A stretch of 57,798 nucleotides of DNA from Candidatus Caenarcanum bioreactoricola. Lineage in GTDB: Bacteria > Cyanobacteriota > Vampirovibrionia > Caenarcaniphilales > Caenarcanaceae. The notes under the pieces were generated by a model, which ran no database searches, was not told where the DNA came from, and saw only the letters and a list, made by a program, of their open reading frames with translations. Below are positions 1-57,798 of this stretch, one piece after another. The stretch lies in contig MOYB01000002.1 of NCBI GenBank assembly GCA_001899385.1, positions 5,804 through 63,601 on the forward strand, given 5' to 3'. Each line of letters starts with the position of its first letter. The stretch's first letter is position 1. Both the position numbers and the translations under genes were made by a program.

Positions 1-127
1 CATGATAAAAAAATAAAAGTTAAAAATAATTAACAAAAGAAAATATTAAGAGAAATATTTTCAAAAATTTTTGAGAAATTAACTAGCTCTCTTATATAAG
101 AGGGAGATGAGTGATTTGCTATTTTAA

Positions 128-1357
128 TTAATAAATAGGAAACTTTTCACAAAGTTCTAAAACCTGAAGTTGAATTTCCTTTAAAACTTTTTCATTTTCA
201 TGATTTTGAAGTGCTTTAATTATTAAATCTCCTAACAAATCAAATTCTTTTTCTTTAAACCCTCTAGTTGTTGCTGCAGGAGAACCCAATCTCAAACCAC
301 TAGTTATCCAAGGTTTCTGAGGATCATTAGGTATTGCATTTTTATTTGCAGTTATATTTACTGAATCTAAAACTTTTTCAGCTTCTTTGCCTGTTAATCC
401 TAAAGAAATTAAATTCATAAGTAATAAATGATTATCACTTCCGCCACTTATCATATTTATATTATGTCTTTTTAAACAAGCAACTAAAGTGGACATATTC
501 TTAATAACTTGTTTTTGATAAATCTTAAAATCTTCGCTTAAAGCTTCTTTAAAGGCTACTGCTTTAGCAGCAATAACATGCATTAAAGGACCACCTTGTA
601 TTCCAGGGAATACAGCAGAATCTATTTGTTTTGCAAATTTTTCTTTACAGAGGATCATTCCACCTCTAGGACCTCTTAAAGTTTTATGTGTTGTAGTTGT
701 AACAAAATCTGCATAAGGCACTGGATCTGGATGAAGTCCCGCAGCAACTAAACCTGCTATATGAGCCATATCAACCATTAAATAAGCACCTATTTCTTGT
801 GCAATTTCTGAAAATTTCTTGAAATCTATTGTTCTTGGATAAGCACTTGCACCTGCAATAATAAGTTTTGCTTTACTTTCTATGGCTTTTTGTCTTACAT
901 TCTCATAATCAATAAAACCTTCTTGATTAAGACCATAACTAAAGACATTAAACCATTTACCAGAGACATTCACAGGAGAACCATGAGTTAAATGTCCACC
1001 CTGATCAAGACTCATTCCAAGAATATTATCACCAGGATTTAGGGCTGCAAAAAACACAGCAAAATTTGCTTGAGCTCCTGAATGTGGTTGAACGTTAGCA
1101 TGTTCTGCTCCGAACAATTCTTTAGCACGACTAATCGCGAGATTTTCAGCTATATCAACAAATTGACATCCACCATAATATCTTTTAGAAGGAAGCCCTT
1201 CAGCATATTTATTAGTAAGAACAGAACCTTGTGCTTCTAAAACAGCTTTACTAACAATATTTTCGCTAGCAATTAATTCGATATGTGTTTTTTGTCTTTC
1301 TAATTCCTGCTCTATAGCGGTACAAATTTCAGGGTCAACAAATTTTAATTCTTTCAT
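128..1357 (-). CDS. glyA: Serine hydroxymethyltransferase
   Basis: Cytosolic PLP enzyme converting serine plus tetrahydrofolate to glycine and 5,10-methylene-THF, the main one-carbon source. The 409-aa length fits bacterial GlyA. The PLP-lysine motif [11 protein letters not shown] is visible with K225 as the likely Schiff-base residue, and the N-terminal segment [14 protein letters not shown] and the SKRYYGG block are family hallmarks. It is transcribed alone, leftward, with a 164-nt AT-rich spacer upstream of its ATG before tmk. A short CTCTCTTATATAAGAG-type palindrome lies past its stop (87-104) but lacks a T-run. Confidence 0.97.
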
Positions 1358-1521
1358 GATTATAATCTCAAAAATAAAAAACTACTAACTCATAATTATA
1401 GAATATTACTTTATAGAAAATTTATTATAAAGACTAACTTTTAAGATAAATAATATTAAAAAATACTTTTTGTAAAATTCTATAATCTTTGAGAAAGTAG
1501 TTCACAATAATTTATCAGAAA

Positions 1522-2148
1522 TCAATTATTTTTGCAAGATTTTTTTTTAATTAATTCTAAAATTTTGATATGGACTTCTTCTATTGATAAATTAGTTGTA
1601 TTTATAATTTCAAATCTAGAGATATCAGTTTTTGCAATTGAAAGAAAGCCCTCTCTTACTTTTTTTTGAAATTCTAATCCTTCAAATTCTATTTTATTTT
1701 TATCTTTAGAACGGCTTAATGAAACATTTGGATCTACATCAAGAAAAATAGTTAAATCTGGTTTTAAATTCTCAGTAATTATATTATTTAATAAAACAAT
1801 TTTTTCTATTGATAGACCTCTAGCATAACCTTGATAAGCAATTGTAGAATCAAAGAACCTATCACATATTATTGTTTTCCCTTGTTCTAGGGCAGGTCTA
1901 ATTATTTCTTTTATATGCTGTACTCTATCTGCAAGATATAAGAGCAATTCAGCCTCAGCAGATAAAATTAAGTCTTCTCTATTTAAAAGTATTTTTCTGA
2001 GTTCTTTACCTAAATCAGTGCTACCTGGTTCCCTTGTAAAAACGAGATTATTAGAATTTTGATTTAAGCTTTGTTTTAGGAGATCCCACTGAGTTGTTTT
2101 GCCTGAGCCATCACAACCTTCTATTGTTATAAAAAATCCTTTTTTCAA
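1522..2148 (-). CDS. tmk: Thymidylate kinase
   Basis: Phosphorylates dTMP to dTDP in the cytosol for DNA synthesis. At 208 aa it has normal length. The P-loop IEGCDGSGKTTQ lies at residues 9-20, and the dTMP-binding DRFFDSTIAYQGYARG block follows near residue 95. It starts 12 nt after the rimM stop on the same strand, so rimM-tmk is probably one transcript, an unusual pairing because rimM usually sits by trmD and rpsP. Confidence 0.95.
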   Translation of the reverse strand: MKKGFFITIEGCDGSGKTTQWDLLKQSLNQNSNNLVFTREPGSTDLGKELRKILLNREDLILSAEAELLLYLADRVQHIKEIIRPALEQGKTIICDRFFDSTIAYQGYARGLSIEKIVLLNNIITENLKPDLTIFLDVDPNVSLSRSKDKNKIEFEGLEFQKKVREGFLSIAKTDISRFEIINTTNLSIEEVHIKILELIKKKSCKNN

Positions 2149-2160
2149 ATTAAGCTCCTT

Positions 2161-2670
2161 TTATAATAAAAATAATGACCAATCTTTTAAGAAAATTTTC
2201 TTTTGTAAAATATCTATTTTATCAATATATTGTTCATTAAAAGGTATAAGAAAATCATTAAATTCTTTTGATTTTATATTTAGGACAGGAGGACTAGGTA
2301 AGTTTTCTATAGATTTTATTTGACCTATTAAGAGATTTTTATCTATATAATCAAAGACTTCTAAATCAATTAATTCTTCGATTATATATTCTTCTTTACT
2401 TAGATCTTCTCGTTTAATGAGAATATTTTTATTAGATAAATTTTCTGCTTTTTCTATTGAATTAATTCCTGATAAAGAAATTATAGAGATATTATTTGAA
2501 ACTTTTTTTGCATCTTTAATGATATATTCAATCTCAGAATCTTCTTCTAATTTAATTTTTTTATTAAGAAGTTCACAGTTAGTCTCTAAAAATATTTTTA
2601 AATGCCCTTTTAGTCCGTGTGGTTTCAAACTTTTTCCTACACAAACCCATAATTTAAGATTTTCTTTCAT
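2161..2670 (-). CDS. rimM: Ribosome maturation factor RimM
   Basis: 16S rRNA processing factor that binds S19 and helps mature the 30S head. The 169-aa protein opens with the RimM signature VCVGKSLKPHGLKGHLKI, followed by the N-terminal beta-barrel; the C-terminal half resembles the PRC-barrel part (EELIDLEVFDYIDKNLLIG). The neighbour is tmk, 12 nt downstream. trmD, rplS and rpsP are not in the window. Sequence is divergent and Lys/Ile rich, as expected from the base composition. Confidence 0.9.
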   Translation of the reverse strand: MKENLKLWVCVGKSLKPHGLKGHLKIFLETNCELLNKKIKLEEDSEIEYIIKDAKKVSNNISIISLSGINSIEKAENLSNKNILIKREDLSKEEYIIEELIDLEVFDYIDKNLLIGQIKSIENLPSPPVLNIKSKEFNDFLIPFNEQYIDKIDILQKKIFLKDWSLFLL

Positions 2671-2698
2671 AAATTTATAATAACTTAATTATTAAAAA

Positions 2699-2735
2699 AT
2701 AAAAAAACCCTCTATAAAAATATAGGGGGTTTTAA
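2699..2735 (-). terminator. Rho-independent terminator of acpP
   Basis: On the minus strand, a near-perfect 13-bp hairpin (arms 2704-2716 and 2721-2733, 4-nt loop, CCC/GGG core) runs directly into a U-rich tract. It sits between the acpP stop and the rimM start, so it should end acpP transcription and separate it from rimM-tmk. It is the clearest intrinsic terminator in the window. Confidence 0.85.
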
Positions 2736-2758
2736 AGTTTTTAAGTCCAGAAGTTCTA

Positions 2759-3010
2759 TTATTCAGAATCTTGAGATCTTTTAAGAAGATATTCAACTGC
2801 GTCATTAATAGTTTGAAGTTTTTCAGCTTCTTCATCAGGAATTTCAACATTAAATTCTTCTTCAAATGCCATAATCAATTCTACAAGATCCAAGGAATCT
2901 GCACCTAAATCATTTGTAAAAGTTGCATCCTCAGTAACTTTTTCAATTTCTATACCAAGTTGCTTTGAAACAACTTCTTGTACTTTAGCTAAAGCTTGTT
3001 CTCTTTCCAT
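2759..3010 (-). CDS. acpP: Acyl carrier protein
   Basis: Small acidic carrier of fatty-acid intermediates, 83 aa. The phosphopantetheine attachment motif is [10 protein letters not shown] with Ser39, in the usual helix II position. Length and the acidic C-terminal half match AcpP. It stands alone here, ended by the hairpin at 2704-2733; fabD is about 20 kb away, so the fab genes are not clustered in this window. Confidence 0.96.
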
Positions 3011-3171
3011 ATATTAAATATTTAATTATAACTACGAATTTATAGAATACATTAATTTTTAAATAAGTACAAGAGACTATTATAAAATTTTATTTAGAAT
3101 TAAATTTTCTTAATTTAACTTTAATATTGCTATGCTAAATTTAATCTTATCAAGTAATTTGAGGTGATAAT

Positions 3172-3531
3172 ATGTCCAGAAATAAAGGCGATATATCTTT
3201 TTTAGCACTTATTTTAGGTATTTTAACAGGAACTATAATTACTCTTCTTTTTACTCCTAAAAGTGGTAAAGATTTTAGGGAAGATATAAAAGGGAAAGTT
3301 AATGAATTACCAAATGAAGCAGAAAAAATTATGAAAGACTTTAAAAAAATATATAATGAAATGTACAACTTCCTTAAGTCTTTTAGTGAAGAAAAAGCAG
3401 GTTTGGCTTGTGAAAATATAAAACAAGGTTCTGAAAAAGTAAAACAAATCTTTGAAGAACAAAAGGAAAAAGCAAAAGCAGCTTTAGAGGAAGCAAAAAA
3501 GAAAATAGATGAGAAATTACAAGAAAAATAA
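3172..3531 (+). CDS. YtxH-family membrane-anchored protein
   Basis: 119 aa. The N-terminus carries one hydrophobic helix with the YtxH-type signature, a glycine-spaced membrane segment (ALILGILTGTIITLLFTPKSG, residues about 12-32) followed by a basic stop. The rest is a charged, Lys/Glu-rich helix likely to be coiled coil or apolipoprotein-like. A good SD (GAGGTG at 3160-3165) precedes the ATG. It is first of a tight three-gene run (3172-4151) with a DUF948-like gene and a second YtxH-like gene, like the ytxG-ytxH general-stress pairs of Firmicutes. Molecular function is not known. Confidence 0.75.
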   Translation: MSRNKGDISFLALILGILTGTIITLLFTPKSGKDFREDIKGKVNELPNEAEKIMKDFKKIYNEMYNFLKSFSEEKAGLACENIKQGSEKVKQIFEEQKEKAKAALEEAKKKIDEKLQEK

Positions 3532-3852
3532 ATGAATATAATTGATTTATTAGCAGTAATATCGCTTACTATTTTAGGATTATGTTTTTTAATCTTACTT
3601 ATAGTTCTTATTCCTTTAATTTCTCAAATGCAAAGATTAATAGCGAAATTAGAAGAAATTTTAAATATTTTACACAAAGAAATAATGCCTAATTTTAGTG
3701 AGTTTTCAAATATTTTTGGACAAGCTGGGAAATTTGCAAATAATAGTAAAATTGCTAGTACAAAATTATTTGCATCTATAAGAGCATATAAAGAGGGAAT
3801 AAAAACAGCATTAAAAACTTATTTTTCAAAAAATAAAGGAGAAAATATATGA
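3532..3852 (+). CDS. DUF948/YtxG-like membrane protein
   Basis: 106 aa, one strong N-terminal transmembrane segment (residues about 5-30, rich in Leu/Ile), then an amphipathic helix (MQRLIAKLEEILNILHKEIM) typical of DUF948-like proteins with a periplasmic or cytoplasmic coiled coil. Its ATG immediately follows the stop of the upstream YtxH gene, and its TGA overlaps the next ATG (ATGA), so translation is probably coupled. Assignment to DUF948 is by pattern only. Confidence 0.6.
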   Translation: MNIIDLLAVISLTILGLCFLILLIVLIPLISQMQRLIAKLEEILNILHKEIMPNFSEFSNIFGQAGKFANNSKIASTKLFASIRAYKEGIKTALKTYFSKNKGENI

Positions 3853-4151
3853 GCTATTGTGATGATGATGATAATTGTTCAAATTTAATTGGTTCTTTTG
3901 TTCTAGGTTTAGTTTTCGCTTCTGTTATAACTGCGGTTTTAACTCCATACAATGGCGCAGAAGCTAGAGAAGAATTAAATGAGGCATATAAAACTAATAT
4001 AGAAAAAGCAAAAGAATTAAAAGGGCTTTCTACTGAAAAAATTAAAACTTTTGCTCAACATATAAAAGAAAAGTTTAATAAGATTTTAAAACGTTTTGAT
4101 GATCTTGCAAATCAAGGTGCAGGCGTTCTTATTGAAGACGAAATTCTTTAA
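3849..4151 (+). CDS. Second YtxH-family protein
   Basis: 100 aa. After an acidic, Asp-rich N-terminus (CDDDDNC) comes a glycine-containing hydrophobic helix (LIGSFVLGLVFASVITAVLTP) and then a helical charged tail, the YtxH layout. It overlaps the DUF948-like gene by 4 nt (ATGA). It is related in design to the 3172 gene but not a close copy. The C-terminus ends IEDEIL. Role unknown; context suggests the three proteins act together at the membrane. Confidence 0.65.
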   Translation: MSYCDDDDNCSNLIGSFVLGLVFASVITAVLTPYNGAEAREELNEAYKTNIEKAKELKGLSTEKIKTFAQHIKEKFNKILKRFDDLANQGAGVLIEDEIL

Positions 4152-4236
4152 ATAAAGGCTCTTCTGGCATTTCAAATAGGATTTGTTATTTGTTTTATAT
4201 CAATGATTTTTGTATTTTTTTAAATAAACTATGAAT

Positions 4237-4626
4237 TCAAAACTCCCCCTTTAGGGGGCTGGGGGGCTCTATTCTTTCATCTTTTAATTTATTAAGTAAG
4301 CTAATAACTTCTATGCTTCTTTTTAAAGATTCATCAAGATAGAAGCTAATTGTAGGTGCAAATCTAAGTTTTAATCTGCGACAAAGTTCTCCTCTTATTG
4401 AAGAATTTGCAGATTCAAATATTTTTAAAATATCTTCTTTATTTTCTACTCCTAAAATACTTAAATAAAATCTAAAATGTTGATGTCCTCTTTCTGCTTT
4501 AACTTCTGTTATTGAAATTATTCCTTTAAAATTTTCTGCTTTGAATTCTCTAATAGATTTAGAGGCTATTATATCTGCTAATTCTCTTTTAGCACTTGAA
4601 ATAAGTCTTTCGTTTCTATCTACCAT
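4237..4626 (-). CDS. rbfA: Ribosome-binding factor A
   Basis: 129-aa cytosolic 30S assembly factor with a KH-like fold. Family features are the RNERLISSAKRELADII start and the RGELCRRLKLRFAPTISFYLDES block near residues 75-100. Gene order hydrolase-terC-rbfA with 4-nt and 1-nt junctions indicates one operon. The last nine residues, PPSPLKGEF, and the stop codon are encoded by a copy of the dispersed C/G hairpin repeat (4239-4268), so the repeat has become part of the reading frame. Confidence 0.9.
   Translation of the reverse strand: MVDRNERLISSAKRELADIIASKSIREFKAENFKGIISITEVKAERGHQHFRFYLSILGVENKEDILKIFESANSSIRGELCRRLKLRFAPTISFYLDESLKRSIEVISLLNKLKDERIEPPSPLKGEF
4239..4269 (-). repeat. Dispersed C/G hairpin repeat, copy 1 (inside rbfA 3' end)
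   Basis: Read on the minus strand: two C-runs, then TAAA, then a G-run, matching the layout of the copies at 14897, 19229, 23372, 30409 and 30502. CCCCCT and AGGGGG arms form a short G/C stem. This copy encodes the C-terminal residues and stop of rbfA and lies between two convergent transcription units. Confidence 0.85.
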
Positions 4627-4630
4627 TATA

Positions 4631-5395
4631 TTAAACCTTTTTTTTTGGGTAATTAAAAAATATTGAAGTTAAGATTGGTACAACAAATATTAAAATTGTT
4701 GTTAACGATACCATCATATCAGCTCCGTGTGTTTCCATTATTTTGCAAAAAGTAGCTGTTGTTATAAATCCACAAAAATAAGAACTAATGAGCTTTAAGC
4801 CTAATATTCCTATTACTATAAAAGCTAAATTTTCCAAGAAATGAAATTTTTCCATAAGATTTATAAAAATTTGTGCTGCAAAACGCATTGCCAGTATACC
4901 TATAAATACTCCTAAACAAATTAAACCTATTTTATCTGTAAAGGCTACTGCCGCAAATATATTATCAAGAGAAAAAGCTAAATCCATTGTTTCTATTGCA
5001 ATAACTGTTGTCCAAAAACTTCCTATATTTTTTTCTATGAAATTAAAGAAATTATTTTTTTCTACTTTTTTATTTTCTTCTTTTTTTTCTTTATTATTAA
5101 ATTTTCTAAAATGATTAATTGAAAGCCATAAAAGATATAAACCTCCTAAACCTTTTAACCATGCAATTTTATATAATATAGATGCAAAAATTAAACATAA
5201 ACCTCTGAAAAAATATGCACCAAATATACCGTAACTAAGAGCTTTTCTTCTGTCTTTACCTTCAAGATGCATTACCATACTTGCTAAAACAGCAGCATTA
5301 TCTACTGATAATAAACTTTCAAGCACTATTAAATTAAATATTACAAAAAGTGCTGTATAAAGATTGTTTCCAAAAAGATTTTCTATTATTTCCAT
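4631..5395 (-). CDS. TerC-family integral membrane protein
   Basis: 254 aa with about seven hydrophobic segments. TerC hallmarks are the acidic pairs in membrane helices: SVDNAAVLASMV near residue 30 and ETMDLAFSLDNIFAAVAFT near residue 135. Family members are linked to metal ion (Mn2+) handling or tellurite resistance and to co-translocational metalation of exported enzymes. It overlaps the hydrolase stop by 1 nt (TAATG) and precedes rbfA by 4 nt. No substrate can be read from sequence alone. Confidence 0.88.
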   Translation of the reverse strand: MEIIENLFGNNLYTALFVIFNLIVLESLLSVDNAAVLASMVMHLEGKDRRKALSYGIFGAYFFRGLCLIFASILYKIAWLKGLGGLYLLWLSINHFRKFNNKEKKEENKKVEKNNFFNFIEKNIGSFWTTVIAIETMDLAFSLDNIFAAVAFTDKIGLICLGVFIGILAMRFAAQIFINLMEKFHFLENLAFIVIGILGLKLISSYFCGFITTATFCKIMETHGADMMVSLTTILIFVVPILTSIFFNYPKKKV

Positions 5396-6210
5396 TATAA
5401 ATTTTTAATTTTAATAGAATTATTACACATTTCTGCAAATTCCTTAAGTTTTTGAAGATAAGAACTTCCTTCTATTAAATAAATTTCATTATGTCCTGCA
5501 TTTTCTACAGTATACAATTCTTTCTTCTCTTCTGCTTCTTCGAATAATTTTAACCCAAATTCATAAGGAACTATTTCATCATTAAGTCCATGGATTATAA
5601 GTTTAGGACATTTTATTCTTTTTATTTTTTCTAATGAATTCATCTGTGTTTTTATGAATTTCTTTGGAATAAAAGGCATAACAATTGAAGCCATATCAGG
5701 AATAGAAGAAAAAGTTGATTGAGCAATAAGTCCTGTAGGATTAACTTTTGAAGCAAGATCTATTGCGATTGCACCACCTAAAGACTCTCCAGCTATTATT
5801 ATTTTTTCTTTTATAATATTAAGATTTTTTTGTAAATACTCCCAAGCACTATAAGCATCTAAATAAAGACCTTCTTCAGAGGGTTTACCTTCACTTTTTC
5901 CATAACCTCTATAATCAATCATAAAGATATGTGCAGGAATTTTTACAAGATTAAATATAAGTTCAAGACGATGACTTAAATTTCCAGCATTCCCATGAAA
6001 CCAAAGAAAAATGTTTTCAGTTTTTACTTCTTTATTTTTGTAAATGGGAGAACAATACCATGCATGAATATTTATATTATCAATGGTTTTGAAATAAATA
6101 TCTTGAATTTTAGGAATTATTTGTTTTTCAGAAGAAAACTCTTGTTGTAATTCCCATATACCTAAAGGAAATTTTAATGGTTGATATATAAATTTATCTT
6201 CAAAAATCAT
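5395..6210 (-). CDS. Alpha/beta hydrolase (ABHD13/BEM46-like)
   Basis: 271 aa. The oxyanion/HGxxG region is FLWFHGNAGN, followed by YRGYGKSEG, the nucleophile elbow AGESLGG, the acid in HGLNDEIVP and the catalytic His in NAGHNE, so a complete Ser-Asp-His triad is present. This pattern matches the BEM46/ABHD13 type of serine hydrolase, whose substrates are mostly unknown. No convincing signal peptide or membrane anchor. First gene of the operon with terC and rbfA. Confidence 0.85.
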   Translation of the reverse strand: MIFEDKFIYQPLKFPLGIWELQQEFSSEKQIIPKIQDIYFKTIDNINIHAWYCSPIYKNKEVKTENIFLWFHGNAGNLSHRLELIFNLVKIPAHIFMIDYRGYGKSEGKPSEEGLYLDAYSAWEYLQKNLNIIKEKIIIAGESLGGAIAIDLASKVNPTGLIAQSTFSSIPDMASIVMPFIPKKFIKTQMNSLEKIKRIKCPKLIIHGLNDEIVPYEFGLKLFEEAEEKKELYTVENAGHNEIYLIEGSSYLQKLKEFAEMCNNSIKIKNL

Positions 6211-6246
6211 TGTATATATTATTATATTAAATTATTAATTATTTGT

Positions 6247-6252
6247 TATAAT
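6247..6252 (+). promoter_or_regulatory. Probable -10 box of tRNA-Ser(UGA)
   Basis: A perfect TATAAT lies 15 nt upstream of the first tRNA base. No good -35 hexamer is visible at the usual distance, so this is a tentative call. Confidence 0.4.
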
Positions 6253-6267
6253 AAAAAGGATTATTTT

Positions 6268-6354
6268 GGAGAGGTGCCAGAGTGGTTGAATGGAGCGGTC
6301 TTGAAAACCGTCGTACTCGTAAGGGTACCGGGAGTTCGAATCTCCCCCTCTCCG
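6268..6354 (+). tRNA. tRNA-Ser (anticodon UGA)
   Basis: 87 nt with a type II long variable arm. The acceptor GGAGAGG pairs with CCTCTCC, the anticodon loop is CTTGAAA (UGA in the centre) on a 5-bp stem, and the T arm contains GTTCGAATC. The discriminator is G, and CCA is not encoded. It reads serine UCA-family codons. Confidence 0.96.
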
Positions 6355-6445
6355 AATTTTTAAAAATTTAGTGTTTTCTCTAATAAAATTTCATCTAAAA
6401 AATGGAATATTAATTTTATGTCTATAATTTGAGTTTTTATTTTTT

Positions 6446-6853
6446 ATGATTTGTAGCTCACATAAACCTGTAAAATTAATATTTGATTTATTTAAAAAAT
6501 GTGCTTGTGAGCTTGATTTAGAAATAGATATTAGTGAAACTCAATTTGATAAAGATTTATATCTTGAATTTAGTAGCGGAAATAAATTTTTATCTTTACT
6601 TTTCCAAGAAGACAGTGATTTTATAAAACTAGAATATACTGCTCAAGATATAAAACCTATTAAAGCAAATTATTCTTTTCAGTTTAAGACTTTTACTTGT
6701 CTTGTAAATAAGCTCTATATAAAAAATGAAAAATGTTATTATATGAATCCTAAAAAATTAAAGAAATTAGGTTTATCCATTGAAGATGATTTAATAGGCA
6801 AAGTTAATGAGGATTTTGTTAAATCTCAAATATTTAGTTATATATTTAGTTAG
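6446..6853 (+). CDS. Hypothetical protein, 135 aa
   Basis: Not recognised. Soluble, acidic-basic mixed, with an early Cys-containing stretch (KKCACELDLEIDISETQ) and no signal peptide or membrane segment. The ATG lies about 90 nt after tRNA-Ser. Its stop overlaps the stop of the convergent metallopeptidase-like gene by 8 nt. Normal Lys/Ile-rich codon use supports it being real. Confidence 0.6.
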   Translation: MICSSHKPVKLIFDLFKKCACELDLEIDISETQFDKDLYLEFSSGNKFLSLLFQEDSDFIKLEYTAQDIKPIKANYSFQFKTFTCLVNKLYIKNEKCYYMNPKKLKKLGLSIEDDLIGKVNEDFVKSQIFSYIFS

Positions 6854-7586
6854 TTCCAGAAGGCATCATAAAATTAGTCCTTGAATTGTTTAAAAATATT
6901 TTAGGGAAAAGTCTTTCAAAAAGTTTTCTATGAGTTCTTATAAAATTAATAGCAAATTCATAAGCTTGCAGTTCATAATGTGAAGTTTTAATTATAGTTT
7001 TTATATATTTTTCCAAAAACATTTCTTCATGTTTTAAAGAAATATATTTTAATTTTAAACGTTTAGTTTTTTTAAGTATTTTTTCATTTATACTGTCTAA
7101 TTCAGTAGATAATCCATTAAATTTTTCAAAAGTATTTACTTCGTTGCTTAAATAAACATGATGATAATGTCCATATTCGTGAAGCAAATCAAAGATCTCC
7201 CTAAAAGAAAAATCAATATTTTCAGCTTTTATATAAGGTATTCCTAATTTTGTACGAAGCATTTCTGCTATTACTTTGTTATATGCTCGATTTGTTTTTT
7301 TTGCTAAAGTAGAATATTTATGAACCGTTTCAAGTTGACTTGCGGTTAAAAACATTATTATGGGTTTTGATTGTTCATTTACAAAAAATCCTATAGAATC
7401 TTCTTTATAGGTATTATTTTGTAAAACACCTTTTTTTATACTTACTTTTTTAAAACAAGGATCTTCTTTTTCTAATATTCTTAGAATTTCTCTACTTCTA
7501 TAACTTGCGAAAATCTTAATATCATCAATATTATTAATAACATTATTATATTGAAAAATATAAAAATCTTTAAAAATTATTTGCAA
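6846..7586 (-). CDS. Putative HExxH metallopeptidase, ImmA/IrrE-like
   Basis: 246 aa. A zinc-site motif LLHEYGHYHH lies at residues 134-143 (His136, Glu137, His140). A later helix YELQAYEFAINF has the E-x-x-A-x-x-F-A pattern (Glu205), the usual third ligand of ImmA/IrrE-type gluzincins. The gap between the two (65 residues) is longer than is usual. No helix-turn-helix, signal peptide or membrane helix is seen, so it is predicted cytosolic. No adjacent HTH regulator gene is present, unlike typical ImmA-ImmR pairs. Substrate unknown. Confidence 0.65.
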   Translation of the reverse strand: MQIIFKDFYIFQYNNVINNIDDIKIFASYRSREILRILEKEDPCFKKVSIKKGVLQNNTYKEDSIGFFVNEQSKPIIMFLTASQLETVHKYSTLAKKTNRAYNKVIAEMLRTKLGIPYIKAENIDFSFREIFDLLHEYGHYHHVYLSNEVNTFEKFNGLSTELDSINEKILKKTKRLKLKYISLKHEEMFLEKYIKTIIKTSHYELQAYEFAINFIRTHRKLFERLFPKIFLNNSRTNFMMPSGTN

Positions 7587-7651
7587 TTTTATTTTTCATT
7601 TACTGTTTAATTTAATTATAACTTATGCTATTTTTTCTTAACTAAATATTA

Positions 7652-8758
7652 TTATTTAGGTATTAAAGTTTTTTCTTGTTTTTTCTCAGATTTTTTACCT
7701 CTTAATTGATAAGCAAAGAGTAAAACTTCTGCAACTGCTTTATAAAATTCTGAAGGAACTTCTGCTCCTATTTTTACAAGTTTAAACAAGGCTCTTGCTA
7801 ATGGAATATTTTCTATTACAGGAATATTATGTTTTTTCGCAATTGTTATTATTTGCCATGCAAAGGCGTCTGAACCTTTAGCCAAAATCTTTGGCGCTTT
7901 CATATTACTTGAATTGTATTTTACTGCTACTGCAATTTTTGAAGGATTTGTAGTTATAAAGTCTGCTTCTGGTACAAGTTTTAATTGTTCGCCCTGAGAA
8001 TATTTCCTTGCCATGGCTCTTCTTTGTTGTTTTAACATTGGATCGCCTTCATTTTGTTTATATTCATCCATCATTTCTTTTCTTGTCATGCGGTTTTCTT
8101 GTGTAAAATGAAATTTCTGATAAAATACATCTATAAGTGTAATTACTAAAAGAAATATAGCTGCTTTTATAGTAAAATCAAGAATTAAACTTTTTAATAC
8201 TGTACCAACAACAAGAATTGAAGAAGTATTTGTTAAAGTGAGCATCTCAAGAAAATGCTTTTGTATCATTTGATAGGCAATGACCCCTAAAACACTTAAT
8301 TTGCCAATTTGTTTAAGTAGTTCGACTATTTTTTTTACACTAAATAAATTTTTAAAATAAGTAACTGGATTAAGTTTATTAAAATTAGGAGTAAGCTGAT
8401 TAAAAGTAATCATTATGCCTGTCTGCATAATATCGCCCATTGCACCAAAGAATCCTACTAAAAAAAGCATTGGCAATATTATTACTGCAAAGATCTCAAC
8501 TGAATGTTTTACAATAAAACCAGCACCAATTTGATCAAGTGTTTTAAAAGGAATAACACTATAAAGTCCAATAAACATACCTTCTAATTTTGTCCAAATA
8601 AAACCACTTCCCATAAGAAGAAAGCTAACTGCTACGATAAATGACAATAATTGATTAAGCTCCGGACTTTTAGGTACTGAGCCTTTATTTCTAAGATTTC
8701 GTAATTTACTTGCACTAGGATCAAACTCCTTTGTGCCTTGATCTTCTCCAGATCCCAT
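7652..8758 (-). CDS. flhB: FlhB/SctU-family export switch protein with NPSK motif
   Basis: 368 aa. N-terminal four-helix membrane domain (about residues 35-215), linker, then the cytosolic switch domain of flagellar/type III secretion export gates. In FlhB the switch domain self-cleaves within NPTH; here the equivalent site is NPSK at residues 271-274 (EADFITTNPSKIAVAVKY), keeping Asn-Pro but losing Thr and His. The downstream KAPKILAKGSD and EVPSEFYKAVAEVL blocks are conserved. No other export gene is nearby; birA is 37 nt upstream on the same strand. Confidence 0.85.
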   Translation of the reverse strand: MGSGEDQGTKEFDPSASKLRNLRNKGSVPKSPELNQLLSFIVAVSFLLMGSGFIWTKLEGMFIGLYSVIPFKTLDQIGAGFIVKHSVEIFAVIILPMLFLVGFFGAMGDIMQTGIMITFNQLTPNFNKLNPVTYFKNLFSVKKIVELLKQIGKLSVLGVIAYQMIQKHFLEMLTLTNTSSILVVGTVLKSLILDFTIKAAIFLLVITLIDVFYQKFHFTQENRMTRKEMMDEYKQNEGDPMLKQQRRAMARKYSQGEQLKLVPEADFITTNPSKIAVAVKYNSSNMKAPKILAKGSDAFAWQIITIAKKHNIPVIENIPLARALFKLVKIGAEVPSEFYKAVAEVLLFAYQLRGKKSEKKQEKTLIPK

Positions 8759-8795
8759 GTTTAAGCTTAATTAATATAAATTATATATTCCACTT

Positions 8796-9500
8796 TTAGC
8801 TAGGAATTAGCATTATATTTCGTATCTGTGAAAAATCTAAATATAAAAATTCGGTTTCTACTTTAACTAAAAGTCTTCCGTCATCAGCTAGTTCAATTAT
8901 TTCCCCTGATATTTTATTATCTTTATTATATAAAAAACTTATTAAATCGCCTTTTTTATATAATGAAGCCTTTTTCCAATAAACAAAAATTTCATCTTTA
9001 TTTTTAATAAAATCTTGTTTATATTTTGAAATTTCTTTTTCGATTTCACTTAAAATCCAAATTTTACTAAGATTTTGATCTTTAATTTTTAAATTATCAA
9101 AGTTTTTATTTTCTTTTAATTCTTGAGCAAATAGATTTATTCCTATTCCTATAATTAAATTCTTATTCTTATCTTTTTCAATAAGTATTCCTCCTATTTT
9201 TTTCTTTTCTTCATTAAGTAAATCATTAGGCCATTTAAGATATATTCTTTCAGAGCTTAATGTTTGTAAAACTTTATGACAAGCAATACCAACAATTATA
9301 GGTATTAAAGTAAAAATTATATTTTCTGAAAATTTGGTTTTATATGAGAAATAAAGTCCTCCTTTAGGAGAAATCCATGTATTAAAATATCTTCCTTTGC
9401 CTGCAGTTTGACTTTGTGCTTGTACTATTGTCTCAAGCTCATATTCTTTTATAATATTGTTTGTTGAAGAAACTTTTTTATATAAAATCAAATTTCGCAT
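8796..9500 (-). CDS. birA: Biotin--[acetyl-CoA carboxylase] ligase
   Basis: 234 aa, a mono-functional BirA: activates biotin with ATP and attaches it to the carboxylase carrier protein. Family motifs are SSTN near residue 11, GKGRYFNTWISPKGGLYFS, KWPND and GGILIEK followed by GIGINL. There is no N-terminal HTH, so it should not act as a biotin-responsive repressor. It is divergent from the LysR gene and probably leads the birA-flhB transcript. Confidence 0.93.
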   Translation of the reverse strand: MRNLILYKKVSSTNNIIKEYELETIVQAQSQTAGKGRYFNTWISPKGGLYFSYKTKFSENIIFTLIPIIVGIACHKVLQTLSSERIYLKWPNDLLNEEKKKIGGILIEKDKNKNLIIGIGINLFAQELKENKNFDNLKIKDQNLSKIWILSEIEKEISKYKQDFIKNKDEIFVYWKKASLYKKGDLISFLYNKDNKISGEIIELADDGRLLVKVETEFLYLDFSQIRNIMLIPS

Positions 9501-9607
9501 TAAATCAAAGTACTATAATAATTTAAGAGTGTCAAGGATTTATTTAAAGCTTTTAAATTACTAGAAAAAATGATATTATAATTAAAGCTTATCAATAATT
9601 TATAATT

Positions 9608-10573
9608 ATGAGAAAAATAGAACTCAAACAATTAGAATATTTTTTAGCAGTTGCTGAAAATTTGAGTTTCACAAAAGCTGCAGAAGAAATTCATGTTGCA
9701 CAACCCGCAATAAGCCAACAAATTAAACAACTTGAACGGGATTTAGGGATTTCCCTATTTCATAGAAATAATAAAAGAGTTAATTTAACAGAAGCAGGGC
9801 AATTATTTCGAAAAAAATCTTTAGAAGTTTTAGAACATGTAGATGCCGCAATAAAAGTAATAGAAGAACTTCGTGGGCTTGAAAGAGGTACTGTTTCTAT
9901 TGGTATGTCTTCTACAATGGCTACTGTTCTTATGTCAGACTTAGTTAAAGAATTTCAAACACAATTTCCGCATATAAAAATAAAAATTTCTGAATCAATT
10001 ACAAGTGAAAGTCTTCATAGAGTTAAAGATTCAGAACTTGATATTGCAATTGTTAGTTTACCAATTCCTCAAAATGAAGAAAATAATTTACAAGCAATTT
10101 CACTTTACGAAGAAGAATTAGAAGCAATAGTACCATTTAATCACCCATTAGCAAAAGAAAATATAGAAAGTATAAATCTTATTGAATTAAATAAATATCA
10201 ATGGATTCTTGCGAATAATTCAAATACTTTAAGACGACTTATAAATGAATGTTGTGAAGAAAAAGGTTTTTGTCCTATTGTAAAAATGGAAGTAGACCGT
10301 GTTAGTGCTGTTAAAAGTTTATTAATTTCTTCAGAGCTTGGAGTTACAATACTTACTCCTACGTCTGTTAGTTATGAATTATCTTTAGGTTTAGTAAAGA
10401 AAATAAAATTAAAAGATATTTCTATTAGAAGAGAAGTAGGCATTGTTAGTCGTCCACACAGTGTTCTTCCTCCAGCAACAATAGAAATGATAAATGTTAT
10501 AAAACAACTTGGATATAATTACCCAGAAGTAGCTGCAAGAAAATGGACTCAAATAAAAAATGTTTGTGTATAA
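9608..10573 (+). CDS. LysR-family transcriptional regulator
   Basis: 321 aa. The N-terminal winged HTH (residues about 5-64: LKQLEYFLAVAENLSFTKAA and VAQPAISQQIKQLERDLG) is followed by the LysR substrate-binding fold with GTVSIGMSSTMA at about residue 99. The domain order resembles RbcR/CbbR/GltC types but the effector cannot be told. It is divergent from birA across 107 nt, and its 3' end overlaps the next membrane-protein gene by 31 nt, so that gene may be its target or partner. Confidence 0.92.
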   Translation: MRKIELKQLEYFLAVAENLSFTKAAEEIHVAQPAISQQIKQLERDLGISLFHRNNKRVNLTEAGQLFRKKSLEVLEHVDAAIKVIEELRGLERGTVSIGMSSTMATVLMSDLVKEFQTQFPHIKIKISESITSESLHRVKDSELDIAIVSLPIPQNEENNLQAISLYEEELEAIVPFNHPLAKENIESINLIELNKYQWILANNSNTLRRLINECCEEKGFCPIVKMEVDRVSAVKSLLISSELGVTILTPTSVSYELSLGLVKKIKLKDISIRREVGIVSRPHSVLPPATIEMINVIKQLGYNYPEVAARKWTQIKNVCV

Positions 10574-11076
10574 AAAATCCTAAAATAGTTTTAAGAATTT
10601 TAGATATTATAATTCAATTATTTTTTTTAATAATTTTATATATAAATTTTTATGATCTTTGTTTTTTACCTTCTAAAAATATTTTTAATATTGATATTTT
10701 TAATACTGGTAATATTAATGCGGCAGGTGAATATGTTCAATACGTAACACTGGCTGCATTTATAGTTCTTCAATCTCTTATTCTTTGGTTGTATTTAATT
10801 ACAACATCTCTTATAAATATATTCTTTTGTTTATTTAAAAAATATAAATTTCCTAAAGTTAGATTTTTAGCTTTAATATTTTATATTTTAGGATTTCTCC
10901 TTTTCTTTCTTTTTGCCTTTCTTGGTTCTATTATTGGAATTTATAATAATTTAAGTCCTTTAAATAATGATAAAGCTCTTTTTTTAATTAATTTTTTCTT
11001 TTATATTTTTGTATTTTTAATTCCATTTACTTTTTTAATAATTAGTATATTTGAATTGAAAGAAGAGCCTTATTAA
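10543..11076 (+). CDS. Hypothetical polytopic membrane protein, 177 aa
   Basis: Not recognised. Four hydrophobic helices (about residues 15-37, 60-88, 105-130 and 142-168), Phe/Leu/Ile rich. The only in-frame ATG lies inside the LysR gene (31-nt overlap in another frame), suggesting translational coupling. It ends 27 nt before the 5S rRNA promoter. Weak constraint is likely; function unknown. Confidence 0.65.
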   Translation: MDSNKKCLCIKNPKIVLRILDIIIQLFFLIILYINFYDLCFLPSKNIFNIDIFNTGNINAAGEYVQYVTLAAFIVLQSLILWLYLITTSLINIFFCLFKKYKFPKVRFLALIFYILGFLLFFLFAFLGSIIGIYNNLSPLNNDKALFLINFFFYIFVFLIPFTFLIISIFELKEEPY

Positions 11077-11103
11077 ATCTAAAAATAATTTAATGAAAAA
11101 CCC

Positions 11104-11132
11104 TTGACAAAAAATAGCTAAAGTTTTAATAT
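11104..11132 (+). promoter_or_regulatory. Consensus sigma-70 promoter of 5S rRNA
   Basis: TTGACA (11104-11109), exactly 17 nt, then TAATAT (11127-11132). The first base of the 5S gene at 11140 lies at the expected start-site distance. It is one of the best promoters in the window and explains independent expression of the lone 5S gene. Confidence 0.85.
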
Positions 11133-11139
11133 AAATAGT

Positions 11140-11256
11140 GCTTGGTATAAAGGCAATCGGAAAACACCCGTTCCCATCCCGAACACGGCCGTAAAGACGA
11201 TTAGCAATAACAATACTTGGATTGAAAGGTCCTGGGAAGATAGTCATATGCCAAGC
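11140..11256 (+). rRNA. rrf: 5S ribosomal RNA
   Basis: 117 nt. Helix I GCTTGG/CCAAGC closes the ends, and the universal block CCCGTTCCCATCCCGAACACGG is intact, as is the late TCCTGGGA-GATAGT region. A T-rich tract (from 11257) follows at once, so helix I can double as a terminator. No 16S or 23S gene is in the window: this 5S is unlinked and has its own promoter. Confidence 0.95.
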
Positions 11257-11266
11257 TTTTTTTATT
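11256..11266 (+). terminator. T-tract after 5S rRNA
   Basis: A run of T residues directly after the closing stem of 5S rRNA, giving a simple intrinsic terminator for the single-gene transcript. Confidence 0.6.
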
Positions 11267-11293
11267 TATAAACTTAAAAATTAAGTTAAATTA

Positions 11294-11695
11294 TTAAAGA
11301 TAAGTCATATTTGAAAGTTCAACCAAAGATTCTTTGTCTATTATTAGACCATTAAGCTTATCTCCCATAGGCAAACTATCAATTGCCATTCCTTCTATAT
11401 TTTTTAAGTCAAGGCAATATTTTAAACCTTCTCTTATTTCTATCCATTGCATTAAATTCCAGCAACTAGGTATATCAAATTCTTTTATTGCTTCCATTGC
11501 AATTTCTAAATTTGAATATACAAGAGGGATCTTTATTTCTTTATTATCATATTGACTGTATACATCAAGGCAAAAAGCCTCAGATTGTCCTTTTAAAATA
11601 ATATATAAACAAGGTAAATTTAAGATTTGTTCGATTACTTCATCTTTATTTACAACACCATTATTCAACTCTTCTTGTATAAATCGAAAATCCAT
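11294..11695 (-). CDS. Hypothetical protein, 133 aa
   Basis: Not firmly recognised. Soluble alpha/beta-looking protein with DEVIEQILNLPCLYIILKG near the N-terminus, IPLVYSNLEIAMEAIKEF in the middle, and a C-terminal GLIIDKESLVEL. The pattern of a value-of-interest strand, PLVYSNLE-type helix and IDxES end is faintly like SseB-type domains, but this is only an impression. It is convergent with 5S rRNA and divergent from metE. Confidence 0.6.
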   Translation of the reverse strand: MDFRFIQEELNNGVVNKDEVIEQILNLPCLYIILKGQSEAFCLDVYSQYDNKEIKIPLVYSNLEIAMEAIKEFDIPSCWNLMQWIEIREGLKYCLDLKNIEGMAIDSLPMGDKLNGLIIDKESLVELSNMTYL

Positions 11696-11858
11696 TGGAA
11701 GAATACTCTAAGTTTTACTTTTAAATTTCCCTTTAAATCATTTAAAATATAAATTTTTAAGGATAATATCTATTATTAATAAAGTATTCCCTAAAATCTT
11801 ATAAATTCTAAATAAAATTTCTGTTAAAATTTAAACTAAGTTTATAAATATAAAAATA

Positions 11859-14186
11859 ATGGTAATTTGTCATAATTTAGGATTCCCTCGCATAGGAGCT
11901 TTTAGAGAAACGAAATTTAATATAGAAAAATTCTGGAAAGGAGAAATCTCTAAACAAGAATTATTTGAAGTACTTACAAAAATAAGAAAAGATAATTGGT
12001 TTTTACAAAAAAATAAAGGCATTGATATTATCCCTTCAAATGATTTTAGCGCTTATGATCATGTTTTAGATACTATGTGTGTTTTAGGTGCTATTCCTGA
12101 AAGATATAAAAATATAGAAGATGATCTTGAGCAGTATTTCTCTATGGCAAGAGGCAACTCAAAGAAAAATCTTACTGCCCTTGAAATGACTAAATGGTTT
12201 GATACAAATTATCATTATCTTGTTCCTGAATTTAATAAAACACAGGAATTTAAACTTATATCAAAAAAACCTTTAAAAGAATTTCAAGAAGCAAAGGATT
12301 TAGGCATAATAACAAAGCCTGTAATACTTGGACCAATAAGCTTTTTACTCCTTGGTAAAAAAACAAGTGATTTTAGTCGTTTTGAATTGCTTGAAAAATT
12401 ATTGCCTGTTTATGTTCAATTATTATCTGAACTTTCTAATGCAGGTGCTGAATATATACAAATAGACGAACCTTATTTAGCTTTGGATCTTTGTGATAAT
12501 GCTAAATCTGCTTATTTGAAAACTTTTGAATATTTTACAAATAATCTTGGTTCAAGTTTTAAATCAAAGATTATTCTAGGAACTTACTTTGAAAGCATTG
12601 CTGAAAATATAAATCTTATAAATCAAAATCCTGTTTGGGATATTTTACATATCGATCTAGTCAGAGCTTCAGGACAACTAGATGATATACTTAAAGCATT
12701 ACCTTCAAATAAAAAACTTTCTGCTGGTTTAATAGATGGTAGAAATATTTGGAAAAATAATCTTCAAGCTTCTATAGATAAAGCAAATTATATAATTTCA
12801 AAAATAGGTAGTGATAATTTACTTTTAGCACCTTCTTGTTCTTTGATACATACTCCTGTTGATTTAAATAATGAAATAAAGTTGGATTCAAAAATTAAAA
12901 ATTGGATGGCTTATTCTGTACAAAAGCTTGAAGAACTAAAAGCTTTATGTGATTTTGCTAATAATAAAGCTTCTAAAGAATCAGAAGAATATTTGAATAA
13001 AAATATAGCCTCTAATCAAGATCGTAAAACTTCTGAACTTATACATATTGCTGAAGTAAAAGACCGTTGTAAAAACATAAATCCAAAAGATTTTCAAAGG
13101 AATCAACCTTTTAATCAAAGACAAAAAATCCAAAAACAAATACTTAATTTAGGGGATTTCCCTAGTACAACAATAGGTTCTTTCCCTCAAACTCAGGAAG
13201 TTAGAGCTTACCGTGCTAAATTTAAGAAAAATGAAATTTCAAAAGAAGAATATAATGATTTTCTTAAAAAAGAAACTGCTAATTGTGTTAAATGGCAAGA
13301 AGAAATAGGTTTAGATGTGCTTGTACATGGTGAATTTGAAAGAACAGACATGGTTGAGCATTTCTCTCAATTTTTAAGTGGATTTACTTCAAGTGCTAAT
13401 GGTTGGGTACAGTCTTATGGAAGCCGTTGCGTAAAACCTCCTATTATTTATGGGGATATTCAACGCAAAGAACCAATGACCCTTGAATGGATAACATATG
13501 CTCAATCTCTCACTAAAAAATATATGAAAGGTATGTTAACAGGACCTATTACTATATTGCAATGGTCTTTTGTTAGAGACGATCAGCCTAGAAAAGACAC
13601 TGCATTTCAAATTGCCTTTGCAATAAGAGATGAAGTTAAAGATCTTGAATTAGCCGGAATAAAAATAATACAAATAGATGAAGCAGCTTATCAGGAAGGT
13701 TCCCCTTTAAAGAAAAAACTTAAAGATGATTATTTTAAATGGGCATCAGAGGCATTTAGGCTTTCAGCATCTTGTGTTAAAGATGAAACTCAAATACATA
13801 CACATATGTGTTATTCTGAATTCAATCATATAATCAAAAACATAGCAGATATGGACGCAGATGTTATTACAATAGAAGCATCTCGTTCTAATATGGACTT
13901 GCTTGAAGCATTTAAGAATTTTGAATATCCAAATGAAATTGGACCAGGTATATATGATATTCATTCTCCAAGGGTGCCTAGTGTAGACGAAATGCTTGAT
14001 CTTTTAATGAAAGCTTTGAAGTATATTCCAAAAGAAAATCTTTGGGTAAATCCAGATTGTGGATTAAAGACTAGAGGTTGGGAAGAAACAAAACAAGCAC
14101 TTATTAATATGATTGAAGCAGGTAAGAAATTAAAAAGTCAAACTTCAGAGAAACTCATAAAGTGTAATTCCTGTTGCAACAGATAA
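11859..14186 (+). CDS. metE: Cobalamin-independent methionine synthase
   Basis: 775 aa. Transfers the methyl group of 5-methyl-THF-polyglutamate to homocysteine. N-terminal half starts GFPRIGAFRETKF; the catalytic C-terminal half begins near residue 435 (FPSTTIGSFPQT). Zinc ligands appear in HTHMCYSEF and in VNPDCGLKTRGW. The final about 15 residues (SEKLIKCNSCCNR) extend past the usual end and are read from the antisense of rlmB, a 42-nt convergent overlap. The 163-nt upstream spacer holds no recognisable riboswitch. This fits B12-independent methionine synthesis. Confidence 0.97.
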   Translation: MVICHNLGFPRIGAFRETKFNIEKFWKGEISKQELFEVLTKIRKDNWFLQKNKGIDIIPSNDFSAYDHVLDTMCVLGAIPERYKNIEDDLEQYFSMARGNSKKNLTALEMTKWFDTNYHYLVPEFNKTQEFKLISKKPLKEFQEAKDLGIITKPVILGPISFLLLGKKTSDFSRFELLEKLLPVYVQLLSELSNAGAEYIQIDEPYLALDLCDNAKSAYLKTFEYFTNNLGSSFKSKIILGTYFESIAENINLINQNPVWDILHIDLVRASGQLDDILKALPSNKKLSAGLIDGRNIWKNNLQASIDKANYIISKIGSDNLLLAPSCSLIHTPVDLNNEIKLDSKIKNWMAYSVQKLEELKALCDFANNKASKESEEYLNKNIASNQDRKTSELIHIAEVKDRCKNINPKDFQRNQPFNQRQKIQKQILNLGDFPSTTIGSFPQTQEVRAYRAKFKKNEISKEEYNDFLKKETANCVKWQEEIGLDVLVHGEFERTDMVEHFSQFLSGFTSSANGWVQSYGSRCVKPPIIYGDIQRKEPMTLEWITYAQSLTKKYMKGMLTGPITILQWSFVRDDQPRKDTAFQIAFAIRDEVKDLELAGIKIIQIDEAAYQEGSPLKKKLKDDYFKWASEAFRLSASCVKDETQIHTHMCYSEFNHIIKNIADMDADVITIEASRSNMDLLEAFKNFEYPNEIGPGIYDIHSPRVPSVDEMLDLLMKALKYIPKENLWVNPDCGLKTRGWEETKQALINMIEAGKKLKSQTSEKLIKCNSCCNR

Positions 14187-14882
14187 ATTCAAAGAATCAA
14201 AGTTCGAATTTTGTTCAATTTTAATTGATTGATGTTTTGTTTGTTGTATTTCTCGAGGAATGCCTATATCTTCTGCACCAAAAATAAATATATATGGAGA
14301 TTTTTCTTTGTTTTGTTCTTTCCAAAGCTTTAAAGGGACAGATTCTTGTCTATTTTCAAAACAAAGAATTTCCATTCCAGAACTATTAATTGCTTTTATT
14401 AAATTTTTAAGATTTTTAAATTCAGCAAATTTAAGATGAAAGATTCCACCTGCGCTTATTTTAGCAGTAGAAGGAATAAGTCTTGCAGGGCTTTCTATAG
14501 AATAAATTATACCTGCTACATTATTGAAAACAGCACAAGAACGAGCAATTGCTCCTAAATTGTGATTATCATTTATATTTGTTATAAGAATGAGATTTTT
14601 GTTAGTTTCACAAGCATTTAAAATTAATTCTTCAGGGGAAGTTTTTAAATAATTATTTATATCTTCTTTTAGTTCAAGTAAAAGTCCTTGAGGACTTTCA
14701 AATTCTTTAAGATTAAATTTTCTTCTTAAGCTTTCAGAATTAATTTCAAACTTTTCAATTTTTAAGTCTTTTAAATTAAGCTCTTCTAGTTTTTCTCGTC
14801 TTGTATAATAAAGTTTTAAAGCTAAATTTGGAAATTTCTTAAGTAATTCTTCGATTGCATGTTTTCCATAAATAAATTTCAT
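14145..14882 (-). CDS. rlmB: SpoU/TrmH-family rRNA 2'-O-methyltransferase (RlmB-like)
   Basis: 245 aa. N-terminal substrate-binding part (YGKHAIEELL) and C-terminal SPOUT domain with the three motifs NDNHNLGAIARS, FGAEDIGIPRE and NLSVATGITLYEFL, which make the knotted SAM site. Best fit is 23S rRNA Gm2251 methyltransferase, though RNA target is by homology. The SD AAGGAT (minus strand, 14890-14895) abuts the hairpin repeat copy at 14897. Its 3' end overlaps metE. Confidence 0.9.
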   Translation of the reverse strand: MKFIYGKHAIEELLKKFPNLALKLYYTRREKLEELNLKDLKIEKFEINSESLRRKFNLKEFESPQGLLLELKEDINNYLKTSPEELILNACETNKNLILITNINDNHNLGAIARSCAVFNNVAGIIYSIESPARLIPSTAKISAGGIFHLKFAEFKNLKNLIKAINSSGMEILCFENRQESVPLKLWKEQNKEKSPYIFIFGAEDIGIPREIQQTKHQSIKIEQNSNFDSLNLSVATGITLYEFL

Positions 14883-14896
14883 TAGTTATATCCTTA

Positions 14897-14923
14897 AAAG
14901 CCCCCTTTCAGGGGGTTGGGGGT
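14897..14923 (-). repeat. Dispersed C/G hairpin repeat, copy 2 (rlmB leader)
   Basis: On the minus strand: C-run, AA, C-run, TGAA, G-run, CTTTT, then directly the rlmB SD AAGGAT. A 36-nt stretch including the SD is identical to the copy before fabD (23366-23400). The CCCCCT/AGGGGG arms form a stem; a second C-run upstream can compete for the same G-run. It lies in the 67-nt mepM-rlmB gap. Confidence 0.9.
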
Positions 14924-14949
14924 TGAAAAAAGGTTAAGATGAGGCTTAG

Positions 14950-16134
14950 TTATCTTAAAATAACCATTGGATCTACTGGTTTACCATTTTTACGATATTC
15001 AAAGTGAAGATGTGGTCCTGTAGAAATACCAGTACTTCCTATATAACCTATAATACTTCCTTGTGCAACTTTATCTCCTGCGGAAACAGCGGTACTTTTC
15101 ATGTGTGCATATAGAGTAGTCTGCTTTGAACCGTGTGAAACAATTACTGTATTACCATAACCACTGTACCATCCAGAATATATTACAATACCACCATTTG
15201 AAGCTTTTATAGGAGAACCATATCTTGCTCCGAAGTCAATACCACTATGAAAAGAAGTAACTCTAAATACAGGATGTCTTCTGTACCCAAAAGGTGAAGT
15301 TATTGCTCCTCCACAAGGTTGCATGAAATTTCTAGCAACTAAATCACTAAGATCAAGACTATCACCTTGACTTAAACGAAGAATTTCTTTAATTAATTGT
15401 CCTGATTCTTTTTCTAATTGTCTTTCAGCAGTTTCGTATGCAAGTCTTTCTTTTCTTAATCGATTTACAAGCTCGAATTGTTCTTTCTTCTTCATGTAAA
15501 CCATTGCTCTGAGTTTATTAGACTCTTCTTTTTTTACTTCGAGATTTTGTTTTTGTTCTCTTAATTTAACTTCATTGTTTTTTAAAGCTTCTTGTTTTTC
15601 TTTAATACTTTTAATTAAAGCAATTTCTTGAGAGATTAATTTCTTTTGATAATAAAGAGTATTAAGAAAATCTATAATCGTATCAGAATGCGCAAGCATA
15701 TCTAAGAAATTTAATAATATATTTCCTTTTTTAATATAAATTTGTTTTAAATGATCTCCTAATACTGCAGCTTTTAAATCTATTTCTTTTTGTAAACTAT
15801 TATTATTTTGCCTTATTGTAGATATTTTATTTTCAGTTAAAGCAATGTTTTTTTGTATACCATTATAAGAAGACTGTACTATTAATAATTCTCTTTGAGT
15901 TCTTTGAAGTTTAGATAAAGCAAGAAATTCTTTCTGTTTTGCTGAAGCTATTTTCTTACTTATATCAGATCTTTTTTCTTTTATATTAGTTAATTCATTT
16001 CTGTAAGATAAATAAGCTTCATTATCATTATTTTTATTTTGTGCTATTGCTTGAATATAAGAACTGGAAATTAAAAGGATTATAAGCAATAAGCTTAATT
16101 TTTTAAAAAGATTTTCTGACTTTTTTATTTTCAT
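14950..16134 (-). CDS. Murein hydrolase activator/M23 endopeptidase (EnvC-like)
   Basis: 394 aa. Signal peptide at residues 1 to about 31 (hydrophobic LLLIILLISSSYIQAIA), then a long coiled coil (about 35-255) and a C-terminal LytM/M23 domain (about 280-390). Zinc ligands are visible as HSGIDFG and HLHFE, with the additional YAHM His, so the site looks catalytically intact, unlike degenerate EnvC. Expected in the periplasm at the septum. rlmB follows after a repeat element. Confidence 0.92.
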   Translation of the reverse strand: MKIKKSENLFKKLSLLLIILLISSSYIQAIAQNKNNDNEAYLSYRNELTNIKEKRSDISKKIASAKQKEFLALSKLQRTQRELLIVQSSYNGIQKNIALTENKISTIRQNNNSLQKEIDLKAAVLGDHLKQIYIKKGNILLNFLDMLAHSDTIIDFLNTLYYQKKLISQEIALIKSIKEKQEALKNNEVKLREQKQNLEVKKEESNKLRAMVYMKKKEQFELVNRLRKERLAYETAERQLEKESGQLIKEILRLSQGDSLDLSDLVARNFMQPCGGAITSPFGYRRHPVFRVTSFHSGIDFGARYGSPIKASNGGIVIYSGWYSGYGNTVIVSHGSKQTTLYAHMKSTAVSAGDKVAQGSIIGYIGSTGISTGPHLHFEYRKNGKPVDPMVILR

Positions 16135-16312
16135 GCCTTCAAGTTTAGTTAACTAGTGCATTTTAGAAGCTATAAATTACATTATATATACACAATAACA
16201 TATTTTAGCTTAGTTTATCTAGAATTGCAATAAAAGATAAATTATATATATATTTGTTCCCTATTTATCTTATTTGTTATCTATTAATTCTTTTTTGGGA
16301 AAAGATAAATAT

Positions 16313-17188
16313 ATGATAGATATAGATTCTTTATATACAAAAAGTGTTTTAGTAATTGATGCAAAAACACAAGAAGTTTTATTTGAAAAAAATGCTGAGT
16401 TAGAACTTGAACCAGCAAGCCTTACAAAACTTGCAAGTTGTCTTTGGTCAATTAATTCATTAAGATATTTAGCTAATCAACAAAAGAAAACTTTAGAAGA
16501 TTTTTTAGAAGAAGAGATTTTAATTACTGATTATCATATAAAATCTAGACCTAGTAATTTAGGATTAAAAGCAGGAGATCGCATAAAGATTTCAAATCTT
16601 TTTAAGGCAGCATTAGTTCCTTCTAAAAATGATTGTGCCAAAGCTTTAGGAATACATATTGCTCAACTATTTAATAAAAGTTATAAAGAAATAATTTTAG
16701 ATTTGAATTTTTGGTTAAAAACCACTCTTAAATGTAAAAATACTAAATTCTTAAATTTTTCAGGATTGCATATAAAAAACCTTGAAAAACAAGCTTATAC
16801 AACAAGTTTAGATATGTATAAAATATTAAAAGCAGTTGATGAAGATAAAGATTTAAAAAAATATGCAGAAATAAAAGATAATATAGATATTGAATATTAC
16901 AGTATAGAAGAACAAAAATATATAAATAAAATACTTACTAGATCGGATTTAATTGGGAATAGAAAAATTTCTATAGGAGGAGAAGCTTATAATAATGGAG
17001 TACATCCTGATTATTATTATGGCGTAAGAAAAAGTGGTTATACCCCTTCTGCTAAACATACTTTTGCTGCAAAAATGAATCTTATAACAAATAAAAGTTT
17101 TTATTTAATTTTTTTATGCAGCAGAACAAGAACTTTACATTTATCAGAAGATGGAAGTAAAATTCTAGAAATTTTAAAAAATTTATAA
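16313..17188 (+). CDS. D-alanyl-D-alanine carboxypeptidase-like (S11 PBP) without signal peptide
   Basis: 291 aa from the first ATG (an upstream TTG at 16274 would add 13 residues). All three penicillin-binding motifs exist: SLTK (Ser36, Lys39), SKN (105-107) and a KSG variant of KTG (241-243). The N-terminus has no signal peptide and there is no C-terminal amphipathic anchor, so export is unclear. By family it would trim the terminal D-Ala of peptidoglycan stems. It is divergent from the M23 gene. Confidence 0.82.
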   Translation: MIDIDSLYTKSVLVIDAKTQEVLFEKNAELELEPASLTKLASCLWSINSLRYLANQQKKTLEDFLEEEILITDYHIKSRPSNLGLKAGDRIKISNLFKAALVPSKNDCAKALGIHIAQLFNKSYKEIILDLNFWLKTTLKCKNTKFLNFSGLHIKNLEKQAYTTSLDMYKILKAVDEDKDLKKYAEIKDNIDIEYYSIEEQKYINKILTRSDLIGNRKISIGGEAYNNGVHPDYYYGVRKSGYTPSAKHTFAAKMNLITNKSFYLIFLCSRTRTLHLSEDGSKILEILKNL

Positions 17189-17194
17189 AAAATA

Positions 17195-18091
17195 TTATTT
17201 TCTTTTAAAAAAATTCTTGATAATAGGAATAGAAGGTGATTTTTTTAGATCAACAAAATCTAAAGATAAAGACCAATTATTTTTTAATGCAAAGTCTATT
17301 TCTTTAATATTATTTTTAATGATTGTATCAAGAATAATCTTTATTTCAAGAGGATGATCTTTTGAATTATTCATTATATATAAGAAGCTTTCTTTAAGCT
17401 TTTGAAGCTGAAATTTTGTAAGTTTAATTATATTTTCATTATTGTTATTTTCTAAAAAATCTTCTTTTTTGCAATGAAAATAATCTAAATCATCAAAACA
17501 AATAAATAATTTATTATGTTGAATAAGAGTATTATTATTTTTAAGAAGTTCCCAATAGAAACAATCAGTCCCAAATTTATTAATAAGATTAAAATCACAA
17601 AATTTAAAAACTTCTGGAAAAAGAAAGAAAAAGGAAAAACAAGAAATATTGCCTCCTATAGCACTTAAAATAAATTCGAGATCTGAATATTTATTAATAT
17701 AAACGTTATTGGACAAACAAACTTCAAGTCCATTAAAAATCTTAATGAAAAATTCATAAAATACACTATCTTTCCAATTAATTCTTTCTTTTAAACGATT
17801 AAGATTTTTAATTAAATTATAATTAAAGGGATTTTCCTGATTAAAAATTAATGCTTGTTTTATATTTTCTAGATTTTGTTCTGTAAAAGTATAATCAGAA
17901 TTTTTAATTATATTTAATGGATGTATATCTCTCCAAAATAAAAATAAATCAATAGCAACTTGTTTTTTACCTTCAGCTAAAAATTGAAATACTTTATAAA
18001 TGAGTATAGATTCTTTTTGTAAAAATTGAAGAAAATCTTTATTAGAGAAGTTTATATTTTTAAGATTTTCTAATTTTTCTATGTTTAACAT
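17195..18091 (-). CDS. Hypothetical protein, 298 aa
   Basis: Not recognised. Soluble, rich in Phe, Asn, Lys and Leu, probably mostly helical; no motif or signal peptide seen. Its ATG directly follows the stop of the AtpC-like gene with no spacer, so the two are co-translated. It ends 6 nt from the convergent carboxypeptidase-like gene. Confidence 0.6.
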   Translation of the reverse strand: MLNIEKLENLKNINFSNKDFLQFLQKESILIYKVFQFLAEGKKQVAIDLFLFWRDIHPLNIIKNSDYTFTEQNLENIKQALIFNQENPFNYNLIKNLNRLKERINWKDSVFYEFFIKIFNGLEVCLSNNVYINKYSDLEFILSAIGGNISCFSFFFLFPEVFKFCDFNLINKFGTDCFYWELLKNNNTLIQHNKLFICFDDLDYFHCKKEDFLENNNNENIIKLTKFQLQKLKESFLYIMNNSKDHPLEIKIILDTIIKNNIKEIDFALKNNWSLSLDFVDLKKSPSIPIIKNFFKRK

Positions 18092-18349
18092 TTAAAAGTC
18101 CTCTATAATTTTTATAGTAGTCATTTTATTTTTCTTTTGAATTTCAAGAAAACCATTTTTTATTTGAAGAGTTTCAGAATCATTAGTAGATTGTCTTTTA
18201 TATTGAAGTGTTGAAATATTTCCAAGACTTGCTATTAAAGGAGCATGTTCTTCAAAAATTTCGAAATTATTTTGCCCTTCAATTTTAAGATAATTAATAT
18301 TTTCGTCAAAAATTATATTTTTTATTGAATTAATTATTTGTAATCTCAT
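18092..18349 (-). CDS. AtpC-like protein (ATP synthase epsilon beta-sandwich only)
   Basis: 85 aa. The middle, FEIFEEHAPLIASLG, resembles the epsilon-subunit GxFGVLPGHAPL block, and the end IKNGFLEIQ plus a strand resembles the GGFVEV/VTVL part. It lacks the C-terminal helical domain, as seen in some short epsilon subunits. If correct, it is the coupling/regulatory subunit of F1; but no atpD or other atp gene is near, so it could also be a paralogue with another role. Abuts the unknown 298-aa gene. Confidence 0.55.
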   Translation of the reverse strand: MRLQIINSIKNIIFDENINYLKIEGQNNFEIFEEHAPLIASLGNISTLQYKRQSTNDSETLQIKNGFLEIQKKNKMTTIKIIEDF

Positions 18350-18393
18350 AAATTATAGTTTATCAAAAATATGATAAATTATAAAGCATAATT

Positions 18394-18478
18394 GGAGAGG
18401 TGTCGGAGTGGTTAAACGGCGTCGTTTCGAAAACGAATGGGCTTAATCGCCACGAGGGTTCGAATCCCTCTCTCTCCG
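18394..18478 (+). tRNA. tRNA-Ser (anticodon CGA)
   Basis: 85 nt with a long variable arm. Acceptor GGAGAGG/TCTCTCC, anticodon loop TTCGAAA (CGA), T arm GGGTTCGAATCCC. Discriminator G, CCA not encoded. Shares its acceptor with the tRNA-Ser(UGA) at 6268, as expected for one synthetase. Confidence 0.95.
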
Positions 18479-18718
18479 AATTAATCTTTTGAAATTACTA
18501 TTCTTATCTGAAATTTAAAGTTTTTTCTTGGTGGCATTTCTTCTGTAATATCTATTGAATTCTTGTACATAAATATAATAATTTTTCTTTGAGAATATAT
18601 AATTAGAAGTTTTATAAAACAAAAAGTTCCAAAAATTTAACAATACATATCTTTCAAAAATCATCTTTCTTTAGTAAAATTAAAAATATTCTTACATTAA
18701 ATTAATTAAAGAAAAATT
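18479..18718. other. AT-rich spacer with nothing recognised
   Basis: 240 nt between tRNA-Ser(CGA) and the lipoprotein gene. No ORF with coding character, no clear hairpin/T-run terminator and no good promoter hexamer pair were seen. Confidence 0.6.
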
Positions 18719-19219
18719 ATGAAAATTCAAAAAATTGCAATTCTCTGTTTTTTAATATGCTCTATCTTGTTTTTAAATAGCGCATGTAATAAGAAAAACA
18801 ATGAAGTTGTTTCTGGAAATCAAGAAGAACAAACTGAACAAAAAACTGAAAATAAAAATACAGAAGAATCAATAAAAGATCGTACTCAAACTAAAGCTCC
18901 TTCTACTAAAGCTCAAGATATTTTAAATAAATTAATTGATAAAAATTCAGCAACAGTTGTACTTTTATATGCTGAGTATTGTCCTGCTTGTAGAGATTTT
19001 AAACCTACTTTTAAAAATGTTTTAGCAAAAGAAACTCAAATAAAATCTGTATCTTTAAATGTTGATGAAGTTTCTAATAAAGATTTAATAAAAGAACTTG
19101 ATCTTAAAGCAATTCCTACTACTATGTTTTTTAAAAAAGATGGTGTTTTTGTTGAACAAATTACAGGTAGTTTAACTGAAAATGAATTTAAAAATGAAAT
19201 TGAAAAAATAAAGAACTAA
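18719..19219 (+). CDS. Thioredoxin-fold lipoprotein
   Basis: 166 aa. Lipoprotein signal: basic start, hydrophobic FLICSILF, lipobox LNSAC with Cys23 as acylation site. A low-complexity Glu/Lys/Thr linker (about 25-62) leads to a thioredoxin domain with AEYCPACRDFKP, a CPAC redox site, and the cis-Pro in AIPTTMFF. Likely a membrane-tethered extracytoplasmic thiol oxidoreductase, e.g. for disulfide reduction or cytochrome maturation; substrate unknown. Confidence 0.85.
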   Translation: MKIQKIAILCFLICSILFLNSACNKKNNEVVSGNQEEQTEQKTENKNTEESIKDRTQTKAPSTKAQDILNKLIDKNSATVVLLYAEYCPACRDFKPTFKNVLAKETQIKSVSLNVDEVSNKDLIKELDLKAIPTTMFFKKDGVFVEQITGSLTENEFKNEIEKIKN

Positions 19220-19228
19220 AAATAATTA

Positions 19229-19257
19229 GCCCCCCAAGCCCCCTAAAGGGGTAGTTT
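19229..19257 (+). repeat. Dispersed C/G hairpin repeat, copy 3 (transketolase leader)
   Basis: Plus-strand order is C-run, AAG, C-run, TAAA, G-run, TAGTTT, followed by the SD AAGGAT (19260-19265) of the transketolase gene. It fills the 51-nt space after the lipoprotein gene and has the same orientation relative to transcription as copies 2 and 4. Confidence 0.87.
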
Positions 19258-19270
19258 ATAAGGATAAATT

Positions 19271-20089
19271 ATGCAAAACAAAGAAATAGCTGAAATGGCT
19301 AGACAAATAAGGATAGATGCCCTAACTGCTATAACAAAGGCAAAATCTGGGCATCCAGGGGGATCTTTATCAGTAATTGATATATTAGCTGTTTTATATT
19401 TTGGAATAATAAAACATAATCCTAAAAATCCAAAAGATTCTGAAAGAGATATAGTAGTTCTTAGTAAAGGACATGCATCTCCTGCTATGTACGCAACCTT
19501 AGCAAATGCTGGTTATTTTGAAAGACAAGATTTTATTGAAAATTTTCGAAAAATCCATTCTAAATTTCAAGGACATGTAGATCATTTGAAAGTAGCAGGC
19601 ATTGAAGTTTCTACTGGATCATTAGGACAAGGCTTATCAATGGCAAATGGTATTGCTCTTGCTTATAAACTTGATAAAAAAACAAATAGAGTTTTTGCAA
19701 TATTAAGCGATGGTGAGCTTCAAGAAGGACAAAATTGGGAAGCTATTATAGCTGCAGCACATTATAATCTTGGTAATTTAATTGTAATAATAGATGCAAA
19801 TAAAATTCAACTTAGTGGTCGGATTGAAAATATAATGTCTTTAGGAGATTTAGAGACTAAATTTAAAGCATTTTCTTGGGACACTCAAATAATAGATGGA
19901 CATGATATTTCTCAAATTAAAACAACTTTAGAAAAAGCTTATACAAGAGATATTAACGGGAAACCTAAAGTTATAATAGCAAATACAATAAAAGGTAAAG
20001 GAGTTTCTTTTATGGAAGATACTGAAAAATGGCATGGTTCTGCGCCTAGTCAAGAAGATCTTCAAAAAGCTCTCTTAGAATTAAAATAA
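19271..20089 (+). CDS. Transketolase, N-terminal subunit
   Basis: 272 aa, the thiamine-diphosphate-binding half of a split transketolase. Visible are KSGHPGGSLS near residue 25, the GHASPAMYA block, STGSLGQGLSMANG, and the ThDP/Mg site GDGELQEGQNWEA (here SDGELQEGQ). It acts in the non-oxidative pentose phosphate pathway as a heteromer with a C-terminal subunit that normally lies next door. Here deoB follows after 9 nt, and no C-terminal half is in the window. Confidence 0.93.
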   Translation: MQNKEIAEMARQIRIDALTAITKAKSGHPGGSLSVIDILAVLYFGIIKHNPKNPKDSERDIVVLSKGHASPAMYATLANAGYFERQDFIENFRKIHSKFQGHVDHLKVAGIEVSTGSLGQGLSMANGIALAYKLDKKTNRVFAILSDGELQEGQNWEAIIAAAHYNLGNLIVIIDANKIQLSGRIENIMSLGDLETKFKAFSWDTQIIDGHDISQIKTTLEKAYTRDINGKPKVIIANTIKGKGVSFMEDTEKWHGSAPSQEDLQKALLELK

Positions 20090-20098
20090 AAAATAAAT

Positions 20099-21289
20099 AT
20101 GAAAAGAGTTTTTCTTTTAGTATTAGATGCTTGTGGAGTAGGAGCAATGCCTGATTGGCAAGAATTTAATGATCCTCCTAATTGTAATACCCTTAAGAAT
20201 ACTTCTATCGCTTGTAATGGACTTAATTTACCAAATTTAGAAAAGCTTGGTTTAGCTAATATTTGTGAAATGAAAGGTCTAAAACTTCAAGAAAATCCTC
20301 AAGCATTATATGGAAAAGCTTTTGAACGTTCTAAAGGTAAAGATACTACAACTGGTCATTGGGAAATTGCTGGTTTAATATTAGAAAAAGCTTTCCCTGT
20401 TTATCCGACAGGTTTTCCAAAAGAGATTATAGAAGAATTTATCAAAGAAACTAGTTGTAAAAATATTTTTTGTAATGAGCCTGCTTCTGGTACTGAAGTC
20501 TTAAAAATCTTTGGTGAAAATCATTTAAAAACGGCTTTTCCTATAGTTTACACTTCAGCAGATAGTGTTTTTCAAATAGCAACTCATATTGATAAAATAA
20601 GCTTAGAAAAGCTTTATGAATGGTGTAAAATAGCAAGAAATATATTAAAAGACAAAAATGAAGTAGCGAGAGTAATTGCAAGACCTTTCGCAGGAGATTC
20701 AGCTAATAATTTTTATAGAATATCAGAAGCTAGAAAAGATTATGCTGTTAAGCCTTATAAAAAAACAATTTTGTCATTTTTACAAGAAAATAATTATGAA
20801 ACAGTTTCAATAGGTAAAATAGCAGATATCTTTTCTAAAGATGGCATTGATACAATTATAAAAGGTAAAAGTAATTCAGCTTGTTTAGATAATCTTTTTC
20901 AATCAATAAATTCTCCAATTAAATCTCAATTTGTTTTTATAAATTTAGTTGAAACAGATTCACATTTTGGACATAGAAATGATTTCTTGGGCTTTGGGAA
21001 GGCTTTAGAATATATAGATTTAAAATTAGGTGAGTGTCTCTCAAATTTAAAAGAAGAAGATCTTTTGATTATTACGGCAGATCATGGTTGTGATCCTACT
21101 GTCGCAGGTACAGATCATAATAGAGAATATATTCCTATTTTAGCTTATTCAAAACTCTTTGAAAATATTAAAGAAAAAAACATAGGTATAAGAGAAAGCT
21201 TTGCAGATATTTCAGCAACTATTGTTAATTTTTTAGGTTTAGATAATAAATGGCAAGAAAATAATATGGCAGGAAAATCTTTTTATTAA
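20099..21289 (+). CDS. deoB: Phosphopentomutase
   Basis: 396 aa. Interconverts ribose/deoxyribose 1- and 5-phosphates in nucleoside salvage; alkaline-phosphatase superfamily. Metal ligands appear in LDACGVGAMPD at the start and in the TADHGCDPT and GTDHNREY blocks near the end; TTGHWE carries the phosphorylated-Thr region. It lies 9 nt after transketolase N, linking nucleoside sugar to the pentose pathway, and ends 4 nt from dxr (convergent). Confidence 0.95.
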   Translation: MKRVFLLVLDACGVGAMPDWQEFNDPPNCNTLKNTSIACNGLNLPNLEKLGLANICEMKGLKLQENPQALYGKAFERSKGKDTTTGHWEIAGLILEKAFPVYPTGFPKEIIEEFIKETSCKNIFCNEPASGTEVLKIFGENHLKTAFPIVYTSADSVFQIATHIDKISLEKLYEWCKIARNILKDKNEVARVIARPFAGDSANNFYRISEARKDYAVKPYKKTILSFLQENNYETVSIGKIADIFSKDGIDTIIKGKSNSACLDNLFQSINSPIKSQFVFINLVETDSHFGHRNDFLGFGKALEYIDLKLGECLSNLKEEDLLIITADHGCDPTVAGTDHNREYIPILAYSKLFENIKEKNIGIRESFADISATIVNFLGLDNKWQENNMAGKSFY

Positions 21290-21293
21290 GAGA

Positions 21294-22427
21294 TTATGGC
21301 TTAATCACAAATTCTTTTTTTACCCATTTTTCAATATTTTTTATATCTTCAATATCTCTTATATTAAAAGGAGAATGTTTTTCTAATAAGGTTTCTATGA
21401 TTTCAGGAATTTTTATAAAAGAAATTCTACCGTCTATAAAAGCTTTAACAGCTAATTCATCAGCACTAACTAATACAGCAGTATAACTTTGTCCTTTTTT
21501 GCCAGCATCATAAGCAAGATCAAGGCATCTAAATCTTTTTTTGTCTACCTCAAAGAATTCAAATTTATTAATTAAAGAAAAATCAAAAAATTTATTAGAA
21601 AGATTTTCTTTTCTTTCAGTACCATTAAGTGCATATTGTAAAACTATTCTCATATCATTAACAGCTATTTGAGAAAGTATATTTCCATCTATAAATTCAA
21701 CCATACTATGAATAGCACTTTGAGGATGAATTAATACTTTTATTTGTTCATAATTAATATCAAAAAGTTGTTCTATTTCAATTACTTCAAAACCTTTATT
21801 CATAAGAGTTGCACAATCTATTGTTATTTTTTTACCCATAGACCATGTTGGATGACAAAGAACTTCTTCTAATTTAACTTTTTCAAAATCAATATTTTTA
21901 TTCCAAAAAGGACCTCCTGATGCAGTTAAATAAACATTTCTTATTTTCTCTAAATTTTCATTTTTTAAACATTGTTGTATTGCAATAGGTTCACTATCTG
22001 CAGAAATAATTTTACCTTTAGTTCTTTTTAAAATATCTTTTATTAAACATCCTCCAGAAATAATTGTTTCTTTATTTGCTAATACAACTGTTTTATTATT
22101 TTCTAAGGCTTTAATTGTAGGTTCTAAACCAAAGTTCCCAGTAACAGCAACTACTACATGACTTATTTCATTAAACAATACGCAATCTTTAAGATTTTCT
22201 AAAAATTCGATTTTAGGGAAAAATAAAATAAGTTCTTCTTTAACTTTAAAATCTTTTATATAAACAGCTTTTGGATTGAATTCAGAGATAATATTTTTTA
22301 TTAAATTAAAATTGCTTCCTTTAAATGCAAGAGTTTCAATTTGATATTTTTCAGGATTAGACCTTACAAGATCAAGAGTTTGAGAACCTATTGAACCACT
22401 AGCTCCTAAAAGAGCAATTTTCTTCAT
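21294..22427 (-). CDS. dxr: 1-deoxy-D-xylulose 5-phosphate reductoisomerase
   Basis: 377 aa. NADPH-dependent step making MEP for isoprenoids. The Rossmann start is KKIALLGASGSIGSQTLDL; NKETIISGG and the metal/substrate loop SADSEPIAIQQC, ASGGPFW and the HPTWSMGKKITIDCATLMNKG block are diagnostic. The ATG at 22427 overlaps the fabD TAA by one base (TAATG); a TTG two codons upstream is less likely. Operon gpmA-fabD-dxr. Confidence 0.96.
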   Translation of the reverse strand: MKKIALLGASGSIGSQTLDLVRSNPEKYQIETLAFKGSNFNLIKNIISEFNPKAVYIKDFKVKEELILFFPKIEFLENLKDCVLFNEISHVVVAVTGNFGLEPTIKALENNKTVVLANKETIISGGCLIKDILKRTKGKIISADSEPIAIQQCLKNENLEKIRNVYLTASGGPFWNKNIDFEKVKLEEVLCHPTWSMGKKITIDCATLMNKGFEVIEIEQLFDINYEQIKVLIHPQSAIHSMVEFIDGNILSQIAVNDMRIVLQYALNGTERKENLSNKFFDFSLINKFEFFEVDKKRFRCLDLAYDAGKKGQSYTAVLVSADELAVKAFIDGRISFIKIPEIIETLLEKHSPFNIRDIEDIKNIEKWVKKEFVIKP

Positions 22428-23359
22428 TAGCAAACGGTCTCCTGCAATACTTCTAAAGCTTTTTCTAAACTTTTAGAATCAGAAATATTTATTACTTTAA
22501 TATCTTTATTAATTTTTTTTATTAAGCCAGCTAATACTTGTTTAGAACCTAATTCTATAAAAGTTTCAGAACCTAAAGAAACCATTTCATTAACACTATC
22601 TACCCAAAGAACGGAAGAAGTCATTTGTTTTTTTAGATTTTCTTTTATTTCTTCTTTTTTTGTATATGCCTTAGCATTAACATTTTGTATTACAGGGCAT
22701 ATAGCATCTTTAAAATTAATTTCATCAAGAATTTTTATAAAACTTTGATTAGCACTCTTAATCATAGGTGAATGGAAAGCACCACTAACTGCTAAAGGAA
22801 TAACTTTTGCATTAAATTCTGCTTTTAAAAATTCTGAGATTTTCTTTAATTGTTCAGGCTTCCCTGATATAACTTGTTGTTGAGGAGTATTATAATTTGC
22901 AATGTTTATATCTTCGTATTCAAGACAAACCTTTTCAAGACTTTCAGCATCAAGACCTAAAACAGCAGACATGGCACCTTCATTGCAAGAATTCATAAGT
23001 TCTGCTCTTTTAATAATTAATTGAATAGTAGTCTCTAAATCAATAACCTCAGCAGCAAACAAAGCACTTATTTCACCAAGACTATGACCGCTAACACAAA
23101 AAGGTTTAATATTTAAAGATTTTTTTAAAGCAGTTAAACACAAAGCAGAACAAGCAAAGAGCGCAGGTTGTGCATAAAGAGTTGATCTTAAATTATCTTC
23201 AGGTCCTTCTCTACATAGTTTTAATAGATCAAAATTACAAAAATCATTAATACGATCAAAGATTGCTTGGCATTCTATAAAAGAATTATATAAATCCATA
23301 GCCATTCCAATTTCTTGAGAACCTTGACCTGGAAAAACAAAAGCTATTTTATTGTTCAT
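22427..23359 (-). CDS. fabD: Malonyl-CoA:ACP transacylase
   Basis: 310 aa. Loads malonyl onto ACP for fatty acid synthesis. Motifs are FPGQGSQEIGMAMD, the nucleophile GHSLGE with catalytic Ser, and GAFHSPMI with the catalytic His. The SD AAGGAT (minus strand, 23366-23371) is attached to repeat copy 4, which fills the whole gpmA-fabD gap. Confidence 0.95.
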   Translation of the reverse strand: MNNKIAFVFPGQGSQEIGMAMDLYNSFIECQAIFDRINDFCNFDLLKLCREGPEDNLRSTLYAQPALFACSALCLTALKKSLNIKPFCVSGHSLGEISALFAAEVIDLETTIQLIIKRAELMNSCNEGAMSAVLGLDAESLEKVCLEYEDINIANYNTPQQQVISGKPEQLKKISEFLKAEFNAKVIPLAVSGAFHSPMIKSANQSFIKILDEINFKDAICPVIQNVNAKAYTKKEEIKENLKKQMTSSVLWVDSVNEMVSLGSETFIELGSKQVLAGLIKKINKDIKVINISDSKSLEKALEVLQETVC

Positions 23360-23371
23360 TTTTTTATCCTT

Positions 23372-23400
23372 AAAAGCCCCCTTTCAGGGGGTTGGGGGTT
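23372..23400 (-). repeat. Dispersed C/G hairpin repeat, copy 4 (fabD leader)
   Basis: Identical over 36 nt, SD included, to the rlmB-leader copy. On the minus strand it begins right after the gpmA stop codon and ends at the fabD Shine-Dalgarno, so it forms the entire intercistronic region. Confidence 0.9.
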
Positions 23401-24012
23401 TTATTTTAAAAATCCTAAACGTTTAATTTCTTTACCATTAATTTCATATATAAGAGGAGTTGCAGTAGGTATTTCGAATTGAAGTATTTGTTCTTCAGTC
23501 ATATTTTCAAGTTTCATCGCAATAGATCTAAGACTATTCCCATGTGCAGCAACAATTATATTTTTATTTTGATTTAATAAAGGCATTATTTCTTTATCAA
23601 AATAAGGTAAAGTTCTAGCTGCTGTATCTTTAAGACTTTCGCCATTAGGAGGAGCGATATCATAACTTCTTCTCCAGATTTTTACTTGTTCCTCTCCAAA
23701 CTTTTCAGCAGTTTCAGCTTTATTTTTACCTTGAAGATCTCCATAATGTCTTTCATTAAGAGCTTGATCTCTATGAATAACAAGATTTTCTTGCCCTAAT
23801 TCTTTAAGTATAAAATTCAAAGTTTTGTTTGCACGAAGAAGTACTGAAGTAAAAGCAATATCAAAAGAATAATTTTTTTCTTTAAGTTTTTTACCTGCAT
23901 TTATTGCTTCTTGTTCTCCTAGTTCTGTTAATTCTACATCAACCCAACCAGTAAAACGATTTTCAAGATTCCATATAGATTGACCATGTCTTACCAATAC
24001 TAAAAAGGACAT
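23401..24012 (-). CDS. gpmA: 2,3-bisphosphoglycerate-dependent phosphoglycerate mutase
   Basis: 203 aa. Glycolytic interconversion of 3- and 2-phosphoglycerate. The phosphohistidine motif LVRHGQSIWNLENRFTGW is at residues 6-23, LNERHYGDLQGKNK carries the catalytic Glu, and AAHGNSLR the second His. It is a short GpmA (most are near 230-250 aa), as in some alphaproteobacteria and others. First gene of gpmA-fabD-dxr. Confidence 0.94.
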   Translation of the reverse strand: MSFLVLVRHGQSIWNLENRFTGWVDVELTELGEQEAINAGKKLKEKNYSFDIAFTSVLLRANKTLNFILKELGQENLVIHRDQALNERHYGDLQGKNKAETAEKFGEEQVKIWRRSYDIAPPNGESLKDTAARTLPYFDKEIMPLLNQNKNIIVAAHGNSLRSIAMKLENMTEEQILQFEIPTATPLIYEINGKEIKRLGFLK

Positions 24013-24084
24013 AATATTTTTTAAATTTTAACAATTAAGAAATTTTAGCAAAAAATTTAATCTTTAATTAATTTTTTTTATTAT

Positions 24085-24282
24085 CTATCTAATTATTTCT
24101 TTTGTTTTTGCTGGTCCTCTTCTAAATAATTCATAAAAAAAACCATCTTTAGCTCTCATTGTTCTACTCTTCATTGTTGTATTATCACCACCACAGCAAT
24201 CTGCTGATTTAAAAAGCATTCTTTGATTTTTGTTTGCTCTTAGATGAATTGCTCCTGTGTCTCTTACTATTCTCATTGTCAT
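24085..24282 (-). CDS. Small unknown protein, 65 aa, with strong SD and leader
   Basis: Not recognised. Basic, with a central DCCGGDN Cys-Cys turn and a C-terminal RRGPAKTKEIIR. An AGGAGG SD (plus coordinates 24292-24297) lies 9 nt from the ATG and is the strongest in the window. A consensus promoter at 24429-24457 and a hairpin touching the SD support a real, highly expressed and possibly regulated gene. No signal peptide. It could be an RNA-binding or metal-binding small protein, but nothing in sequence settles this. Confidence 0.65.
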   Translation of the reverse strand: MTMRIVRDTGAIHLRANKNQRMLFKSADCCGGDNTTMKSRTMRAKDGFFYELFRRGPAKTKEIIR

Positions 24283-24297
24283 ATATGTAATCCTCCT

Positions 24298-24320
24298 GCA
24301 CTTATTTTTAAAATAAATGC
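24298..24320 (-). promoter_or_regulatory. Leader hairpin abutting the SD of the 65-aa gene
   Basis: A 9-bp imperfect inverted repeat (GCATTTATT / AATAAGTGC on the minus strand, one G-U pair, 5-nt loop) ends at the base next to the AGGAGG. With a leader of about 137 nt it may govern translation or mRNA stability. Confidence 0.5.
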
Positions 24321-24428
24321 TAAAATAAATTTAAATGTGTTTTATTTAAGGTTAAATACCCCTCATTTATAATTTCAATTTTCTTCTTTGTCTATACTTC
24401 TTACTTCTTCTTCTCTTTAATTAGTTAT

Positions 24429-24457
24429 ATGATATAACAAAAAAATACCATTGTCAA
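24429..24457 (-). promoter_or_regulatory. Sigma-70 promoter of the 65-aa gene
   Basis: On the minus strand TTGACA (24452-24457), 17 nt, TATCAT (24429-24434). Predicted start near 24420 gives an unusually long untranslated leader of about 137 nt. Confidence 0.7.
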
Positions 24458-24565
24458 GTTTTGCTTAGATAAATTTTTTTTAATAATAGTAGTTAATAAG
24501 AAATTAAATAATTCTTTTTTTGAATTAAAATATTCTATAATAAAATAACACTAATAAAATTAAGT

Positions 24566-25657
24566 TTGATTTTAGAATTACATAATTGTCAATGGATAGG
24601 CTTTTTGTTAGCCCTCCTAATTTCTTTAATTTTAACGCCTTTAGTTATAAAACAAGCTGTAAAATTTAAACTCCTTTCTCGTAAAGAGGAAAGACATATA
24701 CATGAAAATCCAGTCCCGCGATTAGGTGGAATATCTATATATTTAAGTTTTTTAATAACTTCTTTGATCTTTGTAATAATTTATGGAAGATATACTCCTA
24801 AAGGCTTTGAACATTTTGAATTACTTGGTATTCTTGTTGGAGCAACTCTTATTTTTCTTATAGGCTTATTTGATGATATTTATCCTTTACCTGCTTTTGT
24901 AAAACTTATATCTCAAATTTTTTCATCTATTGTTGCTTGGTTTTGTAATGTCAAAATAACATATATTGCTAATCCTCTTTTCTTTTTTCATCTTTCAGAT
25001 CATCGAGTAGTTCATGTTGATCCTATAGTTAGTTTTATTTTAACTATAGGCTGGTTAATACTTATTACAAATGCTTTAAATCTAATAGATGGTGTAGATG
25101 GTGTAGCAGGCGGTGTTTCTCTTATAACAGCTATTTCACTTTGGGCAATATTTCTTGATCCTAAAATCGCTCAACCGGCAGGAGCATTACTTGTTGCAAC
25201 TGTTGCAGGAGCAGTATTAGGCTTTCTTAGATCTAACTATAATCCAGCAAAAATCTTTCTTGGGGATTCAGGATCTTATTTCTTGGGTTTTACATTAGGT
25301 GCATCTGCGGTAGCAAGTTTATCTGGAGAAGCAAATACTGCAACTGTAGGATCTATTGTTATAATAGCTTTTTCTTTTCCGCTTGCAGATACATGTTTTG
25401 CAATAATTAGAAGACTTATACAAGGAAAACCTATTATGCAGCCAGATAATGATCATATTCATCATAGAATTTTAAAAGCAGGACTTTCAACAAAAGCAAC
25501 AATGTTTGTTATTTATGGAAGTTGTTTATTATTAGGCTTGATAGCAGCAACGCTTAGTGGTTCAACTAAAAGATATTTTATTTTATTACTTTTGACTTTT
25601 AGTCTTGCTTTATTAAATTTTTTATGGAAAAGAAAAAAAGATAATAATTCTAAATAA
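24566..25657 (+). CDS. Polyprenyl-phosphate GlcNAc-1-phosphate transferase (GT4, WecA/TagO type)
   Basis: 363 aa, about ten membrane helices. Starts the lipid-linked synthesis of an envelope glycan by moving sugar-1-phosphate to undecaprenyl phosphate. Motifs: HENPVPRLGG, LFDDIYPLP, NALNLIDGVDGVAGG, FLGDSGSYFLGF and DNDHIHHRIL, the last typical of WecA/TagO rather than MraY. The TTG start is chosen because no ATG occurs before the first conserved block. Its 3' end is 2 nt from cheA (convergent). Confidence 0.92.
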   Translation: MILELHNCQWIGFLLALLISLILTPLVIKQAVKFKLLSRKEERHIHENPVPRLGGISIYLSFLITSLIFVIIYGRYTPKGFEHFELLGILVGATLIFLIGLFDDIYPLPAFVKLISQIFSSIVAWFCNVKITYIANPLFFFHLSDHRVVHVDPIVSFILTIGWLILITNALNLIDGVDGVAGGVSLITAISLWAIFLDPKIAQPAGALLVATVAGAVLGFLRSNYNPAKIFLGDSGSYFLGFTLGASAVASLSGEANTATVGSIVIIAFSFPLADTCFAIIRRLIQGKPIMQPDNDHIHHRILKAGLSTKATMFVIYGSCLLLGLIAATLSGSTKRYFILLLLTFSLALLNFLWKRKKDNNSK

Positions 25658-25659
25658 CT

Positions 25660-28038
25660 TTATACTTTCAAAGATTCTTTAATAAGTTTTTCAAGATTTA
25701 AAGACATAATTATTCGTCCATCTCCATTAATAGAAATCCCATTTATAAGTCGTCTATTATTTATTTTTGCAGGAATTGAATTTATAACTATATTTTGTTG
25801 ATTCATATAATCAGTGTTTATTAATAATGCATAATCTTTTTTTTGTATTTCACAAATAAATATTAATTTATCCCCAATTTGATTTAATAGATCAAGTGAC
25901 ATATTAGAATTTATTAAAGAAGGATAATAAGGGAAATCTTTTTGAGAAAAAATTTCTTTATATAAAAATTCATTGAAATCTATTATTGAAATAAAATTAT
26001 TTTTATATTCAAATACTTTTTTATTATTTATTAATTTACTTTTTTCTGGATTAAATTTATTTATTTCTTTTATTTCATTAAGGGGGAATCCATATAAAGA
26101 ATCTTTTTGGGAAATTATTATTGAAGGTATAATCGAAATATTCGAAGGGATAAGAAGTTTAAATATAGTGCCTTTATTTAGTTCAGACTCAACTATTATT
26201 TGTCCTCCAAGTGCCTCGATTTTACTATTTACAACATCCATACCAACACCTCTACCAGATAATTCATTTATTTCTTCTTTTGTTGAAAAACCTGCTAAAA
26301 AAATTAATTTTAATAATTTACTTTTTGTCATGGCATCAGCTTGTTCTTTTGTTATAAGATTTTTTTCAATTGCTTTTTTCTTAACTTTTTGAATGTCGAT
26401 ACCACGTCCATCATCTTCTATACATATCCAAATATTATTTGCTTTTGAAAATGCAGATAATTTTATATAACCTTTAGGATTTTTATTGTTTTGTTTTCTT
26501 TCTTCAGCGCTTTCTAGCCCATGATCTAAAGAATTTCTTATTAAATGTGTTAACATTTCATTCAAATCATCAACTATTAAACGATCTATTTGAGTTTTTC
26601 CGCCTTCTATTTCTATTTCTATCTCTTTTCCTATTGATTCAGCTGTTTGTTTTATAAAACTCTTGAATCTATTAAATAATTGATTAATTTCAACCATTCT
26701 TATATTCATTATTGATTGTTGAATATTTTGTGTAATATTTTGTGTGTATTCAAGAGTTGAACAAATATTAGATGTTAGATCTGGATTATGTTCAGATAAC
26801 AACATCGAGAGTCTATTTTGAGATATAATTAGTTCATCAAGAGCATTCATTATATCTTGCAAAATATTTGTATTAACCCTTATAAAACTAGTTTTAATTT
26901 GAAGTTTATTTTTGTTTTTATTTTCAGTATTTGTTTGTAAAGTCTTTTCATTAGTCTTTTGATTATTAGCAATTTCTATTTCATGAATTTCTACAGAATT
27001 TAATTCACAATTCTCTTTTAAAAACTGTAATAAAGTATCTTTGTCTTCTTGTGTTTTACTTATAAAACTTAAATTATAAACGCTGTGTTTAGTTTTTGAA
27101 TCAATAATTCCAGAAATGCTTACAGCTTTTAAATTGTCCTGATTTTGTTTATTAAGTTCTTCTAATGAAGGTTTTGAAGATATGATTTTACCTATATATT
27201 CATTAAATTTATTTATTAAATCAATAAACTGTTTAGCTGGATTTGACACATAATCAGATAAATCAAGAGCTATTTCAAAGATCTTTTCTTTGTCTTCTTT
27301 TAATATGTTTTCTAAAATATTAGGATTGGGATTTTGATTTTGTTCTTTAATTTCTGTTGGAACTATTATTTCAAGACTTTTTATTTCAGAAACGCTTTTC
27401 TTTAAGAAATTTAAGATTTCATCTTGTTTTTCAGTACTTTCAAATAATATTTTTAATTTATCTTTTACAGTAAAATTTTCTTGTAAATTTTCTCTTGAGG
27501 GTTCACAGCTAATTATTTTTGCTTTTATTTCAAGTTTTTTTATTAACATAAAAGCTCTAACCGCAGGTAATTGGCAATCTTCACAAAAATTTACAATTAA
27601 TAATTTTTGATTTGTAGCTTCTTGAGAAGGAAGTTTTGAATCTTCCATTTCAGCTATTATGCTTTCAGATAAAACTTTACAAGCACTTGTTTCACCTTTT
27701 AAATTTATTGTATCTAATATGTTTTTAATGCCTTCAAATGCTCTGAGTTGGCAAGTTAAAAGATTCTTTTCTATAAATATATCTTCTTGTCTATATTTAT
27801 CAAAAAAGTTTTCCATTTTATGACAAATATTAGCAACAGTTTTATATCCCATTGTTGCAGAAGTACCTTTTAAAGTATGTAAAATTCTAAAAATTTCTTT
27901 TATAAGTTCTTTAAAATTATTTAAATTATCTTGTTTTTGGTTTTCTTGCAATAAATCAGCGAATAAAGAATTTAGCTGTTCCAAAAAGGTTTTAGCTTCA
28001 TCAAAAAATAAATCTTTATATTCTTCACCTAAGTTCAT
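25660..28038 (-). CDS. cheA: Chemotaxis histidine kinase CheA-like
   Basis: 792 aa. Hpt/P1 with His54 in LHTLKGTSATMGY; two ferredoxin-like segments (about 145-230 and 305-357) that look like P2-type binding modules; dimerisation helices (about 385-460); HATPase with HLIRNSLDHGLE (N box, 498-509), EDDGRGID and GRGVGMDVV; C-terminal CheW-like domain (about 630-790). No receptor, cheW or cheY is in the window. The membrane-protein gene just upstream is probably cotranscribed. Confidence 0.92.
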   Translation of the reverse strand: MNLGEEYKDLFFDEAKTFLEQLNSLFADLLQENQKQDNLNNFKELIKEIFRILHTLKGTSATMGYKTVANICHKMENFFDKYRQEDIFIEKNLLTCQLRAFEGIKNILDTINLKGETSACKVLSESIIAEMEDSKLPSQEATNQKLLIVNFCEDCQLPAVRAFMLIKKLEIKAKIISCEPSRENLQENFTVKDKLKILFESTEKQDEILNFLKKSVSEIKSLEIIVPTEIKEQNQNPNPNILENILKEDKEKIFEIALDLSDYVSNPAKQFIDLINKFNEYIGKIISSKPSLEELNKQNQDNLKAVSISGIIDSKTKHSVYNLSFISKTQEDKDTLLQFLKENCELNSVEIHEIEIANNQKTNEKTLQTNTENKNKNKLQIKTSFIRVNTNILQDIMNALDELIISQNRLSMLLSEHNPDLTSNICSTLEYTQNITQNIQQSIMNIRMVEINQLFNRFKSFIKQTAESIGKEIEIEIEGGKTQIDRLIVDDLNEMLTHLIRNSLDHGLESAEERKQNNKNPKGYIKLSAFSKANNIWICIEDDGRGIDIQKVKKKAIEKNLITKEQADAMTKSKLLKLIFLAGFSTKEEINELSGRGVGMDVVNSKIEALGGQIIVESELNKGTIFKLLIPSNISIIPSIIISQKDSLYGFPLNEIKEINKFNPEKSKLINNKKVFEYKNNFISIIDFNEFLYKEIFSQKDFPYYPSLINSNMSLDLLNQIGDKLIFICEIQKKDYALLINTDYMNQQNIVINSIPAKINNRRLINGISINGDGRIIMSLNLEKLIKESLKV

Positions 28039-28084
28039 ATTATAAGATATGCCCGAATTTCTTTTTTAATTAAAATTCTTGTTT

Positions 28085-29086
28085 TTAATTGGTTTTCATA
28101 TCAAATTCTTCTTGCTCTTCAATTATTTCAAGATCCTCTTCTAATTCTAAATATTTAGGATTTGTACGCATTTTAATTGTAGGATAAGTTGTTTGTTGAA
28201 TAGAAGTTGGATTTGATGGAATTTCTATTTTTTGTATTTTTATATTTTCATTATCAAAATTTTTATTAAGAAAATCGAAATTTTCTACAGGTTTTTTAGT
28301 ACTTATATTAGTAGGTGCTGAAATAGAAAACATTTGTTTCCCTTTTTTAATTAAATTTTCGTCAGATTTTTTGAAAATTTCTTTGTTTTTAGAAAGTTTA
28401 TTTAATTCTTTTAATAATTCTTTTTGTTTCTTTTTATCGTTACTAAAACTTGGAAAAAGAAAATCTCTAATTATATAAAAACAAGAAAATAATGTAATTA
28501 AACTACTAAAGCCTATAAAAGTAATAAAAGCAAGATTAGCGAAATAATAACTATCTTCACTTAAATATATTGCGAAATTATTTATCAAAAAATATGTTGC
28601 AACAATAAACAAAGATGAAATTGTAAGGGTGATTATAAGGCTTGAATAAGTTAATTTTTGTTTAAAAGAATCATTTTTTTCATTTTCAATAATTAGATTT
28701 ATATAATCTTCTGAATTTATAGGTTGTGATTTGAGTCTCATAAGACCATCACTTAATTCTTTTTTCTTATTAAAATCAAGTAAATCATTGGATACTACAG
28801 AAAATATTAATTTATCAATAACAGTTTGTATAGGTAAATGAGATAATATTTGAATTTCATATTTAGATGCACTAGAACTCATTATTGAAAGTAATTTTGA
28901 TTTATCTGGGATGTTTCCATGTGCTAAAAAATTTTTTATAATTATTTGATGAATCTCTTCTATTGCAGGTTTGCATTTTTTTTGAATTTCAACAATTTGA
29001 TATTTTTTTAAAAATAAAACAAAGATTAGAAAAGCGAAAACAGAGATTCCAAGCGATAAAATAATTGACAAAAAATCAACAGGCAT
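28085..29086 (-). CDS. Hypothetical membrane protein upstream of cheA, 333 aa
   Basis: Not recognised. N-terminal hydrophobic helix (about 5-27), a soluble helical stretch, then two further membrane segments (about 145-167 and 178-202), and a Lys-rich cytosolic tail ending in an acidic patch (LEEDLEIIEEQEEFD). Same strand as cheA with 46 nt between; might be its membrane partner. MotA-like layout was considered, but no MotA motif is seen. Confidence 0.6.
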   Translation of the reverse strand: MPVDFLSIILSLGISVFAFLIFVLFLKKYQIVEIQKKCKPAIEEIHQIIIKNFLAHGNIPDKSKLLSIMSSSASKYEIQILSHLPIQTVIDKLIFSVVSNDLLDFNKKKELSDGLMRLKSQPINSEDYINLIIENEKNDSFKQKLTYSSLIITLTISSLFIVATYFLINNFAIYLSEDSYYFANLAFITFIGFSSLITLFSCFYIIRDFLFPSFSNDKKKQKELLKELNKLSKNKEIFKKSDENLIKKGKQMFSISAPTNISTKKPVENFDFLNKNFDNENIKIQKIEIPSNPTSIQQTTYPTIKMRTNPKYLELEEDLEIIEEQEEFDMKTN

Positions 29087-29159
29087 TTATTTCAAAATTA
29101 TAAATAACTTATTTTATTTTATTATATAATCAATGAAATAGCTCGTTAAAATATAAAAA

Positions 29160-29753
29160 ATGAAAGAAAGAAAAGCTGAAATTTTTAGAAACACTGCTGA
29201 AACAGAAATCTCTGTAAAACTTAAATTAGAAAATCAAAGTTTTTGTGATTTAAATACAGGTGTTGGTTTCTTAGATCACATGTTAGAACAACTCAGCAGA
29301 CACGGCAATCTTAGTCTTCAAATAAATGTAAAACGTATTAAATCACCAGATCATCATCATGTAGTAGAAGATTGTGGAATAGTTTTAGGACAAGCTTTTC
29401 GTAAAGCAATAGAAGATCGTAAAGGTATTATTCGTTATGCTTCGGCTTCTATTCCTATGGACGAAAGTCTTGTTGATGTTAGCTTAGATTTAGCAGATAG
29501 AGCTTTTCTTTCTTATAATATAAAAACTGAAAATCCTAAAATAGGAGATTTTGAAGTTGAATTAGCAGAAGAATTTTGGAGAGCTTTTGTTAATAATTTT
29601 GGTTTAACACTTCATATAAGTAAAATTCGAGGAGAAAATAGTCATCATATAATTGAATCAAGCTTTAAAGCAGTAGCAGTAGCACTTAGAAATGCCATTA
29701 AATATGATCCAGATAAACCAAACACAATGCCTTCTACTAAAGAAATTTTATAA
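29160..29753 (+). CDS. hisB: Imidazoleglycerol-phosphate dehydratase
   Basis: 197 aa, single-function HisB of histidine synthesis. Metal-binding His repeats DHHHVVED and NSHHIIES and the GVGFLDHMLEQLSRHG start are diagnostic. It is alone; no other his gene is in view. The promoter of the duplicated unknown gene lies just 7 nt after its stop. Confidence 0.95.
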   Translation: MKERKAEIFRNTAETEISVKLKLENQSFCDLNTGVGFLDHMLEQLSRHGNLSLQINVKRIKSPDHHHVVEDCGIVLGQAFRKAIEDRKGIIRYASASIPMDESLVDVSLDLADRAFLSYNIKTENPKIGDFEVELAEEFWRAFVNNFGLTLHISKIRGENSHHIIESSFKAVAVALRNAIKYDPDKPNTMPSTKEIL

Positions 29754-29865
29754 ATAACACTTGACGTATTTATATATGTATATTATAATTCATGATATTT
29801 ATTAAAAATAATAACTTATGAATAATCCTTTAAAATTAAATTTAATTGTTAGAGCAAGAACTTCA
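29751..29865 (+). repeat. Direct repeat A: duplicated promoter plus 5' coding end, copy 1
   Basis: 115 nt matching 30592-30706 at 111 positions (four transitions, no gaps; offset 841). Includes promoter, leader, start codon and the first about 16 codons, so the duplication carried its regulatory region. Confidence 0.95.
29761..29789 (+). promoter_or_regulatory. Consensus promoter of duplicated gene, copy 1
   Basis: TTGACG (29761-29766), 17 nt, TATAAT (29784-29789). The leader to the ATG is about 22 nt and contains no Shine-Dalgarno, only A/T. Confidence 0.85.
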
Positions 29866-30384
29866 ACAAGAAATTTTAAGGCATCTAAAACTAAAAGAGA
29901 TCCTTCTGTACCGCCTCTTGAGCCGACTATGATAAGAATTAAAGATCCCAATAGACCAAATCATTTCGGCGATTTTGAAGCTGTAAGTTTGTGGCAACTT
30001 CAAGAGGCTTTAAAAGGACATGAAAGTTTAACATTTGAAGGAATAACAAAATTCGAAACTAAAGATAGAACTCATCAATTAATAGCTGAAATAGGTCATG
30101 GGGCACAAGGTGCACCTACTGAAAAAGAATGGCTTACATTAGTAAATGAAAAAGGGAAACCTATTACAAGCAGTTGGTGGAGATCCTCAAACAGAATTTA
30201 TATACTTACTGGTAATAAATTCCCTAGAACTGAGCGGACGGAAGATTCTTTTGAACTCCCTCATAACATTGGAACTATAAACTGGTCTTCAAGTAATGCA
30301 ACACAAACTCCTATAAGAGATATAGTTGATAGAGCAATTAATGCATATTACAAACTGTCAGCTAAGAAAAGCAGAGAAAAATAA
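29818..30384 (+). CDS. Unknown protein, 188 aa (duplicated family)
   Basis: Not recognised. Basic start MNNPLKLNLIVRARTS, then a likely mixed alpha/beta body with LEPTMIRI, SLWQLQEALKGHESLTFEGI, VNEKGKPI, RIYILTGNKFP and a C-terminal helix RAINAYYKLSAKK. No signal peptide or membrane helix. A shorter, broken paralogue follows at 30659 under an almost identical promoter. Context suggests a lineage-specific, well-transcribed gene; no function can be given. Confidence 0.75.
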   Translation: MNNPLKLNLIVRARTSTRNFKASKTKRDPSVPPLEPTMIRIKDPNRPNHFGDFEAVSLWQLQEALKGHESLTFEGITKFETKDRTHQLIAEIGHGAQGAPTEKEWLTLVNEKGKPITSSWWRSSNRIYILTGNKFPRTERTEDSFELPHNIGTINWSSSNATQTPIRDIVDRAINAYYKLSAKKSREK

Positions 30385-30408
30385 AATATAAATAACTTTC
30401 TTGCCTTG

Positions 30409-30440
30409 AGCCCCCCCCAATCCCCTAAAGGAGGAGTTTT
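30409..30440 (+). repeat. Dispersed C/G hairpin repeat, copy 5
   Basis: C-run, AAT, C-run, TAAA, GGAGG, AGTTTT. One mismatch in the stem compared with other copies. It lies 24 nt past the stop of the 188-aa gene and faces copy 6 in inverted orientation. Confidence 0.8.
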
Positions 30441-30501
30441 AAATTCGTAGTTTTGTGAGGTTTGACGCGGAAAGCCCATTATAAAAAATTATCTCTTGGA
30501 T

Positions 30502-30528
30502 TCCCCCCTTTAGGGGGTGAAGGGGGCT
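30502..30528 (-). repeat. Dispersed C/G hairpin repeat, copy 6
   Basis: Minus-strand orientation: G/C stem CCCCCTAAAGGGGGG with an upstream C-run. With copy 5 it forms a divergent-facing inverted pair about 60 nt apart, in the spacer between the two paralogues. Confidence 0.82.
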
Positions 30529-30591
30529 CCTAAGGGAAATTGAGTCTTCCCCATAAGCCCACTTAAAATCCTGAAGAGCCAAAATAAAAAA

Positions 30592-30706
30592 TAAATAGCA
30601 CTTGACGTATTTATGTATGTATATTATAATTCATGATATTTATTAAAAACAATAACTTATGAATAATCCTTTAAAATTAAATTCAATTGTTAGAGCAAGA
30701 ACTTCA
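30592..30706 (+). repeat. Direct repeat A, copy 2
   Basis: Second copy of the promoter/5' coding repeat, four transitions relative to 29751-29865. Confidence 0.95.
30602..30630 (+). promoter_or_regulatory. Consensus promoter of duplicated gene, copy 2
   Basis: TTGACG (30602-30607), 17 nt, TATAAT (30625-30630); both hexamers and spacing are kept although the gene it drives has in-frame stops. Confidence 0.85.
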
Positions 30707-31120
30707 CAAAGAATTCTTAAGGCAGATCCTCATAAAACAAAGCCTTCTCTTGAGCCGACTGCGATAAGAATTACCAGTGCTGAAGGTGCTCAGATTAATG
30801 CTGAAGCTGTACCTTTAAAAGAACTTATAAGAATCTTAAGAGAACATAACAGCTTAGAATTTGGTGCAGTAAAACAATTTAAATTTGGAGAAAAAGGCAG
30901 GCAACGAGTTCAATTCGGGACTCTTGTATTGGTAGATGAAAACGGAAACCCTATTAAAAAGAAATGGGAACTTTGAGTCTTTGTACTTACTGGCAATCAA
31001 TTTTCTGAAGCTAATAATAAACGTCTAAAAAATCCTTCTAAGCCTTCTAATGAGATTGAAAGGATACTTGAAGAAGAACTTGATGCGTATTATGTATAGT
31101 TAGCTAAGAAAAAAGCATAG
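30659..31120 (+). pseudogene. Second copy of the unknown family, interrupted by two in-frame stops
   Basis: An intact frame of 105 codons ends at TGA (30974-30976). The same frame then goes on with residues VFVLTGNQF, matching RIYILTGNKF of copy 1, and a C-terminal DAYYV, TAG (31097-31099), LAKKKA, TAG (31118-31120), matching AYYKLSAKK. So homology runs through two stops without any frameshift over about 460 nt. It is shorter inside than copy 1 (deleted GHGAQGA region). Simplest view: a young pseudogene, or a functional truncated 105-aa protein; stop read-through is a less likely alternative. Confidence 0.8.
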
Positions 31121-31138
31121 AAAAAGAAAAAATAAAAC

Positions 31139-31168
31139 TTGACAAAATAAAAGTTCTTAAGCTATTCT
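31139..31168 (+). promoter_or_regulatory. Probable promoter of the 98-aa gene
   Basis: TTGACA (31139-31144), 18 nt, TATTCT (31163-31168). The -35 is perfect, the -10 moderate. An SD-like AAGGA lies 7-8 nt before the ATG at 31229. Confidence 0.55.
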
Positions 31169-31228
31169 TAATATTAGGAATAGAAAATATAAATTTAATA
31201 TAACTTTATAATAACAAGGAATAAAAAT

Positions 31229-31525
31229 ATGAATTTACCAGTAGTGGGTCCAATAAGTAGAGCTGTTAGTCATTACAATACTAATTTTCATGATATTCTT
31301 TCTAGAAAATATTATGGCGTAAAAGGTTTTGGAAAATGTTGCACTAAAGGCATTCCTGCTTTAGCAAAACAAACAGCAGCTTCAACTAAAGTCTTAGCAT
31401 CTAAGGCTTGGAATATGCCTTTAAAAGAACTTGCAGGACAAGGTATACAAGCTGTAGGAGAAGTTGCACAAGGATTTGGCAATGTAATTAGTTCTGCAGG
31501 AAGTAGATTATATGCTATTGCTTAA
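31229..31525 (+). CDS. Unknown small protein, 98 aa
   Basis: Not recognised. Mixed start with Tyr/His/Cys (SHYNTNFHDILSRKYYG and FGKCCTKG), then a Gly/Ala-rich, probably amphipathic C-terminal half (GIQAVGEVAQGFGNVISSAGS). No clear signal peptide. It has its own promoter and SD and ends 2 nt from the convergent sigma-factor gene. Its N-terminal part shares no obvious similarity with the neighbouring duplicated family. Confidence 0.65.
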   Translation: MNLPVVGPISRAVSHYNTNFHDILSRKYYGVKGFGKCCTKGIPALAKQTAASTKVLASKAWNMPLKELAGQGIQAVGEVAQGFGNVISSAGSRLYAIA

Positions 31526-31527
31526 TA

Positions 31528-32259
31528 TTAATTAAACTCAACATTATGTTTTTCAAGTTTATTTTTAAGAAGAGCAATTCCTCTATTATGAAGTTGACAA
31601 ACTCTTGATTCTGAAATTCCTAAAATCTTTGAAATTTCTTTCATATTTATTTTTCTAAAATGATAAAGACCTATAATTATTTTTTCTTTTTCTGGCAACT
31701 CTGCAATAGTTTTTTTAAGTATGTCAAATAATATATTTGCTTCACAATTTTCTTCAGGACTTGCTGCTAAATCCGCAACTTGTATTTGAAAATTATTATC
31801 TTCATCCCCAGTTCCTATACAAGCATCAAGAGATAATACAGTCATAGTTGTATTTTTTTGTATTTCTATTAATTCATTAAGATTTATATTTAAATAATTT
31901 GCTAATTCTTCATCTGAAGGTGTTCTTTGCAATCTGTTTTCAAGCTCAAGAATTGCATGACTAAGATCTTTAACTTTTTTTCTAGAATTTCTATTTAAAT
32001 AATCTATTGTTCTTAAATAATCATAAATTGCGCCTTTTATTCTTATATAAAGAAAAGATTTTAAAGAGCCTTTAGCTTCTTGATATTTATCAACAGCTTC
32101 TATTAAACCTATTACTCCATAACTAAATAAATCTTCTTCATTTATATTGCCATTAAAAGAAAGATATTTAAGTTTATCTACTATTTTTCTTACTAAATAT
32201 AGATTTTCTTTAATAAGACATTCTCTATTGGAAATATTTTTTGTGTTTTGAATTTTCAT
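31528..32259 (-). CDS. RNA polymerase sigma-70 family factor, FliA/WhiG-like
   Basis: 243 aa from the ATG (a TTG 15 codons upstream is possible). Region 2 shows LVRKIVDKL, EDLFSYGVIGLIEAVDKY and RIKGAIYDYLR; region 3 LENRLQRTPSDEELANYL; region 4 LPEKEKIIIGLYHFRKINMKEISKILGISESRVCQLHNRG. The GAxxDYLR block and length are FliA/WhiG/SigB-like. In motile bacteria it would drive late flagellar genes; here there is no flagellar neighbour and no FlgM. Confidence 0.9.
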   Translation of the reverse strand: MKIQNTKNISNRECLIKENLYLVRKIVDKLKYLSFNGNINEEDLFSYGVIGLIEAVDKYQEAKGSLKSFLYIRIKGAIYDYLRTIDYLNRNSRKKVKDLSHAILELENRLQRTPSDEELANYLNINLNELIEIQKNTTMTVLSLDACIGTGDEDNNFQIQVADLAASPEENCEANILFDILKKTIAELPEKEKIIIGLYHFRKINMKEISKILGISESRVCQLHNRGIALLKNKLEKHNVEFN

Positions 32260-32412
32260 GATTAATAAAATACAAAAGCTTGTCCTAAGATTAGTTTTAA
32301 ACAAATCCCAAAAGTTTTCATAAGTAATTTAGTTGATAAAAAAGCTATAATAGAGATTTCATTCAATGAATACTCTAATTTTTAAACGTTAAATTTTTTA
32401 AGAAAGGCTATT

Positions 32413-32919
32413 ATGAGCGATTTTCAACTTGTATTAACTGTATTCGGGGGAATCTTGATATTTTTCGGGGTTATAAACTTGATATATCAAATTTTTTCTG
32501 CTAGTTCATTAGTATTAGCAGGCATAATATGTCTTAATTTTGCATGGAATTGGTTTTCTTGGTTTTGGTTAATACCTTTTATATTTTTATGTTTAATTGC
32601 AATTACAAGTACTTTGTTTTGTACTGGAATAAAAGCAAAAGAATATTTAGGAAATAAAGCTTGGTTGCCTGTTTTAGGATGTATTTTAGGAGCAATTTTT
32701 ATTCCAGTACCTTTTATTGGTCCTTTATTAGGAGTGTTTTTAATGTCTATTTTTATATTTTCAAATAAAGAAACTTTTAATCTTCCTCCTGAAATTGCTA
32801 ATTCTAATGTTTTTAATAAAGCCCTTATAATTACTTTTTCTTGTTTTTTAGGATTAATAATTGAAGCAACAATTATTTTTATAATGTTAGTTTTATTGTT
32901 ATTTTTAGCAATTTTTTAG
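32413..32919 (+). CDS. Hypothetical polytopic membrane protein, 168 aa
   Basis: Not recognised. Five strongly hydrophobic segments, with Trp-rich (WNWFSWFWL) and Pro/Gly (IPVPFIGPLLG) turns. SD-like AAGG precedes the ATG. It lies between the sigma gene (divergent) and pgi (codirectional, 61 nt). Confidence 0.65.
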   Translation: MSDFQLVLTVFGGILIFFGVINLIYQIFSASSLVLAGIICLNFAWNWFSWFWLIPFIFLCLIAITSTLFCTGIKAKEYLGNKAWLPVLGCILGAIFIPVPFIGPLLGVFLMSIFIFSNKETFNLPPEIANSNVFNKALIITFSCFLGLIIEATIIFIMLVLLLFLAIF

Positions 32920-32980
32920 TATGAATAAATTAAAAATATAATAAAATAATCTTAAATTTCCAAAATATTAGTTTTTATAA

Positions 32981-34306
32981 ATGTTAAACATTAAAGATAA
33001 CTTATTAAATTTTAATCTTAAAAATGAAATCGAAAATAAAAAATCTCAAATAAATTTATTCATAGAAGATTGTTTAAAAAGAAAAGAAGATAAAAATGAT
33101 TGGCTTGGTTGGCTTAATTTACACGAAGATGAACAATCTTTTCAGGAAATAAAAGAATATTCTAAAGAAATTGTTGAAAGTAAAAAGTTTGATAATTTAG
33201 TTATACTTGGAATTGGAGGCTCAGCCCTTGGTCCTAAAGCAATTATTCAAGCACTTAAACACCCTCTTTGGAATGAATTATCTTCTGAAAAAAGACAGGG
33301 GTTTTTAAAAATTTATTTTATTGACAATGTTGACCCAGATTGGACTAATAGTATATTAAATCATCTTGATATAAAGAGAACTCTTTTTTGTACTATTACT
33401 AAGTCTGGCGGTACTGCTGAAACAACAAGTGTTTTCTTATGGGCAAGAGATATGCTTATAAAAGAATTAGGAGATAATTGGAAAAAAAATCTTGTACTTA
33501 TTACTGATCCTAAAAAAGGAACGCTTAGAGCTTTTGCAGATAGAGAAAATGTAAAATCTTTTAAAATAGAATCATCTGTCGGTGGAAGGTTTTCTGTTTT
33601 TTCTGCTGTTGGAATGCTTCCTGCTGCGCTTTGTGGCATAGATATCGATAAATTTAAAAAAGCACTTGCTATAAGTTATAAAGATATATTTGAAAAGAAA
33701 AATCTTGATAATCTTGGTCTGAAATTAGCTATAGCACTTTTTCATGCAGATAAAAATCTTGGAAAGAAAACAAATATTTTAATGCCTTATTCTAGTCATC
33801 TTGAAAAAATTGCGGATTGGTATGTTCAGCTTGTTGCAGAATCTTTAGGTAAAAATAGACAAACAGGACCACTCCCAGTAAAAGCAGTAGGTGCAACAGA
33901 CCAGCATTCTCAATTACAGCTTTTTGCAGAAGGACCACTTGATAAAATAGTGTTCTTTATAAAAATAAATAATTTTAAAAATGATTTTAATATACCAAAA
34001 CAAGAAGTTATAGGTTTTGAAAATTTAGCAGGAGAAACTCTAAAAAGATTAATTCATGCGGAAGGAGAGGGAACAGCGCGCGCTTTAGCAAAAAAAGAAG
34101 TGCCGAGTTTAACAATAGAAATGCCTGAAATTTCAGAAGAAAATCTTGCTGAATTACTTTATGGATTTGAAATAATGACTGCTTTATCTGGTTTTCTTTA
34201 TAATGTAGATCCTTTTAATCAACCAGGTGTTGAACTAAGTAAAAAATATACTTATGCTCTTCTTGGAAAAAAAGGTTTTGAAGAATATTTAAAAGAATTA
34301 GTTTAA
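32981..34306 (+). CDS. pgi: Glucose-6-phosphate isomerase
   Basis: 441 aa. Interconverts glucose-6-P and fructose-6-P. Sugar-phosphate motifs GIGGSALGPKA and TKSGGTAETT, the GVGGRFSVFSAVG-type block (SVGGRFSVFSAVGMLP) and the QLVAESLGK and ATDQHSQLQLF blocks with catalytic Glu and His are present. The length matches the short bacterial Pgi form. Confidence 0.96.
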   Translation: MLNIKDNLLNFNLKNEIENKKSQINLFIEDCLKRKEDKNDWLGWLNLHEDEQSFQEIKEYSKEIVESKKFDNLVILGIGGSALGPKAIIQALKHPLWNELSSEKRQGFLKIYFIDNVDPDWTNSILNHLDIKRTLFCTITKSGGTAETTSVFLWARDMLIKELGDNWKKNLVLITDPKKGTLRAFADRENVKSFKIESSVGGRFSVFSAVGMLPAALCGIDIDKFKKALAISYKDIFEKKNLDNLGLKLAIALFHADKNLGKKTNILMPYSSHLEKIADWYVQLVAESLGKNRQTGPLPVKAVGATDQHSQLQLFAEGPLDKIVFFIKINNFKNDFNIPKQEVIGFENLAGETLKRLIHAEGEGTARALAKKEVPSLTIEMPEISEENLAELLYGFEIMTALSGFLYNVDPFNQPGVELSKKYTYALLGKKGFEEYLKELV

Positions 34307-34362
34307 TTTCAAATAATTATGTTATAATTCTTTTTTAATTTTTTAATTTATATAATAAGATT

Positions 34363-34608
34363 ATGAAACAAGGAATACATCCTGAAATAAAAAATACAAA
34401 AGTTGTTTGCACTGGTTGTGGCAATACATTTGAAACTTTATCAGTAAAAGAAAACATAGCAGTTAGTATTTGTAATGAATGTCATCCATTTTTTACAGGG
34501 ACTAAAAAATTAATAGATAGTGAAGGTCGTATTCAAAAGTTTGAGAAAAGATATAAAGAAGCTAAAGATAAACAAGAACAACATAAAGAAAAGAAAAAGA
34601 AAAAATAG
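34363..34608 (+). CDS. rpmE: 50S ribosomal protein L31
   Basis: 81 aa. MKQGIHPEI start and zinc cysteines: CTGCG and ICNECHPFFTGTKKLID, so this is the Zn-binding (C+) form, although the first Cys of the typical set is at C16 with C19. A Lys-rich tail (KEKKKKK) extends past the usual end. A TATAAT at 34323-34328 may be its promoter -10. lspA starts 9 nt after its stop. Confidence 0.95.
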   Translation: MKQGIHPEIKNTKVVCTGCGNTFETLSVKENIAVSICNECHPFFTGTKKLIDSEGRIQKFEKRYKEAKDKQEQHKEKKKKK

Positions 34609-34616
34609 TATTTTCT

Positions 34617-35075
34617 ATGACAAAATTGTTTATATATTTGACTATTCTAAATTCTTGTATATTAGGTGATCAAATAACTAAGCTTTGGGCACGAACACAC
34701 TTAAATACAGCTAAAGTTGAAATTATATCTAACTTTTTTTATTTGCATTTGAATTTTAATACAGGGGCAGCTTTTAGTAGCTTTTCAAATCACATTGTAA
34801 TTTTAACTATAATAAGTTTTTTAGCTTCTATTTTTATATTGATTTATACTATTAAAAATTTTAAAGAATTAAATATACTAAAAATAGTTTCATTAGCCTT
34901 TATATTAGCGGGAGCATTTGCTAATTTTATAGATAGATTTGTATTTCAAAAAGTAACTGATTTTATTTCTATTTTAAATTTTCCTGTTTTTAATATTGCT
35001 GATATATGTTTAAGTTTAGGTGCTTGTTTATTTTTAATAGCTTTATTAAAGAGTAAAGAAACTGCTATTATATAA
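34617..35075 (+). CDS. lspA: Lipoprotein signal peptidase II
   Basis: 152 aa, four membrane helices. Cleaves prolipoproteins after diacylglyceryl transfer, in the inner membrane. Catalytic Asp pair: AGAFANFIDRF and FNIADICLSLG; the DQITKLWA and NFNTGAAFSSF blocks also fit. It matches the lipoprotein genes in the window (e.g. 18719). Clustered with rpmE and an acyl-CoA ligase. Confidence 0.94.
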   Translation: MTKLFIYLTILNSCILGDQITKLWARTHLNTAKVEIISNFFYLHLNFNTGAAFSSFSNHIVILTIISFLASIFILIYTIKNFKELNILKIVSLAFILAGAFANFIDRFVFQKVTDFISILNFPVFNIADICLSLGACLFLIALLKSKETAII

Positions 35076-35093
35076 TAACTAAAAGATTTATTT

Positions 35094-36779
35094 ATGATAA
35101 TTAAAGACATAAATTTAATAGATGAAAATCTTGTTCAAGACTGGATTATGTCTTTCTTATTGTCAAATAAAAATAATTTCAAATATAGAAATCCTAATCA
35201 AATCGCTTTAGAATTAAAAAAAGCTAATGGGAATTGGTATAGTAAAACTTATCAAGAGATCTTTGATGAGTCAATAAAATTATCTTTGTATTTTAAGCAA
35301 TTAGGAATTGAAAAGGGTGATCGAATTGTAATTTTTCATGAATCAGGACCGGAATGGGCTTCTGTTTTTATTGCAACTTTGCGTTGTGGAGCGATACTTG
35401 TACCATTAGACATAAAGTCAACTTCTTTTGAAATTGAAAAAATAATAAATGATTGTCAACCTAAATTTGTATTAAGCTCTTCTGAAGCTAAAGAAAATTT
35501 CATTAATTTTAAAACAGTAGAACAAATAATTGATTTAGACAATAATGCTTTATTAGAAGAAATAAAGCCTGAAGATATAACAGATATAACTAATATAAAT
35601 ATAAATATAAATATAAAAGATACTGTTTTAATTATTTATACCTCAGGAACTACTGGTAATTCTAAAGGTGTAATGATAAGTCTTGGAAATCTAATATTTC
35701 AAATTAAAATTATAAGAGATTTTACAGATTTTAGAGATAGTATTTTTCTTTCTATATTACCTTTAAATCATTTATTTGAATTTGTTTGTGGTTTTCTTGC
35801 TCCTCTTATATATGGAGTGAAAGTTTGTTATATAAAAAGTCTTTCTCCTAAAGAAATATTAAAAGCAATGCAAGAGAAAAAAATTACTCATATGATTGTT
35901 GTACCAATGTTTTTAAAAGTCTTGAAAATAGCAATTCAAAAAGAAATTAAAAACTTAAACTTTTTTAAACAATTATTATTAAATCTTTTATTTTCTTTTT
36001 CTTCTTTAATAAAGTTTAAAATTATTCGAAAGATTTTATTTACTTCTATACACGAGAAGTTTGGAGGAGAAATGCGAGGTTTTATTTGTGGAGGTGCGCC
36101 ATTAAACATTGAAATATCTAAATTTTTTGAATTAATAGGTATTCCTATTTATGAAGGTTATGGACTTTCAGAGGCGAGTCCTATCGTATCTTTTAATTCT
36201 GATAAATATTATAGTCTTTCTTCTGTAGGTAAACCTTTAAGAGGTTCTGAGATTAAAATTACAGAACAAGGGGAAATTTGTGTAAAAGGTCCACATATAA
36301 TGAATGGTTATTATAAAAGACCTGATTTAACAGCAGAAATAATTGATTCAGAAGGTTGGTTGCATACAGGAGATATAGGATATATTAATGAAAAAGGATT
36401 TTTATATATTACCGGACGAATAAAGAATTTAATAGTACTTGCCGGTGGTAAAAAGGTACAACCAGAAGAAGTAGAAGAAGTTTTATCTAAAATAGAATCA
36501 ATAAAAGAAATTTGTATTTTAGGTATAAAAGAAAGAGATACAGAAGAAGTTTGGGCAATAGCAAGTCCGCAAGATGAACTTGTTGAAAAATACAAAGATA
36601 ATTTGAATAAGCTTGAAGAATTAATTTCAGGACAAATCAAAGATCAAAACTATTGTCTAGCTCCTTATAAAAGACCTTTAAAAATAATTATAAAAAATAT
36701 TGATTTCCCTAAAACACATACAAGAAAAATTAAGAGAAATGAATTAAAAAGTTATTTACTAAAAGAAATTAAGATTTAG
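35094..36779 (+). CDS. AMP-forming long-chain acyl-CoA synthetase-like
   Basis: 561 aa of the ANL superfamily. P-loop-like IIYTSGTTGNSKGVMIS, GYGLSEASPIVSFN, GWLHTGDIGYINEKGFLYITGR, and the C-terminal KVQPEEVEEVL with Lys in KTHTRKIKRNEL. This supports fatty-acid activation; carrier protein instead of CoA as acceptor cannot be excluded. Starts 18 nt after lspA, and topA follows. Confidence 0.9.
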   Translation: MIIKDINLIDENLVQDWIMSFLLSNKNNFKYRNPNQIALELKKANGNWYSKTYQEIFDESIKLSLYFKQLGIEKGDRIVIFHESGPEWASVFIATLRCGAILVPLDIKSTSFEIEKIINDCQPKFVLSSSEAKENFINFKTVEQIIDLDNNALLEEIKPEDITDITNINININIKDTVLIIYTSGTTGNSKGVMISLGNLIFQIKIIRDFTDFRDSIFLSILPLNHLFEFVCGFLAPLIYGVKVCYIKSLSPKEILKAMQEKKITHMIVVPMFLKVLKIAIQKEIKNLNFFKQLLLNLLFSFSSLIKFKIIRKILFTSIHEKFGGEMRGFICGGAPLNIEISKFFELIGIPIYEGYGLSEASPIVSFNSDKYYSLSSVGKPLRGSEIKITEQGEICVKGPHIMNGYYKRPDLTAEIIDSEGWLHTGDIGYINEKGFLYITGRIKNLIVLAGGKKVQPEEVEEVLSKIESIKEICILGIKERDTEEVWAIASPQDELVEKYKDNLNKLEELISGQIKDQNYCLAPYKRPLKIIIKNIDFPKTHTRKIKRNELKSYLLKEIKI

Positions 36780-36884
36780 AAATTTTTATCAAAACTTCTA
36801 ATAAAAATCTATTTATTTTGTACATATACATTGAAACTTATTTAAGAATTATATATCCTATAGATTAATATATTTAAAAAAGCC

Positions 36885-39200
36885 TTGAATAAAAACGAAA
36901 AAAACCTTGTTATTGTTGAGTCTCCTGCAAAAGCTAAGACTATAGGGAAAATACTTGGTAATAATTATCAAATAGAATCGTCTATTGGACATGTTAGAGA
37001 CCTTCCAGTCAATAAAATTGGTGTTAACACCAGAAAAAACTTTGAGGCTGAATATGAAATAAGTAAAGGTAAAGAAAAAGTAGTAAAAAAATTACTTGAA
37101 GCTGTTAAAGAATCTGATTTTGTTTATCTCGCAACTGACCCTGACCGTGAAGGAGAAGCTATTGCTTGGCATTTAGAACAAGTACTTAATTTGTCTAAAA
37201 AGAAAAGCTCTCGTGTTAAATTTAATGAAATAACTTCTACTGCAATAAAAGAAGCTTTTCAAAATGCAGGAGAAATAAATCAAGATAAAGTAGATGCTCA
37301 ACAAGCAAGAAGAATACTTGATAGACTTGTTGGTTATAAAGTTAGTCCTTTAATAAGAAGAAAAATAGGGGGACGTTCTGCGGGACGGGTACAATCTGTT
37401 GCTGTTAGACTTATATGTGAAAGAGAAGCTGAAATAAATGCTTTTCAACAAGAAGAATATTGGTCTTTTTTAGGGCAAATCGAAAAGTCTAGTAAAAATT
37501 TTAATGCTCAACTTATTAGTTTTGAAAAAAAGAAAATAGTCTCTCCAGATAAAGAAAAAGATAATAATATCTGTATAAGAAATCTTGAAACTGCGGATAA
37601 AATAAAACAAAAAATTAATCCACCTAAACAACTTATTGTATCTTCTGTACAAGAAAAAGCATTAAGTAGAAAACCAAATAATCCTTTTATTACTAGTACT
37701 TTACAAAGAGCTGCTGCAAGTCTTTATGGTTTTGGTGTTAAAAAGACTATGCAAATTGCACAACAACTTTATGAAGGAATTGATATATATAAAAATAATA
37801 GTCCTGTAGGTTTAATAACTTATATGCGTACTGATTCAATAAGAATTTCAGAAAAGGCGCAAGAAGAAGCAGAAGAATATATAAAAAATCGCTTTGGTGC
37901 TGAATATTGTGGTGATGTCTCTGAAAAATCTCAAAAAACTAATAAAAAAAATGTACAAGATGCACATGAAGCAATAAGACCTACTTATATAGATAAAGCA
38001 CCAGAAGAACTTAAGAATATTTTAAATTCAGATCAATATAGATTATATAAACTTATTTGGGAGAGATTCTTAGCAAGTCAAATGGCTCCAGCAAATATAA
38101 AGAAAATTACTGTTGAATTTGAAGATTTAGAAAAAATAGCACTTTTTAGAGCATCTTCTCAGAAAATTATATTTGCTGGTTTTATGGAATTAAACAGAGA
38201 AAGAGATGATGATGAGGAAGCTCAAGAAGAAGGTATGCAAAAATCTTTACCAACAATGCAAAAAGGTGATGAAGTTTTATTAAAAGATCTTAAAACAAAG
38301 CAACATTTTACAGAACCACCACCTCGTTATAATGAAGCAAGTCTAGTTAAAACTTTAGAAGAATTGGGGATAGGACGACCAAGTACTTATGCAACTATTA
38401 TTTCAACTATTTTAGATAGAGAGTATGTACAAAAAAATGAAAATAAAAATCTTGAACCTACTAAATTAGGTATAGATGTAAATAAAGCTTTATGTGAAAA
38501 TTTTGGCAATATATTTGAAAGTAAATTTACTGCTGAAATGGAATCTAAGCTTGATGAAATTGAAAAAGCAAATCTTAATTGGAAAGAAATGCTTAAGGAG
38601 TTTTATGAACCATTTAAAGGTATTCTCAAAGAAGCACAAGATAAAATGGAATCACTTTCAGTTGAAACAGACTATGAGTGTCCTACTTGTAAAGCTAAAA
38701 TGCTTCTAAAGAGTGGATTTTATGGACCTTTTCTTGCTTGTTCAAAATATCCAGATTGTAAAACTACTTTAAATTTAACTAAAGATGGTAAACCTATTCC
38801 TGAAGATAGACCTAGTGGAAAACCTTGCCCTAAATGTTCTACTGAAATGAATATTACTTATGGCAGATTTGGGGATTATTTACTTTGTCCTAATGAAGAA
38901 TGTAAGCATAAAATGCCAATAATTAAATCATTAGGAATTCCTTGTCCAAAAGAAGGTTGTAAAGGCGAAATTATAGAAAAGAAATCTCGTTTTGGAAAAA
39001 TGTTTTATGGATGTACTGAATGGTCAAATACAAAATGTGATGCAGTTTTTTGGAATAAACCGATAGATGAAAAATGTCCTAAATGTAATAGTATGCTCAC
39101 TTATAAGAATTTAAAAAGAGGGGATAAAATTGTTTGTCCTGTAAAAGATTGTGGTTATGAAAGATTAGCAAGTCCAGAAGATATTGCAAAATATAAATAG
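36885..39200 (+). CDS. topA: DNA topoisomerase I
   Basis: 771 aa, type IA. TOPRIM at the start (IVESPAKAKTIGKILG, residues 10-25, and TDPDREGEA, 84-92). Catalytic Tyr313 in GLITYMRTDSIR. Four zinc-ribbon modules fill about 595-765 (Cys pairs in YECPTC, KPCPKC, IPCPKEGC, EKCPKC). TTG start at 36885 is needed to include the TOPRIM; no ATG precedes it. Relaxes negative supercoils. Confidence 0.96.
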   Translation: MNKNEKNLVIVESPAKAKTIGKILGNNYQIESSIGHVRDLPVNKIGVNTRKNFEAEYEISKGKEKVVKKLLEAVKESDFVYLATDPDREGEAIAWHLEQVLNLSKKKSSRVKFNEITSTAIKEAFQNAGEINQDKVDAQQARRILDRLVGYKVSPLIRRKIGGRSAGRVQSVAVRLICEREAEINAFQQEEYWSFLGQIEKSSKNFNAQLISFEKKKIVSPDKEKDNNICIRNLETADKIKQKINPPKQLIVSSVQEKALSRKPNNPFITSTLQRAAASLYGFGVKKTMQIAQQLYEGIDIYKNNSPVGLITYMRTDSIRISEKAQEEAEEYIKNRFGAEYCGDVSEKSQKTNKKNVQDAHEAIRPTYIDKAPEELKNILNSDQYRLYKLIWERFLASQMAPANIKKITVEFEDLEKIALFRASSQKIIFAGFMELNRERDDDEEAQEEGMQKSLPTMQKGDEVLLKDLKTKQHFTEPPPRYNEASLVKTLEELGIGRPSTYATIISTILDREYVQKNENKNLEPTKLGIDVNKALCENFGNIFESKFTAEMESKLDEIEKANLNWKEMLKEFYEPFKGILKEAQDKMESLSVETDYECPTCKAKMLLKSGFYGPFLACSKYPDCKTTLNLTKDGKPIPEDRPSGKPCPKCSTEMNITYGRFGDYLLCPNEECKHKMPIIKSLGIPCPKEGCKGEIIEKKSRFGKMFYGCTEWSNTKCDAVFWNKPIDEKCPKCNSMLTYKNLKRGDKIVCPVKDCGYERLASPEDIAKYK

Positions 39201-39220
39201 ATTTTTCAAGAGCTAAAATA

Positions 39221-40759
39221 TTAATAAGCCAAATGATAATTAGGAAAATATTCTTTTAAAATTTGTTCATAAGAATAGTTCTTCTCAGCAAGTTTTATTG
39301 CTCCATATTGACTTAAGCCTACTCCATGTCCAAATCCAGCACCCTTGAAAATAAAATTATTTTTAGAATCTTTTTCTACTATAAAAAATGTACTGGCTAG
39401 CCCATTTAAAACAGGTCTTATTTCATTAAGATTTAAAAGAATATTTTCAGTGTTTGTTTCAATCGCTAATTTAAGTACCCGACCACTATGACTTCTTTCT
39501 AATACATATATGTTTTTTATTTCTGAAAAATTTTTCCATGTAAAATTATATTTATCTTTCATTTTTTTCATAGATTCAATAAGCTTTTCAGAGGAAATAA
39601 TATTTGTCCATCTAAATCGTTTATTAATACTAATAAAATCATTGCATTCCCATTTTTTAAAGTCTTGAGTAGTAAGAAAATATTTAACATCTTCTTCTTT
39701 TGAAAGATCTAGAGTCTTAGGAAATTTTTTACAACTAGGAATTCCTTTTAAATATTGATATTTACTGTTTTTATTCATCATCCATGCATCAGAAAAATCT
39801 GCGGAATATCCTCCATCACTTGAATAATAAAATACTTGAGCTATTTGATTAGTTTGATCTTTTAATATTATATTTTTTGTATTTTCAACTGCTTTTTTTA
39901 TATTTTTGTTTACATCAACTAAGCCTTTATAAACTTGACAATGTTGACTAGCACAGAGATTGTATTGATCTGGTAAAAAACGATCTAAATTTGCTAAAGC
40001 ATAAGTTCTTGCTATTATTGCTTGTGTTTCCATTGCACTTAGCGGAGCATTAGGTCCTATTTCATAAGGCAAAACACCTAAAAGATAGTTTTCAACTTCT
40101 AATTGATTAATAACAGAAAAATCACCAATTGAATCTGGTATTATTTCGATAGTTCCTTCATAAAGATTATTATTTATTTTAATAGGTTTATTATTTTCAC
40201 TATAAATAAAAATTTTTCTTGCTTTTATTTCATCAGAATCATCATTAAAAGTTAAAAACTTATGAATAGAAAGAAATCTTTCAATAATGCTAGCATTAAA
40301 AGCTTCTTTGTTTAAAGACTTTAGAAGACCTTTTGCATTAAATACTTCGGTTCTAATTTGCCAAGGATCAGCATAAATAATTTGCCAATTAACTTTTGGG
40401 AATTTTTGTTTTAAAATTTCATTCCAATAAAAAGCTTGCTCAAAAGTCGGATAAGAACCTGCTATTACAGGGGTTTTGCCAAATACATTAAAGATTTTTT
40501 CTTCAGAAATACTTAATTCAAGAGATTTTTGTTTTATTTCTTTTAAACTTTTATTATTTTTAAAATCTTCAGAATATTTATCTTTAGAAAATTTTATTTT
40601 AAGAAAATCTTCTTTATCTGAAGTTTGTATTAAAAGTTTATCAGATTCAGATTTTCCAAAATGTTGAATTATACCTATTTTTATTTCTTTATTTATTGGA
40701 TCTGCTAAAGCATTAATATTTATAAATAATAAAAGTATGATTAAAACTCGTAATTGCAT
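39221..40759 (-). CDS. SpoIID/LytB-domain secreted protein
   Basis: 512 aa from the ATG at 40759, chosen because it begins a good signal peptide (MQLRVLIILLLFININALA); an upstream ATG at 40858 would bury it. Middle part carries sporulation-related-repeat-like folds; the SpoIID domain spans about 210-500 (GVLPYEIGP, SAMETQAIIARTYAL, YYSSDGGYSADF, GFGHGVGLSQYGA). In known members this is a lytic transglycosylase or amidase enhancer acting on peptidoglycan. No sporulation genes are in view. Confidence 0.88.
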   Translation of the reverse strand: MQLRVLIILLLFININALADPINKEIKIGIIQHFGKSESDKLLIQTSDKEDFLKIKFSKDKYSEDFKNNKSLKEIKQKSLELSISEEKIFNVFGKTPVIAGSYPTFEQAFYWNEILKQKFPKVNWQIIYADPWQIRTEVFNAKGLLKSLNKEAFNASIIERFLSIHKFLTFNDDSDEIKARKIFIYSENNKPIKINNNLYEGTIEIIPDSIGDFSVINQLEVENYLLGVLPYEIGPNAPLSAMETQAIIARTYALANLDRFLPDQYNLCASQHCQVYKGLVDVNKNIKKAVENTKNIILKDQTNQIAQVFYYSSDGGYSADFSDAWMMNKNSKYQYLKGIPSCKKFPKTLDLSKEEDVKYFLTTQDFKKWECNDFISINKRFRWTNIISSEKLIESMKKMKDKYNFTWKNFSEIKNIYVLERSHSGRVLKLAIETNTENILLNLNEIRPVLNGLASTFFIVEKDSKNNFIFKGAGFGHGVGLSQYGAIKLAEKNYSYEQILKEYFPNYHLAY

Positions 40760-40850
40760 ATTTGTATAAAAATCTTTTAACAGAATTCTATCATAGAGTT
40801 TTTTAGTCTTTGTTAAAATAGGAAATCTAACTACTAAAGAAAATAAAATC

Positions 40851-41588
40851 ATGTTCAAAAAAATCTTTTTAAGTTTTTTGTTTTTCTTCAGTTTATTAAT
40901 ACCAGCTTCAATTCAAGCAGAAGAAAAGCCTTTTAATAAATTGCAAGTTAATGGTGTAGGTGAATATCAAGTTGTACCAGATATAGGTGAAATAACATTA
41001 GGAATAGAAGCAGACAATAGAATAGCTTCTAATGCACAAAAAAAAGTAAGTGAAGTTGTTTCAGAATTTATAAGTGAAATTAAAAATATAGGAATAAAAG
41101 ATGGTGAAATTTTAACAGTAGAAAATAGTCTTAATCCTAATAGAGATTATAATTTAAATCCTCCCAGAATAACTGGTTATACAGCAGTACAAAAGATAAG
41201 AATAAAAGTAAAAGGAAATGAAAGAATAAAATTACTTTCTAAAATAGTTGATATAGCAACTCAAAAATCAATAAATAATATAAGCTCAATAAATTTTTCT
41301 ATATCAGCTGAATTATTAAAAGAAGCTAATATTCAAGCTCTCGAACTTGCTTCGCAAAATGCATTAAATAAAGGTAAAACAGTGCTTAATTCTTTAGGAT
41401 TAAACTTTGTAAAAATAAGAGAAATAAATATAAATGATGAATATTATCCAGCCCCTATTTATAATAATTATAGAGCAGATATGATGATGAAAGCAGCGCC
41501 AGAATCTGCAGTAGCTTCAGGAACTGAATTTATGACTGGAGAATCAACAGTTAGAGCAAGAATTTATATGGTAGTAGAATATAATTAA
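40851..41588 (+). CDS. SIMPL-domain (DUF541) periplasmic protein
   Basis: 245 aa. Signal peptide of about 22 residues ending IQAEE. The SIMPL/DUF541 pattern is seen in LQVNGVGEYQVVPDIGEITLGIEA, TGYTAVQKIRIKVK and the C-terminal TGESTVRARIYMVVEY. Members are exported oxidative-stress-linked proteins that often bind the outer membrane. Divergent from the SpoIID gene. Confidence 0.85.
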   Translation: MFKKIFLSFLFFFSLLIPASIQAEEKPFNKLQVNGVGEYQVVPDIGEITLGIEADNRIASNAQKKVSEVVSEFISEIKNIGIKDGEILTVENSLNPNRDYNLNPPRITGYTAVQKIRIKVKGNERIKLLSKIVDIATQKSINNISSINFSISAELLKEANIQALELASQNALNKGKTVLNSLGLNFVKIREININDEYYPAPIYNNYRADMMMKAAPESAVASGTEFMTGESTVRARIYMVVEYN

Positions 41589-41612
41589 ATTTTTATTCCT
41601 ATCCATGTTCTA

Positions 41613-41641
41613 TTGACTAAAATATATATTTGCGACAAAAT
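41613..41641 (+). promoter_or_regulatory. Possible promoter of mdh
   Basis: TTGACT (41613-41618), 17 nt, CAAAAT (41636-41641). The -10 is weak, so tentative. Confidence 0.35.
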
Positions 41642-41673
41642 TATAAGTTAATCTCTCATCCTAAAAATTAAAG

Positions 41674-42630
41674 ATGAAAAAATTACAAGCTAAAGTTACA
41701 GTTGTTGGAGCTGGAAATGTAGGTGCTACCACTGCACAAAGACTTTGTGAAAAAAATATTGCAAATGTTGTACTTATTGATATTGCAGAAGGTATAGCAA
41801 AAGGTAAAGCATTAGATCTTGCAGAAGCAGCCCCAGTTGAATTGCATGACAGAAAAATTATAGGTACTGGAGATTATAGTTTAACTGCAAATTCAGATGT
41901 AGTTGTTATTACTGCAGGAATTGCTCGCAAACCAGGTATGAGTAGAGACGATTTGCTTATGACAAATGCTAAAATCGTTTCCTCTGTTGCAAAACAAACT
42001 TACAAATATTCTCCTGATGCGATTTTTGTAGTTGTTTCAAATCCTCTTGACGTAATGACTTATCTTGTGCAAAAAGAAACTGGATTACCTTCTTCAAGAG
42101 TTATTGGAATGGCAGGGGTACTTGATTCAGCAAGAATGAAATTTTTTATTGCAGAAGCTTTAGATGTTTCAGTACAAGATGTAATTGCAAATGTTCTAGG
42201 AGGACATGGGGATACTATGGTACCACTCCCTAGGCTTTCTTCTGTGGCAGGGATTCCTCTTTGTGATTTATTATCTAAAGAAAAAATCGAAGCAATAAAT
42301 GAAAGAACTAAAAAGGGTGGTCTTGAAATAGTAAACCATCTTCAAACAGGAAGTGCTTTTTATGCGCCAGCATCTTCAGTAGTAGAAATGGTAGATTCTA
42401 TAGTTAATGATCGCAAGAGAATTTTACCTTGTTGTGTAAAACTTAATGGCGAATATTCAATGAATGGAGTTTATACTGGGGTTCCTGTAAAACTTGGAAG
42501 TAATGGTATTGAAGAAATAATTGAACTTAAATTAAATCAAGAAGAAATGAATGAATTTAAGATTTCATGTGATCATATCAAAGGGCAAATAGATAATTTG
42601 TCAAATTTACTTAGTGGATCACCTTCTTAA
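41674..42630 (+). CDS. mdh: Malate dehydrogenase
   Basis: 318 aa, LDH-like group MDH. NAD fold [28 protein letters not shown] with substrate-binding Arg; [10 protein letters not shown] with catalytic Asp partner; catalytic His in [11 protein letters not shown]. Oxidises malate to oxaloacetate with NAD. The downstream gene starts at the last base of its TAA (TAATG). Confidence 0.95.
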
Positions 42631-43766
42631 TGTTTAAAATTCTTGATCGTTATATTATAAGTGAATGCTGGTTACCTTTTATTGCAGGTTGTGGTATTGT
42701 AACCGGCGTTTGGCTTGGTGCAGATCAAATAAGAGATGCATTTAAACTTCTTGCAAATTCAAATGCAGATTTTTCAATAGCACTTTCAATAATATTTTTA
42801 AGATTACCTGAAGTTCTTGTTTATACAATTCCAGTAGGGACTTTTTGGGCTTGTTTTTTAGTCTTTAATAGACTTTCTAATGATTCAGAACTTATAGCAA
42901 TGCGTGCAGGAGGAATAAGTCTTGTACGTTGTGCAATACCAGCAATGGGTTTTGGTTTAATAATGTGTTTAATGAGTTTTTTTATATCAGAAATAGTAGT
43001 ACCATGGACACAGCCTCTTGCTAAAAGAATAGAATTTGCGGCAACACATTCAGCGCAATTTGACCCAAAAATGAAAAATTTTATATATTTTGAAAGGACA
43101 ACAGAAAAAAGAATAGGCAAAGGTAAATTAAAAAGAGTTCTTTATGTAGAAAGATTTTTTTCAGAAAGCAATCTTTTAAAAAATGTAATGATAATAGATT
43201 TTGAAAATGATCAAGCAAATAAATTACATTTTGCACAAACAGCTAAATGGAATGCAAGAACAGGAGAACTTTTATTAAATAATGGTTTAACTTATGAAAT
43301 TCCAAATGGAGAAGTAGAAAATACGCATATAGCAAGCTTTAAATCAATAGGTATTCCCGCAGGGAAATCAATGAAAGATTTAACTACAAATCTTAGTAAA
43401 TATAAAGATTCAAATTTATGGGATATTTATAAATTAATAAAAAATCATGAAATTTTAAAAATTGAAACTGAAAATCTCCCAAAACTTAAATTAAAATTCC
43501 ATGAAAAAATTGCTTATCCATTTTCGTGTATTGTTTTAGCTTTAACCGCAACACCTTTAGGTGTATTAGCAAGACGTTCTCGTACAAACTGGGGTTATGT
43601 TCAAACAGGTTTATTAATATTTATGTATTATGCTTCACAAAGTTCTTTTAGTTCTTTTGGAGAATCCGGCAAAATTCCTGTTATGCTTGCTGCTTGGCTT
43701 CCTAATTTAATTTTAGGATTAATAGGCGCAATAAGTCTTTACAGAAAATCAAGATTTAGTAATTAA
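42630..43766 (+). CDS. LptF/LptG-family lipopolysaccharide export permease
   Basis: 378 aa. YjgP/YjgQ family: three N-terminal helices (about 12-120), a beta-jellyroll periplasmic region (about 130-270), three C-terminal helices (from about 290). It starts LDRYIISECWLPF. In proteobacteria such proteins form the LptB2FG ATP-driven LPS extractor. Which of F or G cannot be told. Presence indicates an outer membrane. Convergent 4-nt overlap with recG. Confidence 0.87.
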   Translation: MFKILDRYIISECWLPFIAGCGIVTGVWLGADQIRDAFKLLANSNADFSIALSIIFLRLPEVLVYTIPVGTFWACFLVFNRLSNDSELIAMRAGGISLVRCAIPAMGFGLIMCLMSFFISEIVVPWTQPLAKRIEFAATHSAQFDPKMKNFIYFERTTEKRIGKGKLKRVLYVERFFSESNLLKNVMIIDFENDQANKLHFAQTAKWNARTGELLLNNGLTYEIPNGEVENTHIASFKSIGIPAGKSMKDLTTNLSKYKDSNLWDIYKLIKNHEILKIETENLPKLKLKFHEKIAYPFSCIVLALTATPLGVLARRSRTNWGYVQTGLLIFMYYASQSSFSSFGESGKIPVMLAAWLPNLILGLIGAISLYRKSRFSN

Positions 43767-46186
43767 TGACTAAAATAAGAAAGTTGAAGTCTTTCTCTTA
43801 AAATTTTTAATCTTTCTTTGAAATCATTAGATAAAGAATTTAATTCAGGATCTTCTTTTATTATTTTTCTTGCAAAGTCTTTAGCTCTTTCTAAAAGTTC
43901 TCCTCTACCTATTAAATTTTTTAAAGCAAAATCTGTAATTCCACTTTGTCTATCTCCTATTAATTCACCAGCCCCTCTTAATTCAAGATCTTTTTTTGCA
44001 ATAAGAAAACCATTTTCTGTTTCTTCCATTATTTTTAAACGTTCTAAATTTGGATCACCAAAAAGAAAACAATATGATTGTTCACTTCCACGCCCTACGC
44101 GTCCTCTTAATTGGTGTAGTTGCGCAAGTCCAAATCTTTCTGAATCTTCAATAATCATAATTGTTGCATTTGCTACATCAACGCCTACTTCTATAACTGT
44201 TGTACCTATAAGTATTTGAATTTCGTTTTTACGAAAAGCTTGCATTACTTTTTCTTTTTCTTCATAAATTAATTTGCCATGTACAAGTCCTATATTATAT
44301 TCAGAATAAATTTCTTTTAATTTCTCAGATTCTTGAATAACTGATTTCAAATTAAGTGTTTCTGATTCATCAATTAATGGAAAGATTATATAGGCTTGTC
44401 GTCCTTTTTTTAATTCTTCTTTTACAAAATTATGCACTGCCTTTCTTTCTTTAGCAGAAACTAATTTTGTTTTTATAGCTTTTCTACCAGGAGGTAGTTC
44501 ATCTATTTCAGATAAATCCAAATCTCCATACATAGCAAGTGCTAAAGTTCTTGGGATAGGTGTTGCAGTCATAAATAAACAATCAAATGCGCCTTTTATT
44601 TTTAGTTTTTCTCTTTGTCTTACTCCAAATCTATGTTGTTCATCTATAACAGCTAAACCAAGGTCTTTAAATTCTACTGATTCCTGAATAAGTGCATGTG
44701 TTCCTATAACGATTTCTATTTGTCCGTTAAATAATCCTGTTAATATTTCTCTTTTTGCGCTTATACTTTGTGATCCCACTAAAAGAGCAGTGCATACCCC
44801 TAATTCAGTTAAAATACTTTGACATTTATTAAAATGCTGTTCCGCAAGAATTTCAGTTGGTGCCATTAAAACTGCTTGTTGTCCTCGTTCTACAGCAATA
44901 AGCATTGCTAACATAGCAATTACAGTTTTACCACTTCCTACATCACCCTGAACTAATCTATTCATTGGGTAGTTTTTGCTAAGATCTTTTAAAATATCAT
45001 TGAATACACGTGTTTGAGCATTAGTAAGTTTAAAAGTTAATGATTCTAGATATTTTTGAACAAGTCCTTGTTTCTTTTCTTGAATTTGTCTTCTAATTTC
45101 AGAAAGTTTTTTATTTTCATTTTCTAGATGTTTAAATCCAAAAGGAATTTGAATAAGCATAAATTCATCAAAAGCTAATCTTTCTTTTGCTTTTTCCAAA
45201 GATTCTTCTGAGCTAGGAAAATGAATTTCTTTTATAGCAGTATTAAGTTCTATAAGATCACTTAAATCTTCTCTATATAAAGGGAAACTCTCTTTTATCA
45301 TTTCACCAAAGATTTCTAAACTATTTGCAATTATTTTTCTAAACTTTCTTTGATTAAGACCCTCAGTTAATTTATAAATAGGAATAATTTTACCTAAACT
45401 ATTCAAATCACTTTCTTCTCCATCAGAATCAAGTACTTCAATAAGATAATTTGTAAGTTGATATCTTGTTTTTCGATCGAATTGTACAGTACCTGAAACA
45501 CTCACAAGAGAACCTTGAGGATATTGTTTTTTATACATTTGCACTAAAAAATTCCCTGATTTCCCTGCAAGAAAGCGATTTAATGAAACAGTACCACTAT
45601 CATCACCAATAGTTATATTCATTATATGAAGATTAGGATTTTTAGGGCTTTGAAAGGCAGAGATTTTTTTTATAATACCAGTTATAGTAACATCGGTCCC
45701 AGCCTTGAGATCTTTTATTTTGACTTGTTTAGAAAAATCAAGATGTTCTTTAGGAAAATAAAATAATAAATCTCTAGCAGTTTTAATATTTAGTTTTTCA
45801 AAAAATCTTGCATTTCTTTCTCCAACACCAGAAATCCATTTTATTTCATCATCAAGAGATTTATAATATTTTTTCTTTTCTTCTTCTATTTTTTTTTCTT
45901 TAAGTTCTGTTTCTTCAAAATCTTTAATAGCTATTTTAAGATTATTTATAATTGTCATTCTATCGCCAAGACCACTATATTCATAAAAACTAACTTGTTT
46001 TATAAGTTTTTCAAAAAGATTTTCATTATTTGTCTGATAAATAAACTTAAGAGCTTTTATAATAAAATCAGCAAAATTTTCCTTTTTTCCAGATATATTT
46101 GTAAAATGAGCTTGTTCTTCAATTTCAAAAGCCTTATAAATTTTTTTTATTAATATTTTAAGCTTTTCTTTTAAGGCTGCTTCCAT
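43763..46186 (-). CDS. recG: ATP-dependent DNA helicase RecG
   Basis: 807 aa. N-terminal extension (about 1-100) then wedge/OB domain with DVTITGIIKK; helicase motifs GDVGSGKT (Walker A), MAPTEILAEQHF, VIDEQHRFGVRQRE (DEQH), FMTATPIPRTL and QLRGRVGRGSEQSY; C-terminal YDRQSG-type end. Rescues stalled forks and branch-migrates junctions. The long N-terminus is like cyanobacterial RecG. Confidence 0.96.
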   Translation of the reverse strand: MEAALKEKLKILIKKIYKAFEIEEQAHFTNISGKKENFADFIIKALKFIYQTNNENLFEKLIKQVSFYEYSGLGDRMTIINNLKIAIKDFEETELKEKKIEEEKKKYYKSLDDEIKWISGVGERNARFFEKLNIKTARDLLFYFPKEHLDFSKQVKIKDLKAGTDVTITGIIKKISAFQSPKNPNLHIMNITIGDDSGTVSLNRFLAGKSGNFLVQMYKKQYPQGSLVSVSGTVQFDRKTRYQLTNYLIEVLDSDGEESDLNSLGKIIPIYKLTEGLNQRKFRKIIANSLEIFGEMIKESFPLYREDLSDLIELNTAIKEIHFPSSEESLEKAKERLAFDEFMLIQIPFGFKHLENENKKLSEIRRQIQEKKQGLVQKYLESLTFKLTNAQTRVFNDILKDLSKNYPMNRLVQGDVGSGKTVIAMLAMLIAVERGQQAVLMAPTEILAEQHFNKCQSILTELGVCTALLVGSQSISAKREILTGLFNGQIEIVIGTHALIQESVEFKDLGLAVIDEQHRFGVRQREKLKIKGAFDCLFMTATPIPRTLALAMYGDLDLSEIDELPPGRKAIKTKLVSAKERKAVHNFVKEELKKGRQAYIIFPLIDESETLNLKSVIQESEKLKEIYSEYNIGLVHGKLIYEEKEKVMQAFRKNEIQILIGTTVIEVGVDVANATIMIIEDSERFGLAQLHQLRGRVGRGSEQSYCFLFGDPNLERLKIMEETENGFLIAKKDLELRGAGELIGDRQSGITDFALKNLIGRGELLERAKDFARKIIKEDPELNSLSNDFKERLKILRERLQLSYFSH

Positions 46187-46272
46187 GAATTAATAGCTTT
46201 TTATAACTATTATAACTTATTATAATTTAATAGATTAAGGTAAAATAGAAATATAAATAAAAAAGGGAAATT

Positions 46273-46494
46273 ATGTATTCTACTTATAGATTTAATGCAA
46301 ATGAAATAAATGAAAACTTTTTGAATTCAATTAAATCATTATTTGCTAATAAAGAAATTGAAATTACAATTTCAGAAGTAGATGAAACTGAATATTTATT
46401 ATCTTCTGAAAATAATAAGAATCATATTTTAGAAGCAATGAAAAATACAGAAGATCCAAATAATTTGATAGAAGTTGATTTAAACAAATTATAA
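46273..46494 (+). CDS. Antitoxin of the YoeB-type pair
   Basis: 73 aa, acidic. Likely antitoxin: N-terminal YRFNANEINENFLNSIKSLF, a strand pair IEITISEVDETEYLL, then a C-terminal helix to wrap the toxin. SD AGGGAA before ATG. It overlaps the toxin start by one base (ATAATG). Pattern resembles RelB-like antitoxins of cyanobacteria rather than YefM/Phd. Confidence 0.8.
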   Translation: MYSTYRFNANEINENFLNSIKSLFANKEIEITISEVDETEYLLSSENNKNHILEAMKNTEDPNNLIEVDLNKL

Positions 46495-46751
46495 TGAGAA
46501 AAATTAAATTTGGAGCTTTTGCTTATAAAGATTTTCAAGAATTTAAAATAAAAAATAGAAAATTATATTATAAAATTGTTTTATTGTTAAAAAGTATAAA
46601 GGAAAATCCTTTTATAGGTATAGGGAAGCCAGAACCACTAAAACATGAATTTCAAGGATTATGGTCTCGTCGAATAAACTTAGAACATAGATTAATTTAT
46701 AGAATTACTGAATCTGAAATTATTATAATCTCTTGTAAATATCATTATTGA
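46494..46751 (+). CDS. Txe/YoeB-family mRNA interferase toxin
   Basis: 85 aa. The complete family core is present: GKPEPLKHEFQGLWSRRIN, EHRLIYRI, and the C-terminal CKYHY with catalytic His. YoeB toxins cut mRNA in the ribosomal A site. The upstream acidic 73-aa gene is the antitoxin. Its autoregulation would be through the pair's own promoter region upstream of 46273. Confidence 0.92.
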   Translation: MRKIKFGAFAYKDFQEFKIKNRKLYYKIVLLLKSIKENPFIGIGKPEPLKHEFQGLWSRRINLEHRLIYRITESEIIIISCKYHY

Positions 46752-46793
46752 AAAAGCTTTCTTTTATTGCTTAATATATCATAATCTAAAAAA

Positions 46794-47510
46794 TTAATTA
46801 GTTGATTCAGTAAAAGGTCCTTTAATTTTTGCGTCCATAAATTGTCTTATATATTCATTATCATCTGTTTCAAGATTTTCTTTATTTCCTTCCCAAACAA
46901 TTTTTCCTTTAAATAAACATATTATTTTATTTGCAGTTCTTTTTATTGTTGAATATTGGTGAGTAACAACAATACTTGTACAATTTGAATTTTTACTTAA
47001 TTTATTTATATAATCTTCAATTATTGTTGAATTTATTGGATCTAAACCAGCAGTAGGTTCATCATAAAATATAATTTCAGGATCATTTGCAATTGCACGT
47101 GCAAAACTTACTCTTTTTTGTTGCCCCCCAGATAATTCATAAGGCATATAATTTGCATAATCTTTCATTCCTACCATTTCAAGTTTTTCATGAACTATAT
47201 TTTCTTTTTCTTTTTGTGTTATAGCCCTATCATGAAGTGCAAAAGCAACATTCTCACTAACTGTATAAGAATTTAATAAGGCAGAATATTGAAATGCCAT
47301 ACCAATTTTTTCTTTTCTTAATTTGAAATTCCCTTTATCTTGTTCTTCTAATCCAGATAATATTTTTAAAATCGTTGATTTGCCTGATCCAGAAGGTCCG
47401 ATTATTGCTAAGGTTTCTCCTGAAAAAATTTTAAAATTTATATTCTTGAGAATTTCATGATCTTCATAAAATTTACAAAGATTTTCAACTTCAATAATAG
47501 GGAATATCAT
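46794..47510 (-). CDS. ABC transporter ATPase, MlaF-like
   Basis: 238 aa. Walker A GPSGSGKSTI, Q-loop AFQYSA, signature ELSGGQQKRVSFARA, Walker B IIFYDEPTAGLDP, H-loop VTHQYS. The GLDPINS extension and ELSGGQQKR match the MlaF/Ttg2A phospholipid-transport class. No permease (MlaE) or MlaD gene is in the window, so the partner lies elsewhere. FKBP is upstream and transcribed the same way, 2 nt apart. Confidence 0.83.
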   Translation of the reverse strand: MIFPIIEVENLCKFYEDHEILKNINFKIFSGETLAIIGPSGSGKSTILKILSGLEEQDKGNFKLRKEKIGMAFQYSALLNSYTVSENVAFALHDRAITQKEKENIVHEKLEMVGMKDYANYMPYELSGGQQKRVSFARAIANDPEIIFYDEPTAGLDPINSTIIEDYINKLSKNSNCTSIVVTHQYSTIKRTANKIICLFKGKIVWEGNKENLETDDNEYIRQFMDAKIKGPFTESTN

Positions 47511-47512
47511 TT

Positions 47513-47905
47513 TTATTTTACATCTAAAAGCTCTACATCGAACTTAAGATCTGCATTAGGTGGAATAACATTGCCTGCCCCATAAGCACCATAACCTAGA
47601 TTTGAAGGAATAAGTAAAGTTCTTTTCCCTCCTACTTTCATTCCTTGTATTCCTTTGTCCCAACCTTGGATTACTTGACCTGCACCAAGTTTAAAAGAAA
47701 AAGCTTCTTTACGATCTAATGAACTGTCAAATTTTTCTCCGGAAGGATAAAGTGTACCTGTATAATGAACTGTTGCAATTTGTCCTGCATTTGCAATAGC
47801 ACCATTCCCTACTTGGGAATCAATTATTTGTAATTCTTTAAGTTTTTCTGCTGACACAACTGTATTAATTAAGATTATGAATAAAAATGTTAACAAATTT
47901 TTCAT
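47513..47905 (-). CDS. FKBP-type peptidyl-prolyl isomerase, exported
   Basis: 130 aa. Signal peptide of about 18 residues (LLTFLFIILINTVVSA). FKBP fold with VHYTGTLYPSGEKFDSSLDR, GWDKGIQGMKVGGKRTLLIP, YGAYGAGNVIPPNA. Likely a periplasmic fold helper. Probably cotranscribed with the ABC ATPase downstream. Confidence 0.92.
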   Translation of the reverse strand: MKNLLTFLFIILINTVVSAEKLKELQIIDSQVGNGAIANAGQIATVHYTGTLYPSGEKFDSSLDRKEAFSFKLGAGQVIQGWDKGIQGMKVGGKRTLLIPSNLGYGAYGAGNVIPPNADLKFDVELLDVK

Positions 47906-47956
47906 TTTATTTTATGCTTTAAGGTTATTAAGTTTGATTATATTATAATAAGAATT

Positions 47957-49834
47957 ATGATAAAAAAAACAAAGACTTCTTTAATTTTAATAATAAATTT
48001 CTTCTTTTATTGTCTTTTTTTATTGCCTCTTCAAGCTCAAGAAGAAATGATTCAGGGTAGTAATTCAGATATGACTACTACTGCTGTTCAATGGTCTAAT
48101 AGAGGCATAGAACTTTTTGAACAAGGTGATTATGAAAAAGCTATTCAGTATTTATATGAAGCATGGAAACTTGATGATAAATATTCTGTTGATTATGCTA
48201 AAAATTTAAGTGTTGCTTATAATAATTATGCAAGCATCTTAGGAGAAAAAGGAAAATTAGACGAATCTTTGAAACTTATACAAAAAGCAATATTTTTTGA
48301 TGAAGAAAATGAAACTTCTCAAAAGAATCTTGATTTAGTTTATAAAAATAAAGGACTTAATCCTAATGATTTTAATTTAAGAATAAAACAAGCTCATTCT
48401 TTACGATCTGAAGGTTATATAGAAGAAGCAATTGCAGAATATAAAAAAGCACTCCAATTAAAGATTAAAGATCCAAAAGAAAGTCTTAAAATTAAACTTG
48501 AATTAGCACAGATTTATCAAATCTTATATGGAAAATATATTGAATCTCCTGTAAAAACTAATTTCTTTAATAAAATGCTTGCACTTGTAAAAGAAATAAA
48601 TATAGCCGACCCTAAAGATTATAAGCCTCATTTACTTTTAGGACGTGCTTATTTAACCAGTAATTCTTTAGCTGAAGCAATAGAATCTTTTGAAAATGTA
48701 CTTAAACTTTCTCCTGATAATCAAGAAGCATTAAATTCACTTGTAGTTAGTTGGAAAAAAGTAGTTGATATTGCCCCTAAAGAAGCAAATAATTTAATTG
48801 GTTATGGTAGTGCTTTAGCAAAAGCAGGTAGAATTTTTGATGCAAAAATATATCTTGATCGTGCCAAAAATTTAAAACCTTCTCTTGCAACAGAAATAGA
48901 TGAAATATTAAAACAAAGTAATTCTTCTAGTGCTTTGAATACTGCAAATATTGGATATGAAGAACAAAAAAAAGGAGATAATAAAACTGCTATTGCAAAT
49001 TATAAAAAGGCACTTATGGAAATTCCCCCAGGACCTGAAGCCTCTGATATTTTTTATAATATGGGATTAGCTTATCAAAATGAAAATGATATTATAAATG
49101 CAGAAAATGCTTTTAAACAAGCTTTAAAAATGAATCCTACAAATACTGGGGCAATAGAAGCTTTAAATAAATTAAATAAACAAAAACAAAGTCAAAAAAT
49201 TGAAATTTTAAAAAAAGCTATAAGTTTACAAGAACAAGGGAATTTAAAAGAAGCAATAGATTTATATAAAAAAGTATTAGCTTTTATGCCAGAAGATAGT
49301 CAAACACATTTTAATTTAGGGACTGCATATCAGGCTAATAATCAATTAAAAGAAAGTCTCTATGAATATAAAAAGGCTTTATCTCTTAATCCAGAAAATC
49401 TTGATTATAAAGATGCAGTACAATCTCTTGAACATGCTTTAAATAATGGAGCTGGAAATTTAGCTGAATCTAATAAATTAGTGAAAGAAGCATTAAAACT
49501 TCAATCACAAGCTAAAACAACAGAAGCAATACAAAAATATAGACAAGCAATTGAACTTAGTCAAAATAATGCTCAAGCACATTTTAATTTAGCAACAATT
49601 TTACATGGATTAAAAAAAGAACAAGAAGCAATTCGAGAATATGAAGAGGCTTATCGTTTAGATTCAAATAATTATAGTGAAGCAAAATTTTTTATAGGAA
49701 ATCTTTTGGAAAATTTAGGGAATTTAAATCAAGCACTTGCAAATTATAGAATTTATTTAGAACAAAATCCAGATGGTGATTATGCTCTTCAAACACGTGA
49801 AAGAATAAAATTTATAAATAGATCCTATCCATAA
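47957..49834 (+). CDS. Tetratricopeptide-repeat protein, exported
   Basis: 625 aa. Signal peptide of about 28 residues ending LPLQAQ. From about residue 45 to 620 there are many TPRs (e.g. NRGIELFEQGDYEKAIQYLY, NMGLAYQNENDIINAENAF, NLGTAYQANNQLKESL, NLATILHGLKKEQEAI). Scaffold for protein interactions in the periplasm or envelope. No catalytic domain. Precise role unknown. Confidence 0.88.
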   Translation: MIKKTKTSLILIINFFFYCLFLLPLQAQEEMIQGSNSDMTTTAVQWSNRGIELFEQGDYEKAIQYLYEAWKLDDKYSVDYAKNLSVAYNNYASILGEKGKLDESLKLIQKAIFFDEENETSQKNLDLVYKNKGLNPNDFNLRIKQAHSLRSEGYIEEAIAEYKKALQLKIKDPKESLKIKLELAQIYQILYGKYIESPVKTNFFNKMLALVKEINIADPKDYKPHLLLGRAYLTSNSLAEAIESFENVLKLSPDNQEALNSLVVSWKKVVDIAPKEANNLIGYGSALAKAGRIFDAKIYLDRAKNLKPSLATEIDEILKQSNSSSALNTANIGYEEQKKGDNKTAIANYKKALMEIPPGPEASDIFYNMGLAYQNENDIINAENAFKQALKMNPTNTGAIEALNKLNKQKQSQKIEILKKAISLQEQGNLKEAIDLYKKVLAFMPEDSQTHFNLGTAYQANNQLKESLYEYKKALSLNPENLDYKDAVQSLEHALNNGAGNLAESNKLVKEALKLQSQAKTTEAIQKYRQAIELSQNNAQAHFNLATILHGLKKEQEAIREYEEAYRLDSNNYSEAKFFIGNLLENLGNLNQALANYRIYLEQNPDGDYALQTRERIKFINRSYP

Positions 49835-49928
49835 AAATAATAAATTTGTAAATTAAAAATAAAAAAAATTATTCTATGTTAAAATATGTTGAACTTTAAT
49901 AGTAAAACAATAAAAATATAATTAAATC

Positions 49929-50573
49929 ATGGCTCGATACGTAATCAAGAAAAAGAAGAAAGTAATAAGAAAATTTGGTTCTGTTAATGGTCTTCCTTTA
50001 ACAGTGAATAGAACTTCTAGACCAGGGATGCATGGCAAAAAAAGAGAAGGTAAAAAATCAGAATATGCAAAAGGTTTATTTAATAAAAATAGTTTAAGAG
50101 CTTCTTATGGTATATCAGAAAAGCAATTTAGAAATTATTTTACAAAAGCAGCAAAAGCTTCTGATAAAGGGGAAGCACTCCTTCAAATTTTAGAATTTCG
50201 TTTAGACAATTTAGTTTATAGATTAGGTATTGCTCCTACCCTTCCTGCTGCTCGTCAGCTCGTAGTACATGGACATATACAAGTTGAAAAATTAAATAAG
50301 AACACTGAAGAAAAACAAGAAAGAGTTTTTGAAAAAGTTGATAAACCTTCTTATTTAGTTAAAGTAGGACAAAAAGTAAGACTTAATCCTAAAACTGTAA
50401 AGAAAAAACTTATTATAATTGAAGAAGCTCTTGCAAAAGCAGAATATATAGATTATGTTTCTTTTGACAAAGATAATGTTGAAGGTTGTTTTGCTAGAAT
50501 GCCTTCTGAGTCAGAAATTCCATCTCAAGTAGAGTTAGCAAAAATCATCGAGTTTAGTTCCCGTAAAATTTAG
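49929..50573 (+). CDS. rpsD: 30S ribosomal protein S4
   Basis: 214 aa. Primary 16S-binding protein. RPGMHGKKREGKKSEYAKGL near the start; S4 domain LEFRLDNLVYRLGIAPTLPAARQLVVHGHI. Length fits. It is outside the alpha operon (no rpoA or rpsM nearby), followed by rpmH with a 29-nt gap. Confidence 0.96.
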   Translation: MARYVIKKKKKVIRKFGSVNGLPLTVNRTSRPGMHGKKREGKKSEYAKGLFNKNSLRASYGISEKQFRNYFTKAAKASDKGEALLQILEFRLDNLVYRLGIAPTLPAARQLVVHGHIQVEKLNKNTEEKQERVFEKVDKPSYLVKVGQKVRLNPKTVKKKLIIIEEALAKAEYIDYVSFDKDNVEGCFARMPSESEIPSQVELAKIIEFSSRKI

Positions 50574-50602
50574 TTAAATAATTATAAAAGGAGAATAATA
50601 TT

Positions 50603-50740
50603 ATGCAAATGACATTAAGAGGAAGTCGCAGAAAACAAAGAAGAACTAGTGGTTTTAGAGCTAGAATGAAAACCCATGGTGGAAGAAACGTTATAAAAAG
50701 AAGAAGACTTAAAGGTCGTAAACGTTTAGCAGTTGTTTAA
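50603..50740 (+). CDS. rpmH: 50S ribosomal protein L34
   Basis: 45 aa, starting [20 protein letters not shown] and ending KGRKRLAVV, an unmistakable L34. SD AAGGAG 8-9 nt upstream. It is the smallest certain gene in the window. The rnpA GTG start comes one base after its TAA. Confidence 0.96.
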
Positions 50741-50741
50741 T

Positions 50742-51095
50742 GTGGCTCTGCCTAAAAAAGAAAAACTTAAAAATCATCATATCTTTAATAAACTTAATAG
50801 TGCAAAGAAAGTTTTTAGTAATAAATATTTTTTATTATTAGGTTTTACATATAATTCTATTGAAAATAAAAATGAATTTCCACAAATTGTATTTATAATA
50901 AAGAAAAAACTTTTAAAATCAGCAGTTAAACGAAACAAAGTAAAGAGACGAATAGAAGAAGCTTATAGGATTAATAGGAAATCATTAAATATAAAGAACT
51001 ATAAATATCTTATATTCTTTTTAACAGCAGAAATACTTGATTTAGACTTCCAAGAATTAAATAAATTTATATTAGAATTAAATAATTATCTTTAA
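50742..51095 (+). CDS. rnpA: Ribonuclease P protein component
   Basis: 117 aa from GTG at 50742; a TTG at 50733 inside rpmH is the alternative. LPKKEKLKNHHIFNKL start, and the RNR motif KRNKVKRRIEEAYR, which contacts the RNA subunit. Standard rpmH-rnpA linkage is kept, but yidD, yidC and dnaA do not follow; the next gene is on the other strand and overlaps its stop by 4 nt. Confidence 0.93.
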   Translation: MALPKKEKLKNHHIFNKLNSAKKVFSNKYFLLLGFTYNSIENKNEFPQIVFIIKKKLLKSAVKRNKVKRRIEEAYRINRKSLNIKNYKYLIFFLTAEILDLDFQELNKFILELNNYL

Positions 51096-52918
51096 TCTGC
51101 TGATAGCAATAAATCTGCTGTTACAGCACCATGATCTGATAAATCTCCAGCAATAGATAAAAGATAAAGAGTTTTTGGATTAGTAGGAGCCCATGTATTA
51201 TCTACATACTTCAATAAAGAAATTTTTCTATCTTGTTTTGTAAGATTGCCTTTAACAAAAATCCAATCAAGTTTCATACAAAATAATTTTCCATAATTTC
51301 TTTCAAAACAATAGGTTGGTTCATAGCCTATAGGAGTTGTAGCATTTGAATTTGATAATAATCTCTGACTTCTATTTGGATTCATAGTAGCAGTGCCTCT
51401 TGTATCTATTACTGTTCTATCATAAAATTCAAAAGGATTAAGTATTTGTGTAAAAAATTTCTTTTCATCAACTAATAAACCTGCTGGATTTCTCCATTTC
51501 CTTAATTGATTTAAAAATTGTACAGTTTGAGAAAGAGGTAATGGATAATTTTCATTTATAAATCCTAATGTTAAAGCTGTAGTTGCAAGATTAGTTGTTA
51601 AAACGGGAAGATCTATTTGATGTTTTATATACCAATAAATTACATGTCTAAGATAAGGTCTTCTTGCTTCTTCACTTGTAGTATTCATATCCCCACCAAT
51701 AAAAATAGGCTGATCATCTTCATTATTTTCTTTTAAATCATTAAGTAATTCACTTAATTCAGCTCGTCGACATTTTACACTGCCCCTATTCTCTAAATGA
51801 GTTGAAACAGCTGTTATATCACCATTAGGAGTTTCTATATCTGCTATAAGTGCCATTCTTGAGCCAATACGTAAAGAAGGAATTGCTGTTTCATCGAAAA
51901 CCGCTTTAAGAGTAGTATTAACTATAGTTTCAAAAGGACCTATTTGTGGCATTTCTTCTGACCACCAATCATAACATCGTCTATGTTTCATTTCAGACAT
52001 AGTAGGATCTTCAGTAAAAGATTCTTTATATCTTAATATTCGAACATTTTTAAGATTCCATTTTGAAAGTAGAGCATTACCATGAAAAGCTTTAAATTTA
52101 GTTGAATCTATTGATTTTAAATTTCTGTATGCTAGCCCTTCATCAAGTATCTCTAAAAATTCTAATCCATAAGCATAGCCTCTACCTATTGCTTGTGCTA
52201 ATTCTTTTACTATATGTTTATATTGAGTTCTAGGCATTCCCCAATCAACTTCTTGTAAAGCAATTACATCAGCTGAATATAAGTCATAGATTTGTTTTGT
52301 AAGTTTATAAATATATCTATATCTATCATTATGATAATGATTTATAAATTTTAAATAAATATCAGAGCATCCACAGCCTTTTTTAATAGAAGAAGGGCAA
52401 AAAATTTCTTTAAATTGTGAATCTGGAGAATTAACAACTTCATCAAGATAAAAATAAAATTGTCTAAGTCTTTCAACTTCAGAGATACCTTGTTTTCTAG
52501 CAGTTTGTGCAATTGCTTTCACAGCATCACCTAAGTCATCCGCACATTTTGTTTCAGGGAATTCTTCAGTTAAAGCAATAATACTAGGATTTTCTTTAAA
52601 TATTAATTTTAATTTTTCAAGAGAATAACCTCTAGTTATATTAAAACTAGCAACTTTAAATTTTTGATTAAGAGTAAATTCTTTTGAAGGTTGCTCTAAA
52701 TCATAATTATAAAATAAAGCTTGTAATTTATTATAATCTTTATATTCTTTATTATTTGGGTAATCGTGATTTAAAGCAAAATCTTCTAATTCCGAATAAG
52801 AAAAAACATTTAGATCTTTAAGAATATTTTGATCTATGGTCTGAGCTTTTGTTATAAGTCCAAATAAATTTATTAAAAATAAAAAAAATACTATTATTTT
52901 AAATTTATCATTATACAT
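51092..52918 (-). CDS. Exported endonuclease/exonuclease/phosphatase-fold protein
   Basis: 608 aa. Signal peptide of about 25 residues (IIVFFLFLINLFGLITKA). The EEP fold is shown by FKVASFNITRG, DVIALQEVDWG (Mg2+ Glu), FIGGDMNTT (Asp-Asn) and SDHGAVTADL (final Asp-His) across about 85-605. Such enzymes are exported nucleases, phosphodiesterases or sphingomyelinase-like; the substrate is unclear. Larger than typical; several inserts. Cys pair CGCSD lies about residue 180. Confidence 0.8.
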   Translation of the reverse strand: MYNDKFKIIVFFLFLINLFGLITKAQTIDQNILKDLNVFSYSELEDFALNHDYPNNKEYKDYNKLQALFYNYDLEQPSKEFTLNQKFKVASFNITRGYSLEKLKLIFKENPSIIALTEEFPETKCADDLGDAVKAIAQTARKQGISEVERLRQFYFYLDEVVNSPDSQFKEIFCPSSIKKGCGCSDIYLKFINHYHNDRYRYIYKLTKQIYDLYSADVIALQEVDWGMPRTQYKHIVKELAQAIGRGYAYGLEFLEILDEGLAYRNLKSIDSTKFKAFHGNALLSKWNLKNVRILRYKESFTEDPTMSEMKHRRCYDWWSEEMPQIGPFETIVNTTLKAVFDETAIPSLRIGSRMALIADIETPNGDITAVSTHLENRGSVKCRRAELSELLNDLKENNEDDQPIFIGGDMNTTSEEARRPYLRHVIYWYIKHQIDLPVLTTNLATTALTLGFINENYPLPLSQTVQFLNQLRKWRNPAGLLVDEKKFFTQILNPFEFYDRTVIDTRGTATMNPNRSQRLLSNSNATTPIGYEPTYCFERNYGKLFCMKLDWIFVKGNLTKQDRKISLLKYVDNTWAPTNPKTLYLLSIAGDLSDHGAVTADLLLSAD

Positions 52919-53012
52919 AGAAAAAATATCTAAAAAAATTAATAACTATATTATAAATTAATTCACCAAAATTAAAAAAATAAAACAAAATAAGTTATTA
53001 TTACTGTCTACA

Positions 53013-56000
53013 ATGAAAAAAAGGATTGTATTTTTAATTCTTATAAGTTTTTCTGTAATTATAGTTTTGATTACAGCATTTTATTTATTATTTATAAAAC
53101 AAGATGTTAAATTTTGGTGGAATATTTTAAATTCTTATAATGCAAAAATATTAGGAAGTAAGCTTGAATGTAAAGAAATATCTTGGTGTGGTCCTTTTAA
53201 AATATGCAATCAACAATGTATTACTCAGGATAAATCAAATTCTTTTGAAACAATATCTGTAGATCTTTTCAAAACAAAGGTTGAAATCACTAATTGGAAG
53301 ATGTATAAAATATCTGATAAATTAGCTAAAAGAAAGAATTTCCCACGAATACCTCTTGCAGTCAATAATATAATAATTAAAAATGGTGATCTTAGTTTAG
53401 TTTCTCCAATTGTTAATAAAATAAATACTATAGAACTTAAAAGAAATAAAATATCTTTATTTAAACAAAAATGGAATTTAAAAGCTCGACTTCATGATTC
53501 AAAAGTTATTGCACAAGGCTTAATTGGTGATAAAACTAATTTAGATATTTTATTTGAAGATTTTGAAATAAACAGTGATTCTATAAATCCAAAAATTGAA
53601 GATCTTTCTCAAAAGCTTAATTTGAAAAATGCTATTAAAATAAATTCAAAATTTAAAATAAAAAATTCAGCTTTTAAAAAGAAAAATATATTTATTCAGA
53701 TATTAAATTCTGAGAAAGCTCAAATTTCTTTTCTCAATTTAAGCTTCTATCCTAAAGATTTAGAATTTATTTTAAATCCAGATTTTAAATTTAAAAGTAT
53801 AAAAGCTTTAGAAGGGGATTTTATAGTTAATAATAAAAATATTAAACAAATTGTAAAAGTTAAAAAAGATTCTAATAATATTATTCAATTTGATGAATTC
53901 CCAAGTGATTTACTCCTTTTATTTATTCCGGAAAATAATGATTTTAAGTTTAATAAACTTGGTGGAATCACAAAAATAGAAATTACTTTTAATGAAAAAA
54001 AACAAGAATCGAATTCTAAAATTACTTTGGAAAATCTTAAACCTGAGATTTATATTAAAAAGAAAAATCTTAATATTAAAACCCCTGATTTGGCGAAGAT
54101 TTCTGCCCTACTATCAATAAATGATACAAAACTTCAAACTGCTGAACTCTTAATTCAAAAATTTAATTTAAAAGTATTTAATAATTTATTTAATGATTTG
54201 TTTGAAATAAAGAATGGAGAAGTTAATGCTAAATTTGAAATTATTGAAGATAAGTTTAAAGGCGATTTAAAGGCTTATATTAATAATTCTAAAAATATTA
54301 TAACTTCAAATTTTAACTTAAATATACAACCAAAAACTTCAGGCATAATACATCTTCTAGCACCAGAATTAGATTTAAAAGATATAAAAATAAATGAAAA
54401 ATTAAAAGCTAATACCTTAATTAAAAATTTTGATTTTAGTTTTGATATAAAAGATTCTAAAATTTTTAATAAGAAATTAAATTGTATTGTAGATAATATA
54501 AAAATAAATGAAAAAGAAAAAGAGCTTTTGGAGCTTAAACAAGGACAATTAAGTTCTAAATTTAAAGATAATATTATTGAATCTGAATTTAAAAATTTTT
54601 CAGCAATCTTTAAAGATAATAAGAAAATTATTTTTGATTTAACAATAAGTAAAAATTTAAATAATAAAGAAGTTCTTCTTAAAAATTTAAAACTTTCAGG
54701 GATATTACCGTTAGAAGAAGTTTCCAAAGTTTTTAATAATAAAGGTTTTCAAGATTTTCAAGGATTTTTAAATATCAAAAGTCTTAATATCGAAGATTCA
54801 AAGCTTAAAACCTTTATTTCTGATTTAGATTCAATAAGATTTAAATATAAAAACCAAGAAATCAAAGCTAAAACTGGTCAAATAGAACTTAATAAAACAA
54901 TTCTTGATTTTAAAGATATATTTGTTTCTTATAATAATAACTCTAAATTCCGCTTTAATGGGGGGCTTTTAGTTAATGATAAAATAAATATAAATAATTT
55001 TAATTCTTTCTTTAATTTAAAAACTCTTCATGGTTATATACATGGACATATAAGTCCAGATGATTTAATTGAAATTTTTAATAAAAAACTAAATTTTAAA
55101 TTAAAGAAATTAAATAAACTTCCTATACCTTTAAGAATAGGATTTAAACCTGAAGGTGATTTTATAAATTTTGATTTTGATTCGCATTTTGAATCTTTAG
55201 GTATTATAAGCATAGATTGGATGATCTCTGAACAAAATAGCCCAGGTTATATTATTGCGAAAGGGAGTATTAATCCTAAAGATTATTCTTTTGATCTGCC
55301 TGTTTTTGAATGTGTTTTAAATGGACTAAACTTAACAGCAAAAGCAAATGGTAAACCTGATAATTTTTCTTTTAATGCTTTAACAGATCCTTTAATAGAT
55401 CTTGAAAAATTATTTAAAAAAATAAAAGATTATAATCTTTCAGGTATTGCTTATGGTTCTATAAATGGCAAAAACGTAAATATTTTTGATAAAACTAGTT
55501 TTTGGAATAATCTTGAAATGAATCTTTATACGGGAGATACTGAAAATATAAGTATTGGCAAAATTTACATGAAGAAACTAAATTTTCATTATATTTCTAA
55601 AAATGGTATTGGCTTCCCAACTTTAACTATAAAATCAGGACGATTAAATAACCTTATTTTTGAAAACGTTAATTCATCAATGAAAGTCGAAAATAATAAA
55701 CTTAATATAAATGGTATAAGTTTTGATACTGCTCAGGGAAATGTTTTACTTAGTGGTTATATAAATTTGTTATCAGAAGATGGTTATTTAGAAGGTAAAG
55801 CAAATAATCTTGAGGTTGGGGAAGTTGCAAGAGGACTTTCTGGATTAAGAGGTTTTAATGGAAGAGGTGATTTTAGTTTTTCTATGAATGGTTATCTTAA
55901 AAGTCTCTTAAATACAAATGAAATTAAAGATATTTCTGCATCAGGAAGTTTTCATTTAAGCGACGGAAATGTTTCAAAATTAATAGATTTACAGAAAAAA

Positions 56001-56495
56001 TTAAATCTTGCAAATCTAGTTTTTGGAGGACCTTTTGCATTAAATCTTAATAGTTTTTTGGAAGTTTTAATGCCTCAAAATAATGGTTATTATAAAATAC
56101 TTGAAGGAGAAGTTTTACTTAAAAACAAAAAGATTATTATTCCTATTACTCAATATATCGGCAAAAATGATTTAAAGTTAAACACGGCTGGAATATATTA
56201 TAGAGATGAAAATATAGCAAATTTTGCTGTTATAGGAAGTATACCTAAAATACCAATAAGAGTTAATTCTGAAGGGCAGATTAGTGATTTTTCAAATGTT
56301 TTAACAGAACTTTCTCCTTCTACTCTTTTAACTAGAGTAAATATATTAGATAAGCGTCCAAGAGTCTTTGCTTTTGAAATGAAAGGTAATCCTTCTGATT
56401 CAAAGCAATTAGATTCTTATGCAAAAAATACCTTTAGATGGCTTGATCCTAAGTATGCTTATGATTTACCTTTACCAGAAATACCTAAAGAGTAA
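53013..56495 (+). CDS. AsmA/TamB-like giant envelope protein
   Basis: 1160 aa. One N-terminal transmembrane helix (about 5-28), then a long beta-rich, Lys/Asn-rich region of repeated strands and a C-terminal AsmA-like/DUF3971 domain (about 950-1110; SGSFHLSDGNVSKLIDL, DLKLNTAGIYY, VIGSIPKIPIRV). This is the architecture of AsmA-like bridge proteins that move lipids between inner and outer membrane. It supports a two-membrane cell. Overlaps surE by 11 nt. Confidence 0.82.
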   Translation: MKKRIVFLILISFSVIIVLITAFYLLFIKQDVKFWWNILNSYNAKILGSKLECKEISWCGPFKICNQQCITQDKSNSFETISVDLFKTKVEITNWKMYKISDKLAKRKNFPRIPLAVNNIIIKNGDLSLVSPIVNKINTIELKRNKISLFKQKWNLKARLHDSKVIAQGLIGDKTNLDILFEDFEINSDSINPKIEDLSQKLNLKNAIKINSKFKIKNSAFKKKNIFIQILNSEKAQISFLNLSFYPKDLEFILNPDFKFKSIKALEGDFIVNNKNIKQIVKVKKDSNNIIQFDEFPSDLLLLFIPENNDFKFNKLGGITKIEITFNEKKQESNSKITLENLKPEIYIKKKNLNIKTPDLAKISALLSINDTKLQTAELLIQKFNLKVFNNLFNDLFEIKNGEVNAKFEIIEDKFKGDLKAYINNSKNIITSNFNLNIQPKTSGIIHLLAPELDLKDIKINEKLKANTLIKNFDFSFDIKDSKIFNKKLNCIVDNIKINEKEKELLELKQGQLSSKFKDNIIESEFKNFSAIFKDNKKIIFDLTISKNLNNKEVLLKNLKLSGILPLEEVSKVFNNKGFQDFQGFLNIKSLNIEDSKLKTFISDLDSIRFKYKNQEIKAKTGQIELNKTILDFKDIFVSYNNNSKFRFNGGLLVNDKININNFNSFFNLKTLHGYIHGHISPDDLIEIFNKKLNFKLKKLNKLPIPLRIGFKPEGDFINFDFDSHFESLGIISIDWMISEQNSPGYIIAKGSINPKDYSFDLPVFECVLNGLNLTAKANGKPDNFSFNALTDPLIDLEKLFKKIKDYNLSGIAYGSINGKNVNIFDKTSFWNNLEMNLYTGDTENISIGKIYMKKLNFHYISKNGIGFPTLTIKSGRLNNLIFENVNSSMKVENNKLNINGISFDTAQGNVLLSGYINLLSEDGYLEGKANNLEVGEVARGLSGLRGFNGRGDFSFSMNGYLKSLLNTNEIKDISASGSFHLSDGNVSKLIDLQKKLNLANLVFGGPFALNLNSFLEVLMPQNNGYYKILEGEVLLKNKKIIIPITQYIGKNDLKLNTAGIYYRDENIANFAVIGSIPKIPIRVNSEGQISDFSNVLTELSPSTLLTRVNILDKRPRVFAFEMKGNPSDSKQLDSYAKNTFRWLDPKYAYDLPLPEIPKE

Positions 56496-57261
56496 TTTTT
56501 TCTTTTGAAAAAGTTTCTTTTAATTCATTTAATAATTTAAAATTAGTCATTTCAAAAGTAATAGGGGTTATAGTAATATAGCCTTGTTTTACTTTCATAA
56601 TATCTGAATCAGGGTTAGCATCAGTATCAAGAAGATCTCCTGCTAGCCAATAATAATAACGTCCTCTAGGATCTGTTCTTTGTATATAAGCATCTGAATA
56701 CATTCTTAATGCAAGTGGTACAAAAGCTATTCCTACAACTTTTTGAGCAGGAATATTAACATTAAAAGTTGTTTTAGGACCCCATTCAAATTCAGTTTTA
56801 CTTAAAAGATTAAGTATTTGGGGTACACATTTAGCTGGTTCTTCAAAGCCTTCTGCACGAGATTCTGCAAGACTAAATGCAATGCTTTTTATTCCATACA
56901 TAGAACCTTCTATTGCTACGCTAACAGTACCTGAATATAAAATATCTGAAGCCATATTTGGTCCATGGTTTATACCAGAGATTACCCAATCAGGTTTAAA
57001 AGGCAAAATTTTATTAATAGCAATTTTGACACAATCTGTAGGACTCCCTTCTATTTCATATGCTTGTTTTACTCCTACAAAATAATCATCTTGAAGTTTT
57101 TCCATTCTCAAAGGTCTATGTAAAGTAAGAGCATGTCCCATCGCACTTCTTTCTTTATTAGGGGCTACTACATAAACTTCATGTTCTTTTGCTAAAATTT
57201 CAGCAAGGGCTTTTAGTCCGGGAGCATCGATCCCATCATCATTTGCAACTAGAATTCTCAT
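56485..57261 (-). CDS. surE: 5'-nucleotidase SurE
   Basis: 258 aa. Metal-dependent nucleoside-5'-monophosphatase. MRILVANDDGIDAPGLKAL with the Asp-Asp metal pair, APNKERSAMGHALTL, GSPTDCVKIA and SGINHGPNMASDILYSGTVSVAIEG are all diagnostic. Convergent with the AsmA-like gene, with which it shares 11 nt. Confidence 0.96.
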   Translation of the reverse strand: MRILVANDDGIDAPGLKALAEILAKEHEVYVVAPNKERSAMGHALTLHRPLRMEKLQDDYFVGVKQAYEIEGSPTDCVKIAINKILPFKPDWVISGINHGPNMASDILYSGTVSVAIEGSMYGIKSIAFSLAESRAEGFEEPAKCVPQILNLLSKTEFEWGPKTTFNVNIPAQKVVGIAFVPLALRMYSDAYIQRTDPRGRYYYWLAGDLLDTDANPDSDIMKVKQGYITITPITFEMTNFKLLNELKETFSKEKITL

Positions 57262-57430
57262 TAAAAATTTCCTTTACTTAAATAATTTATGTTATTTTTA
57301 TTTAGATTATTCACTATTCTTATTAATCTTATATCAAATTGTTTTTTTTAACTTTTTTAATAATTCAATTTATTTTCACAAAAATTTAAGAAAATGTATT
57401 AAATTATTCTTTTTACTTATTAAATAATAT

Positions 57431-57742
57431 ATGAAGATCGGATTTAAAGAGGGGACAAGAATTTATTCGACTCCTGTTACTGCTATTCCAGTAATTACTA
57501 CGTTACCTTTCTTTGGAAAATTTTCATCTAGAAGATTTTTAAACGGAAAGCAAATTTTTGGAACAATGAGAACTCAAATAGAAGCTTATTTAACGCAAGG
57601 ATATATTATTCCTCAACATAACAGAGAAGAAAATTATAAACGAGATTTCATAGTTTTAATAAAGAGAGAAAAAGAAGGAAATTATCATAGACTGGAAGTT
57701 CGATTTAATAGCCAAAGAGATAGAATTTTAAAAATCTCATGA
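57431..57742 (+). CDS. Hypothetical protein, 103 aa
   Basis: Not recognised. Basic, soluble-looking, with TPVTAIPVITTLPFFGKFSSRR near the start and DFIVLIKREKEGNYHRLEVRF at the end. It is at the right edge with ATG at 57431 and stop at 57740-57742 (TGA). Nothing in the neighbourhood gives a role. Confidence 0.55.
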   Translation: MKIGFKEGTRIYSTPVTAIPVITTLPFFGKFSSRRFLNGKQIFGTMRTQIEAYLTQGYIIPQHNREENYKRDFIVLIKREKEGNYHRLEVRFNSQRDRILKIS

Positions 57743-57798
57743 CTAAATCAGCAATCTTTTTTGCTTTCCCTCACCTTTTAAAGCCCTCACCCCTCCCT

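Follow-up and report, generated by a model that had tools for sequence, protein, structure and literature searches.

The window analysed here, a stretch of 57,798 nucleotides from Candidatus Caenarcanum bioreactoricola, lies within contig C12 of a 1.84 Mb draft genome that comprises 67 contigs and is 91% complete. Two related genes are arranged in tandem on its plus strand, flanked upstream of copy 1 by an imidazoleglycerol-phosphate dehydratase gene (29160-29753) and on the downstream side by a sigma-factor gene (31528-32304) that is encoded on the minus strand. Copy 1 (29818-30384) is an intact orphan gene that encodes 188 amino acids and ends in TAA. Copy 2 starts with an ATG at 30659 and is open for 105 codons to a TGA (30659-30976). 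In a pairwise BLASTP comparison, the two products share 40% identity over 120 amino acids with an E-value of about 1e-18. Directly downstream of copy 2, and before the sigma-factor gene, there is an orphan ORF of 98 amino acids (31229-31525) that has good coding statistics and for which no family match was found. Repeat and folding analyses also identified a dispersed repeat of about 148 bp on the plus strand between the two copies (30394-30541). It is predicted to fold into a strong, imperfect hairpin (-59 kcal/mol) with GC-rich inverted arms at 30412-30434 and 30504-30526; elsewhere in the genome the repeat recurs more than a dozen times, in part or in full (best copy 84%), and a 41-nt piece also occurs at 4226-4266.

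Homologues of copies 1 and 2 were detected neither in the taxonomic family, nor in the 381 other genomes of the class that were searched, nor in GTDB contigs, viral contigs, phages or plasmids; a single plasmid match with an E-value of 0.4 was too weak and was discounted. Copy 1 gave no usable match in Pfam, PHROGs, NCBIfam or the PDB, and a marginal PADLOC match to Cmr3 (E-value 0.0073) looks like chance. AlphaFold2 models had mean pLDDT values of 42 and 45, which are too low to use. In our best reading, the two copies belong to a lineage-restricted and fast-diverging gene family.

Reading frame of copy 2

The first in-frame stop of copy 2 is the TGA at 30974-30976. It is followed on the same strand by a tail of 40 codons (30977-31096) that is similar to copy 1 in frame 0, including the LTGN and AYY blocks, and then by a TAG at 31097-31099, beyond which the similarity to copy 1 goes on (xAKK). 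A further TAG is located at 31118-31120, followed by a TAA at 31133-31135. In total, codons 1-105 contain no stop and the next 52 codons contain three. The original prediction placed the end of the open frame and the first TAG correctly; it counted two in-frame stops, however, and missed the TAG at 31118-31120, although the interval that it described ends with this very codon. A translational restart within the tail was rejected because none of its 40 codons is an in-frame ATG, GTG or TTG.

Compared with copy 1, the tail reaches a local alignment score of 39 in frame 0 and of 18-25 in the five other frames, and 7 of 2000 shuffled sequences scored as well. Thus, the similarity to copy 1 that had been proposed to persist beyond the TGA does persist, and it does so in frame 0 only. 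The coding score of the 40 codons is 0.19 bits per codon, which exceeds that of 86% of intergenic windows, while the median for coding windows is 0.29; in other words, the tail is within the coding range and ranks in the lower half of genuine coding windows. When the DNA of the two copies was aligned without constraints and gap costs were kept stiff, we found that they differ by six interior indels of 9, 6, 36, 9, 6 and 45 nt, two of which are located after the TGA, while softer costs split these indels into smaller pieces. All six are multiples of three, and the earlier statement that no frameshift is needed is therefore correct as far as the frame is concerned, although indels are not absent. 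The amino acid identity between the copies is 32% before and 30% after the TGA (Fisher p=1). Moreover, when the body of copy 1 was allowed to drift neutrally in simulations to the observed divergence of 44%, only 0.25% of the runs were free of stops, which indicates that the frame was maintained. From the in-frame similarity of the tail together with the multiple-of-three indels, we infer that the tail was coding for most of the divergence of the two copies and that the TGA arose late, i.e. that the frame, including that of the tail, was under selection during most of the period after the two copies separated.

A comparison of dN/dS on the two sides of the TGA had been put forward as a way to recognise a plain pseudogene by an excess of non-synonymous change after the stop. 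Between copies 1 and 2, dN is 0.68 and dS 0.60 in the body before the TGA, and dN is 0.72 and dS 0.88 in the tail, so that dN/dS is close to 1 on either side of the stop. Thus, no such excess is present, and the comparison has little power because most of the divergence between the copies predates the stop.

Promoter and 5' module of the two copies

The two copies share a direct repeat of 158 nt on the plus strand that covers an extended promoter, the 5' UTR and the first ~30 codons (29750-29907 for copy 1 and 30591-30748 for copy 2). The promoter has the pattern TTGACG-17-TATAAT at 29761-29789 in copy 1 (TTGACG at 29761-29766, TATAAT at 29784-29789) and at 30602-30630 in copy 2 (TTGACG at 30602-30607, TATAAT at 30625-30630). 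This 29-nt pattern occurs twice in the window, at copies 1 and 2 only, and was not found in any of 100 shuffles. The 5' modules are ~89% identical over the 158 nt, while the bodies are ~32% identical, and the core from the -35 box to codon 15 is nearly identical. Among the codons for identical residues, none of 25 differs silently in codons 1-36, compared to 11 of 33 in the rest of the gene; for codons 1-36, dN is 0.23 and dS 0.02. Similarly, a single base differs between copies 1 and 2 in the spacer from the -10 box to the ATG, while other members of the family described below differ freely in this spacer. Because the silent sites in the 5' part are identical and the spacer is nearly so, this segment of copies 1 and 2 is best read as having been recently homogenised, on top of a family-wide retention of the promoter core. 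As originally predicted, both promoter hexamers are perfectly kept in copy 2; nevertheless, given the shared 5' module, their conservation is weak evidence for function. Within the module, codons 16-36 (29863-29925 and 30704-30757, respectively) show clustered replacement differences and no silent difference in codons for identical residues. This stretch, which is a small sample, may represent a diversifying patch.

Near-identical tandem 5' modules are hard to assemble and the genome is an incomplete 67-contig draft, so that an error of the assembly or the consensus, or a polymorphism between strains that entered the consensus, has to be considered as a source of the stops. However, the stops are in the diverged part of copy 2, where the two copies cannot be confused, and this explanation would require two or three errors that arose independently. 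We therefore regard this explanation as very improbable.

A family of genes with a common promoter and leader

The extended promoter and leader of copies 1 and 2 are also carried by four unlinked genes of this genome. Three of these additionally have the body motif described below and encode proteins of 171 amino acids (C34:135906-136418, promoter at C34:135848), 121 amino acids (C23:2664-3029, promoter region C23:3002-3075) and 164 amino acids (behind the promoter at C34:140957); in the fourth, which encodes 76 amino acids and follows the promoter at C34:102014-102044, the resemblance is confined to promoter and leader. In all six orphan genes, the spacer of the extended promoter is near-palindromic (TATATGYATATTATAAT), the leader is rich in K/R, and the start codon is at a nearly constant distance of 27-29 nt. 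This arrangement suggests that the six genes form a small co-regulated family. Four related genomes lack this promoter pattern. A further locus found in the promoter search, L008, was rejected as a family member; it contains an unrelated small gene pair, which we take to be a toxin-antitoxin module.

Pairwise BLAST comparisons between the bodies of the family members gave nothing significant outside of copies 1 and 2. For a 19-residue motif, AVxLxxLxxFLKEH..., each leave-one-out test placed the best window at the expected position; the corrected p values of 0.005-0.046 are optimistic because the motif was chosen by eye. Profile matches of A1 to its own rows are circular and were excluded as evidence of homology in favor of this leave-one-out test. 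Homology of the bodies beyond copies 1 and 2 is thus suggested by one motif and the shared leader.

Position of the TGA in the family

In an alignment of five members, the TGA of copy 2 occupies a column in which the four other members have R, K, K and K. It directly precedes a strand-like [YF][VI] segment that all four other members have kept. Because the TGA replaces a K/R residue immediately before a shared segment, it resembles a nonsense mutation rather than a natural C-terminus, and it is probably not the natural end of copy 2. A product of 105 amino acids would lack the [YF][VI] segment.

These data bear on the alternative that the 105-amino-acid protein is a working, shortened member of the family and that only the tail is dead. 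The lack of stops in codons 1-105 fits a short protein that is still translated, the promoter is intact, and the other members vary in length (121, 164, 171 and 188 amino acids). By contrast, the loss of a segment that is present in all four other aligned members argues against a working protein, and the tail still looks coding, so that the truncation would be young rather than an established design. On balance, we consider a working short protein unlikely, and favor the reading that copy 2 was truncated late by a nonsense mutation.

Genetic code, read-through and frameshifting

Among 43 long ORFs in the window, 36 end in TAA, six in TAG and one in TGA. The latter is an ORF of 245 amino acids on the minus strand (14145-14882), presumably encoding an RlmB-type methyltransferase; TGA also ends several short ORFs. 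RF2 is encoded in the genome, and its gene, prfB (L046, about 2510-2580, minus strand), contains a classic programmed +1 frameshift site, AAGGGACTGT CTT TGA A. The presence of RF2 with its typical CTT-TGA +1 site supports that TGA is a real stop in this organism and, together with the 245-amino-acid ORF, led us to reject an altered code with TGA as a sense codon. The original prediction reached the same conclusion from TGA ending other genes; this argument stands with the qualification that TGA is a rare stop, accounting for one of the 43 long ORFs.

It had also been considered that the stops of copy 2 are sometimes read through. If the TGA were read through at some level, a longer form extending to codon 146 could be used, and the first TAG (31097-31099) could itself end this form. 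The similarity and the frame kept by the tail would fit such a longer product, as would the infrequent use of TGA as a stop in this window. However, two further TAG codons follow the TGA, RF2 is present, and no other family member has a stop at this position. Furthermore, the region 3' of the TGA has no unusually stable fold that could act as a stimulatory structure (z 0.66) and TGA-G is not known to be a strong leaky context, which also counts against read-through. Thus, we found no positive evidence for read-through, and consider it highly unlikely that a longer form is used.

As in prfB, the stop of copy 2 is part of a CTT-TGA codon pair, and a programmed +1 frameshift could therefore be envisaged at this site, with GGGAA-CTT-TGA in copy 2 as the counterpart of AAGGGACTGT-CTT-TGA in prfB. 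However, the Shine-Dalgarno-like element of copy 2 is weak and its spacing differs from that in prfB. Moreover, the +1 frame of copy 2 ends after about 16 codons and scores 18 against copy 1, which is below the shuffle mean of 23, whereas frame 0 is similar. Unlike prfB, copy 2 thus has no conserved +1 product, and its similarity to copy 1 stays in frame 0. We consider frameshifting at copy 2 extremely unlikely. A late nonsense mutation remains our preferred explanation for the TGA.

Discussion

Based on the data reported here, we consider it likely that copy 2 is a paralogue that was truncated late by a nonsense mutation and that is now either a young pseudogene or a truncated allele. In the mechanism that we suggest, copy 2 would be an old and divergent tandem paralogue of an orphan family that gained the TGA once most of the divergence from copy 1 had taken place, leaving a young pseudogene or an allele that has lost roughly a quarter to a third of its length. 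Transcription probably goes on from the kept promoter; translation should halt at codon 105, and the product would be devoid of the last conserved segment, which is strand-like, and of the C-terminal tail, which is helix-like. Copy 2 may have lost its function. Gene conversion or recombination between the tandem copies would have homogenised a 5' segment of ~150-190 nt. This homogenisation, together with the family-wide retention of the extended promoter and leader, would explain why the promoter and 5' end look perfect. Thus, where tandem copies have homogenised their 5' modules, function cannot be read from an open frame with an intact promoter beside it.

Among the options in the original prediction, a very recent loss comes closest, since a late loss or shortening best fits a tail that was selected in frame and a TGA that replaces a K/R column. 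By contrast, the notion that such an arrangement is rare for a decaying gene was overstated: stops that arise by point mutation are ordinary in young pseudogenes, and kept promoters are normal. In particular, transcription of pseudogenes is widespread in two endosymbionts, with 74% still transcribed in one and 64% in the other (PMC13345370), and a kept promoter in copy 2 is therefore not unusual. As a stop-codon puzzle, copy 2 is ordinary, i.e. a duplicate that was hit late by a nonsense mutation, and nothing points to recoding.

The family with its shared promoter and leader, which is confined to a single genome within the class sample, represents a modest new lead. One could envisage a system of at least five or six dispersed genes with a shared promoter and a cationic N-terminal leader, bodies that diversify until they are no longer recognisable, and 5' modules that recombination homogenises, in which truncated copies serve as sequence reservoirs; we consider such a system quite improbable, and a role of truncated copies such as copy 2 as reservoirs is a conjecture.

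Copy 2 has clear parallels to duplicated (unprocessed) bacterial pseudogenes (PMC11078800): it is a tandem duplicate with premature stops that has kept its promoter and most of its sequence, it has a homologous intact sister in copy 1, and it carries a disabling change relative to the family, i.e. the TGA at the K/R column followed by two TAG codons. However, copy 2 has diverged strongly from copy 1, for the most part before the stop arose, and its 5' module is far more similar to copy 1 than the rest of the gene is. A second parallel is provided by the “pseudo-pseudogenes” of Salmonella (Feng et al. 2022, 10.1093/nar/gkac302, as referenced in PMC11078800). Copy 2 resembles them in combining a disrupted frame with kept expression signals, and a low-level product of copy 2 is conceivable on this analogy.
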